Assembly (NCBI GenBank): GCA_903951425.1
Contig: CAJBBX010000161.1
Span: forward strand, 1 to 45,881
Direction: 5' to 3'
Source of the DNA: an uncultured Chthonomonas sp.
GTDB lineage: Bacteria > Armatimonadota > Chthonomonadetes > Chthonomonadales > CAJBBX01
DNA: 45,881 bases
Shown here: piece after piece, positions 1 to 45,881 of the stretch
How positions within the stretch are numbered: the first letter of the stretch is position 1
Layout of the letters: every line of letters begins with the position of its first letter
The notes under the pieces: model-generated
What the model saw: only the letters and a program-made list of their open reading frames with translations
What the model was told of the DNA's origin: nothing
The model's database searches: none
Position numbers and translations under genes: made by a program

Positions 1-51
1 GACGTGACGGACGACCGTCAAGGGCGGCGACGTGCCGTGGCGCCGGATCGC

Positions 52-2529
52 TCAGTGCGACGCCGGCGCGCGGCGGATGGCGTTCTGGCGCATGGCGGCC
101 TCGTGGGCGTCCCACTTGGCCTGACGTTGGCAGTCGACGCCCGAGAGCCTGAAGCCCGGCATATCGGCCCTGGGCGAGGCCGCCAGGATGGCCGCGCCCT
201 GCCGGATGATCTCCAGCGCCTCGGCCCGGCGCGGGTCGTCAACGCGGAGCTGGTCGAGGCAGGGGCTCTTCTCCGGCCGCGTGTAGCTCACCAGAGACGC
301 GACCTGTTCGGCCCCCTGGTCTCCCACGCGCACGCCGGTCAGCTCGCCCAGGCGGCGCATCCGGTCCGGCGGGATGGGCGCACGGCCGAAGGCATTGCCG
401 CCGAACTGCGTGGCGTAGGAGCCGTAGTAAGGGGCGTTCATGTCGATCCATGTGATGATCCGGTCCATCTCCTCGCCGCTGAGCCGCACGCCCTCATGCC
501 CGGACTTGAGGATCGATACCAGCCGGCTCCGTCTCGCGCCCCAGGCGTAGGGCGGCAGGATTTCGGCCGGGCCGTCATCGACCGCCTTCACGAGCAGGCG
601 CGGCGGACCCGCGGGCTCGGCGTACCATCGGAGGGCCGACTTGGCGCGTAGCTCCACGTAGCTTGTGCTGAAGGCGTTGCCCACGTCGCCGGCCAGGTTC
701 AGCTTCTTGCCCGCGGGCTGCCCGAAGTCATGGCACCGGACGCAGTGGCGGTCGAAGACGGGCTGCACCTCGGTGAGGTAGTTGAAGTCCCGCGGGGCGC
801 CGTACCAGGGCTTCAGCGTCGAGGCCGGCCGCCGCATGGCCAGGCGCGGCGCGAGTTGCGCCGGGGCTCCGCGCCGGTTGTCGTGGCATCCGGCGCACCC
901 CTGCCTCTCGCCGCCGCGCACCATGGCTCCGCTCCGCATGGTCTGGACCATCATGCCCTCGGCGTCGAGTAGCTGGAAGTAGACGAACCGGTCCGCCGGC
1001 ACCCGGAAGTAGGCCGACCCGTCGCGCTCCACCGGCACGTCGCCCAGGATGCGCTTGTTGCTGGTGCAGTTCCAGTTGAGCGCCGGCGCCTGGGTGGCGT
1101 CGATCCCCCAATTGGCGTCCGACCAGAAGAGCTTGGCAGGCGCCTCGACCACGCGGAGCGTCTTCACCGTGCCGCGCGGCACACCGCCCATGGCGTCGCC
1201 GGAGTAGACGTCGGCCACGTACATCAGCCCCTCCGCCTGGGCCGGCATGGCGCGGGCCGGCTCCATGGGCGGCACAGGGCGGGCCATGATGGGCATGGGG
1301 TCGTAGCAGCCCGGCTCCTCCAGATGCAGGAGCGTCTCGGCGCCCTCCAGGTCGGCCACGAAGAGTCCCATGGTCTCGCCGCGCACCTGCTTGCTGAAGA
1401 GGATCAGCCGGTCGTTCAGCGGGTAGGGGTCCTCGCGCTTGCCCGGCATGCCCACGAAGTTGTCGATCTGCCCGCCGGAAGGGTGGCCGCCGGTGCCGTC
1501 GCCGTAGTCGCGGCGGTTCGTGAGGTAGCCGCGGATATCGGAAGGCCAGGAGCAGACCACCGGCGCGGGGCCGTCGAGGCCCCTGGCGGCGTCCACCAGC
1601 GCGATGGCGCCCCAGGGCCGGTCGTGGCAGGAGCCGAAGGTGCACAGCACTTTGTGCGTGCCGGGCACGGGCCGCGCATCCAGGATCGCGCCCGGCGACC
1701 AGGCGTTGTTGCCGTAGAAGACGGTGTGCGAAGTGCCGTCCGGGTTGCAGGTCCAGAGCCCGAACGCGGGCCCGAAGTGCTTGTCCACATACTCCCAGCG
1801 CTCATAGAGGATGCGGCCGTCGGGCATGACGGCGGGGTGGCCCTCGAAGAGCGTGTTGCGGCCGATCTGGGTCATGAGCGAGCCGTCGGGCTGCATGACG
1901 AAGAGGTTGGCCTGGATATGCCGGTTGCACTGGCAGACCTTGGGCTCGCGAGTGGAGCTGAAGAGGATGCGCCCGTCGGGCAGGTAGACCGGGTCGATGT
2001 CGGAGAGGCCCGAGCCGCCGGTGAGCCGCCTGAGGCCCGGCGCGAAGGGCTCGGGGCAGGCGGCTTCGTCACCCGCGCGCGGTCCCACCTCGATGGGTCC
2101 TCCGGCCTGCGCCCGGGCCAGGTCCAGCTCCCAGATGTGGTAGTCGTCGCCCTTGTCCCGCCGCAGCGAGAAGACGACCCGGCGGCCGTCCCAGCTCACC
2201 TCGGGGTCCCGCGCGATGCCCTGCGGCACGGAGACCAGCGTGCGCGTGGCCCGGCTCACGGGGTCCAGCACCTTCAGCGCGCCGCCGCCCACGAAGCTGC
2301 CGGTGTTGATCTCGCCGGTCTGGAACATGGTCTCGGTGCTGTGGTGGTCGGGCCGGTACTGGGGCCGCACCACGTAGAGGATGGGATGGGCCAGCAGCGC
2401 CGGGTCGGCGAGCAGGCTCTCCGGCGTGCGCGGCCGCGTCCTCGCAGCCGGCGCGGCCAGCAGCAGCGCCAGGGCGATGAATGAGCCCACGGCCAGTCCG
2501 GCAAGTCTGCCACGACGTTTGCTTCCCAT
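52..2529 (-). CDS. Secreted HzsA-like beta-propeller dihaem cytochrome c protein
   Basis: This 825-residue protein starts at an ATG preceded by GGGAGG nine bases upstream and opens with a signal peptide (about residues 1-30). Its first half carries TolB/PD40-type blades, seen as repeated motifs such as DPEVSWDGRRVVFS, DIDPVYLPDGRILFS and HPAVMPDGRILY. The second half has two haem-binding CxxCH motifs, CAGCH at 545-549 and CVRCH at 596-600. This order matches the HzsA-related family, named after the hydrazine synthase alpha subunit of anammox planctomycetes. Members are common in Planctomycetota, Verrucomicrobiota and Armatimonadota that do not make hydrazine, and their role is unknown. No hydrazine synthase beta or gamma subunit is nearby, so a hydrazine role is not supported. 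An extracytoplasmic redox or carbohydrate-oxidising role is only a guess. It stands alone, downstream of the broken DUF499 gene. Confidence 0.85.
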   Translation of the reverse strand: MGSKRRGRLAGLAVGSFIALALLLAAPAARTRPRTPESLLADPALLAHPILYVVRPQYRPDHHSTETMFQTGEINTGSFVGGGALKVLDPVSRATRTLVSVPQGIARDPEVSWDGRRVVFSLRRDKGDDYHIWELDLARAQAGGPIEVGPRAGDEAACPEPFAPGLRRLTGGSGLSDIDPVYLPDGRILFSSTREPKVCQCNRHIQANLFVMQPDGSLMTQIGRNTLFEGHPAVMPDGRILYERWEYVDKHFGPAFGLWTCNPDGTSHTVFYGNNAWSPGAILDARPVPGTHKVLCTFGSCHDRPWGAIALVDAARGLDGPAPVVCSWPSDIRGYLTNRRDYGDGTGGHPSGGQIDNFVGMPGKREDPYPLNDRLILFSKQVRGETMGLFVADLEGAETLLHLEEPGCYDPMPIMARPVPPMEPARAMPAQAEGLMYVADVYSGDAMGGVPRGTVKTLRVVEAPAKLFWSDANWGIDATQAPALNWNCTSNKRILGDVPVERDGSAYFRVPADRFVYFQLLDAEGMMVQTMRSGAMVRGGERQGCAGCHDNRRGAPAQLAPRLAMRRPASTLKPWYGAPRDFNYLTEVQPVFDRHCVRCHDFGQPAGKKLNLAGDVGNAFSTSYVELRAKSALRWYAEPAGPPRLLVKAVDDGPAEILPPYAWGARRSRLVSILKSGHEGVRLSGEEMDRIITWIDMNAPYYGSYATQFGGNAFGRAPIPPDRMRRLGELTGVRVGDQGAEQVASLVSYTRPEKSPCLDQLRVDDPRRAEALEIIRQGAAILAASPRADMPGFRLSGVDCQRQAKWDAHEAAMRQNAIRRAPASH

Positions 2530-2558
2530 ACGGTGCCGCCTCCCAGCGAACGCATCTA

Positions 2559-2572
2559 GCCGCCGCGGCGGC
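2559..2572. repeat. 14-bp perfect GC palindrome between two minus-strand genes
   Basis: The sequence GCCGCCGCGGCGGC is its own reverse complement. It lies in the 113-base gap between the stop of the DUF499 fragment and the start of the HzsA-like gene, about 30 bases before that start codon. It could be an operator or part of a terminator stem, but no T-run follows it and such GC palindromes can occur by chance in DNA this GC-rich. Confidence 0.3.
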
Positions 2573-2642
2573 CGGTGTCACGCCCTATTCTGGCAGACGA
2601 AGCGGCATCGAGCGTTTCAAACTCGCCCTCGACGCCCCAACG

Positions 2643-3707
2643 TCACTCTTCCTCGAACGCGCCCGCGACCTTCAGCACGGCGCAGTTCTCGGAGACGATG
2701 CGGCGAACCTCGTCCGCATAGCCCTCCTCGGCGGTTGCCTGGACCTCGATCCGAATCTCCACCTTGCTGCCTACTACGGCCTGCAGATGCTGGAGGACCT
2801 CCTTCTGGAGGGTCTGCATCTGCGTAGCTGCCTTGAGCGGCTCCAGCGTGGCGTTGGCGTGGAAGCGCCGCAGCCTCGGAGGAACTGGCGGAAGCGGAGG
2901 CGGAGTGGGCCCAGGCCACGGGCCTGGGCCGGGCATCGGATCGGGCGGCGGCTCCGGTCCCGGGCCTGGTCCGGGCTTCGGCTTGTTCTCCTCGTCAAAC
3001 TGCACGAGCGCGATGTCTGGATGGACGACCAGCCCGGACAGGTCCGCCGTGAGGCCGACCAACTGGCCGCCCTTGAGACCGAGGTAGCGGCCGGCCGACT
3101 CGTCGTAGGAGTCCGCGAAGGCCACACCTTCGGTAACCCACAATGTCGAGGCGACACCATCCATGGCCGCGCCCAGCAGCACCTCTTCGTCCTTCAGGCG
3201 CGTCAGGTAGACATACTGGGCGAAGTAGTCGGCGAGTCGGCGCAGTTCGATGTGGGAACCGTCCCACAGGGGGATCTTGTCGAGCCAGCTCCGCAGGATG
3301 CTGGCGGCTAACTTGGTGACCAGCATCTGCTCGTTCTGCAGCTTCTTGAAGGTGCGCTTCGCCAGCGCGTCGCTGCCGGTGACGCGGACCTCCTCCCAGG
3401 TCATTGGTTCCTTGGGATCGGTCTGGCTCGGGACCAACGCCCAGACATAGGTCTCGCCGATGCGGTCGTCGATGGCGCGGTCCGCCGCCGAGCGTCTGGT
3501 CCGCGTCTGATTGAGCTGGAAGGTGTCCAGGTTCAGCTTGGGCGTTTCCCCCGAAGCATCCACCTCGATGGTAGTCCACGCCAGGTAGTCCCGGACGGCG
3601 GCCTGCGGGTCATCCAGTCGTATGGTGTCGGCCGCCAGGAAGACGAGGGCGTTGGTGTACTTACGCGGCCCTGCGCCTCGGTGGCCGCGGATCGTCGCCG
3701 CCGCTCC
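2643..3707 (-). pseudogene. C-terminal remnant of a DUF499-family ATPase
   Basis: The open frame runs from after a TGA at 3708-3710 to the stop at 2643. Recognisable protein begins near 3665 with [13 protein letters not shown], followed by a helical stretch and YVWALVPSQTDP. This is the usual late part of DUF499 proteins, which normally exceed 900 residues. A Pro/Gly-rich linker follows (near codons 225-255 counted from 3563), then a short C-terminal domain ending GAFEEE. The N-terminal two thirds, including the Walker A ATP-binding site, are missing. An internal ATG-like start at 3563 would give 306 residues, but no ribosome binding site stands out there. DUF499 proteins are known as partners of DUF1156 methyltransferases in defence-type loci, and the piece directly upstream is DUF1156. 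I read this as one end of a deletion that removed the middle of the locus. Confidence 0.75.
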
Positions 3708-3982
3708 TCAGTGCTCAGCTTGGGCCAGTTGGGCTTGTCGGCCGTGGGCACCGGCAGCCGGTCGATCAGCGCCAGGTACTCCGCCGGAGCCGCCGGCTCG
3801 CCTGGGTCGTCCACCAGCGACGAGAAGAGCACCGCCCGGCAAGCCGCCAACGGCCGCCGCGCCCACCAGAGGTGCAGCGTAGAGGGGTGCCCATGCCGGA
3901 TGGACTTCTCCCGTGCCGAGGCCACGTTGATAGCCTCCAGCGGCAGAGCGACTTCGATCAGCTTCTTGCGGTAGGTTGGCAT
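3666..3982 (-). pseudogene. N-terminal remnant of a DUF1156 DNA methyltransferase
   Basis: The gene keeps a proper start: ATG at 3982 with AGAGGA upstream. The first 60 or so residues are classic DUF1156, with [39 protein letters not shown] and [10 protein letters not shown]. Full-length proteins of this family are about 900 residues and carry adenine-methyltransferase motifs, none of which are present here. After roughly residue 100 (near 3670-3690) the frame degenerates into Ser/Thr/Arg/Trp-rich sequence, while the neighbouring frame becomes DUF499. The nominal frame stops at 3533. The gene is therefore a truncated stub fused out of frame to the DUF499 tail. It sits about 200 bases downstream of the ParA-like gene in the same direction. 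A misassembly in a metagenomic contig could give the same picture. Confidence 0.75.
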
Positions 3983-4033
3983 GGTTGGTCCTCTTCGGCG
4001 ACAGGATGGGGGCGGGTCTGATTGCCCCCGTCA

Positions 4034-4077
4034 ATTGCTCACGGATTGCTCACGGATTGCCTGTAGATTGCCTGTTG
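4034..4077. repeat. Four tandem 11-bp iteron-like repeats beside parA-like gene
   Basis: Four contiguous 11-base units are visible: ATTGCTCACGG (4034), ATTGCTCACGG (4045), ATTGCCTGTAG (4056) and ATTGCCTGTTG (4067). Weaker copies occur at 4021 (ATTGCCCCCGT) and 4122 (ATTGCTGAGGA). The spacing is one helical turn, so a bound protein would sit on one face of the DNA. The array lies in the 207-base gap between the ParA-like gene and the DUF1156 stub. Repeats of this kind next to parA genes often serve as centromere or operator sites, but no ParB is seen here. Confidence 0.7.
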
Positions 4078-4189
4078 CGGACACGCTTATGGCTCCGGTC
4101 TGATTTCGGCTGCTGCCATCAATTGCTGAGGAATGGCCGATCTGCTGCTGACAACCCATCGCGGTGGAGCAATCGCAGCGCGAGCGGGG

Positions 4190-5185
4190 CTACTCCTGCG
4201 TAACCCTGATGCCCGTCCGAGCCCCAATGGTCCGCGCCAGCCGCACGAAGTCGCTCCTCGCATTGCGCACTGCCTCGCCATGTGCGCCAATGGCTCCGTC
4301 GGCTGGTTTGAGCGAGAACACCGGCTTCCGGACCTCCATCGCCATCGGCATCAGGCTCCGGTAATGCTTCAGTAGGGCCAGCTCGTTAGGCGTCTCCTTC
4401 GGATTGCCTGCCGCGGACGGCTCTTCATCGAGAACCGCGCGCTCGTAGACGCTCGGAATCCGGTCCATCCACTTGCGGTAGGCAATGACCGGCCGATTGT
4501 CGCGCAAGCCATGCTGCATGATGACGTACCCGACTGTGGCCATGTCTCCGCTCGGCAGCGGAAGCGCCGCCGGCGCCTTCTGGCGCAGCTCTCCCCAGAC
4601 CTGTCGCCACTCGCGGAGTGTGGGTCCCAGGTTCTTCAGGCCCTGCAGCGAGTAGAGGTCCGGCGCAAGCGGAACGACGACGAACTGCGAAGCGATCAAA
4701 GCCGCCCTGTTTATGGCGCCGAGATTCGGCCCCACATCGACGAGCGCAATGAGGGCGCGGGTCTGCGCAGCCGCGTTCTCGATGATCCGGTGGAACGCGG
4801 TCATGACGCGGAACGCTGCCTCATCACGGTTGTGGCAGCGCGGCCACGCATCCGACAGCTTGTCCTCGAAGCGCGACAGCCCAAGATCACCGGGTACTAG
4901 CTCAAGAAGATCGGAAACGTGCTCCGTGTGTGGCTTAGCTAGAACATCGCCGGTGCCGCTCAGGATCGGCTGGATCGCCCCGACGATGGTTTCCGGATGC
5001 CCGTCGTCGGGCCAGAGCGCCTCAAGCCGGTCCTCTGCTAGAAACATCGACGTCAGGTTGGCCTGCGGATCAAGGTCTACGGCTAGGGTCGGCACTCCAA
5101 GCTCCGAGAACATCCACGCGACGTGGTAGACAAGGGTTGTCTTGCCTACGCCTCCCTTGTTGTTGAAGAAGGCGATTGTGATCAT
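4190..5185 (-). CDS. ParA/Soj-like P-loop ATPase in a defence-type operon
   Basis: This 331-residue protein has the deviant Walker A motif of the ParA/MinD group at its N-terminus, KGGVGKTT at residues 10-17, followed by the AVDLDPQANLT switch region and VDVGPNLG as Walker B. Family members dimerise on ATP and bind DNA or partners, and most act in plasmid or chromosome partition. The ATG overlaps the stop of the upstream AlbA_2 gene as ATGA (5182-5185), with GGAGG six bases upstream, so the two are translationally coupled. There is no ParB partner. Downstream lie tandem 11-bp repeats and then the DUF1156 stub. Because it sits with a DUF3883 helicase and an AlbA_2 protein, I infer a regulatory or DNA-sensing role in that system rather than plasmid partition. 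A true partition role remains possible if this block came from a plasmid. Confidence 0.85.
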   Translation of the reverse strand: MITIAFFNNKGGVGKTTLVYHVAWMFSELGVPTLAVDLDPQANLTSMFLAEDRLEALWPDDGHPETIVGAIQPILSGTGDVLAKPHTEHVSDLLELVPGDLGLSRFEDKLSDAWPRCHNRDEAAFRVMTAFHRIIENAAAQTRALIALVDVGPNLGAINRAALIASQFVVVPLAPDLYSLQGLKNLGPTLREWRQVWGELRQKAPAALPLPSGDMATVGYVIMQHGLRDNRPVIAYRKWMDRIPSVYERAVLDEEPSAAGNPKETPNELALLKHYRSLMPMAMEVRKPVFSLKPADGAIGAHGEAVRNARSDFVRLARTIGARTGIRVTQE

Positions 5186-6363
5186 AGGTGCCTCCGTAGC
5201 GTCGCGAGCACGAAGCCGCTGTCAAACCCAAACTCAGCCGGGGCACTGCCGTTGTCCGCAAGGGCCGTCTGCGCCCGAAGGACGCCCCGGCCGAACCGAT
5301 TCACATAGCCAAGGTTCTTCAGTGCCTCGGCGACCACCGGATTCCGGTAGCTCGTCTGCATGGGGAAGTTCGCCGGCGACGCTTCGCCGTAGAGCCCACC
5401 GGGGCTCTGAATCTCGATGCGGTCATCGAACCAGGATAACCGGATCGGCGCTGTAGACTGGTAGTTTCTGTGCATGACAGCGTTAAGCAGCAGCTCGCGG
5501 ACTGCTACGATCGGGTACGAAGAAACGGCACGCTCGCGAAGCGCCGTGTCGTCCACCGGATACTGGTCTATCTGCGCCGGAATCAGTGCGTCAAGATCGC
5601 GGAGCATGGTCAGGAGGTCGGCGCAGACGGTCCGCTCGGCGGCAATGGGGGCGTCAAGGCTGGTGCCAGAGATGCGCAGGAACTGCACGTAGGCTCCGGG
5701 TAGGAATCGGCGCACGTCCATGCCGAACAACAGAACGGCTGCGTTGGTCGGAGACTGCAGCCTCTGATCATAGAACCGCAGTGAGGCAAGCTGCTGTTCA
5801 ACCGTCCGGTTGTTCTCCTCGATCACCTCGGGAGCGACGGCTTGCATACGATAGTCGTTAAGGAAGAGGGGCAGCGCCAGGTCGCCAACGGCGCTGTCGA
5901 GACATGGCTCCGCGTCGAATGTCCTCGCATGGGATACCCGGCGCTCGACGAGCATCTGCTCCTCATGCTCCGTGGCGTAGCCCTTGCGCGCTCCAATGCG
6001 GATCCAAACACGGCCCTTGTAGCGGACAGGAGGCAGAGGCGACGGCTGCACCGCGACCACGGCGACCTCGCCCTCCGAGGTGGCTACCTTCTCCACTGTG
6101 AGCGCCGGCAGCGGCTGGATATTGCCGGAATCGCGCAGGCCGCCAAGGGTCGCCATGAGCGCCGCGTCGATAGTCATTCCGGTGATCTGCTTGTTGTCGC
6201 GGACACCTATCAGCAGGTAGCCAGGCTTGCCGTGGTTGGGCAGGTCGTTGGCGAACGCGCAGACCGCTTCGCTGAACTTGTTGGTGTCCGTCGTGGACAC
6301 GGTTAGCTCGCACCCGTCGGCTTCGTGTGCCGATATGAGCTCCCGCAGTTCATCTTCGGTCAT
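5182..6363 (-). CDS. AlbA_2/Schlafen-like protein with ATP-binding C-terminal domain
   Basis: This is a 393-residue protein. The N-terminal part (about 30-125) has the AlbA_2 pattern, with AVCAFANDLPNHGKPGYLLIGV, then VRYKGRVWIRIG. The later part (about 265-375) matches the HATPase-like domain of the RecG-like/transcriptional-regulator group, with VRELLLNAVMHRNY, DDRIEIQSPGGL and GYVNRFGRGV. Such proteins are seen as putative regulators or as parts of defence islands. I chose the ATG at 6363, which has GGGAGG about six bases upstream, over a GTG at 6381. This start overlaps the end of the helicase gene by 14 bases, so the helicase, this gene and parA form one operon. AlbA_2 domains are linked to nucleic-acid binding or RNA cleavage in Schlafen proteins. 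Activity of this protein has not been shown and is inferred at family level only. Confidence 0.85.
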   Translation of the reverse strand: MTEDELRELISAHEADGCELTVSTTDTNKFSEAVCAFANDLPNHGKPGYLLIGVRDNKQITGMTIDAALMATLGGLRDSGNIQPLPALTVEKVATSEGEVAVVAVQPSPLPPVRYKGRVWIRIGARKGYATEHEEQMLVERRVSHARTFDAEPCLDSAVGDLALPLFLNDYRMQAVAPEVIEENNRTVEQQLASLRFYDQRLQSPTNAAVLLFGMDVRRFLPGAYVQFLRISGTSLDAPIAAERTVCADLLTMLRDLDALIPAQIDQYPVDDTALRERAVSSYPIVAVRELLLNAVMHRNYQSTAPIRLSWFDDRIEIQSPGGLYGEASPANFPMQTSYRNPVVAEALKNLGYVNRFGRGVLRAQTALADNGSAPAEFGFDSGFVLATLRRHL

Positions 6364-9300
6364 CCCAGCCTCCCAATCCACCAGGCGAGGGCGCGCCTGC
6401 GCCTCGCTCCCACAGGTCGTCCAGATCGTAGTTCACGCTAGTAGCATACCGGTCCGGCGGGGTCCTGAAGGGTTTGGTCACAAATCGAAGCTCCCGCTCT
6501 GCGCCATCGACCCGCACGATGGCGAGCAGGAACTGCTCGGGCGCGTTGAGGGCTGTCAATATCTCGTTGCGGGTCACGGTGACCGTCGCGGCGCCGACGG
6601 TCCTGCCCTTCACCTCGATGAACCGCAACGCGCCCTGCCGCGTGCGCGATTCGATGTCGTATCCGACGTGGGCGCCGCTGACATCGTGCGGGTCGTGGCC
6701 GGCGGCCCTCTCGGCCGCCATGACGGCCTCCATGGCTGCGAGCTCGACGGCCGGATCGCCATGCCCGAACGCCGGCGCGCCGCCCGATAGCGCTGATGCC
6801 GGGACAACGAGCGCCGCTCCGAGCACGATCGGCGCGCCCTTGCTCAACTGGGCTTCGGCATCCAGTTCGCGCATGCGCCGCTGCAAGCGCTCGATCAGGT
6901 CGTCGCGCCGGCGCTCGGCCGTCACGGCGTTCATGCGGGCCGTCTTGCCGGCATCCTCTCGGTCGCGGAGCTCCCGCGCACGGCCGTCCCAATAGGTGAT
7001 CTCGGATGTCAGCAGTGAGTTCACGGCGGCGCGGGTCCGCGCAACCCGGTCCTGCTGGTGCCCGGCGACCTCGTCGAAGTGTCTCGGCACCATGTGCTGC
7101 GCAGCGAATGCCAGAGCGGCCTGTTCCGCCTGCGGGCCGGTCCACTGCACGCTGCCGGACCGCGCCGCAGCGCCCTCCGCCTCCGACGCGGTTCGGTAGT
7201 CGAGATACGGTGCATGGCCTGCGTCGTTGGCCGTGCCATCGGTGCGTATTTCGACGAACTGCATGCGACGCGACAGGATCGTAAGACCACCGCCCTGGGC
7301 CGGCCTGCCATCGCGCACCTCGTGCATCAGGGCGACCAGAAGACGCGGCTCGCTGGAGCCGTGTTCGTCGATCAGCACGGCGCCCTGCTTCAGCGCAGGC
7401 GTCAGCCGGTCCAGCAGCAGGCTCAGGACCGCTTCCATGAGAGGGTGGCCCGGGCAGAGCAGAGCGGCAGGCGGCTTACCCGGCACGTCCACGTTGGCGC
7501 GCTCGAAGGCGACACGCTCATACCGCGCCGTGACCGGCGGTCCGATCCCAACGGTGCGCCCGCGCTCGCGTACAGGCGCCGGCACATGGCTGATCTCGTA
7601 CCTGCCAGGCTCCCGCTGGGCCAGGCTGCCGCCAACGAACGCGAAGGCCTCACGGAAGAAGGTCTCGATGTAGAATGGCTGAAGGCGGCGGGCCTGAGCT
7701 CGCTCCATGTCGTTGCGGACGCGGGTCACCAGCGAGGCATCCAGCGCATCGTCCGTCAGCGCGCGCTCCTTGAGCAACCTCGCGATGTGTTCGCGGTCCA
7801 GGGCGCCGTCCACCACCTGGTAGAGCCGAGCCCGGACCTCGGGATCGTCGCCGTAGCGCACGGCATCCTGCAGGAGCTTCCACAATGGCGTTTCGGTGAA
7901 GACCTGGCCCAGCACGTCGAAGACCTGCCCGAACAGCGCTCCTCGCTCCTCGTCCAGCTTATGGAGCAGGCGCAGGTAGACGTCACCCTCCCGGGTCTCC
8001 TCGGCCACCAGGTTCCAGAGGTGGCACACCTCCAACTGCCCGATACGGTGGATGCGGCCGAAGCGCTGTTCCAGACGATTTGGGTTCCATGGGAGGTCGT
8101 AGTTGACCATCAGGTGTGCCCGCTGCAGATTGATGCCCTCGCCGGCGGCATCGGTCGCCACGAGGACCACGACCTCCGGGTCGTTGCGGAAGGCCTCCTG
8201 GGCGCGGCGGCGGTCGTCGCGCGCCATGGCCCCGTGGATCACCTCGATGGCATCGGGCCGGCCGATGAGGGTGGCAATGCGCTCGCGAAGGTAGTTCAAC
8301 GTGTCGCGGTGCTCGGTGAACACCACAAGCTTGCGCCTCCCGCCGCCGGCATCGAACAACTCGGGCCGCTCCTGGAGCAGGCTGGAGAGTTCCTCCCACT
8401 TGCGGTCCGTTCCGCTCCGCCGCACGGCGAGGGCCTGGCGCTCCAGCAGCTGCAGGCTGGCGATCTCGGCACGCAACTCGGCGATGCTGCGGGCTGCGGA
8501 GGCCTCGTCGATCGCGCCTTCCTCCATGTCCTCGCGCTCGGCGCCGGTCAGCTCCTCCGGATCGGGCAGTCCGTCCTCGCCGCCCTCGAAGCCCGTGCTC
8601 GTCCAAGGGGTAACCGGAGTGGGCTGGGCCACGCCCCGTCGCTGAAGCTCGGATTCGCGAAGGCGGCGCTCCAGCCGCTCTCGCCGGCGCATCAGGCTGC
8701 GGTAGATCGCCTCTGGGCTCGACGCAAGGCGGCGCTGAAGGCTGGTCAGCGCGAAGCCCACATTGTTGCGAGTGTTCTCGTCCAGCGCGTCGGCCCGGTC
8801 GAACTCCGTGCGCACGTAGGCCGTGACGGCGTTGTACAGTGCAGCCTCGGCTTCGCTCAGCTTGTAGTTCACTGTGTGGGCGCGCCGTTCCGGGAAGAGC
8901 GGCGTGCCGTCCATCTTAACGAGCCGCTCCTTCACGAGCCGCCGCATCAGATCGCCGGCATCCGCTGTGTTGGCGGCGTCGCGTGAGCGGCCCTCGAAAC
9001 GATCACCGTCGAGAAGCGCCAGGAAGAGCTGGAAGTTAGCCTCGATGCCGCTGTGGGGTGTGGCGGTCATGAGAAGCAGGTGGCGCGTGTGCGACGACAG
9101 CTGCTCACCCAGCCGGTACCGCTGGGTCCGCTTCAACTCGCTCCCGTAGTAGCTCGCCGACATCTTGTGCGCTTCGTCCACGACGATCAGGTCCCAGTCG
9201 ATCTGGAGGAGCCGCTCCTGCACGGCTTCGTCGCGTGCCAGCTTGTCCATGCGGCAGATGGCGTACGGATGGCGTTGGAACCAGTTCGCCGGCCCGGCGG

Positions 9301-9865
9301 CCGCGAACTGGTCCGACGTGAATAGGTCAAACTCCAGGTCGAAGCGCTCGTACAACTCGTCCTGCCACTGCTCCGTCAGGCTGCCTGGGCTCACAATCAG
9401 GCAGCGCGCCAGATCGCCGCGCAGCATCAGTTCGCGGATGAGCAGGCCGGCCATGATCGTCTTGCCGGCGCCGGGGTCATCTGCCAGTAGGAACCGCAGC
9501 GGCTGGCGCGTCAGCATTTCGCCGTAGACCGCGGTGATCTGATGCGGGAGCGGCATGATGCGCGATAGATGCACTGCCATCATAGGATCGAACAGATGCG
9601 CCCAGCGGATGCGCTGCGCCTCGAACACGAGGCGGAACAGGTCGCCGTCCGCGGTGAAGGACCATGGGAGCGCGGCATCCTGCAGGGATAGGCGGGCTTC
9701 GTCAGACCGGTCGAGGAGTTCCTCGCCAAGCCCGCCGGCGTCGTCGCGGAACGCTACGCGCACCGCGTCAGGCCCGAGCCACTCCGCCGCTATGATGCTG
9801 ACCGCACATGCGGCGCGCATGCCGGTTACCCGGCTCCCTGTCGTCATCTGTTCCAACTGGATCAT
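6350..9865 (-). CDS. SNF2/DEAD-type helicase with C-terminal DUF3883 domain
   Basis: This 1171-residue superfamily 2 ATPase has a Walker A motif DPGAGKT near 130-136, a DEAH box VDEAH at 229-233, TATPHSG near 268-273, and motifs V and VI (TDAAGEGINLQ, EQRFGRIHRIGQ) near 571-610. A long acidic and coiled insert separates the two RecA lobes. The C-terminal domain from about 1068 has GYDIESR and FIEVKGR, the mark of DUF3883, a nuclease-fold domain common in restriction and defence proteins. The ATG at 9865 is favoured over a GTG at 9913 because AGAGGAG lies about 11 bases upstream of it. It is the first gene of the minus-strand operon with the AlbA_2 and ParA-like genes. Similar helicases accompany DUF1156/DUF499 systems and DISARM-like loci. 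The intact helicase suggests that part of the system may still function. Confidence 0.9.
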   Translation of the reverse strand: MIQLEQMTTGSRVTGMRAACAVSIIAAEWLGPDAVRVAFRDDAGGLGEELLDRSDEARLSLQDAALPWSFTADGDLFRLVFEAQRIRWAHLFDPMMAVHLSRIMPLPHQITAVYGEMLTRQPLRFLLADDPGAGKTIMAGLLIRELMLRGDLARCLIVSPGSLTEQWQDELYERFDLEFDLFTSDQFAAAGPANWFQRHPYAICRMDKLARDEAVQERLLQIDWDLIVVDEAHKMSASYYGSELKRTQRYRLGEQLSSHTRHLLLMTATPHSGIEANFQLFLALLDGDRFEGRSRDAANTADAGDLMRRLVKERLVKMDGTPLFPERRAHTVNYKLSEAEAALYNAVTAYVRTEFDRADALDENTRNNVGFALTSLQRRLASSPEAIYRSLMRRRERLERRLRESELQRRGVAQPTPVTPWTSTGFEGGEDGLPDPEELTGAEREDMEEGAIDEASAARSIAELRAEIASLQLLERQALAVRRSGTDRKWEELSSLLQERPELFDAGGGRRKLVVFTEHRDTLNYLRERIATLIGRPDAIEVIHGAMARDDRRRAQEAFRNDPEVVVLVATDAAGEGINLQRAHLMVNYDLPWNPNRLEQRFGRIHRIGQLEVCHLWNLVAEETREGDVYLRLLHKLDEERGALFGQVFDVLGQVFTETPLWKLLQDAVRYGDDPEVRARLYQVVDGALDREHIARLLKERALTDDALDASLVTRVRNDMERAQARRLQPFYIETFFREAFAFVGGSLAQREPGRYEISHVPAPVRERGRTVGIGPPVTARYERVAFERANVDVPGKPPAALLCPGHPLMEAVLSLLLDRLTPALKQGAVLIDEHGSSEPRLLVALMHEVRDGRPAQGGGLTILSRRMQFVEIRTDGTANDAGHAPYLDYRTASEAEGAAARSGSVQWTGPQAEQAALAFAAQHMVPRHFDEVAGHQQDRVARTRAAVNSLLTSEITYWDGRARELRDREDAGKTARMNAVTAERRRDDLIERLQRRMRELDAEAQLSKGAPIVLGAALVVPASALSGGAPAFGHGDPAVELAAMEAVMAAERAAGHDPHDVSGAHVGYDIESRTRQGALRFIEVKGRTVGAATVTVTRNEILTALNAPEQFLLAIVRVDGAERELRFVTKPFRTPPDRYATSVNYDLDDLWERGAGAPSPGGLGGWDDRR

Positions 9866-9950
9866 GCTGCGGACGGCTCCTCTGAAGGTTGCCGGCCCAT
9901 TGCCGTTGCCCACAGCTTCGCCATGCAGTCAAAGGCTTCCTGCACCGGGC

Positions 9951-9978
9951 CCAGGCTGTTAGGAGCTCGTGAGCCTGG
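9951..9978. other. Seven-base-pair inverted repeat in the divergent intergenic region
   Basis: CCAGGCT and AGCCTGG form a perfect 7-bp stem separated by 14 bases. It lies in the 258-base gap between the helicase start (minus strand) and the beta-propeller gene (plus strand). Close by, CCGGCCATG occurs twice (near 9983 and 10003). The arrangement suits a regulator binding site or a hairpin; no T-tract follows either arm. Confidence 0.35.
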
Positions 9979-10070
9979 CTAGCCGGCCATGGGCAGGGAA
10001 ATACCGGCCATGAACCATCGGCGACACGGTTGTTGTAGTCGGCGGTAGCGCTGGATGGGCGCCGCTCCGA

Positions 10071-10104
10071 GCAGGAACTCCGCCTCCCGCCGCCTAAGCT
10101 AGGC
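10071..10104 (+). promoter_or_regulatory. Promoter-like block with 13-bp palindrome, copy 1
   Basis: The block reads GCAGGAAC, nine variable bases, then CGCCGCCTAAGCTAGGC. An identical framework stands at 11245-11278, in front of the DUF6067 gene. The two conserved parts lie as -35 and -10 boxes would (AGGAAC and TAAGCT separated by 16 bases), and the start codon is 19 bases beyond the block. The 13 bases GCCTAAGCTAGGC at 10092-10104 form a perfect 5+3+5 inverted repeat that could be an operator overlapping the -10 region. Confidence 0.55.
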
Positions 10105-10123
10105 CCAACAGGAGGAGAACGAC

Positions 10124-11233
10124 ATGAACCCCGCCGATCTCGACACGTGCCGCGTTGTGCAACACCTATGGGTCGTCGCCATGGTGGCTGGGATGTCGCT
10201 TGTCGGGATTGGAGCGACATGGGCCCAGGCCGGCCCGAAGGCCTACCCCGATGGGCGGCCCGCGGCGGCCCTGCGGATGGAGGCGCGGGACCAGGGGGTG
10301 GTGCTGAAGCATGGCGACGGACCGGGCCGGTGCGACGAGCTGGGCGCCCGCGACGTCTGGGCCTTCAATGCCGGCGATACCTATTACATGCACTATGACG
10401 GCGCCGGGCCCAAGGGTTGGCTCTCCTGCTTGGCCACCAGCCGCGACCTCGTCCACTGGACCAAGAAGGGCCCCATCCTGGACTTCGGCAAGCCGGGCGA
10501 CCCGGACTCGCGGTCGGCCTCCTACAGCGTCACCTACCATGACCGCGGGAAGTGGCACATGTTCTACCTGGGCACTCCGAACACGTCGCCGGCGCCCGAC
10601 CTGATCCCGGCCTTCCCCTACCTGACGCTCAAGGCCACAGGCGCCGGGCCGGGAGGCCCATGGACCAAGCGGCCGGGGATCACGCCGTTCGCCTGCGTGC
10701 CGGGCACCTACTACAGCGTCACCGCCAGCCCCGGCCACATCGTGCAGCACGCCGGCGAGTATCTCATGTTCTTCAGCGCCGCCTCGGTTGACGCGGCAGG
10801 CACGCACCGGACCATCTCCATCGCGCGGACGAAGGACCTCAACACGCCCTGGAAGCTCGACGACAAGCCGATCCTGCCGCCCACCGAACAGATCGAGAAC
10901 ACGTCCCTCTACTTCGAGCCGGCCGACAAGACCTGGTACCTCTTCACCAACCACATCGGCCTCGACGGCTATGAGTACACCGACGCGGTCTGGGTCTACT
11001 GGACGAAGGACCTGAACCGCTGGGATCCCGCGAACAAGGCCGTGGTGCTCGACGGCGCCAACTGCACCTGGAGCCGCCGATGCATCGGCCTCCCTTCGGT
11101 GGTGAAGGTCGGCAACCGGCTCGCCCTGATCTACGACGCCCCGGGCGGCGACAGCGGGAGCCACATGCGCCGCGACGTGGGCCTGGCCTGGCTGGACCTG
11201 CCGCTCCGCATCCCGAAGGCGGGCGGCAGATAG
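10124..11233 (+). CDS. Secreted five-bladed beta-propeller glycosidase-like protein
   Basis: This 369-residue protein has an N-terminal signal sequence (about 15-36, ending ATWAQA) and a repeated blade pattern typical of GH43/GH32/GH117-type beta-propellers. The blades are seen as DVWAFNAGDTYYMHYDG, SRDLVHWTKKGPIL, YHDRGKWHMFYLG and DKTWYLFTNHIG. Acidic residues in the first blade (EL.ARDVW) and WTKDLNRW late in the protein fit that fold, but no family-specific catalytic triad can be assigned by eye. The start ATG follows GGAGGAG at a good distance. It has its own promoter-like block, and a second copy of that block follows the gene, so it probably forms a separate transcript from the DUF6067 operon while sharing its control. 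The likely role is hydrolysis or binding of extracellular oligosaccharides. Confidence 0.75.
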   Translation: MNPADLDTCRVVQHLWVVAMVAGMSLVGIGATWAQAGPKAYPDGRPAAALRMEARDQGVVLKHGDGPGRCDELGARDVWAFNAGDTYYMHYDGAGPKGWLSCLATSRDLVHWTKKGPILDFGKPGDPDSRSASYSVTYHDRGKWHMFYLGTPNTSPAPDLIPAFPYLTLKATGAGPGGPWTKRPGITPFACVPGTYYSVTASPGHIVQHAGEYLMFFSAASVDAAGTHRTISIARTKDLNTPWKLDDKPILPPTEQIENTSLYFEPADKTWYLFTNHIGLDGYEYTDAVWVYWTKDLNRWDPANKAVVLDGANCTWSRRCIGLPSVVKVGNRLALIYDAPGGDSGSHMRRDVGLAWLDLPLRIPKAGGR

Positions 11234-11244
11234 CCGCTCCCCGT

Positions 11245-11278
11245 GCAGGAACCCGCCCCCTCGCCGCCTAAGCTAGGC
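11245..11278 (+). promoter_or_regulatory. Promoter-like block with 13-bp palindrome, copy 2
   Basis: The same 8+9+17 arrangement as at 10071-10104 is present: GCAGGAAC, a variable nine bases, and CGCCGCCTAAGCTAGGC. The palindrome occupies 11266-11278. The distance to the next start codon (18 bases) is almost the same as in copy 1. Because the spacer is not conserved while the two outer blocks are, selection on promoter or operator function is more likely than a recent duplication. Confidence 0.55.
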
Positions 11279-11296
11279 GCATTGGAGGAACACGCC

Positions 11297-14197
11297 ATGA
11301 CGCCTGCCCTGCCGCCTGCCGACCTCGCCACGTATCGCGTCGCCCAGCGCCCCTGGGCGGCCGGTCTGGGGCACATCCGCGCCGTGGTGCGCGTGGCCGG
11401 ACCTGCCAGGTTCGTCCGGGTGACCATCCCCTGGCGGCGGCGCGATGCCGACTTCCTTCGCAAGGCGATCCAGGTGGTCCGCCTCTCGCCCGAGGAGCCG
11501 GTGGCCAACGTGGCCCGCCTGCGCGTCGACATGGACTCCGGCACGCTGGCCTTCGGGCCGGTCCCCGCCGCGGGCGAGTACTGCGTCTACTGGCTACCCT
11601 ACACGCCGCAAAACGTCTGCGGCGGCTACGGCGGCGACTACCTGCCCTGGGCCGACCCGAAGGATGCCGCCTGGGCGGCGTCCGCCTCGGGCGATGCGCA
11701 GGAGGGCGAGCTCGTGGCCATCGAGTCGCGGATGCCCTTCGACGCCGTCGACCCCATGGAGGTGCGCGCCACCGCCGCCGAGACCGAGGCCTTCGTCGCT
11801 GCCCACGATCGCCCCTACCTCGTGTTCGCCGAGGACCGCACGCTGCCCATCCGCATGCCCGAGGCGCTACCCATGCGCTGGATTAAGGCCGGACCGTCAG
11901 CCGAGTTCCGCGGGACGGCTTGCCTCAACGAGTATTTCGCCCTGCAGCTGGGCCTCTATGCGGCGCGGCAGGGCCTCTCCAACGTGCGGGTGGAGTTCAG
12001 CGACCTGGGCCTGGCGGGCGGTGGCCAGAGCATTCCCTCCTCGGCGCTGGAGTGCATCAACACCGACGGGCTGGACACGTACGGCAAGCCCATGGCCAAG
12101 CGCGTCGACGTGGCCCGCGGCCGCGTGCAGCCGCTCTGGATCGGCGTGGACGTGCCGCGCGACGCCGTGCCGGGCAACTACGTGGGCGCGTTGACCGTGA
12201 CGGCCGACGGCGTGGCGCCCACGACGATCCCCTTCACGCTCACCGTGGAGCCGAAGCTGCTGGAGGACCGGGGCGACAGCGAGACCTGGCGCCACTCCCG
12301 CCTCCGCTGGCTCAACTCGGCCACGGGCATCGACGACGCGCCGGTGGCCCCCTACACGCCCATCGGGGTGAAGGGCTCCACGCTCTCGGTGCTGGGGCGC
12401 ACGGTGCAGGTGGGGCCTGACGGCATGCCGTCGGCCATCCGCGCCGGGAGCCGCGGTATCCTGTCCGACCCGCTGCGCATCGTGGCCGACGGCGCCGAGG
12501 CCGCCAGGCCCGCCGCGCTCCGCTTCCTGCGGAAGGAGGCCGGCGTCGTTACCTGGAGCGGCGAGTCGCGGGCGGCCGACCACAAGCTCACCGTGGACGG
12601 GCGGCTCGAGTTCGACGGCCACCTCCTCATCCGCGCCACCCTCACCGCCGACCGCGCCCTGGACCTCCGCGACGTGCGCCTGGAGCTACCCTTCGCCCGC
12701 GAGGCGGCCACCTACTTCATGGGCGTGGGCCGCAAGGGCGGGCTGCGGCCGGCATCCTACGACTGGAAGTGGACAGGGCCGTTCGACAGCTTTTGGATGG
12801 GCGATGTCTGGGGCGGCATCCACTGCGAATTGCGCGGCGGAACCTACAACGGGCCGATGATGAACCTCTACCATCCCGCGCCGCCCGCCTCCTGGTCCAA
12901 CGGAGGCAAGGGCGGCGTCCGCGTGGGCGATCCCGCCTCCGGCGCGGCGGTGGCGGCCTATACCGGACCCCGCACGCTGCAGGCCGGCGAGGCGCTGACG
13001 CTGGAGTTCGCGCTCATTATCACCCCCGTGAAGCAGCTCGACACCGCCATGCACTTCCGCGAGCGCTACTACCACAACGCGCCGCAGCCCGGACCCACCG
13101 AGGAGGCCGTCAAGGCCGGCGTCAACGTCATCAACGTACACCACGCCAATGACGTAAACCAGTACATCAACTACCCCTTCGTGACGCCCGAGGGCATGAA
13201 GCGCTTCGTGGACGAGTGGCACGCCCGCGGCATGAAGGTGAAGTGGTACTACACCGTGCGGGAGCTGACCAACCACGTCACCGAGCTGTGGGCCCTACGA
13301 AGCCTCGGCACGGAGATCCTGGCCGGCGGCGGCGGCGGCGGCTTCCCATGGCTCCGCGAGCACCTGGTCACCGACTACGCGCCGCAGTGGTTCCAGCCCT
13401 TCGAGGACGGCACGGCCTGCTCGGCCATCCTCACCAGCGGCGAGTCGCGCTGGTACAACTACTACATCGAGGGCCTCGACTGGCTCGTGCGCAACATGGG
13501 TATCGACGGCCTCTACCTCGATGACGTCACCTACGATCGCCACATCCTCAAGCGCATGCGCAAGGTGATGCAGGCCGCACGGCCCGGTTGCCTGCTGGAC
13601 CTCCACTCCAATACGGGCTTCTCCATCGGGCCGGCGAACCAGTACATGGAGTTCTTCCCCTACGTGGACCGGCTCTGGTTCGGCGAGAGCTTCCGCTACA
13701 ACGAGGAGGACCCGGCCTACTGGCTGGTCGAGGCGTCGGGCATTCCCTTCGGCCTCATGGGCGATATGCTGCAGGACGGCGGCAACCGGTGGCGCGGGAT
13801 GGTCTACGGCATGACCGTGCGCCTGCCCTGGGTGAGCGAGACCAACCACGCCGACCCCAAGCCGGTCTGGAAGGTGTGGGACGCCTTCGGCATCGACCAG
13901 GCCCAGATGCTGGGCTACTGGGACGCCGCCTGCCCCGTGCGCACCAGCAGCAAAGAGGTCCTCGCCACCGTCTACCGCCGCAAGGGCAAAGCGCTCATCG
14001 CCCTGGCTAGCTGGGCGCCGGGCAAGGTCGACGTCACGCTGAACATCGACTGGAAGGCCCTGGGCATCAACCCGGCGAAGGCCGCCATCACCGCGCCGGC
14101 CGTGGAAGACTTCCAGTCCGCCCGGAGCTTCGCCGCGGGCGAGGCCGTGCCCGTGGAGCCGCTGAAGGGCTGGCTTCTGCTGATCGAGGAACGCTGA
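11297..14197 (+). CDS. DUF6067-type glycoside hydrolase-like protein
   Basis: This 966-residue protein has N-terminal beta-rich domains (to about 330, including VPRDAVPGNYVGALTVTADG, typical of GH123-like proteins). A beta-sandwich region follows, then a TIM-barrel-like catalytic part (about 600-850) with NVINVHHANDVNQYINYPF, GMKVKWYYTVRELTNH and GIDGLYLDDVTYDRH. Asp742/Asp743 at the end of a strand are candidate active-site acids. DUF6067 proteins are large glycosidase-like proteins found in Bacteroidota, Planctomycetota and relatives; few have been assayed. No signal peptide is visible, so it may act in the cytoplasm or use another route. The ATG follows GGAGGA by seven bases. A GGC run encodes seven glycines near codon 675. 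It heads an operon, with the amidohydrolase 27 bases downstream. Confidence 0.75.
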   Translation: MTPALPPADLATYRVAQRPWAAGLGHIRAVVRVAGPARFVRVTIPWRRRDADFLRKAIQVVRLSPEEPVANVARLRVDMDSGTLAFGPVPAAGEYCVYWLPYTPQNVCGGYGGDYLPWADPKDAAWAASASGDAQEGELVAIESRMPFDAVDPMEVRATAAETEAFVAAHDRPYLVFAEDRTLPIRMPEALPMRWIKAGPSAEFRGTACLNEYFALQLGLYAARQGLSNVRVEFSDLGLAGGGQSIPSSALECINTDGLDTYGKPMAKRVDVARGRVQPLWIGVDVPRDAVPGNYVGALTVTADGVAPTTIPFTLTVEPKLLEDRGDSETWRHSRLRWLNSATGIDDAPVAPYTPIGVKGSTLSVLGRTVQVGPDGMPSAIRAGSRGILSDPLRIVADGAEAARPAALRFLRKEAGVVTWSGESRAADHKLTVDGRLEFDGHLLIRATLTADRALDLRDVRLELPFAREAATYFMGVGRKGGLRPASYDWKWTGPFDSFWMGDVWGGIHCELRGGTYNGPMMNLYHPAPPASWSNGGKGGVRVGDPASGAAVAAYTGPRTLQAGEALTLEFALIITPVKQLDTAMHFRERYYHNAPQPGPTEEAVKAGVNVINVHHANDVNQYINYPFVTPEGMKRFVDEWHARGMKVKWYYTVRELTNHVTELWALRSLGTEILAGGGGGGFPWLREHLVTDYAPQWFQPFEDGTACSAILTSGESRWYNYYIEGLDWLVRNMGIDGLYLDDVTYDRHILKRMRKVMQAARPGCLLDLHSNTGFSIGPANQYMEFFPYVDRLWFGESFRYNEEDPAYWLVEASGIPFGLMGDMLQDGGNRWRGMVYGMTVRLPWVSETNHADPKPVWKVWDAFGIDQAQMLGYWDAACPVRTSSKEVLATVYRRKGKALIALASWAPGKVDVTLNIDWKALGINPAKAAITAPAVEDFQSARSFAAGEAVPVEPLKGWLLLIEER

Positions 14198-14224
14198 GGA
14201 CGCATGCCGGAGGAGACCAGAGAT

Positions 14225-15643
14225 ATGGCGGACACCATGGACAGGAGGACCTTCATGGGAGCAGCAGGAACGGCCCTGGCGCTGGGTGCAGGAGGATCGA
14301 CCGCGGAGCCGTTGTCCGCCGTGGCCGCGCCGCCGCTTGCGTCGGGCATCCGGGGGCTGGTGGACCGGACGCCGCTCATCGATACCCACGAGCACTTGAT
14401 GCCCGAGGCCGACCGCATCGCCCACGCCGACGGCGGCGACGGCCGGACCTCGTCCGACTTCGGCCTGCTCATGAGCCACTACACCGACTCCGACCTGCAG
14501 GTCTCGGGCCTCTCCGCCGACGACTACCGGAAGCTCACCACCCATGGCATGGACCCGCGCGAGAAGTGGAAGCTCGTGGCCGGCGCCTACGAGCGGTGCC
14601 GCAACACGGGCTACCAGCTCTGCGTCCGCGAGGCCGTCCGCGCCCTCTACGGCGAGGATGACATCCGCGAGGGCAACTGCGAGAAGATCAGCCGACGCCT
14701 TCGCGAGGGCATCCGGCCGGGCTTCTACCGCCACATCCTGCGCGACGTGGCGAACATCGAGCACGCACAGGTGAACTGCCTGCAGAACCCGATCCTTCGG
14801 CAGAGCGAGCCGGCCACCGACCTGCTCAGCTTCGACCTGACCACCGTGAACCTGGCCACCAACGTGCAGATGTCGGCCTTGCGGCTGGCGGCTGGCGGCG
14901 CCGAGGTGGCGACGCTGCAGCAGGCCCACGCGGCCGTCGACCGCGCCTTCAGCACGCTGGGTCCACGGGCCATCGCGGTGAAGGACCAGTGCGCCTACTG
15001 GCGCGGCCTGGACTTCGTGGACGTGCCTGACGCCGAGGCCGCGCCCATCTTCGCCCGCTTCGCCAAGGACGAGACCTCCGTGCGGCGAGCCGAGCGCAAG
15101 GCGCTGCAGGACAACCTCTTCCGCCGCTGTATTCACCGAGCGACCGAGCAGAAGCTGCCCATCAAGCTCCACACCGGCTACTACGCCGGGATGGGCGGCA
15201 TGGACCTCTCGGTGGTCCGTAACAACATGGCCGACGCCGCCCGCCTGGCCCGCGAGTTCCCCGACGCCACCTTCGTGCTGATGCATATGGCCTACCCCTA
15301 CCAGCACGAGCTGACCGCCCTCTGCAAGCACTACCGCAATATCTACGCCGACATGTGCTGGGCGTGGATCATCGACCCGACGTCCGCCACGCGGTTCATG
15401 AAGGAGTTCCTCATGGCCGCGCCGGCCTGCAAACTCTTCACCTTCGGCGGCGACTTCATGCCCGTGGAGCTGGTCCCCGGGCATGCGCGGGTGGCGCGGC
15501 GGGGCATCACGCTGGCGCTGACGCAGCTCGTACAGGAGGGCTGGGTGAGCGAGTCCGACGTGTCCGCGCTGGCCGAGCGCGTCATGCGGGGCAACGCCCG
15601 CGAGGTGTTCGACCTGAAGCGGGTGTTGGCAAACCAGCCGTGA
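14225..15643 (+). CDS. Tat-exported amidohydrolase (uronate isomerase-like)
   Basis: This is a 472-residue protein. The N-terminus MADTMDRRTFMGAAG has a Tat-like twin-arginine followed by an Ala/Gly-rich hydrophobic stretch, suggesting export in folded form. The metal-binding signature HxH of the amidohydrolase superfamily is at His55/His57 (LIDTHEHL). Later metal or active-site candidates are IKLHTGYY, LMHMAYPY and FGGDFMP. It resembles the amidohydrolase_2 group that includes uronate isomerases and lactonases. The ATG at 14225 is preceded by GGAGGAG; an upstream ATG at 14204 would remove the twin-arginine from the N-terminus. Its stop overlaps the pdxA2 start (GTGA). Its place before four-carbon sugar-acid genes suggests it opens a lactone or processes a uronate that feeds them; this is inference. 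Confidence 0.8.
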   Translation: MADTMDRRTFMGAAGTALALGAGGSTAEPLSAVAAPPLASGIRGLVDRTPLIDTHEHLMPEADRIAHADGGDGRTSSDFGLLMSHYTDSDLQVSGLSADDYRKLTTHGMDPREKWKLVAGAYERCRNTGYQLCVREAVRALYGEDDIREGNCEKISRRLREGIRPGFYRHILRDVANIEHAQVNCLQNPILRQSEPATDLLSFDLTTVNLATNVQMSALRLAAGGAEVATLQQAHAAVDRAFSTLGPRAIAVKDQCAYWRGLDFVDVPDAEAAPIFARFAKDETSVRRAERKALQDNLFRRCIHRATEQKLPIKLHTGYYAGMGGMDLSVVRNNMADAARLAREFPDATFVLMHMAYPYQHELTALCKHYRNIYADMCWAWIIDPTSATRFMKEFLMAAPACKLFTFGGDFMPVELVPGHARVARRGITLALTQLVQEGWVSESDVSALAERVMRGNAREVFDLKRVLANQP

Positions 15644-16638
15644 GCAGGCCCACTCGTCAGCGCCTGGCCCTCACCATGGGCGACCCCGCCGGCGTGGGGC
15701 CCGAGCTGTGCCTCCGCGCCCTGGCGGATGCGGGCGTGAGACAGGCTTGCCTGCCCATCCTCTTCGGCGACCTCGGCGTCGCCCGCGAGGTGGGCCGGCG
15801 GCTGGACCTGCCCGTACCGGAGACGGTGATCGACGCGCAGGGCCTCGACGCGCTCGACCCCAGCGCCGGCGCCGCCATGGTCGACCTGGCATCCCTGCCG
15901 CCGGGATCCGTGGAGCCGGGCACGGTGCAGCGGGCCTGCGGCGCGGCGGCCTTCCGGGCCATCGAAGCGGCCATCGGCGCCGCGATGGCGGGCGACGTGG
16001 TCGGCGTGGTGACGGCGCCCATCAACAAGGAGGCGCTCCACCTGGCCGGCGTGCCACATCCCGGCCATACGGAGATCTTCACCGCGCTCACCATGGCTCG
16101 GCGGAGCTGCATGCTCCTCTGCGACGACGCCATCAGCTGCAGCTTCGTCACTACCCACACGGCCATCGCGCAGGTCTCCGGCCGCCTCAGCGTGCAGCGC
16201 ATCCTGGACGTGATCGAACTCACCGCCGACGCGCTTCAGCGGCTGCGCGGCCGTCCCGCACGCATCGGCGTCTGCGGCCTCAACCCGCACGCCGGCGAGC
16301 ACGGCCTCTTCGGCGACGAGGAGGCCCGCGCCATCGAACCCGCCATGGCCGAGGCGCGGAGCCGCGGCATCCAGGTGGAAGGCCCCTTCCCGCCCGACGC
16401 CGCGTTTCTGCCGAAGCTGCGCGAGCGCATCGACGCCACCGTCTGCATGTACCACGACCAGGGCCACATCCCGTTCAAGATGCTGGCGTTCGACTCGGGC
16501 GTCAACATTACGCTGGGCTTGCCCATCGTCCGGACCAGCGTGGACCACGGCACGGCGTTCGACATCGCGTGGCAGGGGACGGCGAGCCCGAGCAGCCTCC
16601 TGGCGGCCATTCGGTGCGCCGTGCGCCTGGCGCCGTGA
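15640..16638 (+). CDS. pdxA2: PdxA2-type 4-phospho-threonate/erythronate dehydrogenase
   Basis: This 332-residue protein belongs to the PdxA family, with LTMGDPAGVGPE at the N-terminus, TAPINKEAL near 125-133, YHDQGHIPFK at 271-280 and DHGTAFDIA at 302-310. The three metal-binding histidines of PdxA correspond to His173, His217 and His272. PdxA proper acts in vitamin B6 synthesis. Copies next to a DUF1537 kinase, as here, are the PdxA2 group. They oxidise 4-phospho-D-threonate or -erythronate to a 3-keto acid that decarboxylates to dihydroxyacetone phosphate. I infer the PdxA2 role from the neighbour. The start is a GTG overlapping the amidohydrolase stop, and the stop overlaps the next GTG, so the three genes are coupled. 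The usual IAGKG after DHGTAFD reads IAWQG here. Confidence 0.85.
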   Translation: MSRPTRQRLALTMGDPAGVGPELCLRALADAGVRQACLPILFGDLGVAREVGRRLDLPVPETVIDAQGLDALDPSAGAAMVDLASLPPGSVEPGTVQRACGAAAFRAIEAAIGAAMAGDVVGVVTAPINKEALHLAGVPHPGHTEIFTALTMARRSCMLLCDDAISCSFVTTHTAIAQVSGRLSVQRILDVIELTADALQRLRGRPARIGVCGLNPHAGEHGLFGDEEARAIEPAMAEARSRGIQVEGPFPPDAAFLPKLRERIDATVCMYHDQGHIPFKMLAFDSGVNITLGLPIVRTSVDHGTAFDIAWQGTASPSSLLAAIRCAVRLAP

Positions 16639-17846
16639 TCCTGTTGGCCGACGACCTGAGTGGCGCCGCCGAAGTTGCGGGCCTCCTCTGGAGCGCGGGC
16701 GACGACGTCGAGGTCCAGATCGGCTGTGAGCCGACGACTGCCGCGGGAAGCCTGGTCATCGACACCGAGACGCGCGGCTTGCCCGGATCCGAGGCCGCCG
16801 GGATCGTGCACCGGACCTGCGCCGACCTGGCGCGGCGGGAGCTCGGCCTCGACTTCAAGAAGGTCGACTCCGTCCTGCGCGGCCCGGTACGCGCCGAGGC
16901 CGAGGCCGCCATGGAGGCCCTGGGCCTCCGCCGGTGCATCCTGCTTCCCTGCAACCCCAGCCGCGGGCGCACGCTGGAGGGCGGCGTCTACCGGGTGCAT
17001 GGCGTTCCGCTGCACGAGACCGAGTTCGCCGCAGATCCCGCGCACCCGGCCCGCACCGCTTCGGTGGTGGAGTTGCTGGGCCCCGGTGTGCAGCCTGTGG
17101 TGGTTGCGGGGCCGCGCGACGCGCTGCCGGAAGAGGGCATCATCCTTGCCGACGCCCGGAGCGCCGCCGACGTGGCCGCCTGGGCCGAGCGCACAGAGCC
17201 GGCCGCGCTATCCGCCGGTGCGGCCGACTTCCTCCAGGCCCTGCTCGCCCGACGCGGCATGGCCCCGCGCCGTGCGTCTGGACCCATGCGAGCCGGCCGG
17301 CGCCTGCTCGTTTCGGGTAGCGCGTCGACCACGAGCCGTGCGGCCGTCGAGCAGGCCGAAGAGGCGGGTGTACCGTTGGTTCGCCTACCCACCACGGCCT
17401 CACCCGGCTCGTCCGAAGTGCAGCGCGCCGCCGAGTGCGTCGCCAAGGCCCTATCGTCGGCCGACCGCGTCATCCTCTGCATCGCGGGCCCGCACTGCGC
17501 CGAGCCGGACGCGCCGCGCAGGCTGGAGCAGGCCCTAGCCGAAGCCGCGGCGGCCGCACTCGCGTCGGCGCCGGTGGGTCAACTGCTACTGGAGGGCGGC
17601 TCCACCGCCGCCGCCACGCTGGCCCGGCTCGGACTTCGCCGCCTGCGGGTGGCGGGCCAGCCGGCGCCAGGCATCGTGCGCCTCCAAGCCGTCGGCGCCG
17701 AAGCCCCGGAGATCGTCACCAAGCCAGGGAGCTATGCGTGGCCGGTGATGGGAGGTGTAGCCTCCTCCTCCTGCTACCGCCGTGTGCCTCCGCCGGCGCC
17801 GTCAGTTGCGGGGATCGGCACACCCACGGGCGCGACCCATCGATGA
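16635..17846 (+). CDS. DUF1537 four-carbon acid sugar kinase (DtnK/OtnK-like)
   Basis: This 403-residue protein has the N-terminal motif LLADDLSGAAEVAG and KKVDSVLRG of the DUF1537 substrate-binding domain, then VSGSASTTS and EGGSTAAA in the C-terminal nucleotide-binding domain. Known members phosphorylate D-threonate, D-erythronate, L-threonate or 3-oxo-tetronates at the 4-position, and PdxA2 then acts on the product. The start is GTG at 16635, overlapping the pdxA2 stop by four bases. Many relatives have Asp or Glu in the GG[DE]T motif where this protein has Ser, so nucleotide handling may differ. The family consensus ends near KPGSYAW; the last ~30 residues are extra and run 73 bases into the convergent gene on the other strand. 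It is the last gene of the operon. Confidence 0.85.
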   Translation: MILLADDLSGAAEVAGLLWSAGDDVEVQIGCEPTTAAGSLVIDTETRGLPGSEAAGIVHRTCADLARRELGLDFKKVDSVLRGPVRAEAEAAMEALGLRRCILLPCNPSRGRTLEGGVYRVHGVPLHETEFAADPAHPARTASVVELLGPGVQPVVVAGPRDALPEEGIILADARSAADVAAWAERTEPAALSAGAADFLQALLARRGMAPRRASGPMRAGRRLLVSGSASTTSRAAVEQAEEAGVPLVRLPTTASPGSSEVQRAAECVAKALSSADRVILCIAGPHCAEPDAPRRLEQALAEAAAAALASAPVGQLLLEGGSTAAATLARLGLRRLRVAGQPAPGIVRLQAVGAEAPEIVTKPGSYAWPVMGGVASSSCYRRVPPPAPSVAGIGTPTGATHR

Positions 17847-18529
17847 TGTGGTCTGTAGCAGGTGTAGGCCAGGCAGACCAACCAGGTAGTGAACTCCGCG
17901 AGGGGCTTCGGTCGTAGAAGCGCTCGGGCGATCGGCCCCGCGTGCTCGATCGAGCCGGCCCACGCGGCGCAGAACGCCAGCCGTTCCGGCTCCTGGTGCT
18001 CCTGAGAGAGGAGCAGGTTCCCAAGGCGCAGCGCGCGATCAGGGCCGCAGGGGCCGCGCTGCGTAGGCGCACCTGGCCCGGCCACCGCGGCCTCAATCTC
18101 GCTACTCACGCGGTTCCAGGGATCGCCGCAGAACGCCTCGACGCGGGCCAAGGTCCGCGCGCTGTCGCGGAACCCCTCGATCCAGCCGGCCAGGACGTGC
18201 GGCGCCCGGTTCCACTCGATCATGGCTGGCGCATACATGAGCGTCGGGCAGCATTCGTCCGCCAGCACAGGGCGGAGCGCCCTGATGTCCGCCTCCGAAT
18301 CGCCGCCCTGCCGGTAGGTAGCCACCTGCCAGTAGCCCTGACCGAAGGGATTGGTGTTGAACTGGTAGACCGGTGAATGGCCGTCCGACCCGGCTTGCCG
18401 GTCGCGAGCGACCGCGACGAGCGTGGGGCCGCACGGATCTACGATGCCACCCGCGAAGTACGTGACAAGCGAGGGCGGTGACTTAACCGTGAAGTGAACG
18501 GTTTTGTGGGCCGGCAGCAGGCTAATCAC
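17774..18529 (-). CDS. Hypothetical protein
   Basis: This 251-residue protein belongs to no family I recognise. It starts at a GTG with GAGGG about ten bases upstream. The N-terminal half has a balanced composition with LVTYFAGGIVDPCGPTLVAV, SPVYQFNTNPFGQGYWQVAT and a DECCP motif, which argues for a real gene. The C-terminal half includes CGPDRALRLGNLLLSQEHQE and a hydrophobic stretch near 215-225. No signal peptide or clear membrane segment is seen. It converges on and overlaps the DUF1537 kinase gene by 73 bases. It lies downstream of the toxin-antitoxin pair on the same strand, with a 164-base gap, so it may be accessory material. Confidence 0.55.
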   Translation of the reverse strand: MISLLPAHKTVHFTVKSPPSLVTYFAGGIVDPCGPTLVAVARDRQAGSDGHSPVYQFNTNPFGQGYWQVATYRQGGDSEADIRALRPVLADECCPTLMYAPAMIEWNRAPHVLAGWIEGFRDSARTLARVEAFCGDPWNRVSSEIEAAVAGPGAPTQRGPCGPDRALRLGNLLLSQEHQEPERLAFCAAWAGSIEHAGPIARALLRPKPLAEFTTWLVCLAYTCYRPHHRWVAPVGVPIPATDGAGGGTRR

Positions 18530-18693
18530 GGGACGGGTTCCCTCTATGCCTACGGGCGTCGCGCGGCATCCCAGTTGGCATCGCGACGTTCCCGCAGATC
18601 TCCGGGGAGTGACTCTCTCGCACTGGACGAAACCGGAAGCCGCCGTGATGAAAGGGAGACACGAGCTGCCGAGCCCCGTGCGGTCACAGTTCG

Positions 18694-18984
18694 CTATCCG
18701 TCTAGACGATGTAGGTCGCGCGCTCCATGCACCACCGCAAGCACGTCGATGTGGTCGGCGGCGATCAGATCGATGATCCGGTACGAGCCTTCGATCACCT
18801 CGCGGAGGTCAGCCATTTCGAACTCGGGCACGCGGCGGCCCGACTGCGGCATGGCCGCGATCTGCTCGGATCGGCGCGTCAGTCGATCAACCGTGCGTGT
18901 GGCGTACTCCGGCGAGTCATTCGCGATGTACGCATAGATGGCATCGAGGTGGTTCAGCGCTGTGTTGGACCACCGGACAGTCAT
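18694..18984 (-). CDS. ParE/RelE-family toxin
   Basis: This 96-residue protein has the ParE-like layout: VRWSNTALNHLDAIYAYIANDSPEYA at the N-terminus, MPQSGRRVPEFEMADLREV in the middle, and YRIIDLIAADHIDVLAVVHGAR near the C-terminus. ParE toxins poison DNA gyrase, while RelE relatives cut mRNA on the ribosome; sequence alone does not settle which applies. The ATG overlaps the stop of the 62-residue antitoxin gene (ATGA at 18981-18984), the usual arrangement of type II modules. Confidence 0.85.
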   Translation of the reverse strand: MTVRWSNTALNHLDAIYAYIANDSPEYATRTVDRLTRRSEQIAAMPQSGRRVPEFEMADLREVIEGSYRIIDLIAADHIDVLAVVHGARDLHRLDG

Positions 18985-19169
18985 TTTGTGAGGCCGTACC
19001 GGGCGCGGACCTCATTGACATCGACAACACGTCCTGAGGCGACGTCCGCAAGACCTCGCTCTATGGCTTCGCGGACGTAGATATCGTGCATGAGGTCATC
19101 CCAGGTCGCACCCTCCGGCAGTCTGTCAACCATCTCGTGCGCTATCCGCTTGGTTACCACCGTGGCCAT
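18981..19169 (-). CDS. Antitoxin partner of the ParE-type toxin
   Basis: This is a 62-residue protein starting MATVVTKRIAHEMVDRLPEG, with ATWDDLMHDIYVREAIERGL followed by a short VRARYGL tail. The size, the AGGAGGG ribosome binding site six bases upstream and the four-base overlap with the toxin gene identify it as the antitoxin. The central motif recurs in short antitoxins paired with ParE/RelE toxins. It would bind the toxin through its C-terminus and may repress the operon. Confidence 0.75.
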   Translation of the reverse strand: MATVVTKRIAHEMVDRLPEGATWDDLMHDIYVREAIERGLADVASGRVVDVNEVRARYGLTK

Positions 19170-19362
19170 GGAACCCTCCTTCCGCCCGTCATGTAGCTGG
19201 GTGGCCAGGCCGGTGCACTGACCTGCCGCACCGCTCGCTGTGCCATGGCAGACACATTACCACCTGCGCCCCAAGGCGTCGCTGCCTGTGGTGGACGCAC
19301 ATACGCCAAGACACCAGGTGCTCATCCGTGCATCATTCCCATCCTCCGCCCAGTACCGCGAC

Positions 19363-19404
19363 CCTACCGGCCATGGGACCCACGCGACCCATGGGAGCGG
19401 TAGG
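19363..19404 (-). terminator. Interrupted 14-bp hairpin after the minus-strand small gene
   Basis: CCTACCG and CCATGGG on one side pair with CCCATGG and CGGTAGG on the other, with one unpaired base on the left, two or three on the right, and a loop of about ten bases. It starts 12 bases after the stop of the 87-residue gene on the minus strand, where a terminator would be expected. There is no T-run on either strand, so it may stabilise the mRNA end instead. The rest of the 246-base gap up to the antitoxin start holds nothing recognisable. Confidence 0.5.
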
Positions 19405-19415
19405 CCGCCCCCTGC

Positions 19416-19679
19416 TCAGCCTGCCTCCCCGTTCCGAGCCGCCACGCGGACCAGCAGGCCGATGCTTACCCGGAGGTCGGCGGCCAGGCGAGGCCGCATA
19501 GCGCCAAGCTGCGTCAGGAGGGCTTCGACGTGGGCGCGGAGCTCGGTGTCGTCGACCGGCGCGGCGTCGGCCTGCAAACGGGCGGCGTAGAGCGTTGCGA
19601 CCCTCTCGGTCTTAAGCCGGTTTGCGGCGTCGGCGGCTTCAGCCTTCTGCCGGAGCGTGTTCATCATGCTGGGTGACAT
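19416..19679 (-). CDS. Small helical hypothetical protein
   Basis: This is an 87-residue protein starting at an ATG with AGGAGGAG a few bases upstream, which is why I favour it over a longer upstream frame. The sequence is Ala/Leu/Arg-rich and predicted to be mainly helical (TLRQKAEAADAANRLKTERV, ELRAHVEALLTQLGAMRPRL). No known family is recognised. Its start lies inside the 3' end of the EamA gene (41-base overlap), so the two are probably cotranscribed. Confidence 0.55.
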   Translation of the reverse strand: MSPSMMNTLRQKAEAADAANRLKTERVATLYAARLQADAAPVDDTELRAHVEALLTQLGAMRPRLAADLRVSIGLLVRVAARNGEAG

Positions 19680-20595
19680 GGGTCTCCTCCTTCTCCTGTC
19701 GTCTGCCCTGCCCGCCGGCCAGCCAGGCTCCGGCGGCGATGAGCGCCGCACCGGGCAGTAGCGTGGGGCCTAGCGCTTCGCGGAACGCCAGGCCCATGAG
19801 CAACGCGCTGCCCACCGGGATGAAGAAGGCCAGCGTGGCGAGCAGGTGCGCCGGGCCGCGCTTGGCGCCGATCTCCCAGCAGGCGTACCCCACGCCCACG
19901 GGTCCGATGCCGCAGTAGAGCGCCCACGCCGCCGCCTGCGGGGTCAGGCGCACGGATTCCCACTCGCCCCGCATGGCGCCTACCGTAGCCGCCAGCGCGG
20001 AGCAGAGCAGCCACTGGGCCGTGGAGCCGTTGGTCTCGGCAGGTATGCGCCAGCGCCGTAGGGCCACGCTGTAGAGCGCCCAGAGCAGCGCGCCGCCTGC
20101 TGCCATGGCGTGGGGCAGCAGGCTGGAGGGAGGCCGCGCGAGGACGTCAGCGCCGCGGGCCAGCGCCACGCCCGCGAACCCGAGCAGGGCTCCGGCAAGC
20201 GCCCGCCGGCCGTGAACCGAGGCCGAGGCCCGCGCACCGGGTAGCCCTCGTTCCAGCGCCACGATGAAGACGGGCCAGAGGTAATTTGCCAAGGCCACCT
20301 GCGCCACATCACGGTCCGGCGCGATCCCCACGGCTAGCACAAGCAGCACCGTGTAGACCGAGATGCCCAGGAACCCCGCCGCCCAGACCCGCGCCGGTAG
20401 CCGGAATAGCTCGGCCAGCGGGCGGCCCTGCGCGATCTGCATGGCGCAGCCAGCTGCGAAGCCCACCAGGCAGATGGCAGTGGTGAAGGCCATGGGCCCC
20501 ATGGCGCGGCCGCCCGCCGCGAAGCAGACGCCGGTGCTGCACCAGAGGAGTATGGCCGTCACGCCGGCTGCGGCGGGGCTCGTCAGGCGCTGCAC
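19639..20595 (-). CDS. EamA/DMT-family metabolite exporter
   Basis: This 318-residue membrane protein has about ten hydrophobic segments in two halves, as in the drug/metabolite transporter superfamily. The first half has AILLWCSTGVCFAAGG and VALANYLWPVFIVALE; the second half has YCGIGPVGVGYACWEIGAKR and LLATLAFFIPVGSALLMG. The ANYLWP and YACWEIG motifs resemble aromatic amino-acid exporters such as YddG, but substrate cannot be fixed from sequence. The GTG start is five bases after the stop of the DUF6259 gene, with no clear ribosome binding site, so translation probably depends on coupling. The last ~20 residues are polar and cytoplasmic. Confidence 0.8.
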   Translation of the reverse strand: MQRLTSPAAAGVTAILLWCSTGVCFAAGGRAMGPMAFTTAICLVGFAAGCAMQIAQGRPLAELFRLPARVWAAGFLGISVYTVLLVLAVGIAPDRDVAQVALANYLWPVFIVALERGLPGARASASVHGRRALAGALLGFAGVALARGADVLARPPSSLLPHAMAAGGALLWALYSVALRRWRIPAETNGSTAQWLLCSALAATVGAMRGEWESVRLTPQAAAWALYCGIGPVGVGYACWEIGAKRGPAHLLATLAFFIPVGSALLMGLAFREALGPTLLPGAALIAAGAWLAGGQGRRQEKEETHVTQHDEHAPAEG

Positions 20596-20599
20596 CGGG

Positions 20600-22702
20600 C
20601 TACTGGCCCGGCTTCGCCGGGCCGCGCTTCCACTCGTAGACGCGGATCTCCAGATGCTCCATGGGGGGCGTGGTCACCGTGCCCGCCATGGCCGACCGCG
20701 ACGGCTTACCGCCCTCGCCGGCCTCGGCGGTCTCCGTACGCACGACCGGGCCGGAGCCGCCCAGCCAGGGCTCCAGGTCGTAGCGGAACGTCACCGGGCC
20801 ATCGGCGCCTTGGTTCATCACCAGAGCCATCACCCGGTCCGGAAGCACGTAGGCCGTAAGCCGCACGCCGGGGGCCGCCTCAGGCAGGAGGCAGGATCCG
20901 ATCATCACCCCATCGGTGAAGTAGGGCATAAACCGCCGCCGCAACCCGTTGCACGCCTTGAGCGTTCGGGAGAGGCCCGCCACGTTGGCGATGCGCTCGG
21001 AGCCGTTGATGCCGTCGGGCTTGGCCGGCCAGACGTTGAGCATCAGGTTGTCCATGAAGGCGAAGCGGGTCTCGGCCTCGGATCGGTTGATGTTCACATT
21101 CGGGCGCGGCGCCGGGAAGGCGTTGACGAAGGCCTGCCGGTCGGCGTACCCGCCCCAGTTCCAGGTGTAGTCGAGCCACTCGGCGTCGACCTCCACGTTC
21201 CAGAGCGACTCGCCGCTGAAGCTGGCCTCGGGGTCCTTGCTCCGTGCGTAGTCGCGGATGCGCTTGGTCAGATCCTGGATGGTGGGCTTCTCCTGCGATG
21301 ACCAGTACTGGTCCCAGCTGATGCCGGCGAAGCCCTTATCGATCCAGCTCTTGCAGGCCTCGGCCACGTCGTCCTGCCACTTCTGGTTGGCCGGGCCCAC
21401 CTGCACGCACGAGAGGCCCGTGGCGTAGGGCGGGTTCCAACGGGGCAGCATCTCGGTATGGTAGGTCCAGCCGTTGTTGTCGGTCACCTTGAGGCCGTAG
21501 CGGCCGGCCGTCTTCGGGCTGGCCTGCAGCACGCTGATGAAGGGTATGAGCGGCGCCCCGGCCTGGCGGCAGAGCCGGGCGGCATCGAGGAGCTCGGCCT
21601 CGGCGCCCAGGTGCGGGAAGGGAGCCGGCAGCGAGGCGTCGAAGCCGGGCTGGATCGACCAGAGGACCATCTCGGTGAGCCCGTGGTCGGCGGCTTCTTT
21701 GGCCAGTCCGGGCAGGTCGATGAAGCGCCAGACGGCGTCGGTGGGGTCGTTGGGCTGGTTCTGGCACATCCAGACGCTGCGGAAGCCGAGGGCCTGGCGT
21801 ATATGCGCCGGCATCTCGTAGCGGCGCGTCAGGTGGCTCCGCACCCACTGCCGGTAGGGCTCGATTCCCTTGGCCCAGCCGCTCTTGTGCGGCGTCAGCA
21901 CCCACTCGCCGCTCTCCCATGCCTCGCCGGGGGCGATGCCCGTGGGATGGAGCGACAGCACGCGCAGCCGCTTGGTTGCCTGGCGGAGTTGGAGCACGGT
22001 GGTAGTCTGCGGGTCCCAACCCCAGCGCCGAGGGAAGAGGCTGAAGCCGCCGTTGAGGCCGCCCAGGTCCATCCATCGGGCCCACATGCTGTGGAACATA
22101 CCGCCGGACTTGTGCTCGACGGTGGTGTTGCTGTTGGCATACCAGACGTCGGCTTCGGGCAGGGCCAGCTCCCGGAAGGGCGCCGAACCGAAGCCGCAGG
22201 TCTTGAAGATGGTCTGGTCGGGCCCCGCCACGTCCACCAGTCCGCGAAGGTCGGGAAAGATGACCTGCGGCACGGCTCGGCGGGTGCCGTTGGTGAGGCG
22301 GCAACTCATGACCACGGAGCGGCCGTCGGGGTCGGCCCGCAGTGTGACCTCGGCGGAGAGGGCGCCCTCCACGCTGAAGCCATTCCGCGTGGGCCCGAGC
22401 GCGGACAGGCGGATCGTCACCTTGCCTGGCTCCTTCAGGATCTGCGCGCCGGCGGAGGAGCGGGCGTTGAGCCGCAGGGGCTCGAACTCCGGTAGCGGGT
22501 AGGCCGCGTCCACCAGCCCGGCCTCCTCGGGGCCGGCCTCCAGCAGGACGCCGGGGCCGGGGTACTCCATGCGCCGGATCGCGCCCGTGTCGGTATCGAG
22601 CGTGACCTTCAGATCGTTCAGCGTTGCCGTAGTAGTCCCCGCCTGCGCCATCGTCGCACCTCCAAAGAGAAGGCCCGCCGCCGCCAAAGCCCAGAGCCGC
22701 AT
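20600..22702 (-). CDS. Secreted DUF6259-like glycoside hydrolase
   Basis: This 700-residue protein has a signal peptide (about 1-21, ending AQA). Its N-terminal beta-rich domain (to about 280) resembles the galactose-mutarotase-like part of GH31/GH36-type enzymes, with VTLDTDTGAIRRMEYPG. A TIM-barrel follows, with WSIQPGFDASLPAPFPH, AGISWDQYWSSQE and SFSGESLWN. Asp464 in SWDQYW sits where clan GH-D-like enzymes keep their nucleophile, and Glu in SGESLW could be the partner acid. The family is uncharacterised and its substrate is unknown. A second, more distant member lies at 33485-35905. AAGGAG precedes the ATG. PtuB ends 48 bases upstream on the same strand. Confidence 0.75.
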   Translation of the reverse strand: MRLWALAAAGLLFGGATMAQAGTTTATLNDLKVTLDTDTGAIRRMEYPGPGVLLEAGPEEAGLVDAAYPLPEFEPLRLNARSSAGAQILKEPGKVTIRLSALGPTRNGFSVEGALSAEVTLRADPDGRSVVMSCRLTNGTRRAVPQVIFPDLRGLVDVAGPDQTIFKTCGFGSAPFRELALPEADVWYANSNTTVEHKSGGMFHSMWARWMDLGGLNGGFSLFPRRWGWDPQTTTVLQLRQATKRLRVLSLHPTGIAPGEAWESGEWVLTPHKSGWAKGIEPYRQWVRSHLTRRYEMPAHIRQALGFRSVWMCQNQPNDPTDAVWRFIDLPGLAKEAADHGLTEMVLWSIQPGFDASLPAPFPHLGAEAELLDAARLCRQAGAPLIPFISVLQASPKTAGRYGLKVTDNNGWTYHTEMLPRWNPPYATGLSCVQVGPANQKWQDDVAEACKSWIDKGFAGISWDQYWSSQEKPTIQDLTKRIRDYARSKDPEASFSGESLWNVEVDAEWLDYTWNWGGYADRQAFVNAFPAPRPNVNINRSEAETRFAFMDNLMLNVWPAKPDGINGSERIANVAGLSRTLKACNGLRRRFMPYFTDGVMIGSCLLPEAAPGVRLTAYVLPDRVMALVMNQGADGPVTFRYDLEPWLGGSGPVVRTETAEAGEGGKPSRSAMAGTVTTPPMEHLEIRVYEWKRGPAKPGQ

Positions 22703-22750
22703 GGTGGTCTCCTTAGTGTCTATGAGCCCGTGGCGCCGCGCCGGGCGAAC

Positions 22751-23494
22751 TCAACCGATCAGCGACACGCACTGCGCCCACAGACTGGGAAGCTGTTCCC
22801 GAAGGGTGGCAAGGGGCGTATCGTGCCTGCCCGAACCGACGAAGCACCAGACGACCAGGCCGTACTCGTCGATCTGATGCAGGTCAGCGATCAGGCGGTC
22901 GGCGGTAGTCCGCGGGTCCGCCAGGGCACGCTCGACGCGCTCGTGGAGTTGTCGGAGCGCCTTCTGCATGCCTCGCGCCACGGCTTCGCGGCGGTCCAAC
23001 CGCGATTGACGAACAGGCTCCTCGCCTCGGTCCGAGAAGCAGCCATGGACCGGATCGTACCGCGCCACGAGGTTACCGGTCTCCGGGTCGAAGTCGAGGT
23101 GTGCCCACGGATCGTCGACTGTGGGATCGATCAGTAGCGGCTGGCTCTGGTCATCGACTGGAAACTCCTTCCCCTTGTACCTGCCGCACTCGGTACAGCT
23201 CAACAGCAGGTTTGGCCACGAGAAGGTGTACCCTGGGTAGGTCGACTTGGGCCGGAAGTGGTCGATGCCGTCTCCGTGGCTGTCGCAGCAGTACATGCGG
23301 CATTGCCGCGGACCGGCCATGGCATGCAAGGTAGACCGGGCCGCGCCGCTGTCGTGGTGGTCCCAGGCCGCACCGGCTGTCTTCGCCCACTTCTCCGGTA
23401 GGAGCCCGGCTATCTCGCTGTTCAGCCGCGCTTGGGCAGCGGCCATGGCGCCTTCCACGTCGGACGCCAGAGGCAGGCGGGAGATGCGGCGCAA
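22751..23494 (-). CDS. ptuB: Septu-like HNH nuclease PtuB
   Basis: This 247-residue protein has an HNH motif of the kind found in Septu PtuB and in the nuclease of retron Ec78-like systems. It shows CRMYCC (65-70), GIDHFRPKS with catalytic His79, SWPNL with Asn95, CTEC at 100-103 and KGKEFP. A C-terminal helical part follows, with DRRE.VARGMQKALRQLHERV. In Septu systems PtuB cuts DNA when released or activated by the PtuA ATPase after phage infection. The start is TTG two bases after the ptuA stop, with GAGGAG about eight bases upstream, so the genes are coupled. No reverse transcriptase or retron RNA was found nearby, which favours Septu over a retron. Confidence 0.85.
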   Translation of the reverse strand: MRRISRLPLASDVEGAMAAAQARLNSEIAGLLPEKWAKTAGAAWDHHDSGAARSTLHAMAGPRQCRMYCCDSHGDGIDHFRPKSTYPGYTFSWPNLLLSCTECGRYKGKEFPVDDQSQPLLIDPTVDDPWAHLDFDPETGNLVARYDPVHGCFSDRGEEPVRQSRLDRREAVARGMQKALRQLHERVERALADPRTTADRLIADLHQIDEYGLVVWCFVGSGRHDTPLATLREQLPSLWAQCVSLIG

Positions 23495-23496
23495 GC

Positions 23497-24774
23497 CTAC
23501 GGCTCCTCATCCTGCGCCAAGCTAAGCCGCAGTTGGCCGTAGCGACTAGCCTCAACCTCGGTCAGGGCGCCGCGAGAACGGGCCTTAGCACTCAGTCTGG
23601 CGTACTCAGCTCGGTCCCGCACGATCGGCTCCGACCGCGTGTTGGCCAGGCGGAACGCGCTACTCAGGAGGATCGTGTCAGGCCGTGCGGCGATGATTCG
23701 GCGGCGCTCCTCCTCCGAGGCGGCCGTCGGCCGCTCGCCACTCCCCGGCTCGGATAGCACAAACAGGCCGTTGGCGTCAGCCGCCTGGCAGATGATCGGG
23801 CTGTGCGTGGTGACGATGAACTGGATCAGCGGGAACCGATCCTTCAGCCAGAAGCCGATCTCGCGCTGCCACTCGGGGCGGAGGTGCGCGTCAATCTCAT
23901 CGATCAGGACCACGCCACCGCGGGTGATGCGCATGCGGCCGTCGGAGCCCCGTTCGCCGAGGTCGTCTATGCCGTAGCAGTCGACGAGGTGGCGGATGAT
24001 GTCGGCCGTCAGCGCCAGAGCGGCGCGGTACCCGTCGCTCATATCGGACCAGCTCAGCCGTATCCCTGCCTGGTCGCGGAGCCACAGCCCCCCGGAGTTG
24101 ATGCCGTCGACCACCATCCCGTTGGGCAAGAAGCCGTCGTCCATGATCGCCCGCAGGAGGTCCAGTGTACTGCCGGCTGTCGCGTGGTTCTCCAGGTGCT
24201 GGTACTGCAGTCGGCGCATCCACTGGTCCGCTTCGGAGAGCGAGGCCGCTTCGTCGAACATGGTCACGAAGCGTGCGGTCGATGCAGACACCATGCGCCG
24301 TGTCGCCTCGGGCGAGGCGCCGAATACCCGACGAAACGGGCCATAGCCACATGAGAACCAGCCGGAAGCGTTCGGCGACCAGATGGAGCGGCTCGCTGCT
24401 TCCGGTGGCTCTGAACTCGGCGTCAGGCTGACATCGCGTTCGCCCGGTGTCAGGCCCACCGTAGCGCGAAATGGACCTTTGGGCCACCGCCCCGAGCCGG
24501 CCGGCCTGTCGAGATCGTTCTGCTCCACCTCTACATCGATAAGGGCCTGCCCGGCGCCGTGCCGCACCCACCCGCTGAATGAGGGCTGCAGCGCCCGCGC
24601 CGCATCTACGCCTACCAGAACCACGGCGATGGCGCGAAGCAGGGCGCTCTTGCCGGAGCCGTTGTCGCCGGTGATCACCGTCCAGCCCGCGAACCGGCCG
24701 GCCTCCCTCTGGAAGTCGAAGTCGAGGCGGTCGAACCCACGGACGTTTTGCAGTACCACCTGGCGAACGTACAT
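23497..24774 (-). CDS. ptuA: Septu-like AAA/ABC ATPase PtuA
   Basis: This 425-residue protein has an ABC-like ATPase layout: N-terminal FDRLDFDF, Walker A GDNGSGKS at 36-43, an ABC-type signature LSWSDMSDGYRA at 240-251, Walker B VVLIDEIDAHL at 288-298 and a switch histidine in TTHSP at 322-326. PtuA proteins oligomerise, bind ATP and hold the PtuB nuclease in check. I chose the ATG at 24774 because GAGGGGG lies just upstream; an ATG at 24795 has none. It is followed directly by ptuB. The last 75 residues are variable and charged. The gene starts 80 bases after the end of the large LamG protein gene, so readthrough from that gene is possible. Confidence 0.85.
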   Translation of the reverse strand: MYVRQVVLQNVRGFDRLDFDFQREAGRFAGWTVITGDNGSGKSALLRAIAVVLVGVDAARALQPSFSGWVRHGAGQALIDVEVEQNDLDRPAGSGRWPKGPFRATVGLTPGERDVSLTPSSEPPEAASRSIWSPNASGWFSCGYGPFRRVFGASPEATRRMVSASTARFVTMFDEAASLSEADQWMRRLQYQHLENHATAGSTLDLLRAIMDDGFLPNGMVVDGINSGGLWLRDQAGIRLSWSDMSDGYRAALALTADIIRHLVDCYGIDDLGERGSDGRMRITRGGVVLIDEIDAHLRPEWQREIGFWLKDRFPLIQFIVTTHSPIICQAADANGLFVLSEPGSGERPTAASEEERRRIIAARPDTILLSSAFRLANTRSEPIVRDRAEYARLSAKARSRGALTEVEASRYGQLRLSLAQDEEP

Positions 24775-24854
24775 GTTCCCCCTCGTACAGGCCATAGCGC
24801 CTGCGGCGCTCTCCTGCCATGGTACCACGGTGGCAGAGCGCCGCCCGCCGCCCC

Positions 24855-27800
24855 CTACCTCAGCCGCACCTCGACCATTGCCACGTCGCCGGCGGGTACG
24901 GTGAGCCTGATGCCCGCCGGACCGGGTTGCAGCCTCTTGCCCCTCCAGGTCTCCACGGCCGAGGCCACGACCCCCTTGTGTACCGTCAGCGTGCCGGTCC
25001 AATCGGCAAAGAGGCTGTTGTTGAAGAGGCCCACCAGCATCCGCTTTGGGTCGCTGTCGTAGAGGCATGTGCGCACCGTGAGGCCGCTTGGGCTGACGGT
25101 GACCGGGCTGAAGCCGGAGATATAACCCGCCAGCACGGCCTGCACGCCCTTGAGGAGCCTGTAGGGCGGCTCCATGTGGACCAGCTTGGGGTCGGCGTAG
25201 GTGAGCCTGTCGGTCATCCAGCAGTCGGCGCCGATGACGATGACGCGACCCTTGCCGAACCTGTTCACGATCATCAGCGGGTCGCCGGAGCCCGTGGCCA
25301 GCAGCACGCCGGCGCCGGCCGGGCTGAGCGGCAGGTAGGTGTAAGCCTCCTCGGGCTGTAGGCGGCCCTGGCCGTCGGCGGTGGCCGTGCCCTGTCGGGC
25401 CTCGCCGCCGATGCCCGCGCCCACCATCTCGGCGGGCAGGGAGCGGGCGTGGGCCGCATCGATCACCAGGTCGCCGCCCGAGCGCACGTAGCCGGTGAGC
25501 GCGGAGACTACGTCGGGGGTCATCTCCACGTCGCCCAGCAGGGCCACGGCGGCGTACTGGCGCAGGATCTCGGGCCGGCACCGGTTGTTGATAACGTCGA
25601 AGATGTCGCCATAGGGCGTGGGGCAGATGAAGCCGCGCTCGTCCCGCAGGTAGCTGGTGTCCTCGTAGCCGGGCCAGACCATGCGGAAGAGGGCGTCGAC
25701 CTGGTAGTCGGGCTTCTCATAGGGGAGCTTGCCCCAGATCTTGTACATGTCCCCACGGTAGAGGTGGCGTGGCATGTTCCAGCCGTTGTAGAAGTCGAGC
25801 ATGAACGCCACCGGGGAGCAAAGCACGCCGCGGTCGGGGCGCCGGGCGGTCCACTTCGCGATCCCGAGGTGCTGGCGGCCCAGCGGGCTCAGCTCGTTGG
25901 CGCCGTTGGGAAGCTTGTCGGCGGTGAATTGGGCGGCCTCGGTGCCGCAGATGCTGTCGCCACCGGTGTAGCTGCTGAAGAAGAGGCGCTTGTGGAGGCT
26001 CAGGCTGCAGCCCTTGTTCGGTCCTTGGCCGTAGCCGCCGCCGCCCTCGGTCCGACGGTCGTGGTACATGTTGTAGCCGAAGCGGTTCCAGATGGATGTG
26101 GCCTGCGACGTGAGCCTGCCGTACTGCCGCGAGGCCCCGCGCAGGAAGGCGAACATGAGCGTGTCGCTGGGGAGGCCTTGCGCCGTCTCCAGCCCCAGCG
26201 TCCGGGCTCCGCGGTCGGCATAGTAGTGGGAGTAGTTGAGCGACCCGGTGGCGTTCATAAAGTTCATGTTGTCGGCACAGATGCCATCGTCCCACTTCAC
26301 GAAGTCGGCCCAGCCTCCCCTGCGGTCGGTGAAGGAGCCCCGGTCGGCGTAGGAGCCGATGTAGCGGCCGTCCTGCTCGCCATTGTCGTAGCCCATGAAG
26401 CGGTCGCCGAAGATGCGCGTCAGGGCGTCGTGGTGCTCCTGCGCCACGCGGGGCGTGGGACCGGCCTCGCCGAAAGGCACGTAGCCCCAAATGTCGAAGA
26501 GGTAGAGCCCCCGCCGCTCCACATCGCGCAGGCGGACATCCATCTCGTCCAAAGCCTTGCGGTAGTCGGCGTCGGCCTTGTAGTCGCGGCGCTGGGGCAG
26601 GATGCCGATATGCGGCCAGCAGACGTCGCCGAAGTTGTAGAAGCTGTGGTACTGCGCCAGTGCGTCGGGGCTAATGTCGCGTGAACCCGTGAAGTGGAGG
26701 CGGTAGCCCAGCGTTGCGCGCTTGACTGGCTTGGGCTCGGTGGAGGCCCATAGCGGATGCGCCTCGGGCACGACGGGCTTGGTCCAGGGGCGGAAGGCCG
26801 GAGCCCGGAGGGGCGGCGCGGCCGGTCGAGCCACCGCGCCCCGGGCAGGAGGCGCCGGTGTCGGCTTGGCCAAGGCGTCCCGCCGCACCAGCGCCAGGCC
26901 GGAGAGGAGGCCCGACATGGCCGGCGGCGAGCCCACATTACCCTCGTGCAGGTCGAGGCAGACCCGCGCTACGTGGCGGCCGTCGAAGACGTCCATGCCC
27001 TCGAAGAGGAGCGGGGCGACCACCTCCACGGCGCCCTTCCTAAGGTCGCGGCCGCGCCAGATGAGCTTCTCGTCGCCCTTTGCGTCCACCAGACGTAGCG
27101 CGGCGACGTGGCGTGAGCCCTCGCCGGTCAGCGTGAAGCGGAGGGCGCCGAAGGGCTCAAGGTTCCACTTGACGGAGCGGCCGATGCGCGCCGCACCGCC
27201 CGCGGGCAGTTGCGCGCGGAACGCTACCGCGCCGTCGGCCCGAGCCCCCGGCTGCGCCGTGGCCTTGCCGTAGAGCGCCGCGCCCAGCCAGGCGCCGGCG
27301 GCGACGCGGCCCGCAACCGGCGCCGCGTAAGGAGCAAACGGCGTCCTGCGCACGGGCATGGCGGCGATGGGCTCGAGGCGGATGGCGAAGACGTTGGGCG
27401 GCATGTCCTGCAGCCGGATCCAGTGGACGCCGGCCTCCAGCCGCACCCAGCCCTGCTGCTCCCAGAAGGCGTCGCGCTCGCCGGAGCCGCCGGTGGGGTT
27501 CATGGCGCACATGGTGTACTCGGTCAGGTCGCGGCCGTCGATGACGAGGTCACAGGGCCGCCGCCCGGCGCAGGCGTAGCGCAGGCTCACCCGATAGGCC
27601 GTGGCGGCGGGCGCGTGGAGCCACCACTCGGCGTACCCGTCGCCCGAGAGGAACTGGACGCCCGGCGCTTCGCCCTCGGCCACGGTCAGCGTTCCGCCCA
27701 GGCGGTCCACGCCCTGCGGCGTCAGGTCGATGACGCCCGGCTTCGCAGTCGGTGCGCCGGGGATCGTTACGGCAGCCGCCATCACCGGGCTGAAGGTGAT

Positions 27801-28892
27801 CCGCGACTCGACGCGGCCGGCCCACGCGCCCGCCGGCTTGCCGCCGCGCTTGAGGCGGGCGCCCGTCACGGCGATGACCGCGCCGGCGTCGGTGGGCTCC
27901 AAAGCCACGATGTACGTGCCCGGCCCGGCGGCTTCGTCAGAGACGTCGTATCGCACCGTGGCCGTCCTGCCGGCGGCCAGGCCCTTCAGTTCATACCGGC
28001 CCACGATGGAGGCCGGCTTGCCGGGCGGCTTCAGGTAGACCCAGCCCGCGGCATCCTTGCCGCGCAGCTTCTGCAGTGTCACCTCCAGATCGGCTCGGCC
28101 CATGGCGGCGGGCTTGCGGATCTCCTTCACCACAGGCTTCGGACCGGGCATCTCCACAGCCACGCCGTCCACGGCCAGCCGGCCCTCGGGGTCGTAACGC
28201 ACCACGTCCGAGACGCGCACCTCATCGATGATGCCGCTGAACCAGTAGTCCATGCCCACGTAACAGCCGATCCAGAGGCCGCGGCTGTCGGAGCCGAGCG
28301 TGAAGTCCTTGGGACCGGGCCCGCGCCAGGTGAGGCGGCCGTTCATGAAGAGGCTCACCTGCGAACCGTCGTAGCAGGCGGCCATGTGGTTCCAGCGGAT
28401 GCCGCTGTGCGCGCCCAGGAAACCGCCCGCCTGCATGTGCGGCTTGCCCTCGGCATTGAGCACCTGCCCGCCCAGGTTGTAGAGCGAGAGCGTGGAGGCG
28501 TTGCCCTCGCTCAGGTCCCAGTGGAAGGTGACGTCCTTGCCCACCAGGAACTGGCGGCCCGAGGGGTTGTCCTGCCGGTACCAGCACTCCACCGTGAAGC
28601 GCTTGAGGCCCATGATCGCGGGCGTGGCCTTGCGGAAGACGCTTGCGCCCACGCCGTCGAGCTGGACGCCGCCTCCGAACTTGCCCCGAGCCCAACCGGC
28701 GCCCTGCAGCGCGCCGTCGTTACCGTGGCCGGAGGCGTCCGACGCCACTCTGCCCGAACCCTCGTCGAAGTGGTAGAGCAGCAGCGTGTGGGGATCGGGC
28801 GTGAAGGGCGACAGCGGCGACTGCGGCGACTGCGCCAACGAGGGCGAGGCCAGCGCGGCAAACGCGGCCAGAGCGGGAATCCAGTAACGCAT
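24855..28892 (-). CDS. Large secreted LamG-domain glycan protein
   Basis: This 1345-residue protein starts at an ATG with a near-perfect AAGGAGG upstream and has a signal peptide ending SLAQS (about residue 20). Residues about 34-220 form a LamG/concanavalin-like domain, with LLLYHFDEGSGRVASDASGH, FTVECWYRQD and GIIDEVRVSDVVRYDP. The middle carries beta-sandwich parts, including one resembling a carbohydrate-binding module (VQFLSGDGYAEWWLHAPAATAY). A TIM-barrel-like stretch follows at about 730-1100, with FYNFGDVCWPHIGI, GLYLFDIWGYVP and FMGYDNGEQDGRYIG. The C-terminal part (about 1150-1290) resembles a glutamine-amidotransferase-like domain as in beta-galactosidases, with YVRSGGDLVIDAAHA and VIVIGADCWM. 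It is probably a glycan-binding hydrolase, but no catalytic residues can be named with confidence. Confidence 0.7.
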   Translation of the reverse strand: MRYWIPALAAFAALASPSLAQSPQSPLSPFTPDPHTLLLYHFDEGSGRVASDASGHGNDGALQGAGWARGKFGGGVQLDGVGASVFRKATPAIMGLKRFTVECWYRQDNPSGRQFLVGKDVTFHWDLSEGNASTLSLYNLGGQVLNAEGKPHMQAGGFLGAHSGIRWNHMAACYDGSQVSLFMNGRLTWRGPGPKDFTLGSDSRGLWIGCYVGMDYWFSGIIDEVRVSDVVRYDPEGRLAVDGVAVEMPGPKPVVKEIRKPAAMGRADLEVTLQKLRGKDAAGWVYLKPPGKPASIVGRYELKGLAAGRTATVRYDVSDEAAGPGTYIVALEPTDAGAVIAVTGARLKRGGKPAGAWAGRVESRITFSPVMAAAVTIPGAPTAKPGVIDLTPQGVDRLGGTLTVAEGEAPGVQFLSGDGYAEWWLHAPAATAYRVSLRYACAGRRPCDLVIDGRDLTEYTMCAMNPTGGSGERDAFWEQQGWVRLEAGVHWIRLQDMPPNVFAIRLEPIAAMPVRRTPFAPYAAPVAGRVAAGAWLGAALYGKATAQPGARADGAVAFRAQLPAGGAARIGRSVKWNLEPFGALRFTLTGEGSRHVAALRLVDAKGDEKLIWRGRDLRKGAVEVVAPLLFEGMDVFDGRHVARVCLDLHEGNVGSPPAMSGLLSGLALVRRDALAKPTPAPPARGAVARPAAPPLRAPAFRPWTKPVVPEAHPLWASTEPKPVKRATLGYRLHFTGSRDISPDALAQYHSFYNFGDVCWPHIGILPQRRDYKADADYRKALDEMDVRLRDVERRGLYLFDIWGYVPFGEAGPTPRVAQEHHDALTRIFGDRFMGYDNGEQDGRYIGSYADRGSFTDRRGGWADFVKWDDGICADNMNFMNATGSLNYSHYYADRGARTLGLETAQGLPSDTLMFAFLRGASRQYGRLTSQATSIWNRFGYNMYHDRRTEGGGGYGQGPNKGCSLSLHKRLFFSSYTGGDSICGTEAAQFTADKLPNGANELSPLGRQHLGIAKWTARRPDRGVLCSPVAFMLDFYNGWNMPRHLYRGDMYKIWGKLPYEKPDYQVDALFRMVWPGYEDTSYLRDERGFICPTPYGDIFDVINNRCRPEILRQYAAVALLGDVEMTPDVVSALTGYVRSGGDLVIDAAHARSLPAEMVGAGIGGEARQGTATADGQGRLQPEEAYTYLPLSPAGAGVLLATGSGDPLMIVNRFGKGRVIVIGADCWMTDRLTYADPKLVHMEPPYRLLKGVQAVLAGYISGFSPVTVSPSGLTVRTCLYDSDPKRMLVGLFNNSLFADWTGTLTVHKGVVASAVETWRGKRLQPGPAGIRLTVPAGDVAMVEVRLR

Positions 28893-29056
28893 CGCATCCT
28901 CCTTGGCACGGCACACTCTCAGGCACGATCCTCGTCAGACACCTTCGGCGGGACGCCCGCTGTTTCCTGCCCGGCCTTCGATTGGGTAGAGTAGCCGTAT
29001 CCGCCGGGCCGATGCATGATCATCCCGGGGTCCCGTGGCGGCAAGGCAGGTGAACC

Positions 29057-30754
29057 TTGGTCAGCGTGGTGGTCGTTCTTTCCCTTCTGGCGCTCGGCGT
29101 GGGCTACATGACCTACGGACGTTGGGTGTGCGGGCGCATGGGCCTCTCGCAGGAGCGCAACACGCCTGCCCACACCATGGGCGACGGCGTCGACTTCGTG
29201 CCGGCCGGGCCCTCCATGCTCATGGCGCAGCACTTCTCGGCCATCGCGGCTGCAGGGCCCATCGTGGGGCCGATCCTGGCGGGCATCTGGTTCGGCTGGG
29301 TTCCGGCCCTGCTCTGGATCGTCCTGGGCTGCATCTTCGTGGGCGGGGTCCACGACTTCGCGGCGCTACTCGCCTCCGTGCGGCATCGGGCCAGCTCCAT
29401 CGGCGAGATCGTTCGGCGCTACATGTCCCCCACGTCGCGCACGCTCTTCCTGATCTTCGTCTGGCTGACGCTGACCTACGTCATCATCGCCTTCACGGAT
29501 GTGACCGCGCAGACCTTCAAGATCGTCGCCAACGAGACCGACTTGGGGCCGGGCGTGGCGGTGAGCTCGGGCCTCTACCTGCTGATCGGCGTGGGCATGG
29601 GCGTGGCGCTGTTCCGCTTCCGCGTGAAGCTCTGGCTCGCCACGGCAATCTGCGTTCCGCTTGTCTTCGCGGCCATCTGGGCGGGCACGGCCCTCCCTGC
29701 GGAGATGACGCAGCGCATGCAGGCGATCACAGTGAAGCAGTGGGAGGTGGGCCTGCTGGCCTACTGCTTCGTCGCCGCGCTCATGCCTATGTGGCTCCTC
29801 CTGCAGCCTCGGGGCTACCTGGGCGGCTGGTTCCTCTACCTCACCATGGCTGTGGCGCTCCTGGGAGCCCTCTTCGGCGGCTTTGCGGTGCAGTACCCGG
29901 CCTTCAACCTGGACGGCCTCAAGGGGCTCGACACGGGCAAGCTACTGCTGCCCGGCCTCTTCATCACCGTGGCCTGCGGCGCCTGCTCGGGCTTCCACGG
30001 CATCGTCAGCGCGGGCACGACTTCGAGGCAGCTGGACCGCGAGTGCGACGCGCGGCCGGTGGGCTACGGAGCCATGGTGCTGGAGGGCGGAGTGGCGGTG
30101 CTGGCGCTGGCCACCGTCATGATGCTCAAACACGGCGACCCCGCGCTGGGCAAGGATCCCAATGTCGTCTACGCCAACGGGCTGGCGCGCTACCTGGGCC
30201 TGATCGGGATCGATACCACGCTGGCCCTCTCGTTCGCGCTGGTGGCCTTCTCCACGTTCGTCTATGACACACTGGACGTCTGCACCCGACTGGGGCGCTA
30301 CGTGCTGGAGGAGCTACTGGGCCTGCGCTCCAAGACGGCAAGCGTGGCGGCCACGGCGGCGACGCTGGTGCTGCCCCTAATCTTCCTTATGCTGACCAAG
30401 GAGAAGGGCTACCTTGTGGCCTGGCCCGTCTTTGGCACCACGAACCAGCTCCTGGCCTGCCTTACGCTGCTGGCCATCACCATGTGGCTGGCGCGGACGG
30501 GCCGAAACCCGCTGATGGCGCTGATCCCCATGCTCTTCATGCTGGTGGTCACCTTCTGGTCGCTGGCGCTGCTGATCCTGCCCTTCGTGCAGGCGATCCC
30601 GAACCTGGCCGCCGTCAAGCCGGACGTCATCGTCTCCGGCGTGGTGGGCATCCTGCTGCTGGCGCTGGCGGTCTGGCTGGTGATCGAGGCGGTCCGGGTG
30701 GCCTCGACGCTACGCCGCGCTACGCCGGAGGCTCGCGAATGTACTGGCGGTTGA
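29057..30754 (+). CDS. cstA: CstA-family carbon starvation transporter
   Basis: This 565-residue membrane protein of the CstA family shows GYMTYGRWV near the N-terminus, DGVDFVPAGPSMLMAQHFSAI, the AAAGPIVGPILAGIWFGW segment, GGVHDFAALLASVRH, GACSGFHGIVSAGTTSRQL and AWPVFGTTNQLLACLTL. At least 14 hydrophobic segments are apparent. CstA proteins take up peptides and, in some bacteria, pyruvate. This one is shorter than E. coli CstA (about 700) and matches the shorter family form. The start is taken as TTG at 29057, preceded by AGGTGA three bases away. It diverges from the LamG protein gene across 164 bases that hold no obvious operator. Confidence 0.9.
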   Translation: MVSVVVVLSLLALGVGYMTYGRWVCGRMGLSQERNTPAHTMGDGVDFVPAGPSMLMAQHFSAIAAAGPIVGPILAGIWFGWVPALLWIVLGCIFVGGVHDFAALLASVRHRASSIGEIVRRYMSPTSRTLFLIFVWLTLTYVIIAFTDVTAQTFKIVANETDLGPGVAVSSGLYLLIGVGMGVALFRFRVKLWLATAICVPLVFAAIWAGTALPAEMTQRMQAITVKQWEVGLLAYCFVAALMPMWLLLQPRGYLGGWFLYLTMAVALLGALFGGFAVQYPAFNLDGLKGLDTGKLLLPGLFITVACGACSGFHGIVSAGTTSRQLDRECDARPVGYGAMVLEGGVAVLALATVMMLKHGDPALGKDPNVVYANGLARYLGLIGIDTTLALSFALVAFSTFVYDTLDVCTRLGRYVLEELLGLRSKTASVAATAATLVLPLIFLMLTKEKGYLVAWPVFGTTNQLLACLTLLAITMWLARTGRNPLMALIPMLFMLVVTFWSLALLILPFVQAIPNLAAVKPDVIVSGVVGILLLALAVWLVIEAVRVASTLRRATPEARECTGG

Positions 30755-30789
30755 GGACGTAGCCCCGCGCGCCGGGGGGGACGGGTCGG

Positions 30790-31293
30790 CTAGTTGAAGA
30801 GGATCGGCCGGAGGGCCGTGCGCATTCGGGCGACCTCAACGGCATTGTGGGCGAGCAACTTGTCGCCCCACACAAGGGAGCCGCCGTTTCGGCACTCCTC
30901 GGCGAGGGCCCCGCCAATGTGCTCAAGCGTGTTCGGGCTTATCAGATGGCGGTGCACGAGGCTACGCCGCGGGTCCTCGACCTCTGTGAGTGCGCCGGCA
31001 ATGAAGACCCGCTCCGCGATGTCGGCGGGCAACTCCAGGTCGTCAGTGAACAGCGTATGCCTGCCGGGCTGGCTGTCGAAGTCGATCAGGGCCACCAGGT
31101 GGGCGCAGCGGAATCGACGAAGCTCGGGCACATAGGTTTGTTGCAGCGCATCACGAACGTTCGTCCAGCCCCGTTGCACGGGCAGAACCTGCAGCGCCCG
31201 TTGATGATCCACGTCGAGATAGAAGCCGTTGGCGATGTCGCGATTCGCCGCGTCCTCCGGCAGGATCAGCACATGGGGACGCTCGCGGTTCAC
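30790..31293 (-). CDS. Small TOPRIM-like protein paired with an AAA ATPase
   Basis: This 167-residue protein has an acidic residue at the end of its first strand (ILPEDAAN, Glu13/Asp14) and a second strand with a DxD pair (ALIDFDSQPG, Asp71/Asp73). That is the pattern of TOPRIM metal-binding folds seen in OLD-family nucleases, DUF4276 and AriB-like proteins. I have no exact family match, and the fold call is by pattern only. It starts at a GTG that overlaps the stop of the ATPase gene by four bases, so the two proteins are made together. A split ATPase plus TOPRIM-like pair is the theme of PARIS and OLD-type anti-phage systems. At 167 residues it is smaller than AriB. Confidence 0.6.
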   Translation of the reverse strand: MNRERPHVLILPEDAANRDIANGFYLDVDHQRALQVLPVQRGWTNVRDALQQTYVPELRRFRCAHLVALIDFDSQPGRHTLFTDDLELPADIAERVFIAGALTEVEDPRRSLVHRHLISPNTLEHIGGALAEECRNGGSLVWGDKLLAHNAVEVARMRTALRPILFN

Positions 31294-32438
31294 GATGCCT
31301 CGCCCCGGGCCTCGACTTCGCCGCCGCGGGCGAGGACATCCGCAAGGTCGCCCTTCAGGCCGAGTTCCGATACCGGCCGCAGGCGTGGCGGCTCCAGGTG
31401 CCCGGCGCGCGTCATGAGCCGCGTGTTCTCGTCCGAGAAGCGGCGGATCGCCTCAGGGTTGTGCGAGGTTGCGATGAACTGCCCGCCGTTGCGGAGGTTG
31501 CGGCGCAGCGACATCACGAGGTGGCCGACCTCGGCAATGCCGATGAAGTTATCCGGCTCGTCCCACAGGCATACAGGCGGGCTCACCGCCTTGCTCAGGG
31601 CAACCACCAGCGCGGCAACGGCGAGGCACTTCTCCCCGTCCGAAAGCTCGCCCAGCGGGATCGATAACCGCTCACCTCTATCGCCGCCAAACACGAACTC
31701 AAGGCTGCGGGCATCAGCGCCCACGGCGCGGTTCTGGACAGATTCCAGGTCCGGTAACACCTCGCGCAGGTACTCGACGAAGGGGGCGTAGGCGGCCGGA
31801 AACTGGGAGATCACCTCACGGAACCAGGCCGCGAAGTTGGCGCAAGAGCTATCCGGGTCAAGCGTTCCGGCGGTCGACTCACTGCCCATGAGCGAGGGTA
31901 CTGGATGCAGTACGAGGATGGACCGCATCCACTGACGGAACTGGTCCAGCGGGTGGTCGGCTCCCTGCGCCTGCATGATCGGCAAGGCGACCTGATGCCA
32001 GTCGATGGGGAACGACGCCTGATGTCCCGGTCTTCGCTCGAATGTGACCTCAGATGACTGGCGTCGGAACACCTCAGAGCCATCGACTGTAAGTGCCTCG
32101 TCGGCCACGCGGAGCTCACGGAACCCCGGCGGCAACTCCAATGCCAACGAGTAGGTGGCAACAACACCAGCCGGGAGCGCAACCTCTATCTCAAGCCGCA
32201 TACGCCTCTGCGCCTCTGCGTCATCCCCCGCACCGAAGCGGACGAGGTCGCTGACCCTTACCAGGCCACCGACGCGGTTCACCCCGCGTCCAATGTCGCG
32301 CAGCATCGAGATGCCGTCAAGCAGGGTGGTCTTGCCCACGCCGTTTCGGCCCACGAGCAGGACGCTCAACCGGTCGGTCAGGGGCACCTCCAGGTTCACG
32401 AGGCACCGGAAGTTGTGTACGTAGAGGCGTCGGATCAT
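31290..32438 (-). CDS. OLD/AAA_21-type ATPase of a two-gene module
   Basis: This 382-residue protein has a Walker A motif GRNGVGKTT at 30-38, a signature LSDGE at 265-269, Walker B VCLWDEPDN at 289-297 and a switch motif TSHNPE at 325-330. It opens with IRRLYVHNFRCLVNLEV, typical of SMC-like AAA_21/AAA_15 ATPases that accompany nucleases in defence loci. It differs from the PtuA gene at 23497-24774 in almost every motif, so it is not a recent copy. The start codon has no ribosome binding site, and a TACAAT lies six bases upstream of it. The small TOPRIM-like gene is coupled downstream. Confidence 0.85.
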   Translation of the reverse strand: MIRRLYVHNFRCLVNLEVPLTDRLSVLLVGRNGVGKTTLLDGISMLRDIGRGVNRVGGLVRVSDLVRFGAGDDAEAQRRMRLEIEVALPAGVVATYSLALELPPGFRELRVADEALTVDGSEVFRRQSSEVTFERRPGHQASFPIDWHQVALPIMQAQGADHPLDQFRQWMRSILVLHPVPSLMGSESTAGTLDPDSSCANFAAWFREVISQFPAAYAPFVEYLREVLPDLESVQNRAVGADARSLEFVFGGDRGERLSIPLGELSDGEKCLAVAALVVALSKAVSPPVCLWDEPDNFIGIAEVGHLVMSLRRNLRNGGQFIATSHNPEAIRRFSDENTRLMTRAGHLEPPRLRPVSELGLKGDLADVLARGGEVEARGEAS

Positions 32439-32444
32439 GGCGGC

Positions 32445-32450
32445 ATTGTA
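32445..32450 (-). promoter_or_regulatory. Candidate -10 box directly before the ATPase start (leaderless)
   Basis: On the minus strand TACAAT sits six bases before the ATG of the ATPase gene. There is no Shine-Dalgarno sequence between them, while nearly all other genes in the window have one. The placement fits a leaderless mRNA starting at or next to the ATG. No convincing -35 box can be named. Confidence 0.4.
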
Positions 32451-32498
32451 CCACTGCGACGGTGACAGGGTTGCCCCATCCCGCCGCCCTGCGCCCGA

Positions 32499-33464
32499 CT
32501 ACCCCGGCGGCGCGGGCAGCTTGAAGAGGCGGGTCTCGTGCGCCGAGTTGGGCTTGCTGACCTCGGCGAAGACCCATACGTCGCCGCCCACGCGCAGCCA
32601 GTGCGAGTAGCGCCAGGCGTGGAGCCGCCCTGGCGTTGGGCTGCGAAGGGCGGGGGCGTCGGGCGTCAGGTCGGTGAGCGTCTGCAGGTCGGGTGTCCAG
32701 GCCAGCCCCGTGGAGATGTTGTAGCAGGGGTCGTGCCAGCCGGTATGAGAGCCCTCGTAGACGAAGAGGTGCCCGCCGAAGGCCGGCAGCGCGCAGGCGG
32801 GCCGCACGGCGTGGGTGTGCCAGCCCGCCAGGGGCAGGATCGACGCCGCCGGGTTGCCGACGGGCTGCCAGGCCTCGCCGTCGTCGCTCTCGAAGGCGTA
32901 GAGCTGTTCAGACTCGTGGATGCCGATGGTGAAGAGCCGCCGCAGGTCGCCGGCCGACAGCACGAAGGGGTCTTTGTAGCCTGTGGGCAGGCCGGGGCCC
33001 AGCGGGGCGATGACGGTGCGGCAGCTACTCGGCACGATCCGGTCGGGCCGGTCGGCGTCGTTGAAGCGGACGATGCACCAGACGTCGTCCACCGGGCCGC
33101 AGCCGTAGAGGCTGAACCGGTCCGTGGCCGGGTCGAAGAGCAGGGCGGGGCGCTCGAAGCCCGCGATGGGCACATCCTCGCGGCGAATGGAGTGGACGTG
33201 GGCCCAGTTGCCGCCGTCCTCGCTACGGAAGATGCGGATCTCGTAGCCCCGCCGGCCAAGCCGGTCGTTGGCCGTGCGCATGCGGCAGGCCAACCAGAGG
33301 GTGCCCAGTCGATCACGTGCCACCGAGGGCGCTCCGGCCCACCACTCGGCCTCGTCGCGATCGGGCTCGGCCACCACCTGCCACGACCCGAAGCGCTCCT
33401 TCACGCTCTCGAACCAGGCCAGGGCTGCGGCGCCCCGGCCCGTCAGGTCGTCAGTCGGCATCAT
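32499..33464 (-). CDS. Beta-propeller glycosidase-like protein
   Basis: This 321-residue protein shows repeated blade motifs (EIRIFRSEDGGNWAHVHS, ALLFDPATDRFSLYGCG, YAFESDDGEAWQPVGN, WRYSHWLRVGGDVWVFAE) like those of GH43/GH32-type or sialidase-like propellers. No signal peptide is visible. The start ATG, followed at once by a second ATG, lies behind GAGGAGGAG. It follows the DUF6259 gene by 20 bases, so it is the last gene of the long minus-strand glycan locus. It could cleave imported oligosaccharides in the cytoplasm, but catalytic residues are not identified. Confidence 0.65.
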   Translation of the reverse strand: MMPTDDLTGRGAAALAWFESVKERFGSWQVVAEPDRDEAEWWAGAPSVARDRLGTLWLACRMRTANDRLGRRGYEIRIFRSEDGGNWAHVHSIRREDVPIAGFERPALLFDPATDRFSLYGCGPVDDVWCIVRFNDADRPDRIVPSSCRTVIAPLGPGLPTGYKDPFVLSAGDLRRLFTIGIHESEQLYAFESDDGEAWQPVGNPAASILPLAGWHTHAVRPACALPAFGGHLFVYEGSHTGWHDPCYNISTGLAWTPDLQTLTDLTPDAPALRSPTPGRLHAWRYSHWLRVGGDVWVFAEVSKPNSAHETRLFKLPAPPG

Positions 33465-33484
33465 GCTCCTCCTCGCCCCCGCTC

Positions 33485-35905
33485 CTACGGAAGCACTCGC
33501 ACCCAGCGCTTGGCGGGAAGGCACTCGCCCTCCACCCGCAGCGGATAGAGGCCCGGCATGGCGTCGGCCGGGATCCGCAGCGTCACTCGGCCGGGCAGCG
33601 TGGCCGCGATGGGTGCTGCAGTCAGCCCCGGGCAGGTGACGGTGATCACGCCCACTCCCGCCCTGCGGCTCGGGGTCACTTCGACTTCCAGCGCCTCGCC
33701 GCGCTTCACCGACGCCTTCGACAGGGCGACCTGCGCCATGGGCGGACAGCCGGGATGGGGCAGCCAGAGCGCCGAGAAGGACGACTGCAGCGTCACCTCC
33801 GCCGCTCCGGCCACGCGCTGGACGGCCACCGGTCGCGCCTCCAGCGTGACGGCATCGATCTCCACGGCCTGCCGTACCAGGGCATGCAGGCCGGGGATGC
33901 GCACCGTGACCGGCGCCTTCAGCGGCGAGGCGTCCAGCGTGGCGCCCACCACGAGCCAGTACTGCTTGCCCTTCCAGATGCGGCCGATCCAGCGCGGTTC
34001 GCTGGAAGCTACGGCATCCTGCCCCGCGGGCTGACCGTCCACGATGGCCTCCACGAAGCTCGCCCGCAGCTCGTGCCAGCGCGTCTCCGGGCCGCCGCCC
34101 TCGGCGTACCAGGCCGGCTTGCCGCCGAGGCCGCGATGCTCCCACGGCCAGGTCTGGCGCCGGGCCTGGGTCTTGCCGCCGATCCAGCCGTTCAGGGCGC
34201 CCTCCACGGCTCCGGGGTGGTACGCCATGCCCACCAGCGACGGCACCGCCACCCGCATGGCGTCGATGCCGAAGCCGGGCTGGAACATCTGGAGCGCGCC
34301 GTTGCAGGACTCGTGTACAGCGTCCAGCGGTCCCTCGGTGAGGAGGATGGAATCGCGGTTCACCTCGTCCATGGCGGCTCGGACCTTGCGGGTCAGCTCG
34401 CGCATCCAACGGACCGAGTCGTAGGGGTTGGCGTGCTTGTGGACGGGGTTGAAGCAGGGGACGAAGGAGGCCATCTCATCGAGGCGGATGCCGTCGGCGC
34501 CGCTCTCGACCAGGATGCGCCGGGCGGTGCGGGCCATCTGTTCCTGCCAGGGCCCGTAGCCGGGGCAGACCGAGAAGCCGTTGGGGTAGCCGATGTCGTA
34601 CCCCTTGCCGGGGCGGTCCATGAGCATCCAGTCGTCGGCGTTCTGCCCCTTGAGCACGGCGCTGTTGCGCAGGATGGAGTTGCCGGCCACGTAGAACATG
34701 ATCCGGCGGCCCATGGCGTGGAGCCGGGCCACGCCCGCACGCATGGCCGCCGGGCCTCCCAGGTCCGACCGGAAGTAGTACGTGCCGTCGCCCATGTAGG
34801 GGCCGTAGCTGGCCGGGTCGTCCTGCACTCCCTGGTTGTACATGGCCCATTCGCACAGGTCATAGAAGCTGTCGCGGTAGAGCAGGGGCATCCGCTCGTA
34901 GGTGGTGAAGCCGTTGGCCGGGTCGTCGGCCTTGCTCTTCGCCACGGCCTCGGCGGACGGAATCCACGTGCCGCAGTACATGTCCACGTTCCGCAGCCAC
35001 GAGGGCGCCGGGTGAGGCTTGAAGGCGCTGCTGAACCAGGCGCGGTAGAGCTGCGCCGTGACGCGCCAGTCGCCCCGGTGAATCACCAGCCGCGCCGTGG
35101 GGTAGGTGTGCGACGCACCCGGGGCCAGGGGCGTGCCGGGGTAGTAGAGCGCGGACAGGACGCCGCCGGGCGCGCGCCGGATCAGCTTCGGGCAGGTCTC
35201 GGGGTCCATGACGATGAGGCCCACGCCCTCGTCCAGCTTCGGCTCATAGGCGGCCTGCCACTGCATGCTCACCTCGCGCCCGTACCAGCCGCCGAAGTTG
35301 CCCCAGCCCTTCACGTCGGGCGTGCCGTAGCTTGCCTGCATGAGGCCGAGGTTGCTCTCGCGGTCCGGCCCGAGGCTCAGGCCAGTCAGGTGCGGGAAGG
35401 CGGTGACCACCGTGTGCGCGGCGCGGCCCGTGTTGGTGATCGTCAGCGTCAGGTCGGCGTAGGTGGCTCCTGCCGGCGCCTTCATGGTCAGGCGCATGCG
35501 GAGGCCTGTGCCCCGATGCTCCGAGACCAGGGTCAGCGTATCGCCGGATTCGGTCGCCTTGCGCTCCAGCGAGGTCAGCGCGCAGGCGCCGGGGGTGACC
35601 GCCGCCCCACCGAGGTCCGCCTCGATCTCGCCCGACCACCAGCCGGGGTTGGAGGCGGCCTGCGGGACCACTGTGGGGTCCACATGGATGAGGAAGGGGT
35701 TGCCCGGACCGGCGGGTCCCTTCAGGTATTCGTCGGCCGAGGCCTGGTTGCGGGCGCTGCTGAGCGCGCCCGTTGCCCGGTCGAACCCGAGCGAAAGGGC
35801 GCGGTTGCCGACCCGCACATCCGGCGCGGCGCCCGCCGCGACCGTCAGCGCCAACAGCGCCAACAGCGCCGGCAGGGCGAGCAACGCAGTGTGGTGACCT
35901 TGCAT
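33485..35905 (-). CDS. Secreted DUF6259-like glycoside hydrolase
   Basis: This 806-residue protein has a signal peptide (about 1-27) and a large N-terminal beta-sandwich (to about 300) with FDRATGALSSARNQAS and NFGGWYGREVSMQWQA. A TIM-barrel follows, with RRIMFYVAGNSILR, SGADGIRLDEMASFVPCF and ILLTEGPLDAVHESCNG. Asp476 and Glu477 in the RLDEM motif, and Glu in LTEGP, are candidate catalytic acids. It shares the overall plan of the 700-residue protein at 20600-22702, though the similarity is distant. The C-terminal 150 residues form two beta domains. The Shine-Dalgarno lies within a palindrome. The gene follows the ABC permeases by 44 bases. Confidence 0.75.
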   Translation of the reverse strand: MQGHHTALLALPALLALLALTVAAGAAPDVRVGNRALSLGFDRATGALSSARNQASADEYLKGPAGPGNPFLIHVDPTVVPQAASNPGWWSGEIEADLGGAAVTPGACALTSLERKATESGDTLTLVSEHRGTGLRMRLTMKAPAGATYADLTLTITNTGRAAHTVVTAFPHLTGLSLGPDRESNLGLMQASYGTPDVKGWGNFGGWYGREVSMQWQAAYEPKLDEGVGLIVMDPETCPKLIRRAPGGVLSALYYPGTPLAPGASHTYPTARLVIHRGDWRVTAQLYRAWFSSAFKPHPAPSWLRNVDMYCGTWIPSAEAVAKSKADDPANGFTTYERMPLLYRDSFYDLCEWAMYNQGVQDDPASYGPYMGDGTYYFRSDLGGPAAMRAGVARLHAMGRRIMFYVAGNSILRNSAVLKGQNADDWMLMDRPGKGYDIGYPNGFSVCPGYGPWQEQMARTARRILVESGADGIRLDEMASFVPCFNPVHKHANPYDSVRWMRELTRKVRAAMDEVNRDSILLTEGPLDAVHESCNGALQMFQPGFGIDAMRVAVPSLVGMAYHPGAVEGALNGWIGGKTQARRQTWPWEHRGLGGKPAWYAEGGGPETRWHELRASFVEAIVDGQPAGQDAVASSEPRWIGRIWKGKQYWLVVGATLDASPLKAPVTVRIPGLHALVRQAVEIDAVTLEARPVAVQRVAGAAEVTLQSSFSALWLPHPGCPPMAQVALSKASVKRGEALEVEVTPSRRAGVGVITVTCPGLTAAPIAATLPGRVTLRIPADAMPGLYPLRVEGECLPAKRWVRVLP

Positions 35906-35910
35906 GGAAG

Positions 35911-35924
35911 CACCTCCCGAGGTG
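35911..35924 (-). promoter_or_regulatory. Palindrome that can hide the ribosome binding site of the DUF6259 gene
   Basis: On the minus strand the sequence is CACCTCGGGAGGTG, in which the Shine-Dalgarno GGAGGTG can pair with CACCTC just before it as a five-base stem with a four-base loop. The ATG follows five bases later. Pairing would block translation, giving a possible point where the secreted hydrolase is tuned separately from the upstream ABC genes. It could also be a chance palindrome. Confidence 0.4.
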
Positions 35925-35949
35925 TCGTGCCGTTGTTGGCGGGTTGTCG

Positions 35950-36912
35950 CTACCCCTTCAGGGCGCCCACGGTGATGCCGCGCGTGAGCTTCTCCTGCAG
36001 GATGATGTAGACCAGGATCGTAGGCGCCATGGAGATGACCAGCGCCGCGAAGAGGAGCCCGAAGTCGCTCTTGTACTGGGCCTGCATCGAGATGCTGGCC
36101 AGTCCCAGCGGCAGCGTCTTCAGTTTGTCGCTGCTCAGGAAGACCAGGCCGAAGAGGTACTCGTTCCAGAGCCCGAGGAAGTTGAAGATGGCAATGGTGA
36201 CGATGCCCGGCTTGCCCAACGGCATCATCACCGAGAAGAAGATGCGGTACTCGCCCGCGCCGTCGATCATGGCCGCCTCGCGGAGTTCGCCCGGTAGCGT
36301 GCGGAAGAACGACGTGAGCGTGAAGACCGTGAAGGCCAGGCTGAAGGCAATGTAGATGAGGATGAGTCCGGCGTGGGAGTCGTGCAGCGAGACCGTCAGG
36401 TTACCCAGCCCCATCGCCCGCGCCGCCGGGGCCAGCAGGTGCGTCAGGCCCTCTCCCATGTCGGAGAACTGAAAGAAGAGCGGGATGAGCACCAACTGCA
36501 TGGGGATCAGCAGGCCGCAGAGGAAGAGGAAGTAGGCCGCGTTTCGGCCCCGGAACTCGAACCGCGCCAGCACATAGGCCGCCATGCTGCCCAGCAGGAC
36601 CACGCCCACCAGGCTCACGCTCACCACGATGAGGCTGTTTACGAAGTACTGCCCGAAGTGGCTGCCGGTCCAGGCCTTGCGGTAGTTGCGCACCAGCGGC
36701 TCGGCGTTGGCGCGGCCGGGGGCGGTGATCACCTTGGGCAGCCCGAAGGGGCTCTTGTAGATTTGCTGCGTGGTCTTGGCGCTGGTGTAGAAGACCCAGC
36801 ACATGGGGAAGACCACGGCCACCAGGTAGGCCGTCAGGAAAAGCCAACGGGCGCTGCCGGCCAGCCGGGCGGGCCAGTCTGCCCGGGTGCGGGATCCGCC
36901 TGCGGGGGCCAT
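35950..36912 (-). CDS. Sugar ABC transporter permease, MalG/UgpE type
   Basis: This 320-residue inner-membrane protein has six hydrophobic segments and the EAA loop that docks the ATPase, LREAAMIDGAGEYRIFFSVMMP. The N-terminus (LFLTAYLVAVVFPMCWVFYTS) and the end (LVYIILQEKLTRGITVGALKG) are typical of carbohydrate permeases of the MalG group. Its ATG overlaps the last base of the stop of the MalF-type gene. Substrate cannot be read from sequence; the neighbours suggest an arabinose-containing or acetylated oligosaccharide. Confidence 0.92.
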   Translation of the reverse strand: MAPAGGSRTRADWPARLAGSARWLFLTAYLVAVVFPMCWVFYTSAKTTQQIYKSPFGLPKVITAPGRANAEPLVRNYRKAWTGSHFGQYFVNSLIVVSVSLVGVVLLGSMAAYVLARFEFRGRNAAYFLFLCGLLIPMQLVLIPLFFQFSDMGEGLTHLLAPAARAMGLGNLTVSLHDSHAGLILIYIAFSLAFTVFTLTSFFRTLPGELREAAMIDGAGEYRIFFSVMMPLGKPGIVTIAIFNFLGLWNEYLFGLVFLSSDKLKTLPLGLASISMQAQYKSDFGLLFAALVISMAPTILVYIILQEKLTRGITVGALKG

Positions 36913-37790
36913 CAGTATTCCAGCCTTTCGCGGCGCATGAGGCGCAGGCTCGCCGCCGTGGCCGCCAGCACCAGCAGGAAGAGCATGACGGAGATGGCCG
37001 TGCCGTAGCCCACGTTGTACTCCTGGAAGACCTTGGAGTACATGAGCGTGGACATGGTGTGCGTGGAGCCGCTGGGTCGTCCGTTTTCCATGACGTAGAC
37101 CGCATCGAAGAACTTGAGGCCGCCCACCACCAGGAAGACGATGCCCGTGGTCAGCACGTCCCACATGAGCGGCAGCGTGATGGACCGGAACTGCACCGCC
37201 GACGAGGCGCCGTCCAGCTTGGCCGCCTCATAGTAGGTCTCGGGGATGTTTTCCATGGCGGCCAGGAAGAGCACCATGAAGAAGCCCGTGCCCGACCAGA
37301 TGCTCATGGGCACGATGGCCCAGAGCAGGCGGCCGCTCTCGGTGAAGGGGATCGGGTCCGTGTGGCCCATCAGCTTGAGTAGCCCGTTCAACAGGCCCAC
37401 GTCCGACGTGCTGTAGATGAGCACCCAGAGTAGCGCCACGGCCACCCCGCTGATGACGTTGGGGAAGAAGAAGGCCACCCGGTAGAGCCGCCCGCCCCGT
37501 ATGCGCTGGTGGATGCTGTAGGCGAAGAAGAGGGCCAGCGACAGGATGCCCACGCCCGGTACGAAGGTGAGGAAGAGGTTGTGGCCGATGGCCGGCAGGA
37601 ACTCGGAGCCCGACGCCAAGATCGCCCGGAAGTTGGCCAGGCCCACCCAGCTTGCGCTCCCGAGCCCGTCCCACCGCGTGAGGCTGTAGCGGAACGCGTT
37701 GACGGCGGGCATCAGCACAAAGACCGCGTAGAGCAGTAGCGGCGGGCCGAGGAAGGTGGCGATGAAGAGGTTCTGGCCGCGGTTCTTCAT
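36912..37790 (-). CDS. Sugar ABC transporter permease, MalF/UgpA type
   Basis: This 292-residue membrane protein has six predicted segments and the EAA loop YYEAAKLDGASSAVQFRSITLP. It starts at an ATG overlapping the stop of the solute-binding protein gene (ATGA). With the MalG-type partner it forms the membrane channel of a CUT1-type sugar importer. No gene for the ATP-hydrolysing MalK/MsiK subunit is present in the window, so a shared ATPase encoded elsewhere probably powers it, as is common in this transporter class. Confidence 0.92.
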   Translation of the reverse strand: MKNRGQNLFIATFLGPPLLLYAVFVLMPAVNAFRYSLTRWDGLGSASWVGLANFRAILASGSEFLPAIGHNLFLTFVPGVGILSLALFFAYSIHQRIRGGRLYRVAFFFPNVISGVAVALLWVLIYSTSDVGLLNGLLKLMGHTDPIPFTESGRLLWAIVPMSIWSGTGFFMVLFLAAMENIPETYYEAAKLDGASSAVQFRSITLPLMWDVLTTGIVFLVVGGLKFFDAVYVMENGRPSGSTHTMSTLMYSKVFQEYNVGYGTAISVMLFLLVLAATAASLRLMRRERLEY

Positions 37791-39124
37791 TGGAGCGCCG
37801 GTACCCCCATAGGAGCGGGCTTGTAGACGTCGGGGTTGCGCCGGGCCGCCTCGGCTCCCGCCTCAAGCCGCCTGGCGAAGGCCTCCGGCGTGCAGCGGCC
37901 CGCGAGCAGGTCGGCCTGGGCGTCCTGCAGCACCGAGCTGTTGAACTCCAGGTAGAGGCTTCCGATGCGGTCTTGGAAGATGCGCGAGCTACCGCGCAGC
38001 ACATCCACGGCGCTCTGCAACGCCGGCGATATAGCCAGCCCGTCGGTGGAGCCAGCCACCGGCGAGAGCGTGTCGAGCCGCTGCACGTAGGAATGTGAGC
38101 TCTCCATGCTGAGCAGGTACTTTAGGAAATCGGACGCCTCCCGCGGGCGCTTGGCGTCGGCGAAGACATAGAAGTTCTCCGCGCCGCCGCCGTAGAGGGC
38201 CTTCGGGTCGCCCTTGCCGCCCTCCACCATGGGCACCGGGAAGCAGGCCATCTCGAACCCGTCGGGTATGGCCTCCTTCATCTCGTTCTTCAGCCAGAGG
38301 CCGCAGAAGACCATGGCGGCCCGGCCGTTGGCCCACTCCATCTGGCTCTCGGTGTGGGTCATGGCCATGGCGCCTGGCTGGAAGTGGCGGACGGCCAGAT
38401 CCTGCATCATGCGGGAGGCTCGGATGAAGTCGGGGTCGAGGAACGCACCGCGCTGGAGGTCCTGCATGGCGTACCAACGCTCGAAGGGAACCAGACGCTG
38501 GTAGATGGAGAGGAGCGTGGACCAGGCATAGCCGGGGTACTTGCCCTGAAAGGCCAGCGGGGCCACGCCGTCGGCCTTCATCTTGTCGCAGAGCGCGGTA
38601 AACTCTGACCAGGTGGCGGGTACGCCCCAACCGTGCTTGCGGAACTGCCGCTTGTCGTACCAGCAGACCCAGGCGCCCAGCGCCGACGGGACGGCGTACG
38701 TCTTGCCCTTGTAGCGGAAGTCGCCCAGGACGCCCGGCACCAGCGTCTGCCGCCACGTCTTGCTCGGGTTGCCGTAGGCGGGGCTGTCCAGCGCCTGGTC
38801 CAGCGGGTAGAGCTTGCCGGCGACGATGAGCTTCCAGACCGGCAGGCTGGCGCTGGCCACGTCCGGCGGGTCGCGGCGGAGGACGCGGGGCTTTAGCTTC
38901 TCATCCACCCGCGGGTCGCCCCAGAGGTTGATGCGGGTGCCGGGGTGCGAGCGCTCGTAGCGCCGCGCCACGGACTTGTGCCAGTCAATGCCGAAGCCGC
39001 CCTCGAAGACCGCCGCCTCCACGGTGACGCCCGCGCGTGGGTCGTCGGGCCGCAGCGTGCAGCCCGACGGCAGCAGGGCCGACGCGGCGGCAAACCCGAG
39101 GAGGAGGCGCGGGCGCAGCCTCAT
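37787..39124 (-). CDS. Lipoprotein sugar-binding protein of the ABC importer
   Basis: This 445-residue family 1 extracellular solute-binding protein has an N-terminal signal with a lipobox-like LLPSGC, Cys22 being the likely lipidated residue. SVARRYERSHPGTRINLWGD and YAVPSALGAWVCWYDKRQFRKHG are typical for the group, as are MEWANGRAAMVFCGLWLKNEM and the ASDFLKYLLSME motif. It would capture the sugar outside the cytoplasmic membrane and pass it to the two permeases. It overlaps the upstream esterase gene and the downstream MalF gene by four bases each. Confidence 0.9.
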   Translation of the reverse strand: MRLRPRLLLGFAAASALLPSGCTLRPDDPRAGVTVEAAVFEGGFGIDWHKSVARRYERSHPGTRINLWGDPRVDEKLKPRVLRRDPPDVASASLPVWKLIVAGKLYPLDQALDSPAYGNPSKTWRQTLVPGVLGDFRYKGKTYAVPSALGAWVCWYDKRQFRKHGWGVPATWSEFTALCDKMKADGVAPLAFQGKYPGYAWSTLLSIYQRLVPFERWYAMQDLQRGAFLDPDFIRASRMMQDLAVRHFQPGAMAMTHTESQMEWANGRAAMVFCGLWLKNEMKEAIPDGFEMACFPVPMVEGGKGDPKALYGGGAENFYVFADAKRPREASDFLKYLLSMESSHSYVQRLDTLSPVAGSTDGLAISPALQSAVDVLRGSSRIFQDRIGSLYLEFNSSVLQDAQADLLAGRCTPEAFARRLEAGAEAARRNPDVYKPAPMGVPALQ

Positions 39125-41133
39125 GGCTTGGCCTTGCCGGGGGCCGGCCGCGACCAGCGGTCGGTGCGGAACGGCGCCGCCGGGAGGCCGGCGGCGTTGG
39201 CCAGGTTGCAGCCGGGGTTCTCAGCCCAGCCGTAGCGGACGGCCACCGGCTCGGGAACCTGCGGGCATCGGAGGGTGACGGCATCGCCCGACGCCTCGGC
39301 CTGGGCCCAGTGGAACTTGCGGTCGGCTCCGGCCACGGCGAAGCCCCTGATCGGGCCGCCGCCATGCGCCGCCAGCCCGCCCTCGGCGCCGGCGAAGCGG
39401 AGGGTCACGGCTCCGTCACGGACCGACATGGACCGGTAAGCCGGACCGGCGGCGGCCACCTTGCGATCGCCGTAGACCTTGCGCCGCGCCACCAGCGCCA
39501 GGCGCAGGCCCACGTCCTGCTTGTTCTTCGGGTGGATATCGGCGGCCTCGCCCACGTCGATGGCAACCGCCATGCCCGTGGCGGGCAGGCGCAGGGCGGC
39601 GGTCTGGGCTTCGCGCAGCTCGGCCCAGTCGCTCGCGCCCGGCTCCTTGGCCTCCGGCTGGAAGTTGGCCAGCTGCACGAAGAGGAACGGGAAGTCACCC
39701 TGGCCCCAGGCCCCGCGCCAGCCGCGGATGAGCGCTGGGAAGAGCTTGCGGTACTGCGCCGGGCGGCCCACGTTGGACTCGCCCTGGTACCAGACGACGC
39801 CCCGGATGCCGTGGGTCGTCAGCGGGGCCACCATGCCGTGGTAGAGCCCGCCGGTGCTCCAGGCGGTCCAGGCATCGGTGGGCGGCGGAGGCATAGCCGC
39901 GACGCTCGCGGCGTCGCGGCTATGCTCGATGCGAAACTGCCACGGGCCGGCCAGCGCCATGGCCGACGCCTTGTCGCCCGCCGGGGCCAACCAGAGGTCC
40001 TCCGGGCGGCCCGTGAAACCTCCGGCCGCGATCAGGTTGAAGACGCGGACGGCGATGACCGCCGAACCCGCCTGCACCAGCGAAGCCGGGATGCGGTACT
40101 CTCGCACGATGGAGGCGTCGGGGTAGGGCCCGCCTGAGGCGCCGATCTGCTCCCCGTTGAAGTACGTCACGTCCCGGTCGGCGATGGGGCCCAGGTGCAG
40201 AACCAGTTCCTTGCCCGCCCAGGCCGCGGGGATATTGACGGGGCGCCGGTACCAGACGGCGCCGTCGATGTCCAGGCGCGGGTTGTTGGCCTCCCAGGCG
40301 CCCGGGAGCGGCATGGTCCGCCACTCGCCCGGCGGGTTGGCTCCCGCCAGGCCGGCGACGAAGCCCCTGTTGCCCGGGTCCTTCATCATGACGCCGATGT
40401 ACCAGTCGTTCATCGTCTTCTCGTAGGCCGCCTGGCCCACCGGGGCATCGGGACCGGCCGGCGGCGTCTTGGCCAGCAGGTCGCGATAGTCCTTGTCGCC
40501 CTTGAGCCAGTCGGGCAGCATCCACGACTCGGCCGGGGTGCCGCCCACGTCGGCCTGGATGAGCCCCACGGGCACGCCCAGGCGGCGGTGCAGCTCGCGG
40601 CCGAAATAATACGCCACGCCGGAGAAGTTGGCCACGCTCGTCGGGGTGCAGGGAGCCCATGACCCGACGCAGTCGAGTCGCGGGCCGGGCGCGGCGGTGC
40701 GGGGTACGGCGAAGAGGCGGATGGCGGGGTAGTCGGCAGCCCGCGTCTCGGCCGCCCCGTCGCGCGACTGGCTCACGGGCCAGACCATGTTCGATTGGCC
40801 CGACGCCACCCAGACCTCGCCTACCATGATGTCGCGCACCGTCAGCGTCTCGGCGCCGGAGGTGACGCGCATCTCGTGGGGGCCTCCGGCGGCAAGGGGC
40901 TTCAGCCGAAGGCGCCAGACGCCGTCGGCCCCGGCGTTGGCGGCGGCGCTTTGGCCCGCCACGCGGACGGTGACTCGCGCACCGGGTGATGCCCAGCCCC
41001 AGACCGGCGCGGCCATGCCCCGCTGGAGCATGGCGTGGTCGCCCAGCAGGGACGGGAGCCTGAGCGCGGACTCCGCCGGCGCGGGCGCCATCACCGTCAC
41101 CAACGCTGCCGCGATGAACGCCATAGGTGCCAT
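39121..41133 (-). CDS. Secreted sialate O-acetylesterase-type SGNH esterase
   Basis: This 670-residue protein has a signal peptide (about 1-22). The SGNH block I motif GQSNM at 112-116 holds the catalytic Ser114, WYQGESN follows further on, and DIHPKNK holds Asp532/His534 of the triad. A beta-galactosidase-like jelly-roll domain is inserted between the two halves of the esterase (about 260-430, with DGAVWYRRPVNIPAAW and KELVLHLGPIADRD). Family members remove acetyl groups from sialic acids or from xylan and other plant glycans. With a GH51 enzyme and an ABC importer next to it, deacetylation of plant glycan fragments seems more likely. The ATG has GAGG upstream and is seven bases after the DUF5107 gene. 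Confidence 0.88.
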   Translation of the reverse strand: MAPMAFIAAALVTVMAPAPAESALRLPSLLGDHAMLQRGMAAPVWGWASPGARVTVRVAGQSAAANAGADGVWRLRLKPLAAGGPHEMRVTSGAETLTVRDIMVGEVWVASGQSNMVWPVSQSRDGAAETRAADYPAIRLFAVPRTAAPGPRLDCVGSWAPCTPTSVANFSGVAYYFGRELHRRLGVPVGLIQADVGGTPAESWMLPDWLKGDKDYRDLLAKTPPAGPDAPVGQAAYEKTMNDWYIGVMMKDPGNRGFVAGLAGANPPGEWRTMPLPGAWEANNPRLDIDGAVWYRRPVNIPAAWAGKELVLHLGPIADRDVTYFNGEQIGASGGPYPDASIVREYRIPASLVQAGSAVIAVRVFNLIAAGGFTGRPEDLWLAPAGDKASAMALAGPWQFRIEHSRDAASVAAMPPPPTDAWTAWSTGGLYHGMVAPLTTHGIRGVVWYQGESNVGRPAQYRKLFPALIRGWRGAWGQGDFPFLFVQLANFQPEAKEPGASDWAELREAQTAALRLPATGMAVAIDVGEAADIHPKNKQDVGLRLALVARRKVYGDRKVAAAGPAYRSMSVRDGAVTLRFAGAEGGLAAHGGGPIRGFAVAGADRKFHWAQAEASGDAVTLRCPQVPEPVAVRYGWAENPGCNLANAAGLPAAPFRTDRWSRPAPGKAKP

Positions 41134-41140
41134 GTTCGCC

Positions 41141-43150
41141 TCACGCCCCTGCCATGCGGAAGTCGATGCTCCGGGGCGGAGGGCACTCCGTCCGTACTCG
41201 GGCGCGCACTTCATCGTTCACCTCGACGCCCGTCTCGGCGGCCATGCGCCCCTCGTGGTAAGCGAACCAGAGGTCGGTCAGCGTTACCTCGCCCTCGCGG
41301 ATCGTGGCGAAGGAGTGGGCGAAGATGCGCTCCACGCCCTCGGTCTGCCCCGTGGCCAGCGCGGCGCGGGCCCAGTGGAGGAGCATCCGCTCGTGGCAGC
41401 GCACCTCCTCGGGCAGACCGCGGACGAACTCCATTACCTCGGTGTGGAGGCCGGCGTCGGCCAGAGCCTGGGCCAGCTCGATGGCCAGCGGCGCGATCTG
41501 CGGCCCCGCCTGCCAGGCCTGGCGGAGGAGGCTCAGGGCCTCGGCGGCGTCGCCGGCGCGCTGTGCGGCCACGGAGAGGTTCCGCACGGCCCAGCCGTTG
41601 GGTTCGCACTCCAGAGACCTGCGCCAGGCCGCGCAGGCCCCGTCGGTGTCGCGCTGCTCCATGCGCAGGTTGCCCAGGTGCCACCAGACCAGCCAGTCAG
41701 CGCCCGGCTCGCCGACAAGACTGCGCTCCAGGGCGGCGGCCCACTCGGGTTGCGTCATCAGCGCGCCGGGACCGGCCTTCGGCGCCCGGCTGGGCAGGGA
41801 GCCCGCCTCAAGCAGTGCGAGCCATGGGGCCTCGTCGGCTCCGATGGCCTCGCGCGGGAAAACGAGCGCCTCGGGCACGCGGTCCGGCTCGCAGGCCTTG
41901 GCCTTGCGCAGGCGCTCCAGCGCGCCCCAGCCCGAGCCCCGGCGCAGGATCTCGGTCGGCGCCTGGTCGGCCATGAGCGCCATTCGGGCGTCGGCGTCGG
42001 CCATGCGAGCCTCGGGGATGACGCCCTCGATGCGGGCGCCCACCTCGCCCCAGGCGGCGGGCCAGTCGGCGCCGTGGACCAGGGCCGGGTCGGCATCGAC
42101 GTAGCCGAACGCCTCGGTCCAGCTCCACTCGGTTCGGCCGGGCATGGGCAGCGTCTCCATCTGCGTGCGCGCCAGGCCGGCCTGGATCTCGATGTACGCA
42201 TGGCCCGGCGCAGCCAGGAACTCCTGCCACTGCCGCCCGCCGGCGCCCATGCCCCAGCAGAAGAGCTTGCGGCCGCGCAGCCGCTGGGTCGAGGCCTCGA
42301 AGAAGCCCGTGCCGTCGCCCCCCAGCGCAGCCACCCAGCGTCGGCGGTCGTCCGGGATGCGGGAGAAGAAGTCGGCCGCGTGGGGGCATCGGGTGCTGTA
42401 GGTCATGTCGCGTCCGCCGGCCTCGGGCAGGTCCACTACCTGGATGCTGGTCCAGTAGGGGTTGCAGAGGGCGCTCTCGGCGGGCACCACCACGCGCACG
42501 TCCTCGCGCTCGTCCACGGCGATGTTGGTCCACCAGTACATGGCGATCTCATGCTCGTGGGGGTTGACGATGCGCATGTGTGCGAAGAGGACGGGCGAGC
42601 CCTCGGGCAGGCTGAAGTCGATCTGCCAAGCGTAGCCCTTCACACGGTCCCACTCGTAGATGCGGAGGCCGGGCTCGCCGTCAGGGCCATCCACGCGGGC
42701 GCAGAAGACCGGCGAGCAGGTGAGCCAGTGGTGCCCGACCTGCCCCGAATTCCACTCGATGCCGCCGCTGAGCCAGGCGTTGCGCAGGGCCAGGTTGGCG
42801 GGTTGGTAGACCGGGTTGCAGTGAAGCAACTCGCGGCCCAGAGGCTTGTTCACCAGCGACATGAGCCGCCCGCCCGCGCCGGGCAGGAAGACGGCCCGCA
42901 GGATGTCGTTCTCCAGCACCAGGGAATCGAGGTCGCGCACATCGCGGGAGCGATCGTACTCGTCCTGCATACGGTAGGGCAGCACACGGTGCGCGGTGCG
43001 CCATCCCATATGGAGGCGGTCCTCCTCGGGCACGTCGTCGGCAAGGCCGATGGCGCTATCGTCCTCAGGCCCGCGGAACATGGGCAGCGGGTTCTCCGGG
43101 CCCATGTTGGCCGCGGGGATCGTATAGGGCGCTTCGTACAGCCTGGTCAT
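41141..43150 (-). CDS. DUF5107 protein with C-terminal TPR repeats
   Basis: This 669-residue protein has an N-terminal part (to about 340) matching DUF5107, an aldose-epimerase-like beta-sandwich, with LENDILRAVFLPGAGGRLMSL, GGIEWNSGQVGHHWL, MYWWTNIAVDE and FCWGMGAGGRQWQEFLA. The C-terminal part (about 480-640) carries TPR-like helical repeats (WHLGNLRMEQRDTDGACAAW, NLSVAAQRAGDAAEALSLLRQAW). No signal peptide is present. The family is found in glycan-use loci but has no fixed biochemical role; sugar binding is likely from the fold. I chose the ATG at 43150 because of nearby GAGG/AAGG; longer frames upstream lack support. Confidence 0.8.
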   Translation of the reverse strand: MTRLYEAPYTIPAANMGPENPLPMFRGPEDDSAIGLADDVPEEDRLHMGWRTAHRVLPYRMQDEYDRSRDVRDLDSLVLENDILRAVFLPGAGGRLMSLVNKPLGRELLHCNPVYQPANLALRNAWLSGGIEWNSGQVGHHWLTCSPVFCARVDGPDGEPGLRIYEWDRVKGYAWQIDFSLPEGSPVLFAHMRIVNPHEHEIAMYWWTNIAVDEREDVRVVVPAESALCNPYWTSIQVVDLPEAGGRDMTYSTRCPHAADFFSRIPDDRRRWVAALGGDGTGFFEASTQRLRGRKLFCWGMGAGGRQWQEFLAAPGHAYIEIQAGLARTQMETLPMPGRTEWSWTEAFGYVDADPALVHGADWPAAWGEVGARIEGVIPEARMADADARMALMADQAPTEILRRGSGWGALERLRKAKACEPDRVPEALVFPREAIGADEAPWLALLEAGSLPSRAPKAGPGALMTQPEWAAALERSLVGEPGADWLVWWHLGNLRMEQRDTDGACAAWRRSLECEPNGWAVRNLSVAAQRAGDAAEALSLLRQAWQAGPQIAPLAIELAQALADAGLHTEVMEFVRGLPEEVRCHERMLLHWARAALATGQTEGVERIFAHSFATIREGEVTLTDLWFAYHEGRMAAETGVEVNDEVRARVRTECPPPRSIDFRMAGA

Positions 43151-43195
43151 GCCTTGCCTCGTTTCTCCGGCGCGCAACGGTGCGAACGCCGGCCA

Positions 43196-45553
43196 CTACT
43201 GGGATCTGAACTCGATGAGCGTCACGGAGAGCGGCGGGAACTCACCGGATACGATACCGCCCGCCACAGGCGCCTTGATCGATCGTGCGGCAATCTTGCC
43301 CGGCTCCTGCATGGTGTTGCGATCCGACAGCCCGCCCTGCACCTGCCAGGCCCGGGCGCGACGGCCGCGGAGCCCGCCGGCGACCTCCACCTCGCCCCGC
43401 ACGGCCTCTTTGGCGGCGTTGACGATCTTCAGGACCAGCCCCTTGCCGTCCTCGCTCCGAGTGGCGGCGATGTTCAGCGGGCCGGGGTTGTCGCAGGAGA
43501 CCAGCTTCGGCTGGAAGTGGTCCCGGTAGAGCTTCATTACCACGTAGTTGGGCGCCGGGAACCAGCCCAGATGGTCCAGGTTGATGAAGGCGTTGTCCCA
43601 GTCCGTGGCGTCGGTCCGGCGCAGGAAGAGGGCCGGCGTGGCCATCTGCACGACCCCGCAGGAGCGCTCCATGACGTTGAGGTAGCCTCCGGCAAAGAGG
43701 CCCGTGCGCCAGTCCGTGCTCTGCGCGTTCCACTCGGTGACGGCCAGCTTCACGGCGGGGTTGGGGCCTGCGGCGATCAGCTTCTCGTAGCGCTTCCAGA
43801 TCGCCTCGAAGTTGGCCGGCGCGGTGGCGTAGTTGTTCGGGTCCTCGTAGAAGTGGTAGCTGATGAAGTCGATGTTCCGTCCGCATAGCTCCAGCAGCCG
43901 GGCGTCTTCCTTCTCATAGAAGGTGCAGGCGTAGAGCTTGAGGCCCGACCAGCGCTGCTTCATGGCCCTCGCCACCCGGTCCGCCACCTTGCCGTAGCGC
44001 TCGACGCCCATGCCCCAGGTCTCGTTGTCCAGCTCCCAGTGCGTCACGTTGTAGGGTTCCACGTCGCCGTGGGAGGCCCGCAGGCGGCCCATGGGCGTCT
44101 CCGGCCCGCCGTTGCAGTACTCGACCCACTCCAGCGCCTCCTGCACGTACTCGTCTTCCTTGCTGGGGTCGGCCCAGGAACCGAGGTTCACCACGATCAG
44201 CGGCTCGCAGCCCACCGTGCGGCAGAGGCGGATGTACTCCGAGACGCCGAAGCCGTTGCTGTCCCACTCGCCCCAGACGTAGTTGCGGAAGGGCTGCCGC
44301 CCATGCTGCGGGCCCACGGCCTTCTTCCAGCGGTAGATGGAGGCAAAGCAGCCGCCGGGCCAGCGGATGATGGGCGCCTGGAGGCCCTTCACCGCAGCCA
44401 GCAGGTCGGTGCGGCAGCCGGTCTTGACGTAGTCGCTTCGGGTCATGGAAACCATGTCGACCCAGGCCTCGCCCTGCCCTTCGTAGGCCACCACCAGCGT
44501 GGCCTGCGGGTCGGTGCGCCTGGGCCGCAGCGTGAAGCGGTACTCCTTCAGTTCCGCCGTGGGCTTGGGCAGGCGGGCGCGGGCCAGTTCGGAGCCGTCG
44601 GCCGCCAGCAGGGCCACCCATCCCGGAGCGACGCTGCCCTTGGCCGCGCTCCAGACCGCGCCGGGGTAGCTCTTGCCGGCCACGGCGCTGTGCCGCTTCT
44701 GGGCGATGCCCGCGGCCTCGCCGGATGGGGTCAGCCGTACTGCGAAGCCCGTGTTGGGCGACGGTGCGTAGCGGACCATCTCGGCGCGCTTGGAGCCTGC
44801 GGGATAGGCCGCCCACTGGTCGGGTAGCTCCATGCCGGGCGCCTCGGTGGCCAGGTCCAGGCCAAGGTCGCGCCCCTGCAGGTCGGTCACCTTAAGGTCG
44901 GTGTACTCGCCGCGCGTAGCCCAGAAGCCCACGCCCACGCCGCCGGAGCCGTGCGTGGCATCGTGGAAGTCCAGCGACTTCTCGCCGTCGATCCAGCCCT
45001 GGATGTGGTCGCCCTCCACCCGGACGCGGATGGCGTACCAGCGGTTGGCCTCGATCTTGCCCGGCGTGCGCGGACCCACGGGGCGCCGGAGGTCGTTCTC
45101 TTCCACCTCCATCTGGTGCGCCGTGTTGCCCCAGCCGCCCAGGTTCCACCAATAGAAGCTCTTCTCGTCGCGGGCGCGGACGAGGATCAGGAAGCCCTCG
45201 CCGCCGTCCAGCTTGCGGGCGCGGAGGGTGAAATCGTAGTCGGTCCACTTCGGGTCGCCGAAGACGCGCTTGACGTCGGTGGCCGGCTCATCCAGCGTCA
45301 CCGTGCCCTGCTTGACGCTGAGGCCCGCCATGGCCGGGAAAGCGCGGTCGCGCACCAGCTCGCCGTAGAGCCCGTCCTCCACCGAGTGGTAGATGTGCTC
45401 GAGGAACTGGCCGTAGATGTGCGGGTTGATCTCCCCGATCACCCGGTCCGAGTCAACCACGGCCCGGCCCGACTGGGCCTGCGCCGCCGCAGCGACGAGG
45501 AGCGACGAAGCCGCCGCAGCCAGCAGGAGGACGATCCTAGCCGAATCCAGCAT
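43196..45553 (-). CDS. Secreted GH51 alpha-L-arabinofuranosidase
   Basis: This 785-residue protein has a signal peptide ending AQAQS. GH51 features are NPHIYGQFLEHIYHSVEDGLYGELVRDRAF at the N-terminus (given as family mark only; key residues GQFLEH), RWPGGCFASIYRWK, the acid/base Glu511 in WELDNETWG and the nucleophile Glu607 in AVTEWNAQ. Between about 95 and 225 an extra concanavalin/DUF1080-like beta-sandwich is inserted (GFLILVRARDEKSFYWWNLG, GVGVGFWATRGEYTDLKV), which probably binds the substrate. The enzyme releases arabinose from arabinan or arabinoxylan outside the cell. The GNE form usual for GH51 is DNE here. It is the first gene of the eight-gene minus-strand locus. Confidence 0.9.
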   Translation of the reverse strand: MLDSARIVLLLAAAASSLLVAAAAQAQSGRAVVDSDRVIGEINPHIYGQFLEHIYHSVEDGLYGELVRDRAFPAMAGLSVKQGTVTLDEPATDVKRVFGDPKWTDYDFTLRARKLDGGEGFLILVRARDEKSFYWWNLGGWGNTAHQMEVEENDLRRPVGPRTPGKIEANRWYAIRVRVEGDHIQGWIDGEKSLDFHDATHGSGGVGVGFWATRGEYTDLKVTDLQGRDLGLDLATEAPGMELPDQWAAYPAGSKRAEMVRYAPSPNTGFAVRLTPSGEAAGIAQKRHSAVAGKSYPGAVWSAAKGSVAPGWVALLAADGSELARARLPKPTAELKEYRFTLRPRRTDPQATLVVAYEGQGEAWVDMVSMTRSDYVKTGCRTDLLAAVKGLQAPIIRWPGGCFASIYRWKKAVGPQHGRQPFRNYVWGEWDSNGFGVSEYIRLCRTVGCEPLIVVNLGSWADPSKEDEYVQEALEWVEYCNGGPETPMGRLRASHGDVEPYNVTHWELDNETWGMGVERYGKVADRVARAMKQRWSGLKLYACTFYEKEDARLLELCGRNIDFISYHFYEDPNNYATAPANFEAIWKRYEKLIAAGPNPAVKLAVTEWNAQSTDWRTGLFAGGYLNVMERSCGVVQMATPALFLRRTDATDWDNAFINLDHLGWFPAPNYVVMKLYRDHFQPKLVSCDNPGPLNIAATRSEDGKGLVLKIVNAAKEAVRGEVEVAGGLRGRRARAWQVQGGLSDRNTMQEPGKIAARSIKAPVAGGIVSGEFPPLSVTLIEFRSQ

Positions 45554-45720
45554 ATTTGAACCCCCGTAGCGGGCCTACCGGCGGGCCTCGCCCGACCAGG
45601 CCGATGCATAGGCGCTAGGTTCGGCCCCATGCGTGGCACTTCCTGCATGGGCACGGGGGAGAAGGAGAACGATCAGGACGAGGCGGTGCGGCGGATCGGT
45701 GCGGCCGTGGGTCTCGATAC

Positions 45721-45746
45721 GCCTGTCCGCCTGGCGGCGGACAGGC
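45721..45746. other. Perfect 11-bp stem with 4-base loop
   Basis: GCCTGTCCGCC pairs without mismatch with GGCGGACAGGC across the loop TGGC. There is no T-run on either side, so it does not look like a standard terminator. It may be part of a gene end beyond the window, an operator or a small repeat element. Confidence 0.5.
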
Positions 45747-45804
45747 ACTCGACCGACGGCGTGGGGCTTACGGCCACGCATCCGCCGGCCCGCCTTACGC
45801 CGTC

Positions 45805-45825
45805 GTCCTGAACGCAGTGAAGGAC
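45805..45825. repeat. Interspersed intergenic repeat-like inverted sequence
   Basis: GTCCTGAACGCAGTGAAGGAC has GTCCT/AGGAC ends and resembles the short TCCTTCGCTGCGCTCAGGA-type repeat found between genes in many bacterial genomes. Only one copy is seen in the window, so the call is by resemblance. Confidence 0.4.
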
Positions 45826-45881
45826 CCCGACTCAATCGGTAAGGTGGCTTGACTGGGGGGCTTTGGGCGCGTGCGGACCGA

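Follow-up and report, generated by a model that had tools for sequence, protein, structure and literature searches.

An independent AlbA_2–ParA gene pair in the accessory slot of a probably decayed Hma (Type-1 BREX-related) locus

Introduction

The familiar task of ParA-type ATPases is the transport of DNA and other cargo. Some have also been placed beside predicted toxins: the two-gene modules of a HEPN (MAE_18760) gene and a ParA/Soj-like ATPase gene were predicted in 2013 to be toxin–antitoxin systems, with the ATPase as the proposed restraining partner of a predicted RNase (PMC3710099). RNases of the Schlafen kind occur as accessories of BREX and BREX-related (BR) systems, where a protein made of an AlbA_2 domain, a minimal histidine-kinase-like ATPase (HATPase) domain and a C-terminal wHTH is encoded beside the core genes (PMC12839542). 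For rat SLFN13, mutating the triad E205/E210/D248 diminishes RNase activity (PMC5862951). The Hma system of PADLOC (PMC8565338) and the Type-1 DUF499-centred BR system (PMC12839542) are one and the same. Its core consists of the helicase HmaA, with an SNF2 core and an active-type PD-(D/E)XK tail, the N6-adenine methyltransferase HmaB (DUF1156 plus methyltransferase domain) and the DUF499 AAA+ ATPase HmaC, encoded on one strand in the order hmaA–(accessory)–hmaB–hmaC.

We analysed a 45,881-nucleotide stretch of DNA (the window) from an uncultured Chthonomonas sp. A first-pass annotation had joined a helicase gene, an AlbA_2 gene and a ParA-like gene of this stretch into one operon type, and had suggested that the ParA-like protein might control assembly on DNA.

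Results

All three genes are intact, as first annotated: their frames are open on the minus strand and each overlaps its neighbour (Table 1). The hmaA frame is open from 6350 to 9913, and its likely start is the ATG at 9865, giving 1171 aa. The albA start, either the GTG at 6381 or alternatively a conserved ATG at 6363, lies within the 3' end of hmaA, and that of parA lies 4 nt within albA.

Table 1. Coordinates of the features of the locus in the window
Feature	Position	Strand	Evidence
hmaA, SNF2/Swi2 helicase with C-terminal NOV_C/DUF3883 PD-(D/E)XK nuclease-fold tail	6350..9865	-	PADLOC, Pfam, motifs
albA, Schlafen AlbA_2 plus GHKL HATPase_c_4, 399 aa	5182..6381	-	Pfam, triad
parA-like ATPase gene, 331 aa	4190..5185	-	Pfam AAA_31, Walker A, C-terminal signature
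Spacer from parA to hmaB remnant, 207 nt	3983..4189	-	
hmaB remnant, DUF1156 N-terminus only	3797..3982	-	PADLOC, identity to HmaB N-termini
hmaC (DUF499) remnant, C-terminal third	2643..3713	-	PADLOC, tblastn

We identify the helicase as HmaA, a component of the known Hma system. It matches the PADLOC HmaA profile with 1582 bits (E = 0, no chance match) and carries the Pfam domains SNF2-rel_dom, Helicase_C and NOV_C, the last being the DUF3883 nuclease-fold tail. Its catalytic motifs, DDPGAGKT (Walker A), DEAH and D1086...E1100xK1102, are intact, and are invariant or nearly so in an alignment of 82 homologues. The earlier assignment to a methylation-linked defence system in which DUF1156 and DUF499 occur is borne out; that system, suggested to be a variant of one not well described, is Hma.

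Both downstream pieces are true remnants, and they follow hmaA on the same strand in the sequence expected from 61 compared loci. About 62 of the ~960 residues of HmaB are left (PADLOC HmaB positions 7–64), 78–95% identical to HmaB N-termini, and the methyltransferase domain is gone. HmaC persists from about residue 761 to the end of ~1115 residues (PADLOC HmaC positions 581–936), with about 32–49% identity to more than 20 HmaC proteins by tblastn; its AAA+ core is gone, its frame differs from that of the hmaB remnant, and one stop stands at its upstream edge. Two of the three core proteins are thus lost, unlike in described Hma. A search of the genome assembly found no further copy or fragment of HmaB or HmaC, and a complete Hma elsewhere in the genome was rejected on this ground.

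The ParA-like protein has an AAA_31 domain (89 bits), the deviant Walker A motif NNKGGVGKT and a C-terminal signature, PxFxLxxxDGxxG, which is common to AlbA- and SIR2-linked ParAs and absent from ordinary Soj-like ParAs. Its model (pLDDT 89.4) has PDB entry 3pg5 as nearest structure. The partner protein matches SLFN_AlbA_2 (55.9 bits, cut-off 25.3) and HATPase_c_4. Judged from its sequence alone, it has the three-carboxylate active site, E20-x4-E25...D62, with the spacing of the SLFN13 triad; among homologues E20 and E25 are invariant and D62 is kept in 90% or more. It is a probable Schlafen-type RNase effector. Schlafen structures are among its Foldseek matches, obtained with a low-confidence model (pTM 0.47) that is too poor for placing the active site. 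Low-scoring or partial-domain PADLOC matches of the two proteins to PDC-M28B and Argonaute-associated families were not taken as membership.

The ParA-like proteins with this partner form one clade (support 100/99), in which the same AlbA_2–HATPase gene lies directly upstream in 34 of 35 loci when short rows are included, and in 32 of 33 among the rows of the tree. The two genes mostly overlap by 4 nt. These pairs occur in the home phylum and also in Proteobacteria, Actinobacteria and viral contigs, the taxonomic groups being interleaved; a scan of viral contigs with AlbA_2 alone gave no matches. Five of the 34 pairs are in or beside Hma (the window, L106, L089, L229 and, next to an HmaA remnant, L198), one sits inside a BREX operon between pglX and pglZ (L117), and the remainder are solitary, among unrelated genes. 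Most pairs have no defence neighbours, an observation that counts against the explanation we favour below.

Because 29 of the 34 pairs lie away from the helicase, we count albA–parA as an independent unit, mobile between genomes, and not as part of a three-gene helicase operon. The first-pass annotation had itself named such separation as evidence against its proposal, and from the side of the helicase the picture is the same: of the 80 best HmaA loci, a single one has the pair. Genome-level co-occurrence of the dyad with the helicase falls short of significance in the home phylum (p = 0.38) and is weak in Proteobacteria (p = 0.011), where the genes are on different contigs. The hmaA–hmaB slot is occupied in 43 of 61 loci, by 52 clusters of accessory genes that include OLD-like ATPases, other Schlafens, GmrSD and NYN.

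Related ParAs have other partners. A SIR2 gene (24 loci), a HEPN_RiboL-PSP gene (4) or a RelA_SpoT gene (4) follows the ATPase gene, overlapping it or nearly so, which suggests that effectors are exchanged and the ATPase is retained. The HEPN- and RelA-linked ParAs are distant and without the C-terminal signature, and for this reason the exchange is best supported only between Schlafen and SIR2. In the ParA–SIR2 dyads of viral contigs and plasmids (L134–L151, L120, L121, L212, L213), most ParAs carry the signature and the partner gene overlaps, as here; unlike here, SIR2 replaces the Schlafen, is encoded downstream and is often phage-borne. In three loci (L190, by an IS30-like transposase, L191 and L205) albA alone is disrupted and parA is whole; the reverse was never seen. 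This pattern speaks for albA as the effector gene, though three cases do not suffice for statistics and some are perhaps assembly faults.

Discussion

On balance, and with moderate confidence, we explain the locus as a decayed Hma system with an intact albA–parA cassette in its hmaA–hmaB accessory slot. Hma itself presumably no longer restricts here. The best reading of the pair is that of a cargo cassette of larger defence systems, combining an effector or toxin with a ParA-like regulator in the manner of abortive-infection or toxin–antitoxin modules; it may also provide defence on its own, as a small module. That AlbA_2 is an RNase and toxic, that ParA regulates it and that the pair defends against phages are all predictions from sequence. 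Under the proposed mechanism, a Schlafen-type RNase fused to a GHKL ATPase domain would be coupled in translation with a ParA-like ATPase, which would act as its sensor or restrainer. The ParA-like protein in one of its nucleotide states, perhaps when bound to DNA, would hold the Schlafen protein inactive. An attacking phage, or a breakdown of the outer defence, would shift that state and release the RNase, which would then arrest growth by cleaving tRNA or rRNA. Where the pair lies in an Hma or BREX locus, it would serve as a backup layer.

Two other readings concern the role of ParA. That the three genes are one unit, with ParA loading or assembling the SNF2 helicase–nuclease on DNA and AlbA_2 as its ATP-binding partner, is very unlikely indeed. 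The genes do overlap in a single operon, the order hmaA–albA–parA–hmaB is also that of L089 and, apart from an extra gene, of L106, and L229 has it too, with truncated Hma genes; the absence of the helicase from most pairs, the near absence of the pair from HmaA loci and the poor co-occurrence nevertheless led us to reject a helicase loader. Control of helicase assembly by ParA is therefore unsupported; the gene to which parA stays linked is albA. It is also very unlikely that the ParA-like gene is left over from the partition system of a plasmid or prophage, AlbA_2 being carried along. The fold and Walker motifs are those of ParABS ATPases, and relatives occur on plasmids and phages. Against this, no ParB gene adjoins parA at the locus or stands beside the other pairs inspected, on which ground a partition role was rejected, and relative L120 is on a plasmid with a separate parAB of its own. 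The protein, moreover, is longer than ParA/Soj and has a C-terminal extension, and its constant neighbour in genomes of three phyla is an effector-type gene. As the first-pass annotation held, it is an unusual companion in a defence cluster.

The remaining doubts concern the decay and the effector. The deletion between HmaB and HmaC could be an assembly artefact, the living genome having a complete Hma, a view that would touch the decay and leave the cassette as it is. The assembly has 188 contigs and 3.08% contamination, the junction comes without available read-level support, and a similar junction of HmaB N-terminus and HmaC C-terminus in the unrelated L229 could be a habit of the assembler. 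We nonetheless think an artefact unlikely: no second HmaB or HmaC fragment is present in the assembly, and the two junctions differ (HmaB ~62 versus 131; HmaC ~761 versus ~883), which fits separate deletions. Similarly doubtful is a purely regulatory module, in which the AlbA_2–HATPase protein regulates transcription with the ParA-like protein as an ATP-dependent co-regulator, and there is no toxin. Pfam names related DIP2311-like proteins transcriptional regulators, and the annotations of Pf1 and P22-like ParA relatives name regulatory or partition functions. But AlbA_2 has no DNA-binding domain, ending 5 residues past an HATPase domain that closes at residue 394 of 399 and leaves no space for a wHTH. 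Its RNase-type triad is conserved, the domains swapped in by relatives are of toxin type, and the genes next to solitary pairs are unrelated ones.

Returning to the effector–regulator cassette, its Schlafen resembles the BREX/BR accessory RNases in domain content and in its place beside core genes, and differs from them in lacking the wHTH, in lying mostly away from BREX/BR loci and in being coupled to a ParA-like ATPase, which the main text of PMC12839542 does not mention. With the HEPN–ParA dyads (PMC3710099) it shares the two-gene plan of a ParA/Soj-like ATPase next to a predicted RNase, and the restraint proposed for the ATPase; the effector, though, is a Schlafen in place of HEPN (MAE_18760/RiboL-PSP), it is encoded upstream of parA where HEPN is downstream in the dyads seen, and its ParAs form a separate clade, no more than a distant relation of the HEPN-linked ones. 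In the open-access papers searched we found no report of a Schlafen–ParA dyad, nor any that treats ParA together with both HEPN and SIR2, links it to Schlafen and phage defence, or connects a ParA-like ATPase with anti-phage function; a P2/P4 hotspot paper mentions SIR2 and not ParA.

Tentatively, these pairs could belong to an unrecognised two-gene abortive-infection family built on one ParA-like clade, in which a common sensor or restrainer is combined with a Schlafen RNase or a SIR2 NADase and, more distantly, with a HEPN RNase or a RelA/SpoT-type synthetase. Such a family would travel alone, in prophages and as Hma/BREX cargo, and would give ParA an immune role apart from DNA partition. 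If this is true, ParA would be a general regulator of cell-suicide effectors, since the clade is nearly always with a predicted RNase and its relatives with other toxin-type enzymes; bacterial Schlafens would gain a dedicated partner, and the presence of one type of cargo between hmaA and hmaB would be accounted for. The nearest solved structures give an independent hint of the pairing: DIP2308 for ParA and DIP2311 for AlbA_2 come from the same Corynebacterium genome, their locus tags three apart.

Gene content and decay of the Hma locus

The three genes reported in the first-pass annotation as intact and overlapping are indeed all open, lie on the minus strand and overlap, and the DUF1156 and DUF499 remnants that it noted lie downstream of the trio: one is the HmaB end that carries DUF1156, the other the C-terminal third of HmaC. 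The helicase is HmaA of the anti-phage system Hma (PADLOC, 1582 bits, with a match spanning nearly the full length). Its Walker A, DEAH and PD-(D/E)XK motifs are kept, with key residues conserved without exception across 82 aligned HmaAs.

Features of the helicase–AlbA_2–ParA region of the window
Feature	Position	Strand	Assignment
hmaA	6350-9913 (ATG at 9865)	-	Pfam SNF2-rel_dom/Helicase_C/NOV_C; PADLOC HmaA
albA	5182-6381	-	Pfam SLFN_AlbA_2 + HATPase_c_4
parA-like	4190-5185	-	Pfam AAA_31
hmaB remnant	start of 3533-3982	-	HmaB DUF1156 end
hmaC remnant	2643-3713	-	HmaC C-terminal third

In current models of such systems, the ATPase locates the invader, the methyltransferase labels self and the helicase-nuclease cleaves. 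The name Hma comes from the PADLOC paper (PMC8565338); the system was later described as Type-1 BREX-related (BR), comprising a DUF499 ATPase, a DUF1156 N6-methyltransferase and an SNF2 helicase that carries a nuclease tail (PMC12839542). In the window, HmaB can be followed only to about residue 62 of ~960, and HmaC is recognizable from about residue 761 of ~1115; compared with relatives, ~5 kb is therefore absent. The junction could be an assembly error. The 6.08-Mb source assembly holds no further hmaB or hmaC copy. Given the loss of both HmaA partners, this Hma copy probably no longer restricts.

In an actinobacterial locus (L229, 6081-12943), the HmaB N-terminus is fused to the HmaC C-terminus at breakpoints that differ from the window's, and the HmaA helicase core is deleted; in L198, HmaA is reduced to a C-terminal fragment of 77 residues. 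Despite Hma decay, the albA-parA pair is intact in both loci and in the window. L229 also carries DUF4062 and a second HATPase_c_4 gene.

The albA-parA pair is rarely linked to Hma

Searches with ParA of 291 home-phylum (Armatimonadota), 398 proteobacterial and 396 actinobacterial genomes, and of viral contigs, recovered one distinct clade that includes the window protein (support 100/99); ordinary Soj-like ParAs match weakly, chiefly over the first ~190 residues. The tree holds 32 AlbA_2-linked members and one unlinked (L126), and linkage reaches 34 of 35 once two short sequences are added. Usually, parA starts 4 nt within albA. The window ParA is closest to ParAs from the proteobacterial sample rather than to that of the same-genus L106, whose sister is the actinobacterial L229. 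Because taxa interleave in this way, the tree makes horizontal transfer of the pair likely.

These distributions do not bear out the proposal that helicase, AlbA_2 and ParA-like genes form one operon: just 5/34 pairs lie in or beside Hma (the window, L106, L089, L229 and L198, the last adjoining the HmaA fragment). One further pair of the 34 (L117) is embedded in a BREX operon, with pglX on one side and pglZ on the other, and the others have unrelated genes as neighbours; since several of these lie close to the end of a contig, a few links may have escaped notice. Within genomes, the pair and HmaA do not co-occur significantly in the home phylum (2/10, p = 0.38); in Proteobacteria, where the two are on different contigs, the association is weak (3/20, p = 0.011).

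From the perspective of Hma, the interval between hmaA and hmaB is a general accessory slot. Among the best 80 loci from a genome-collection scan with HmaA as query (L023-L102), 61 have hmaA before hmaB, and in 43 of these the gap holds one or more genes of ≥100 aa on the same strand. The gap genes form 52 clusters. OLD/AbiEii-like ATPases (11), AlbA_2 Schlafens (7, counting L089) and HATPase proteins of sacsin-like type (6) are the commonest, and the remainder include NYN and GmrSD. Of the 80 loci, only L089, from a proteobacterial MAG, has both albA and parA, in the same position as in the window.

Elsewhere in the window (30790-32438, minus strand), an AAA_21/AbiEii-like (OLD-type) ATPase gene shares 4 nt with a 167-aa gene that has no Pfam match, possibly a second defence dyad on the contig.

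Broken copies and partner replacement

Broken copies of the pair occur. In L190, albA is disrupted by an insertion (IS30-like, as named by eye), and in L191 and L205 it has internal deletions; parA is intact in all three. Both genes are broken in L206, L207 and L208, partly by frameshifts that may be sequencing errors, and L108 (9396-9941, genome G007) retains a fused remnant of AlbA_2 residues 16-110 and ParA residues 264-331. No locus compared has a broken parA beside an intact albA. Though the numbers are small, breakage of albA alone is what would be expected if the effector is costly and its partner harmless.

On viral contigs, on plasmids and in proteobacteria, the gene after a related ParA, mostly overlapping it, encodes SIR2 (24), HEPN_RiboL-PSP (4) or RelA_SpoT (4); these classes were set by Pfam on representatives, to which the remaining genes were matched by similarity. 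A PxFxLxxxDGxxG signature close to the C-terminus is common to AlbA- and SIR2-linked ParAs; HEPN- and RelA-linked ParAs are without it and more distant.

The SIR2 arrangement (L134-L149, L151, L156, L120, L121, L212, L213, L215, L220; usually a 4-nt overlap) occurs on viral contigs, several near integrase- or portal-like genes, on plasmids and on proteobacterial chromosomes, and is a candidate phage-borne defence dyad. Distant ParA-like genes directly precede RelA/SpoT-domain genes in L211 and L218, and HEPN_RiboL-PSP genes in L214, L217, L222 and L123 (inovirus Pf1, its HEPN partner recognized by similarity search only). In L221 (5995-7851), the protein after ParA, of 244 aa and without a Pfam match, resembles a nucleotidyl cyclase on visual inspection.

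A possible conditional effector

Pairing, gene overlap, mobility, intact motifs and partner replacement are directly supported. Mechanistically, the Schlafen protein may be a conditional RNase that ParA restrains or triggers according to its nucleotide state and perhaps its DNA-bound state; once freed, it would arrest growth and so limit the phage. The same logic was proposed for HEPN–ParA dyads, with ParA as antitoxin (Anantharaman et al., PMC3710099). Schlafen RNases near BREX and BR loci have been listed as backup effectors in a paper whose main text does not mention ParA (PMC12839542). We found no description of a Schlafen–ParA system in the open-access literature, although a published one may be missed.

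Across ten aligned AlbA_2 proteins, E20 and E25 (window numbering) are invariant and D62 nearly so. SLFN13 uses E205, E210 and D248 (PMC5862951): the 5-residue step is common to both, whereas the next spacing is 38 residues in SLFN13 and 37 in AlbA_2. The nearest solved structures are uncharacterised Corynebacterium proteins, DIP2311 for AlbA_2 (from a weak predicted model) and DIP2308 for ParA. Their locus tags, three apart, suggest a linked pair in Corynebacterium too.

A tRNA-Thr prediction in the window (1618-1704, plus strand) lies antisense within a coding gene with a hydrazine-synthase-alpha-like domain (52-2529) and is probably a false call.
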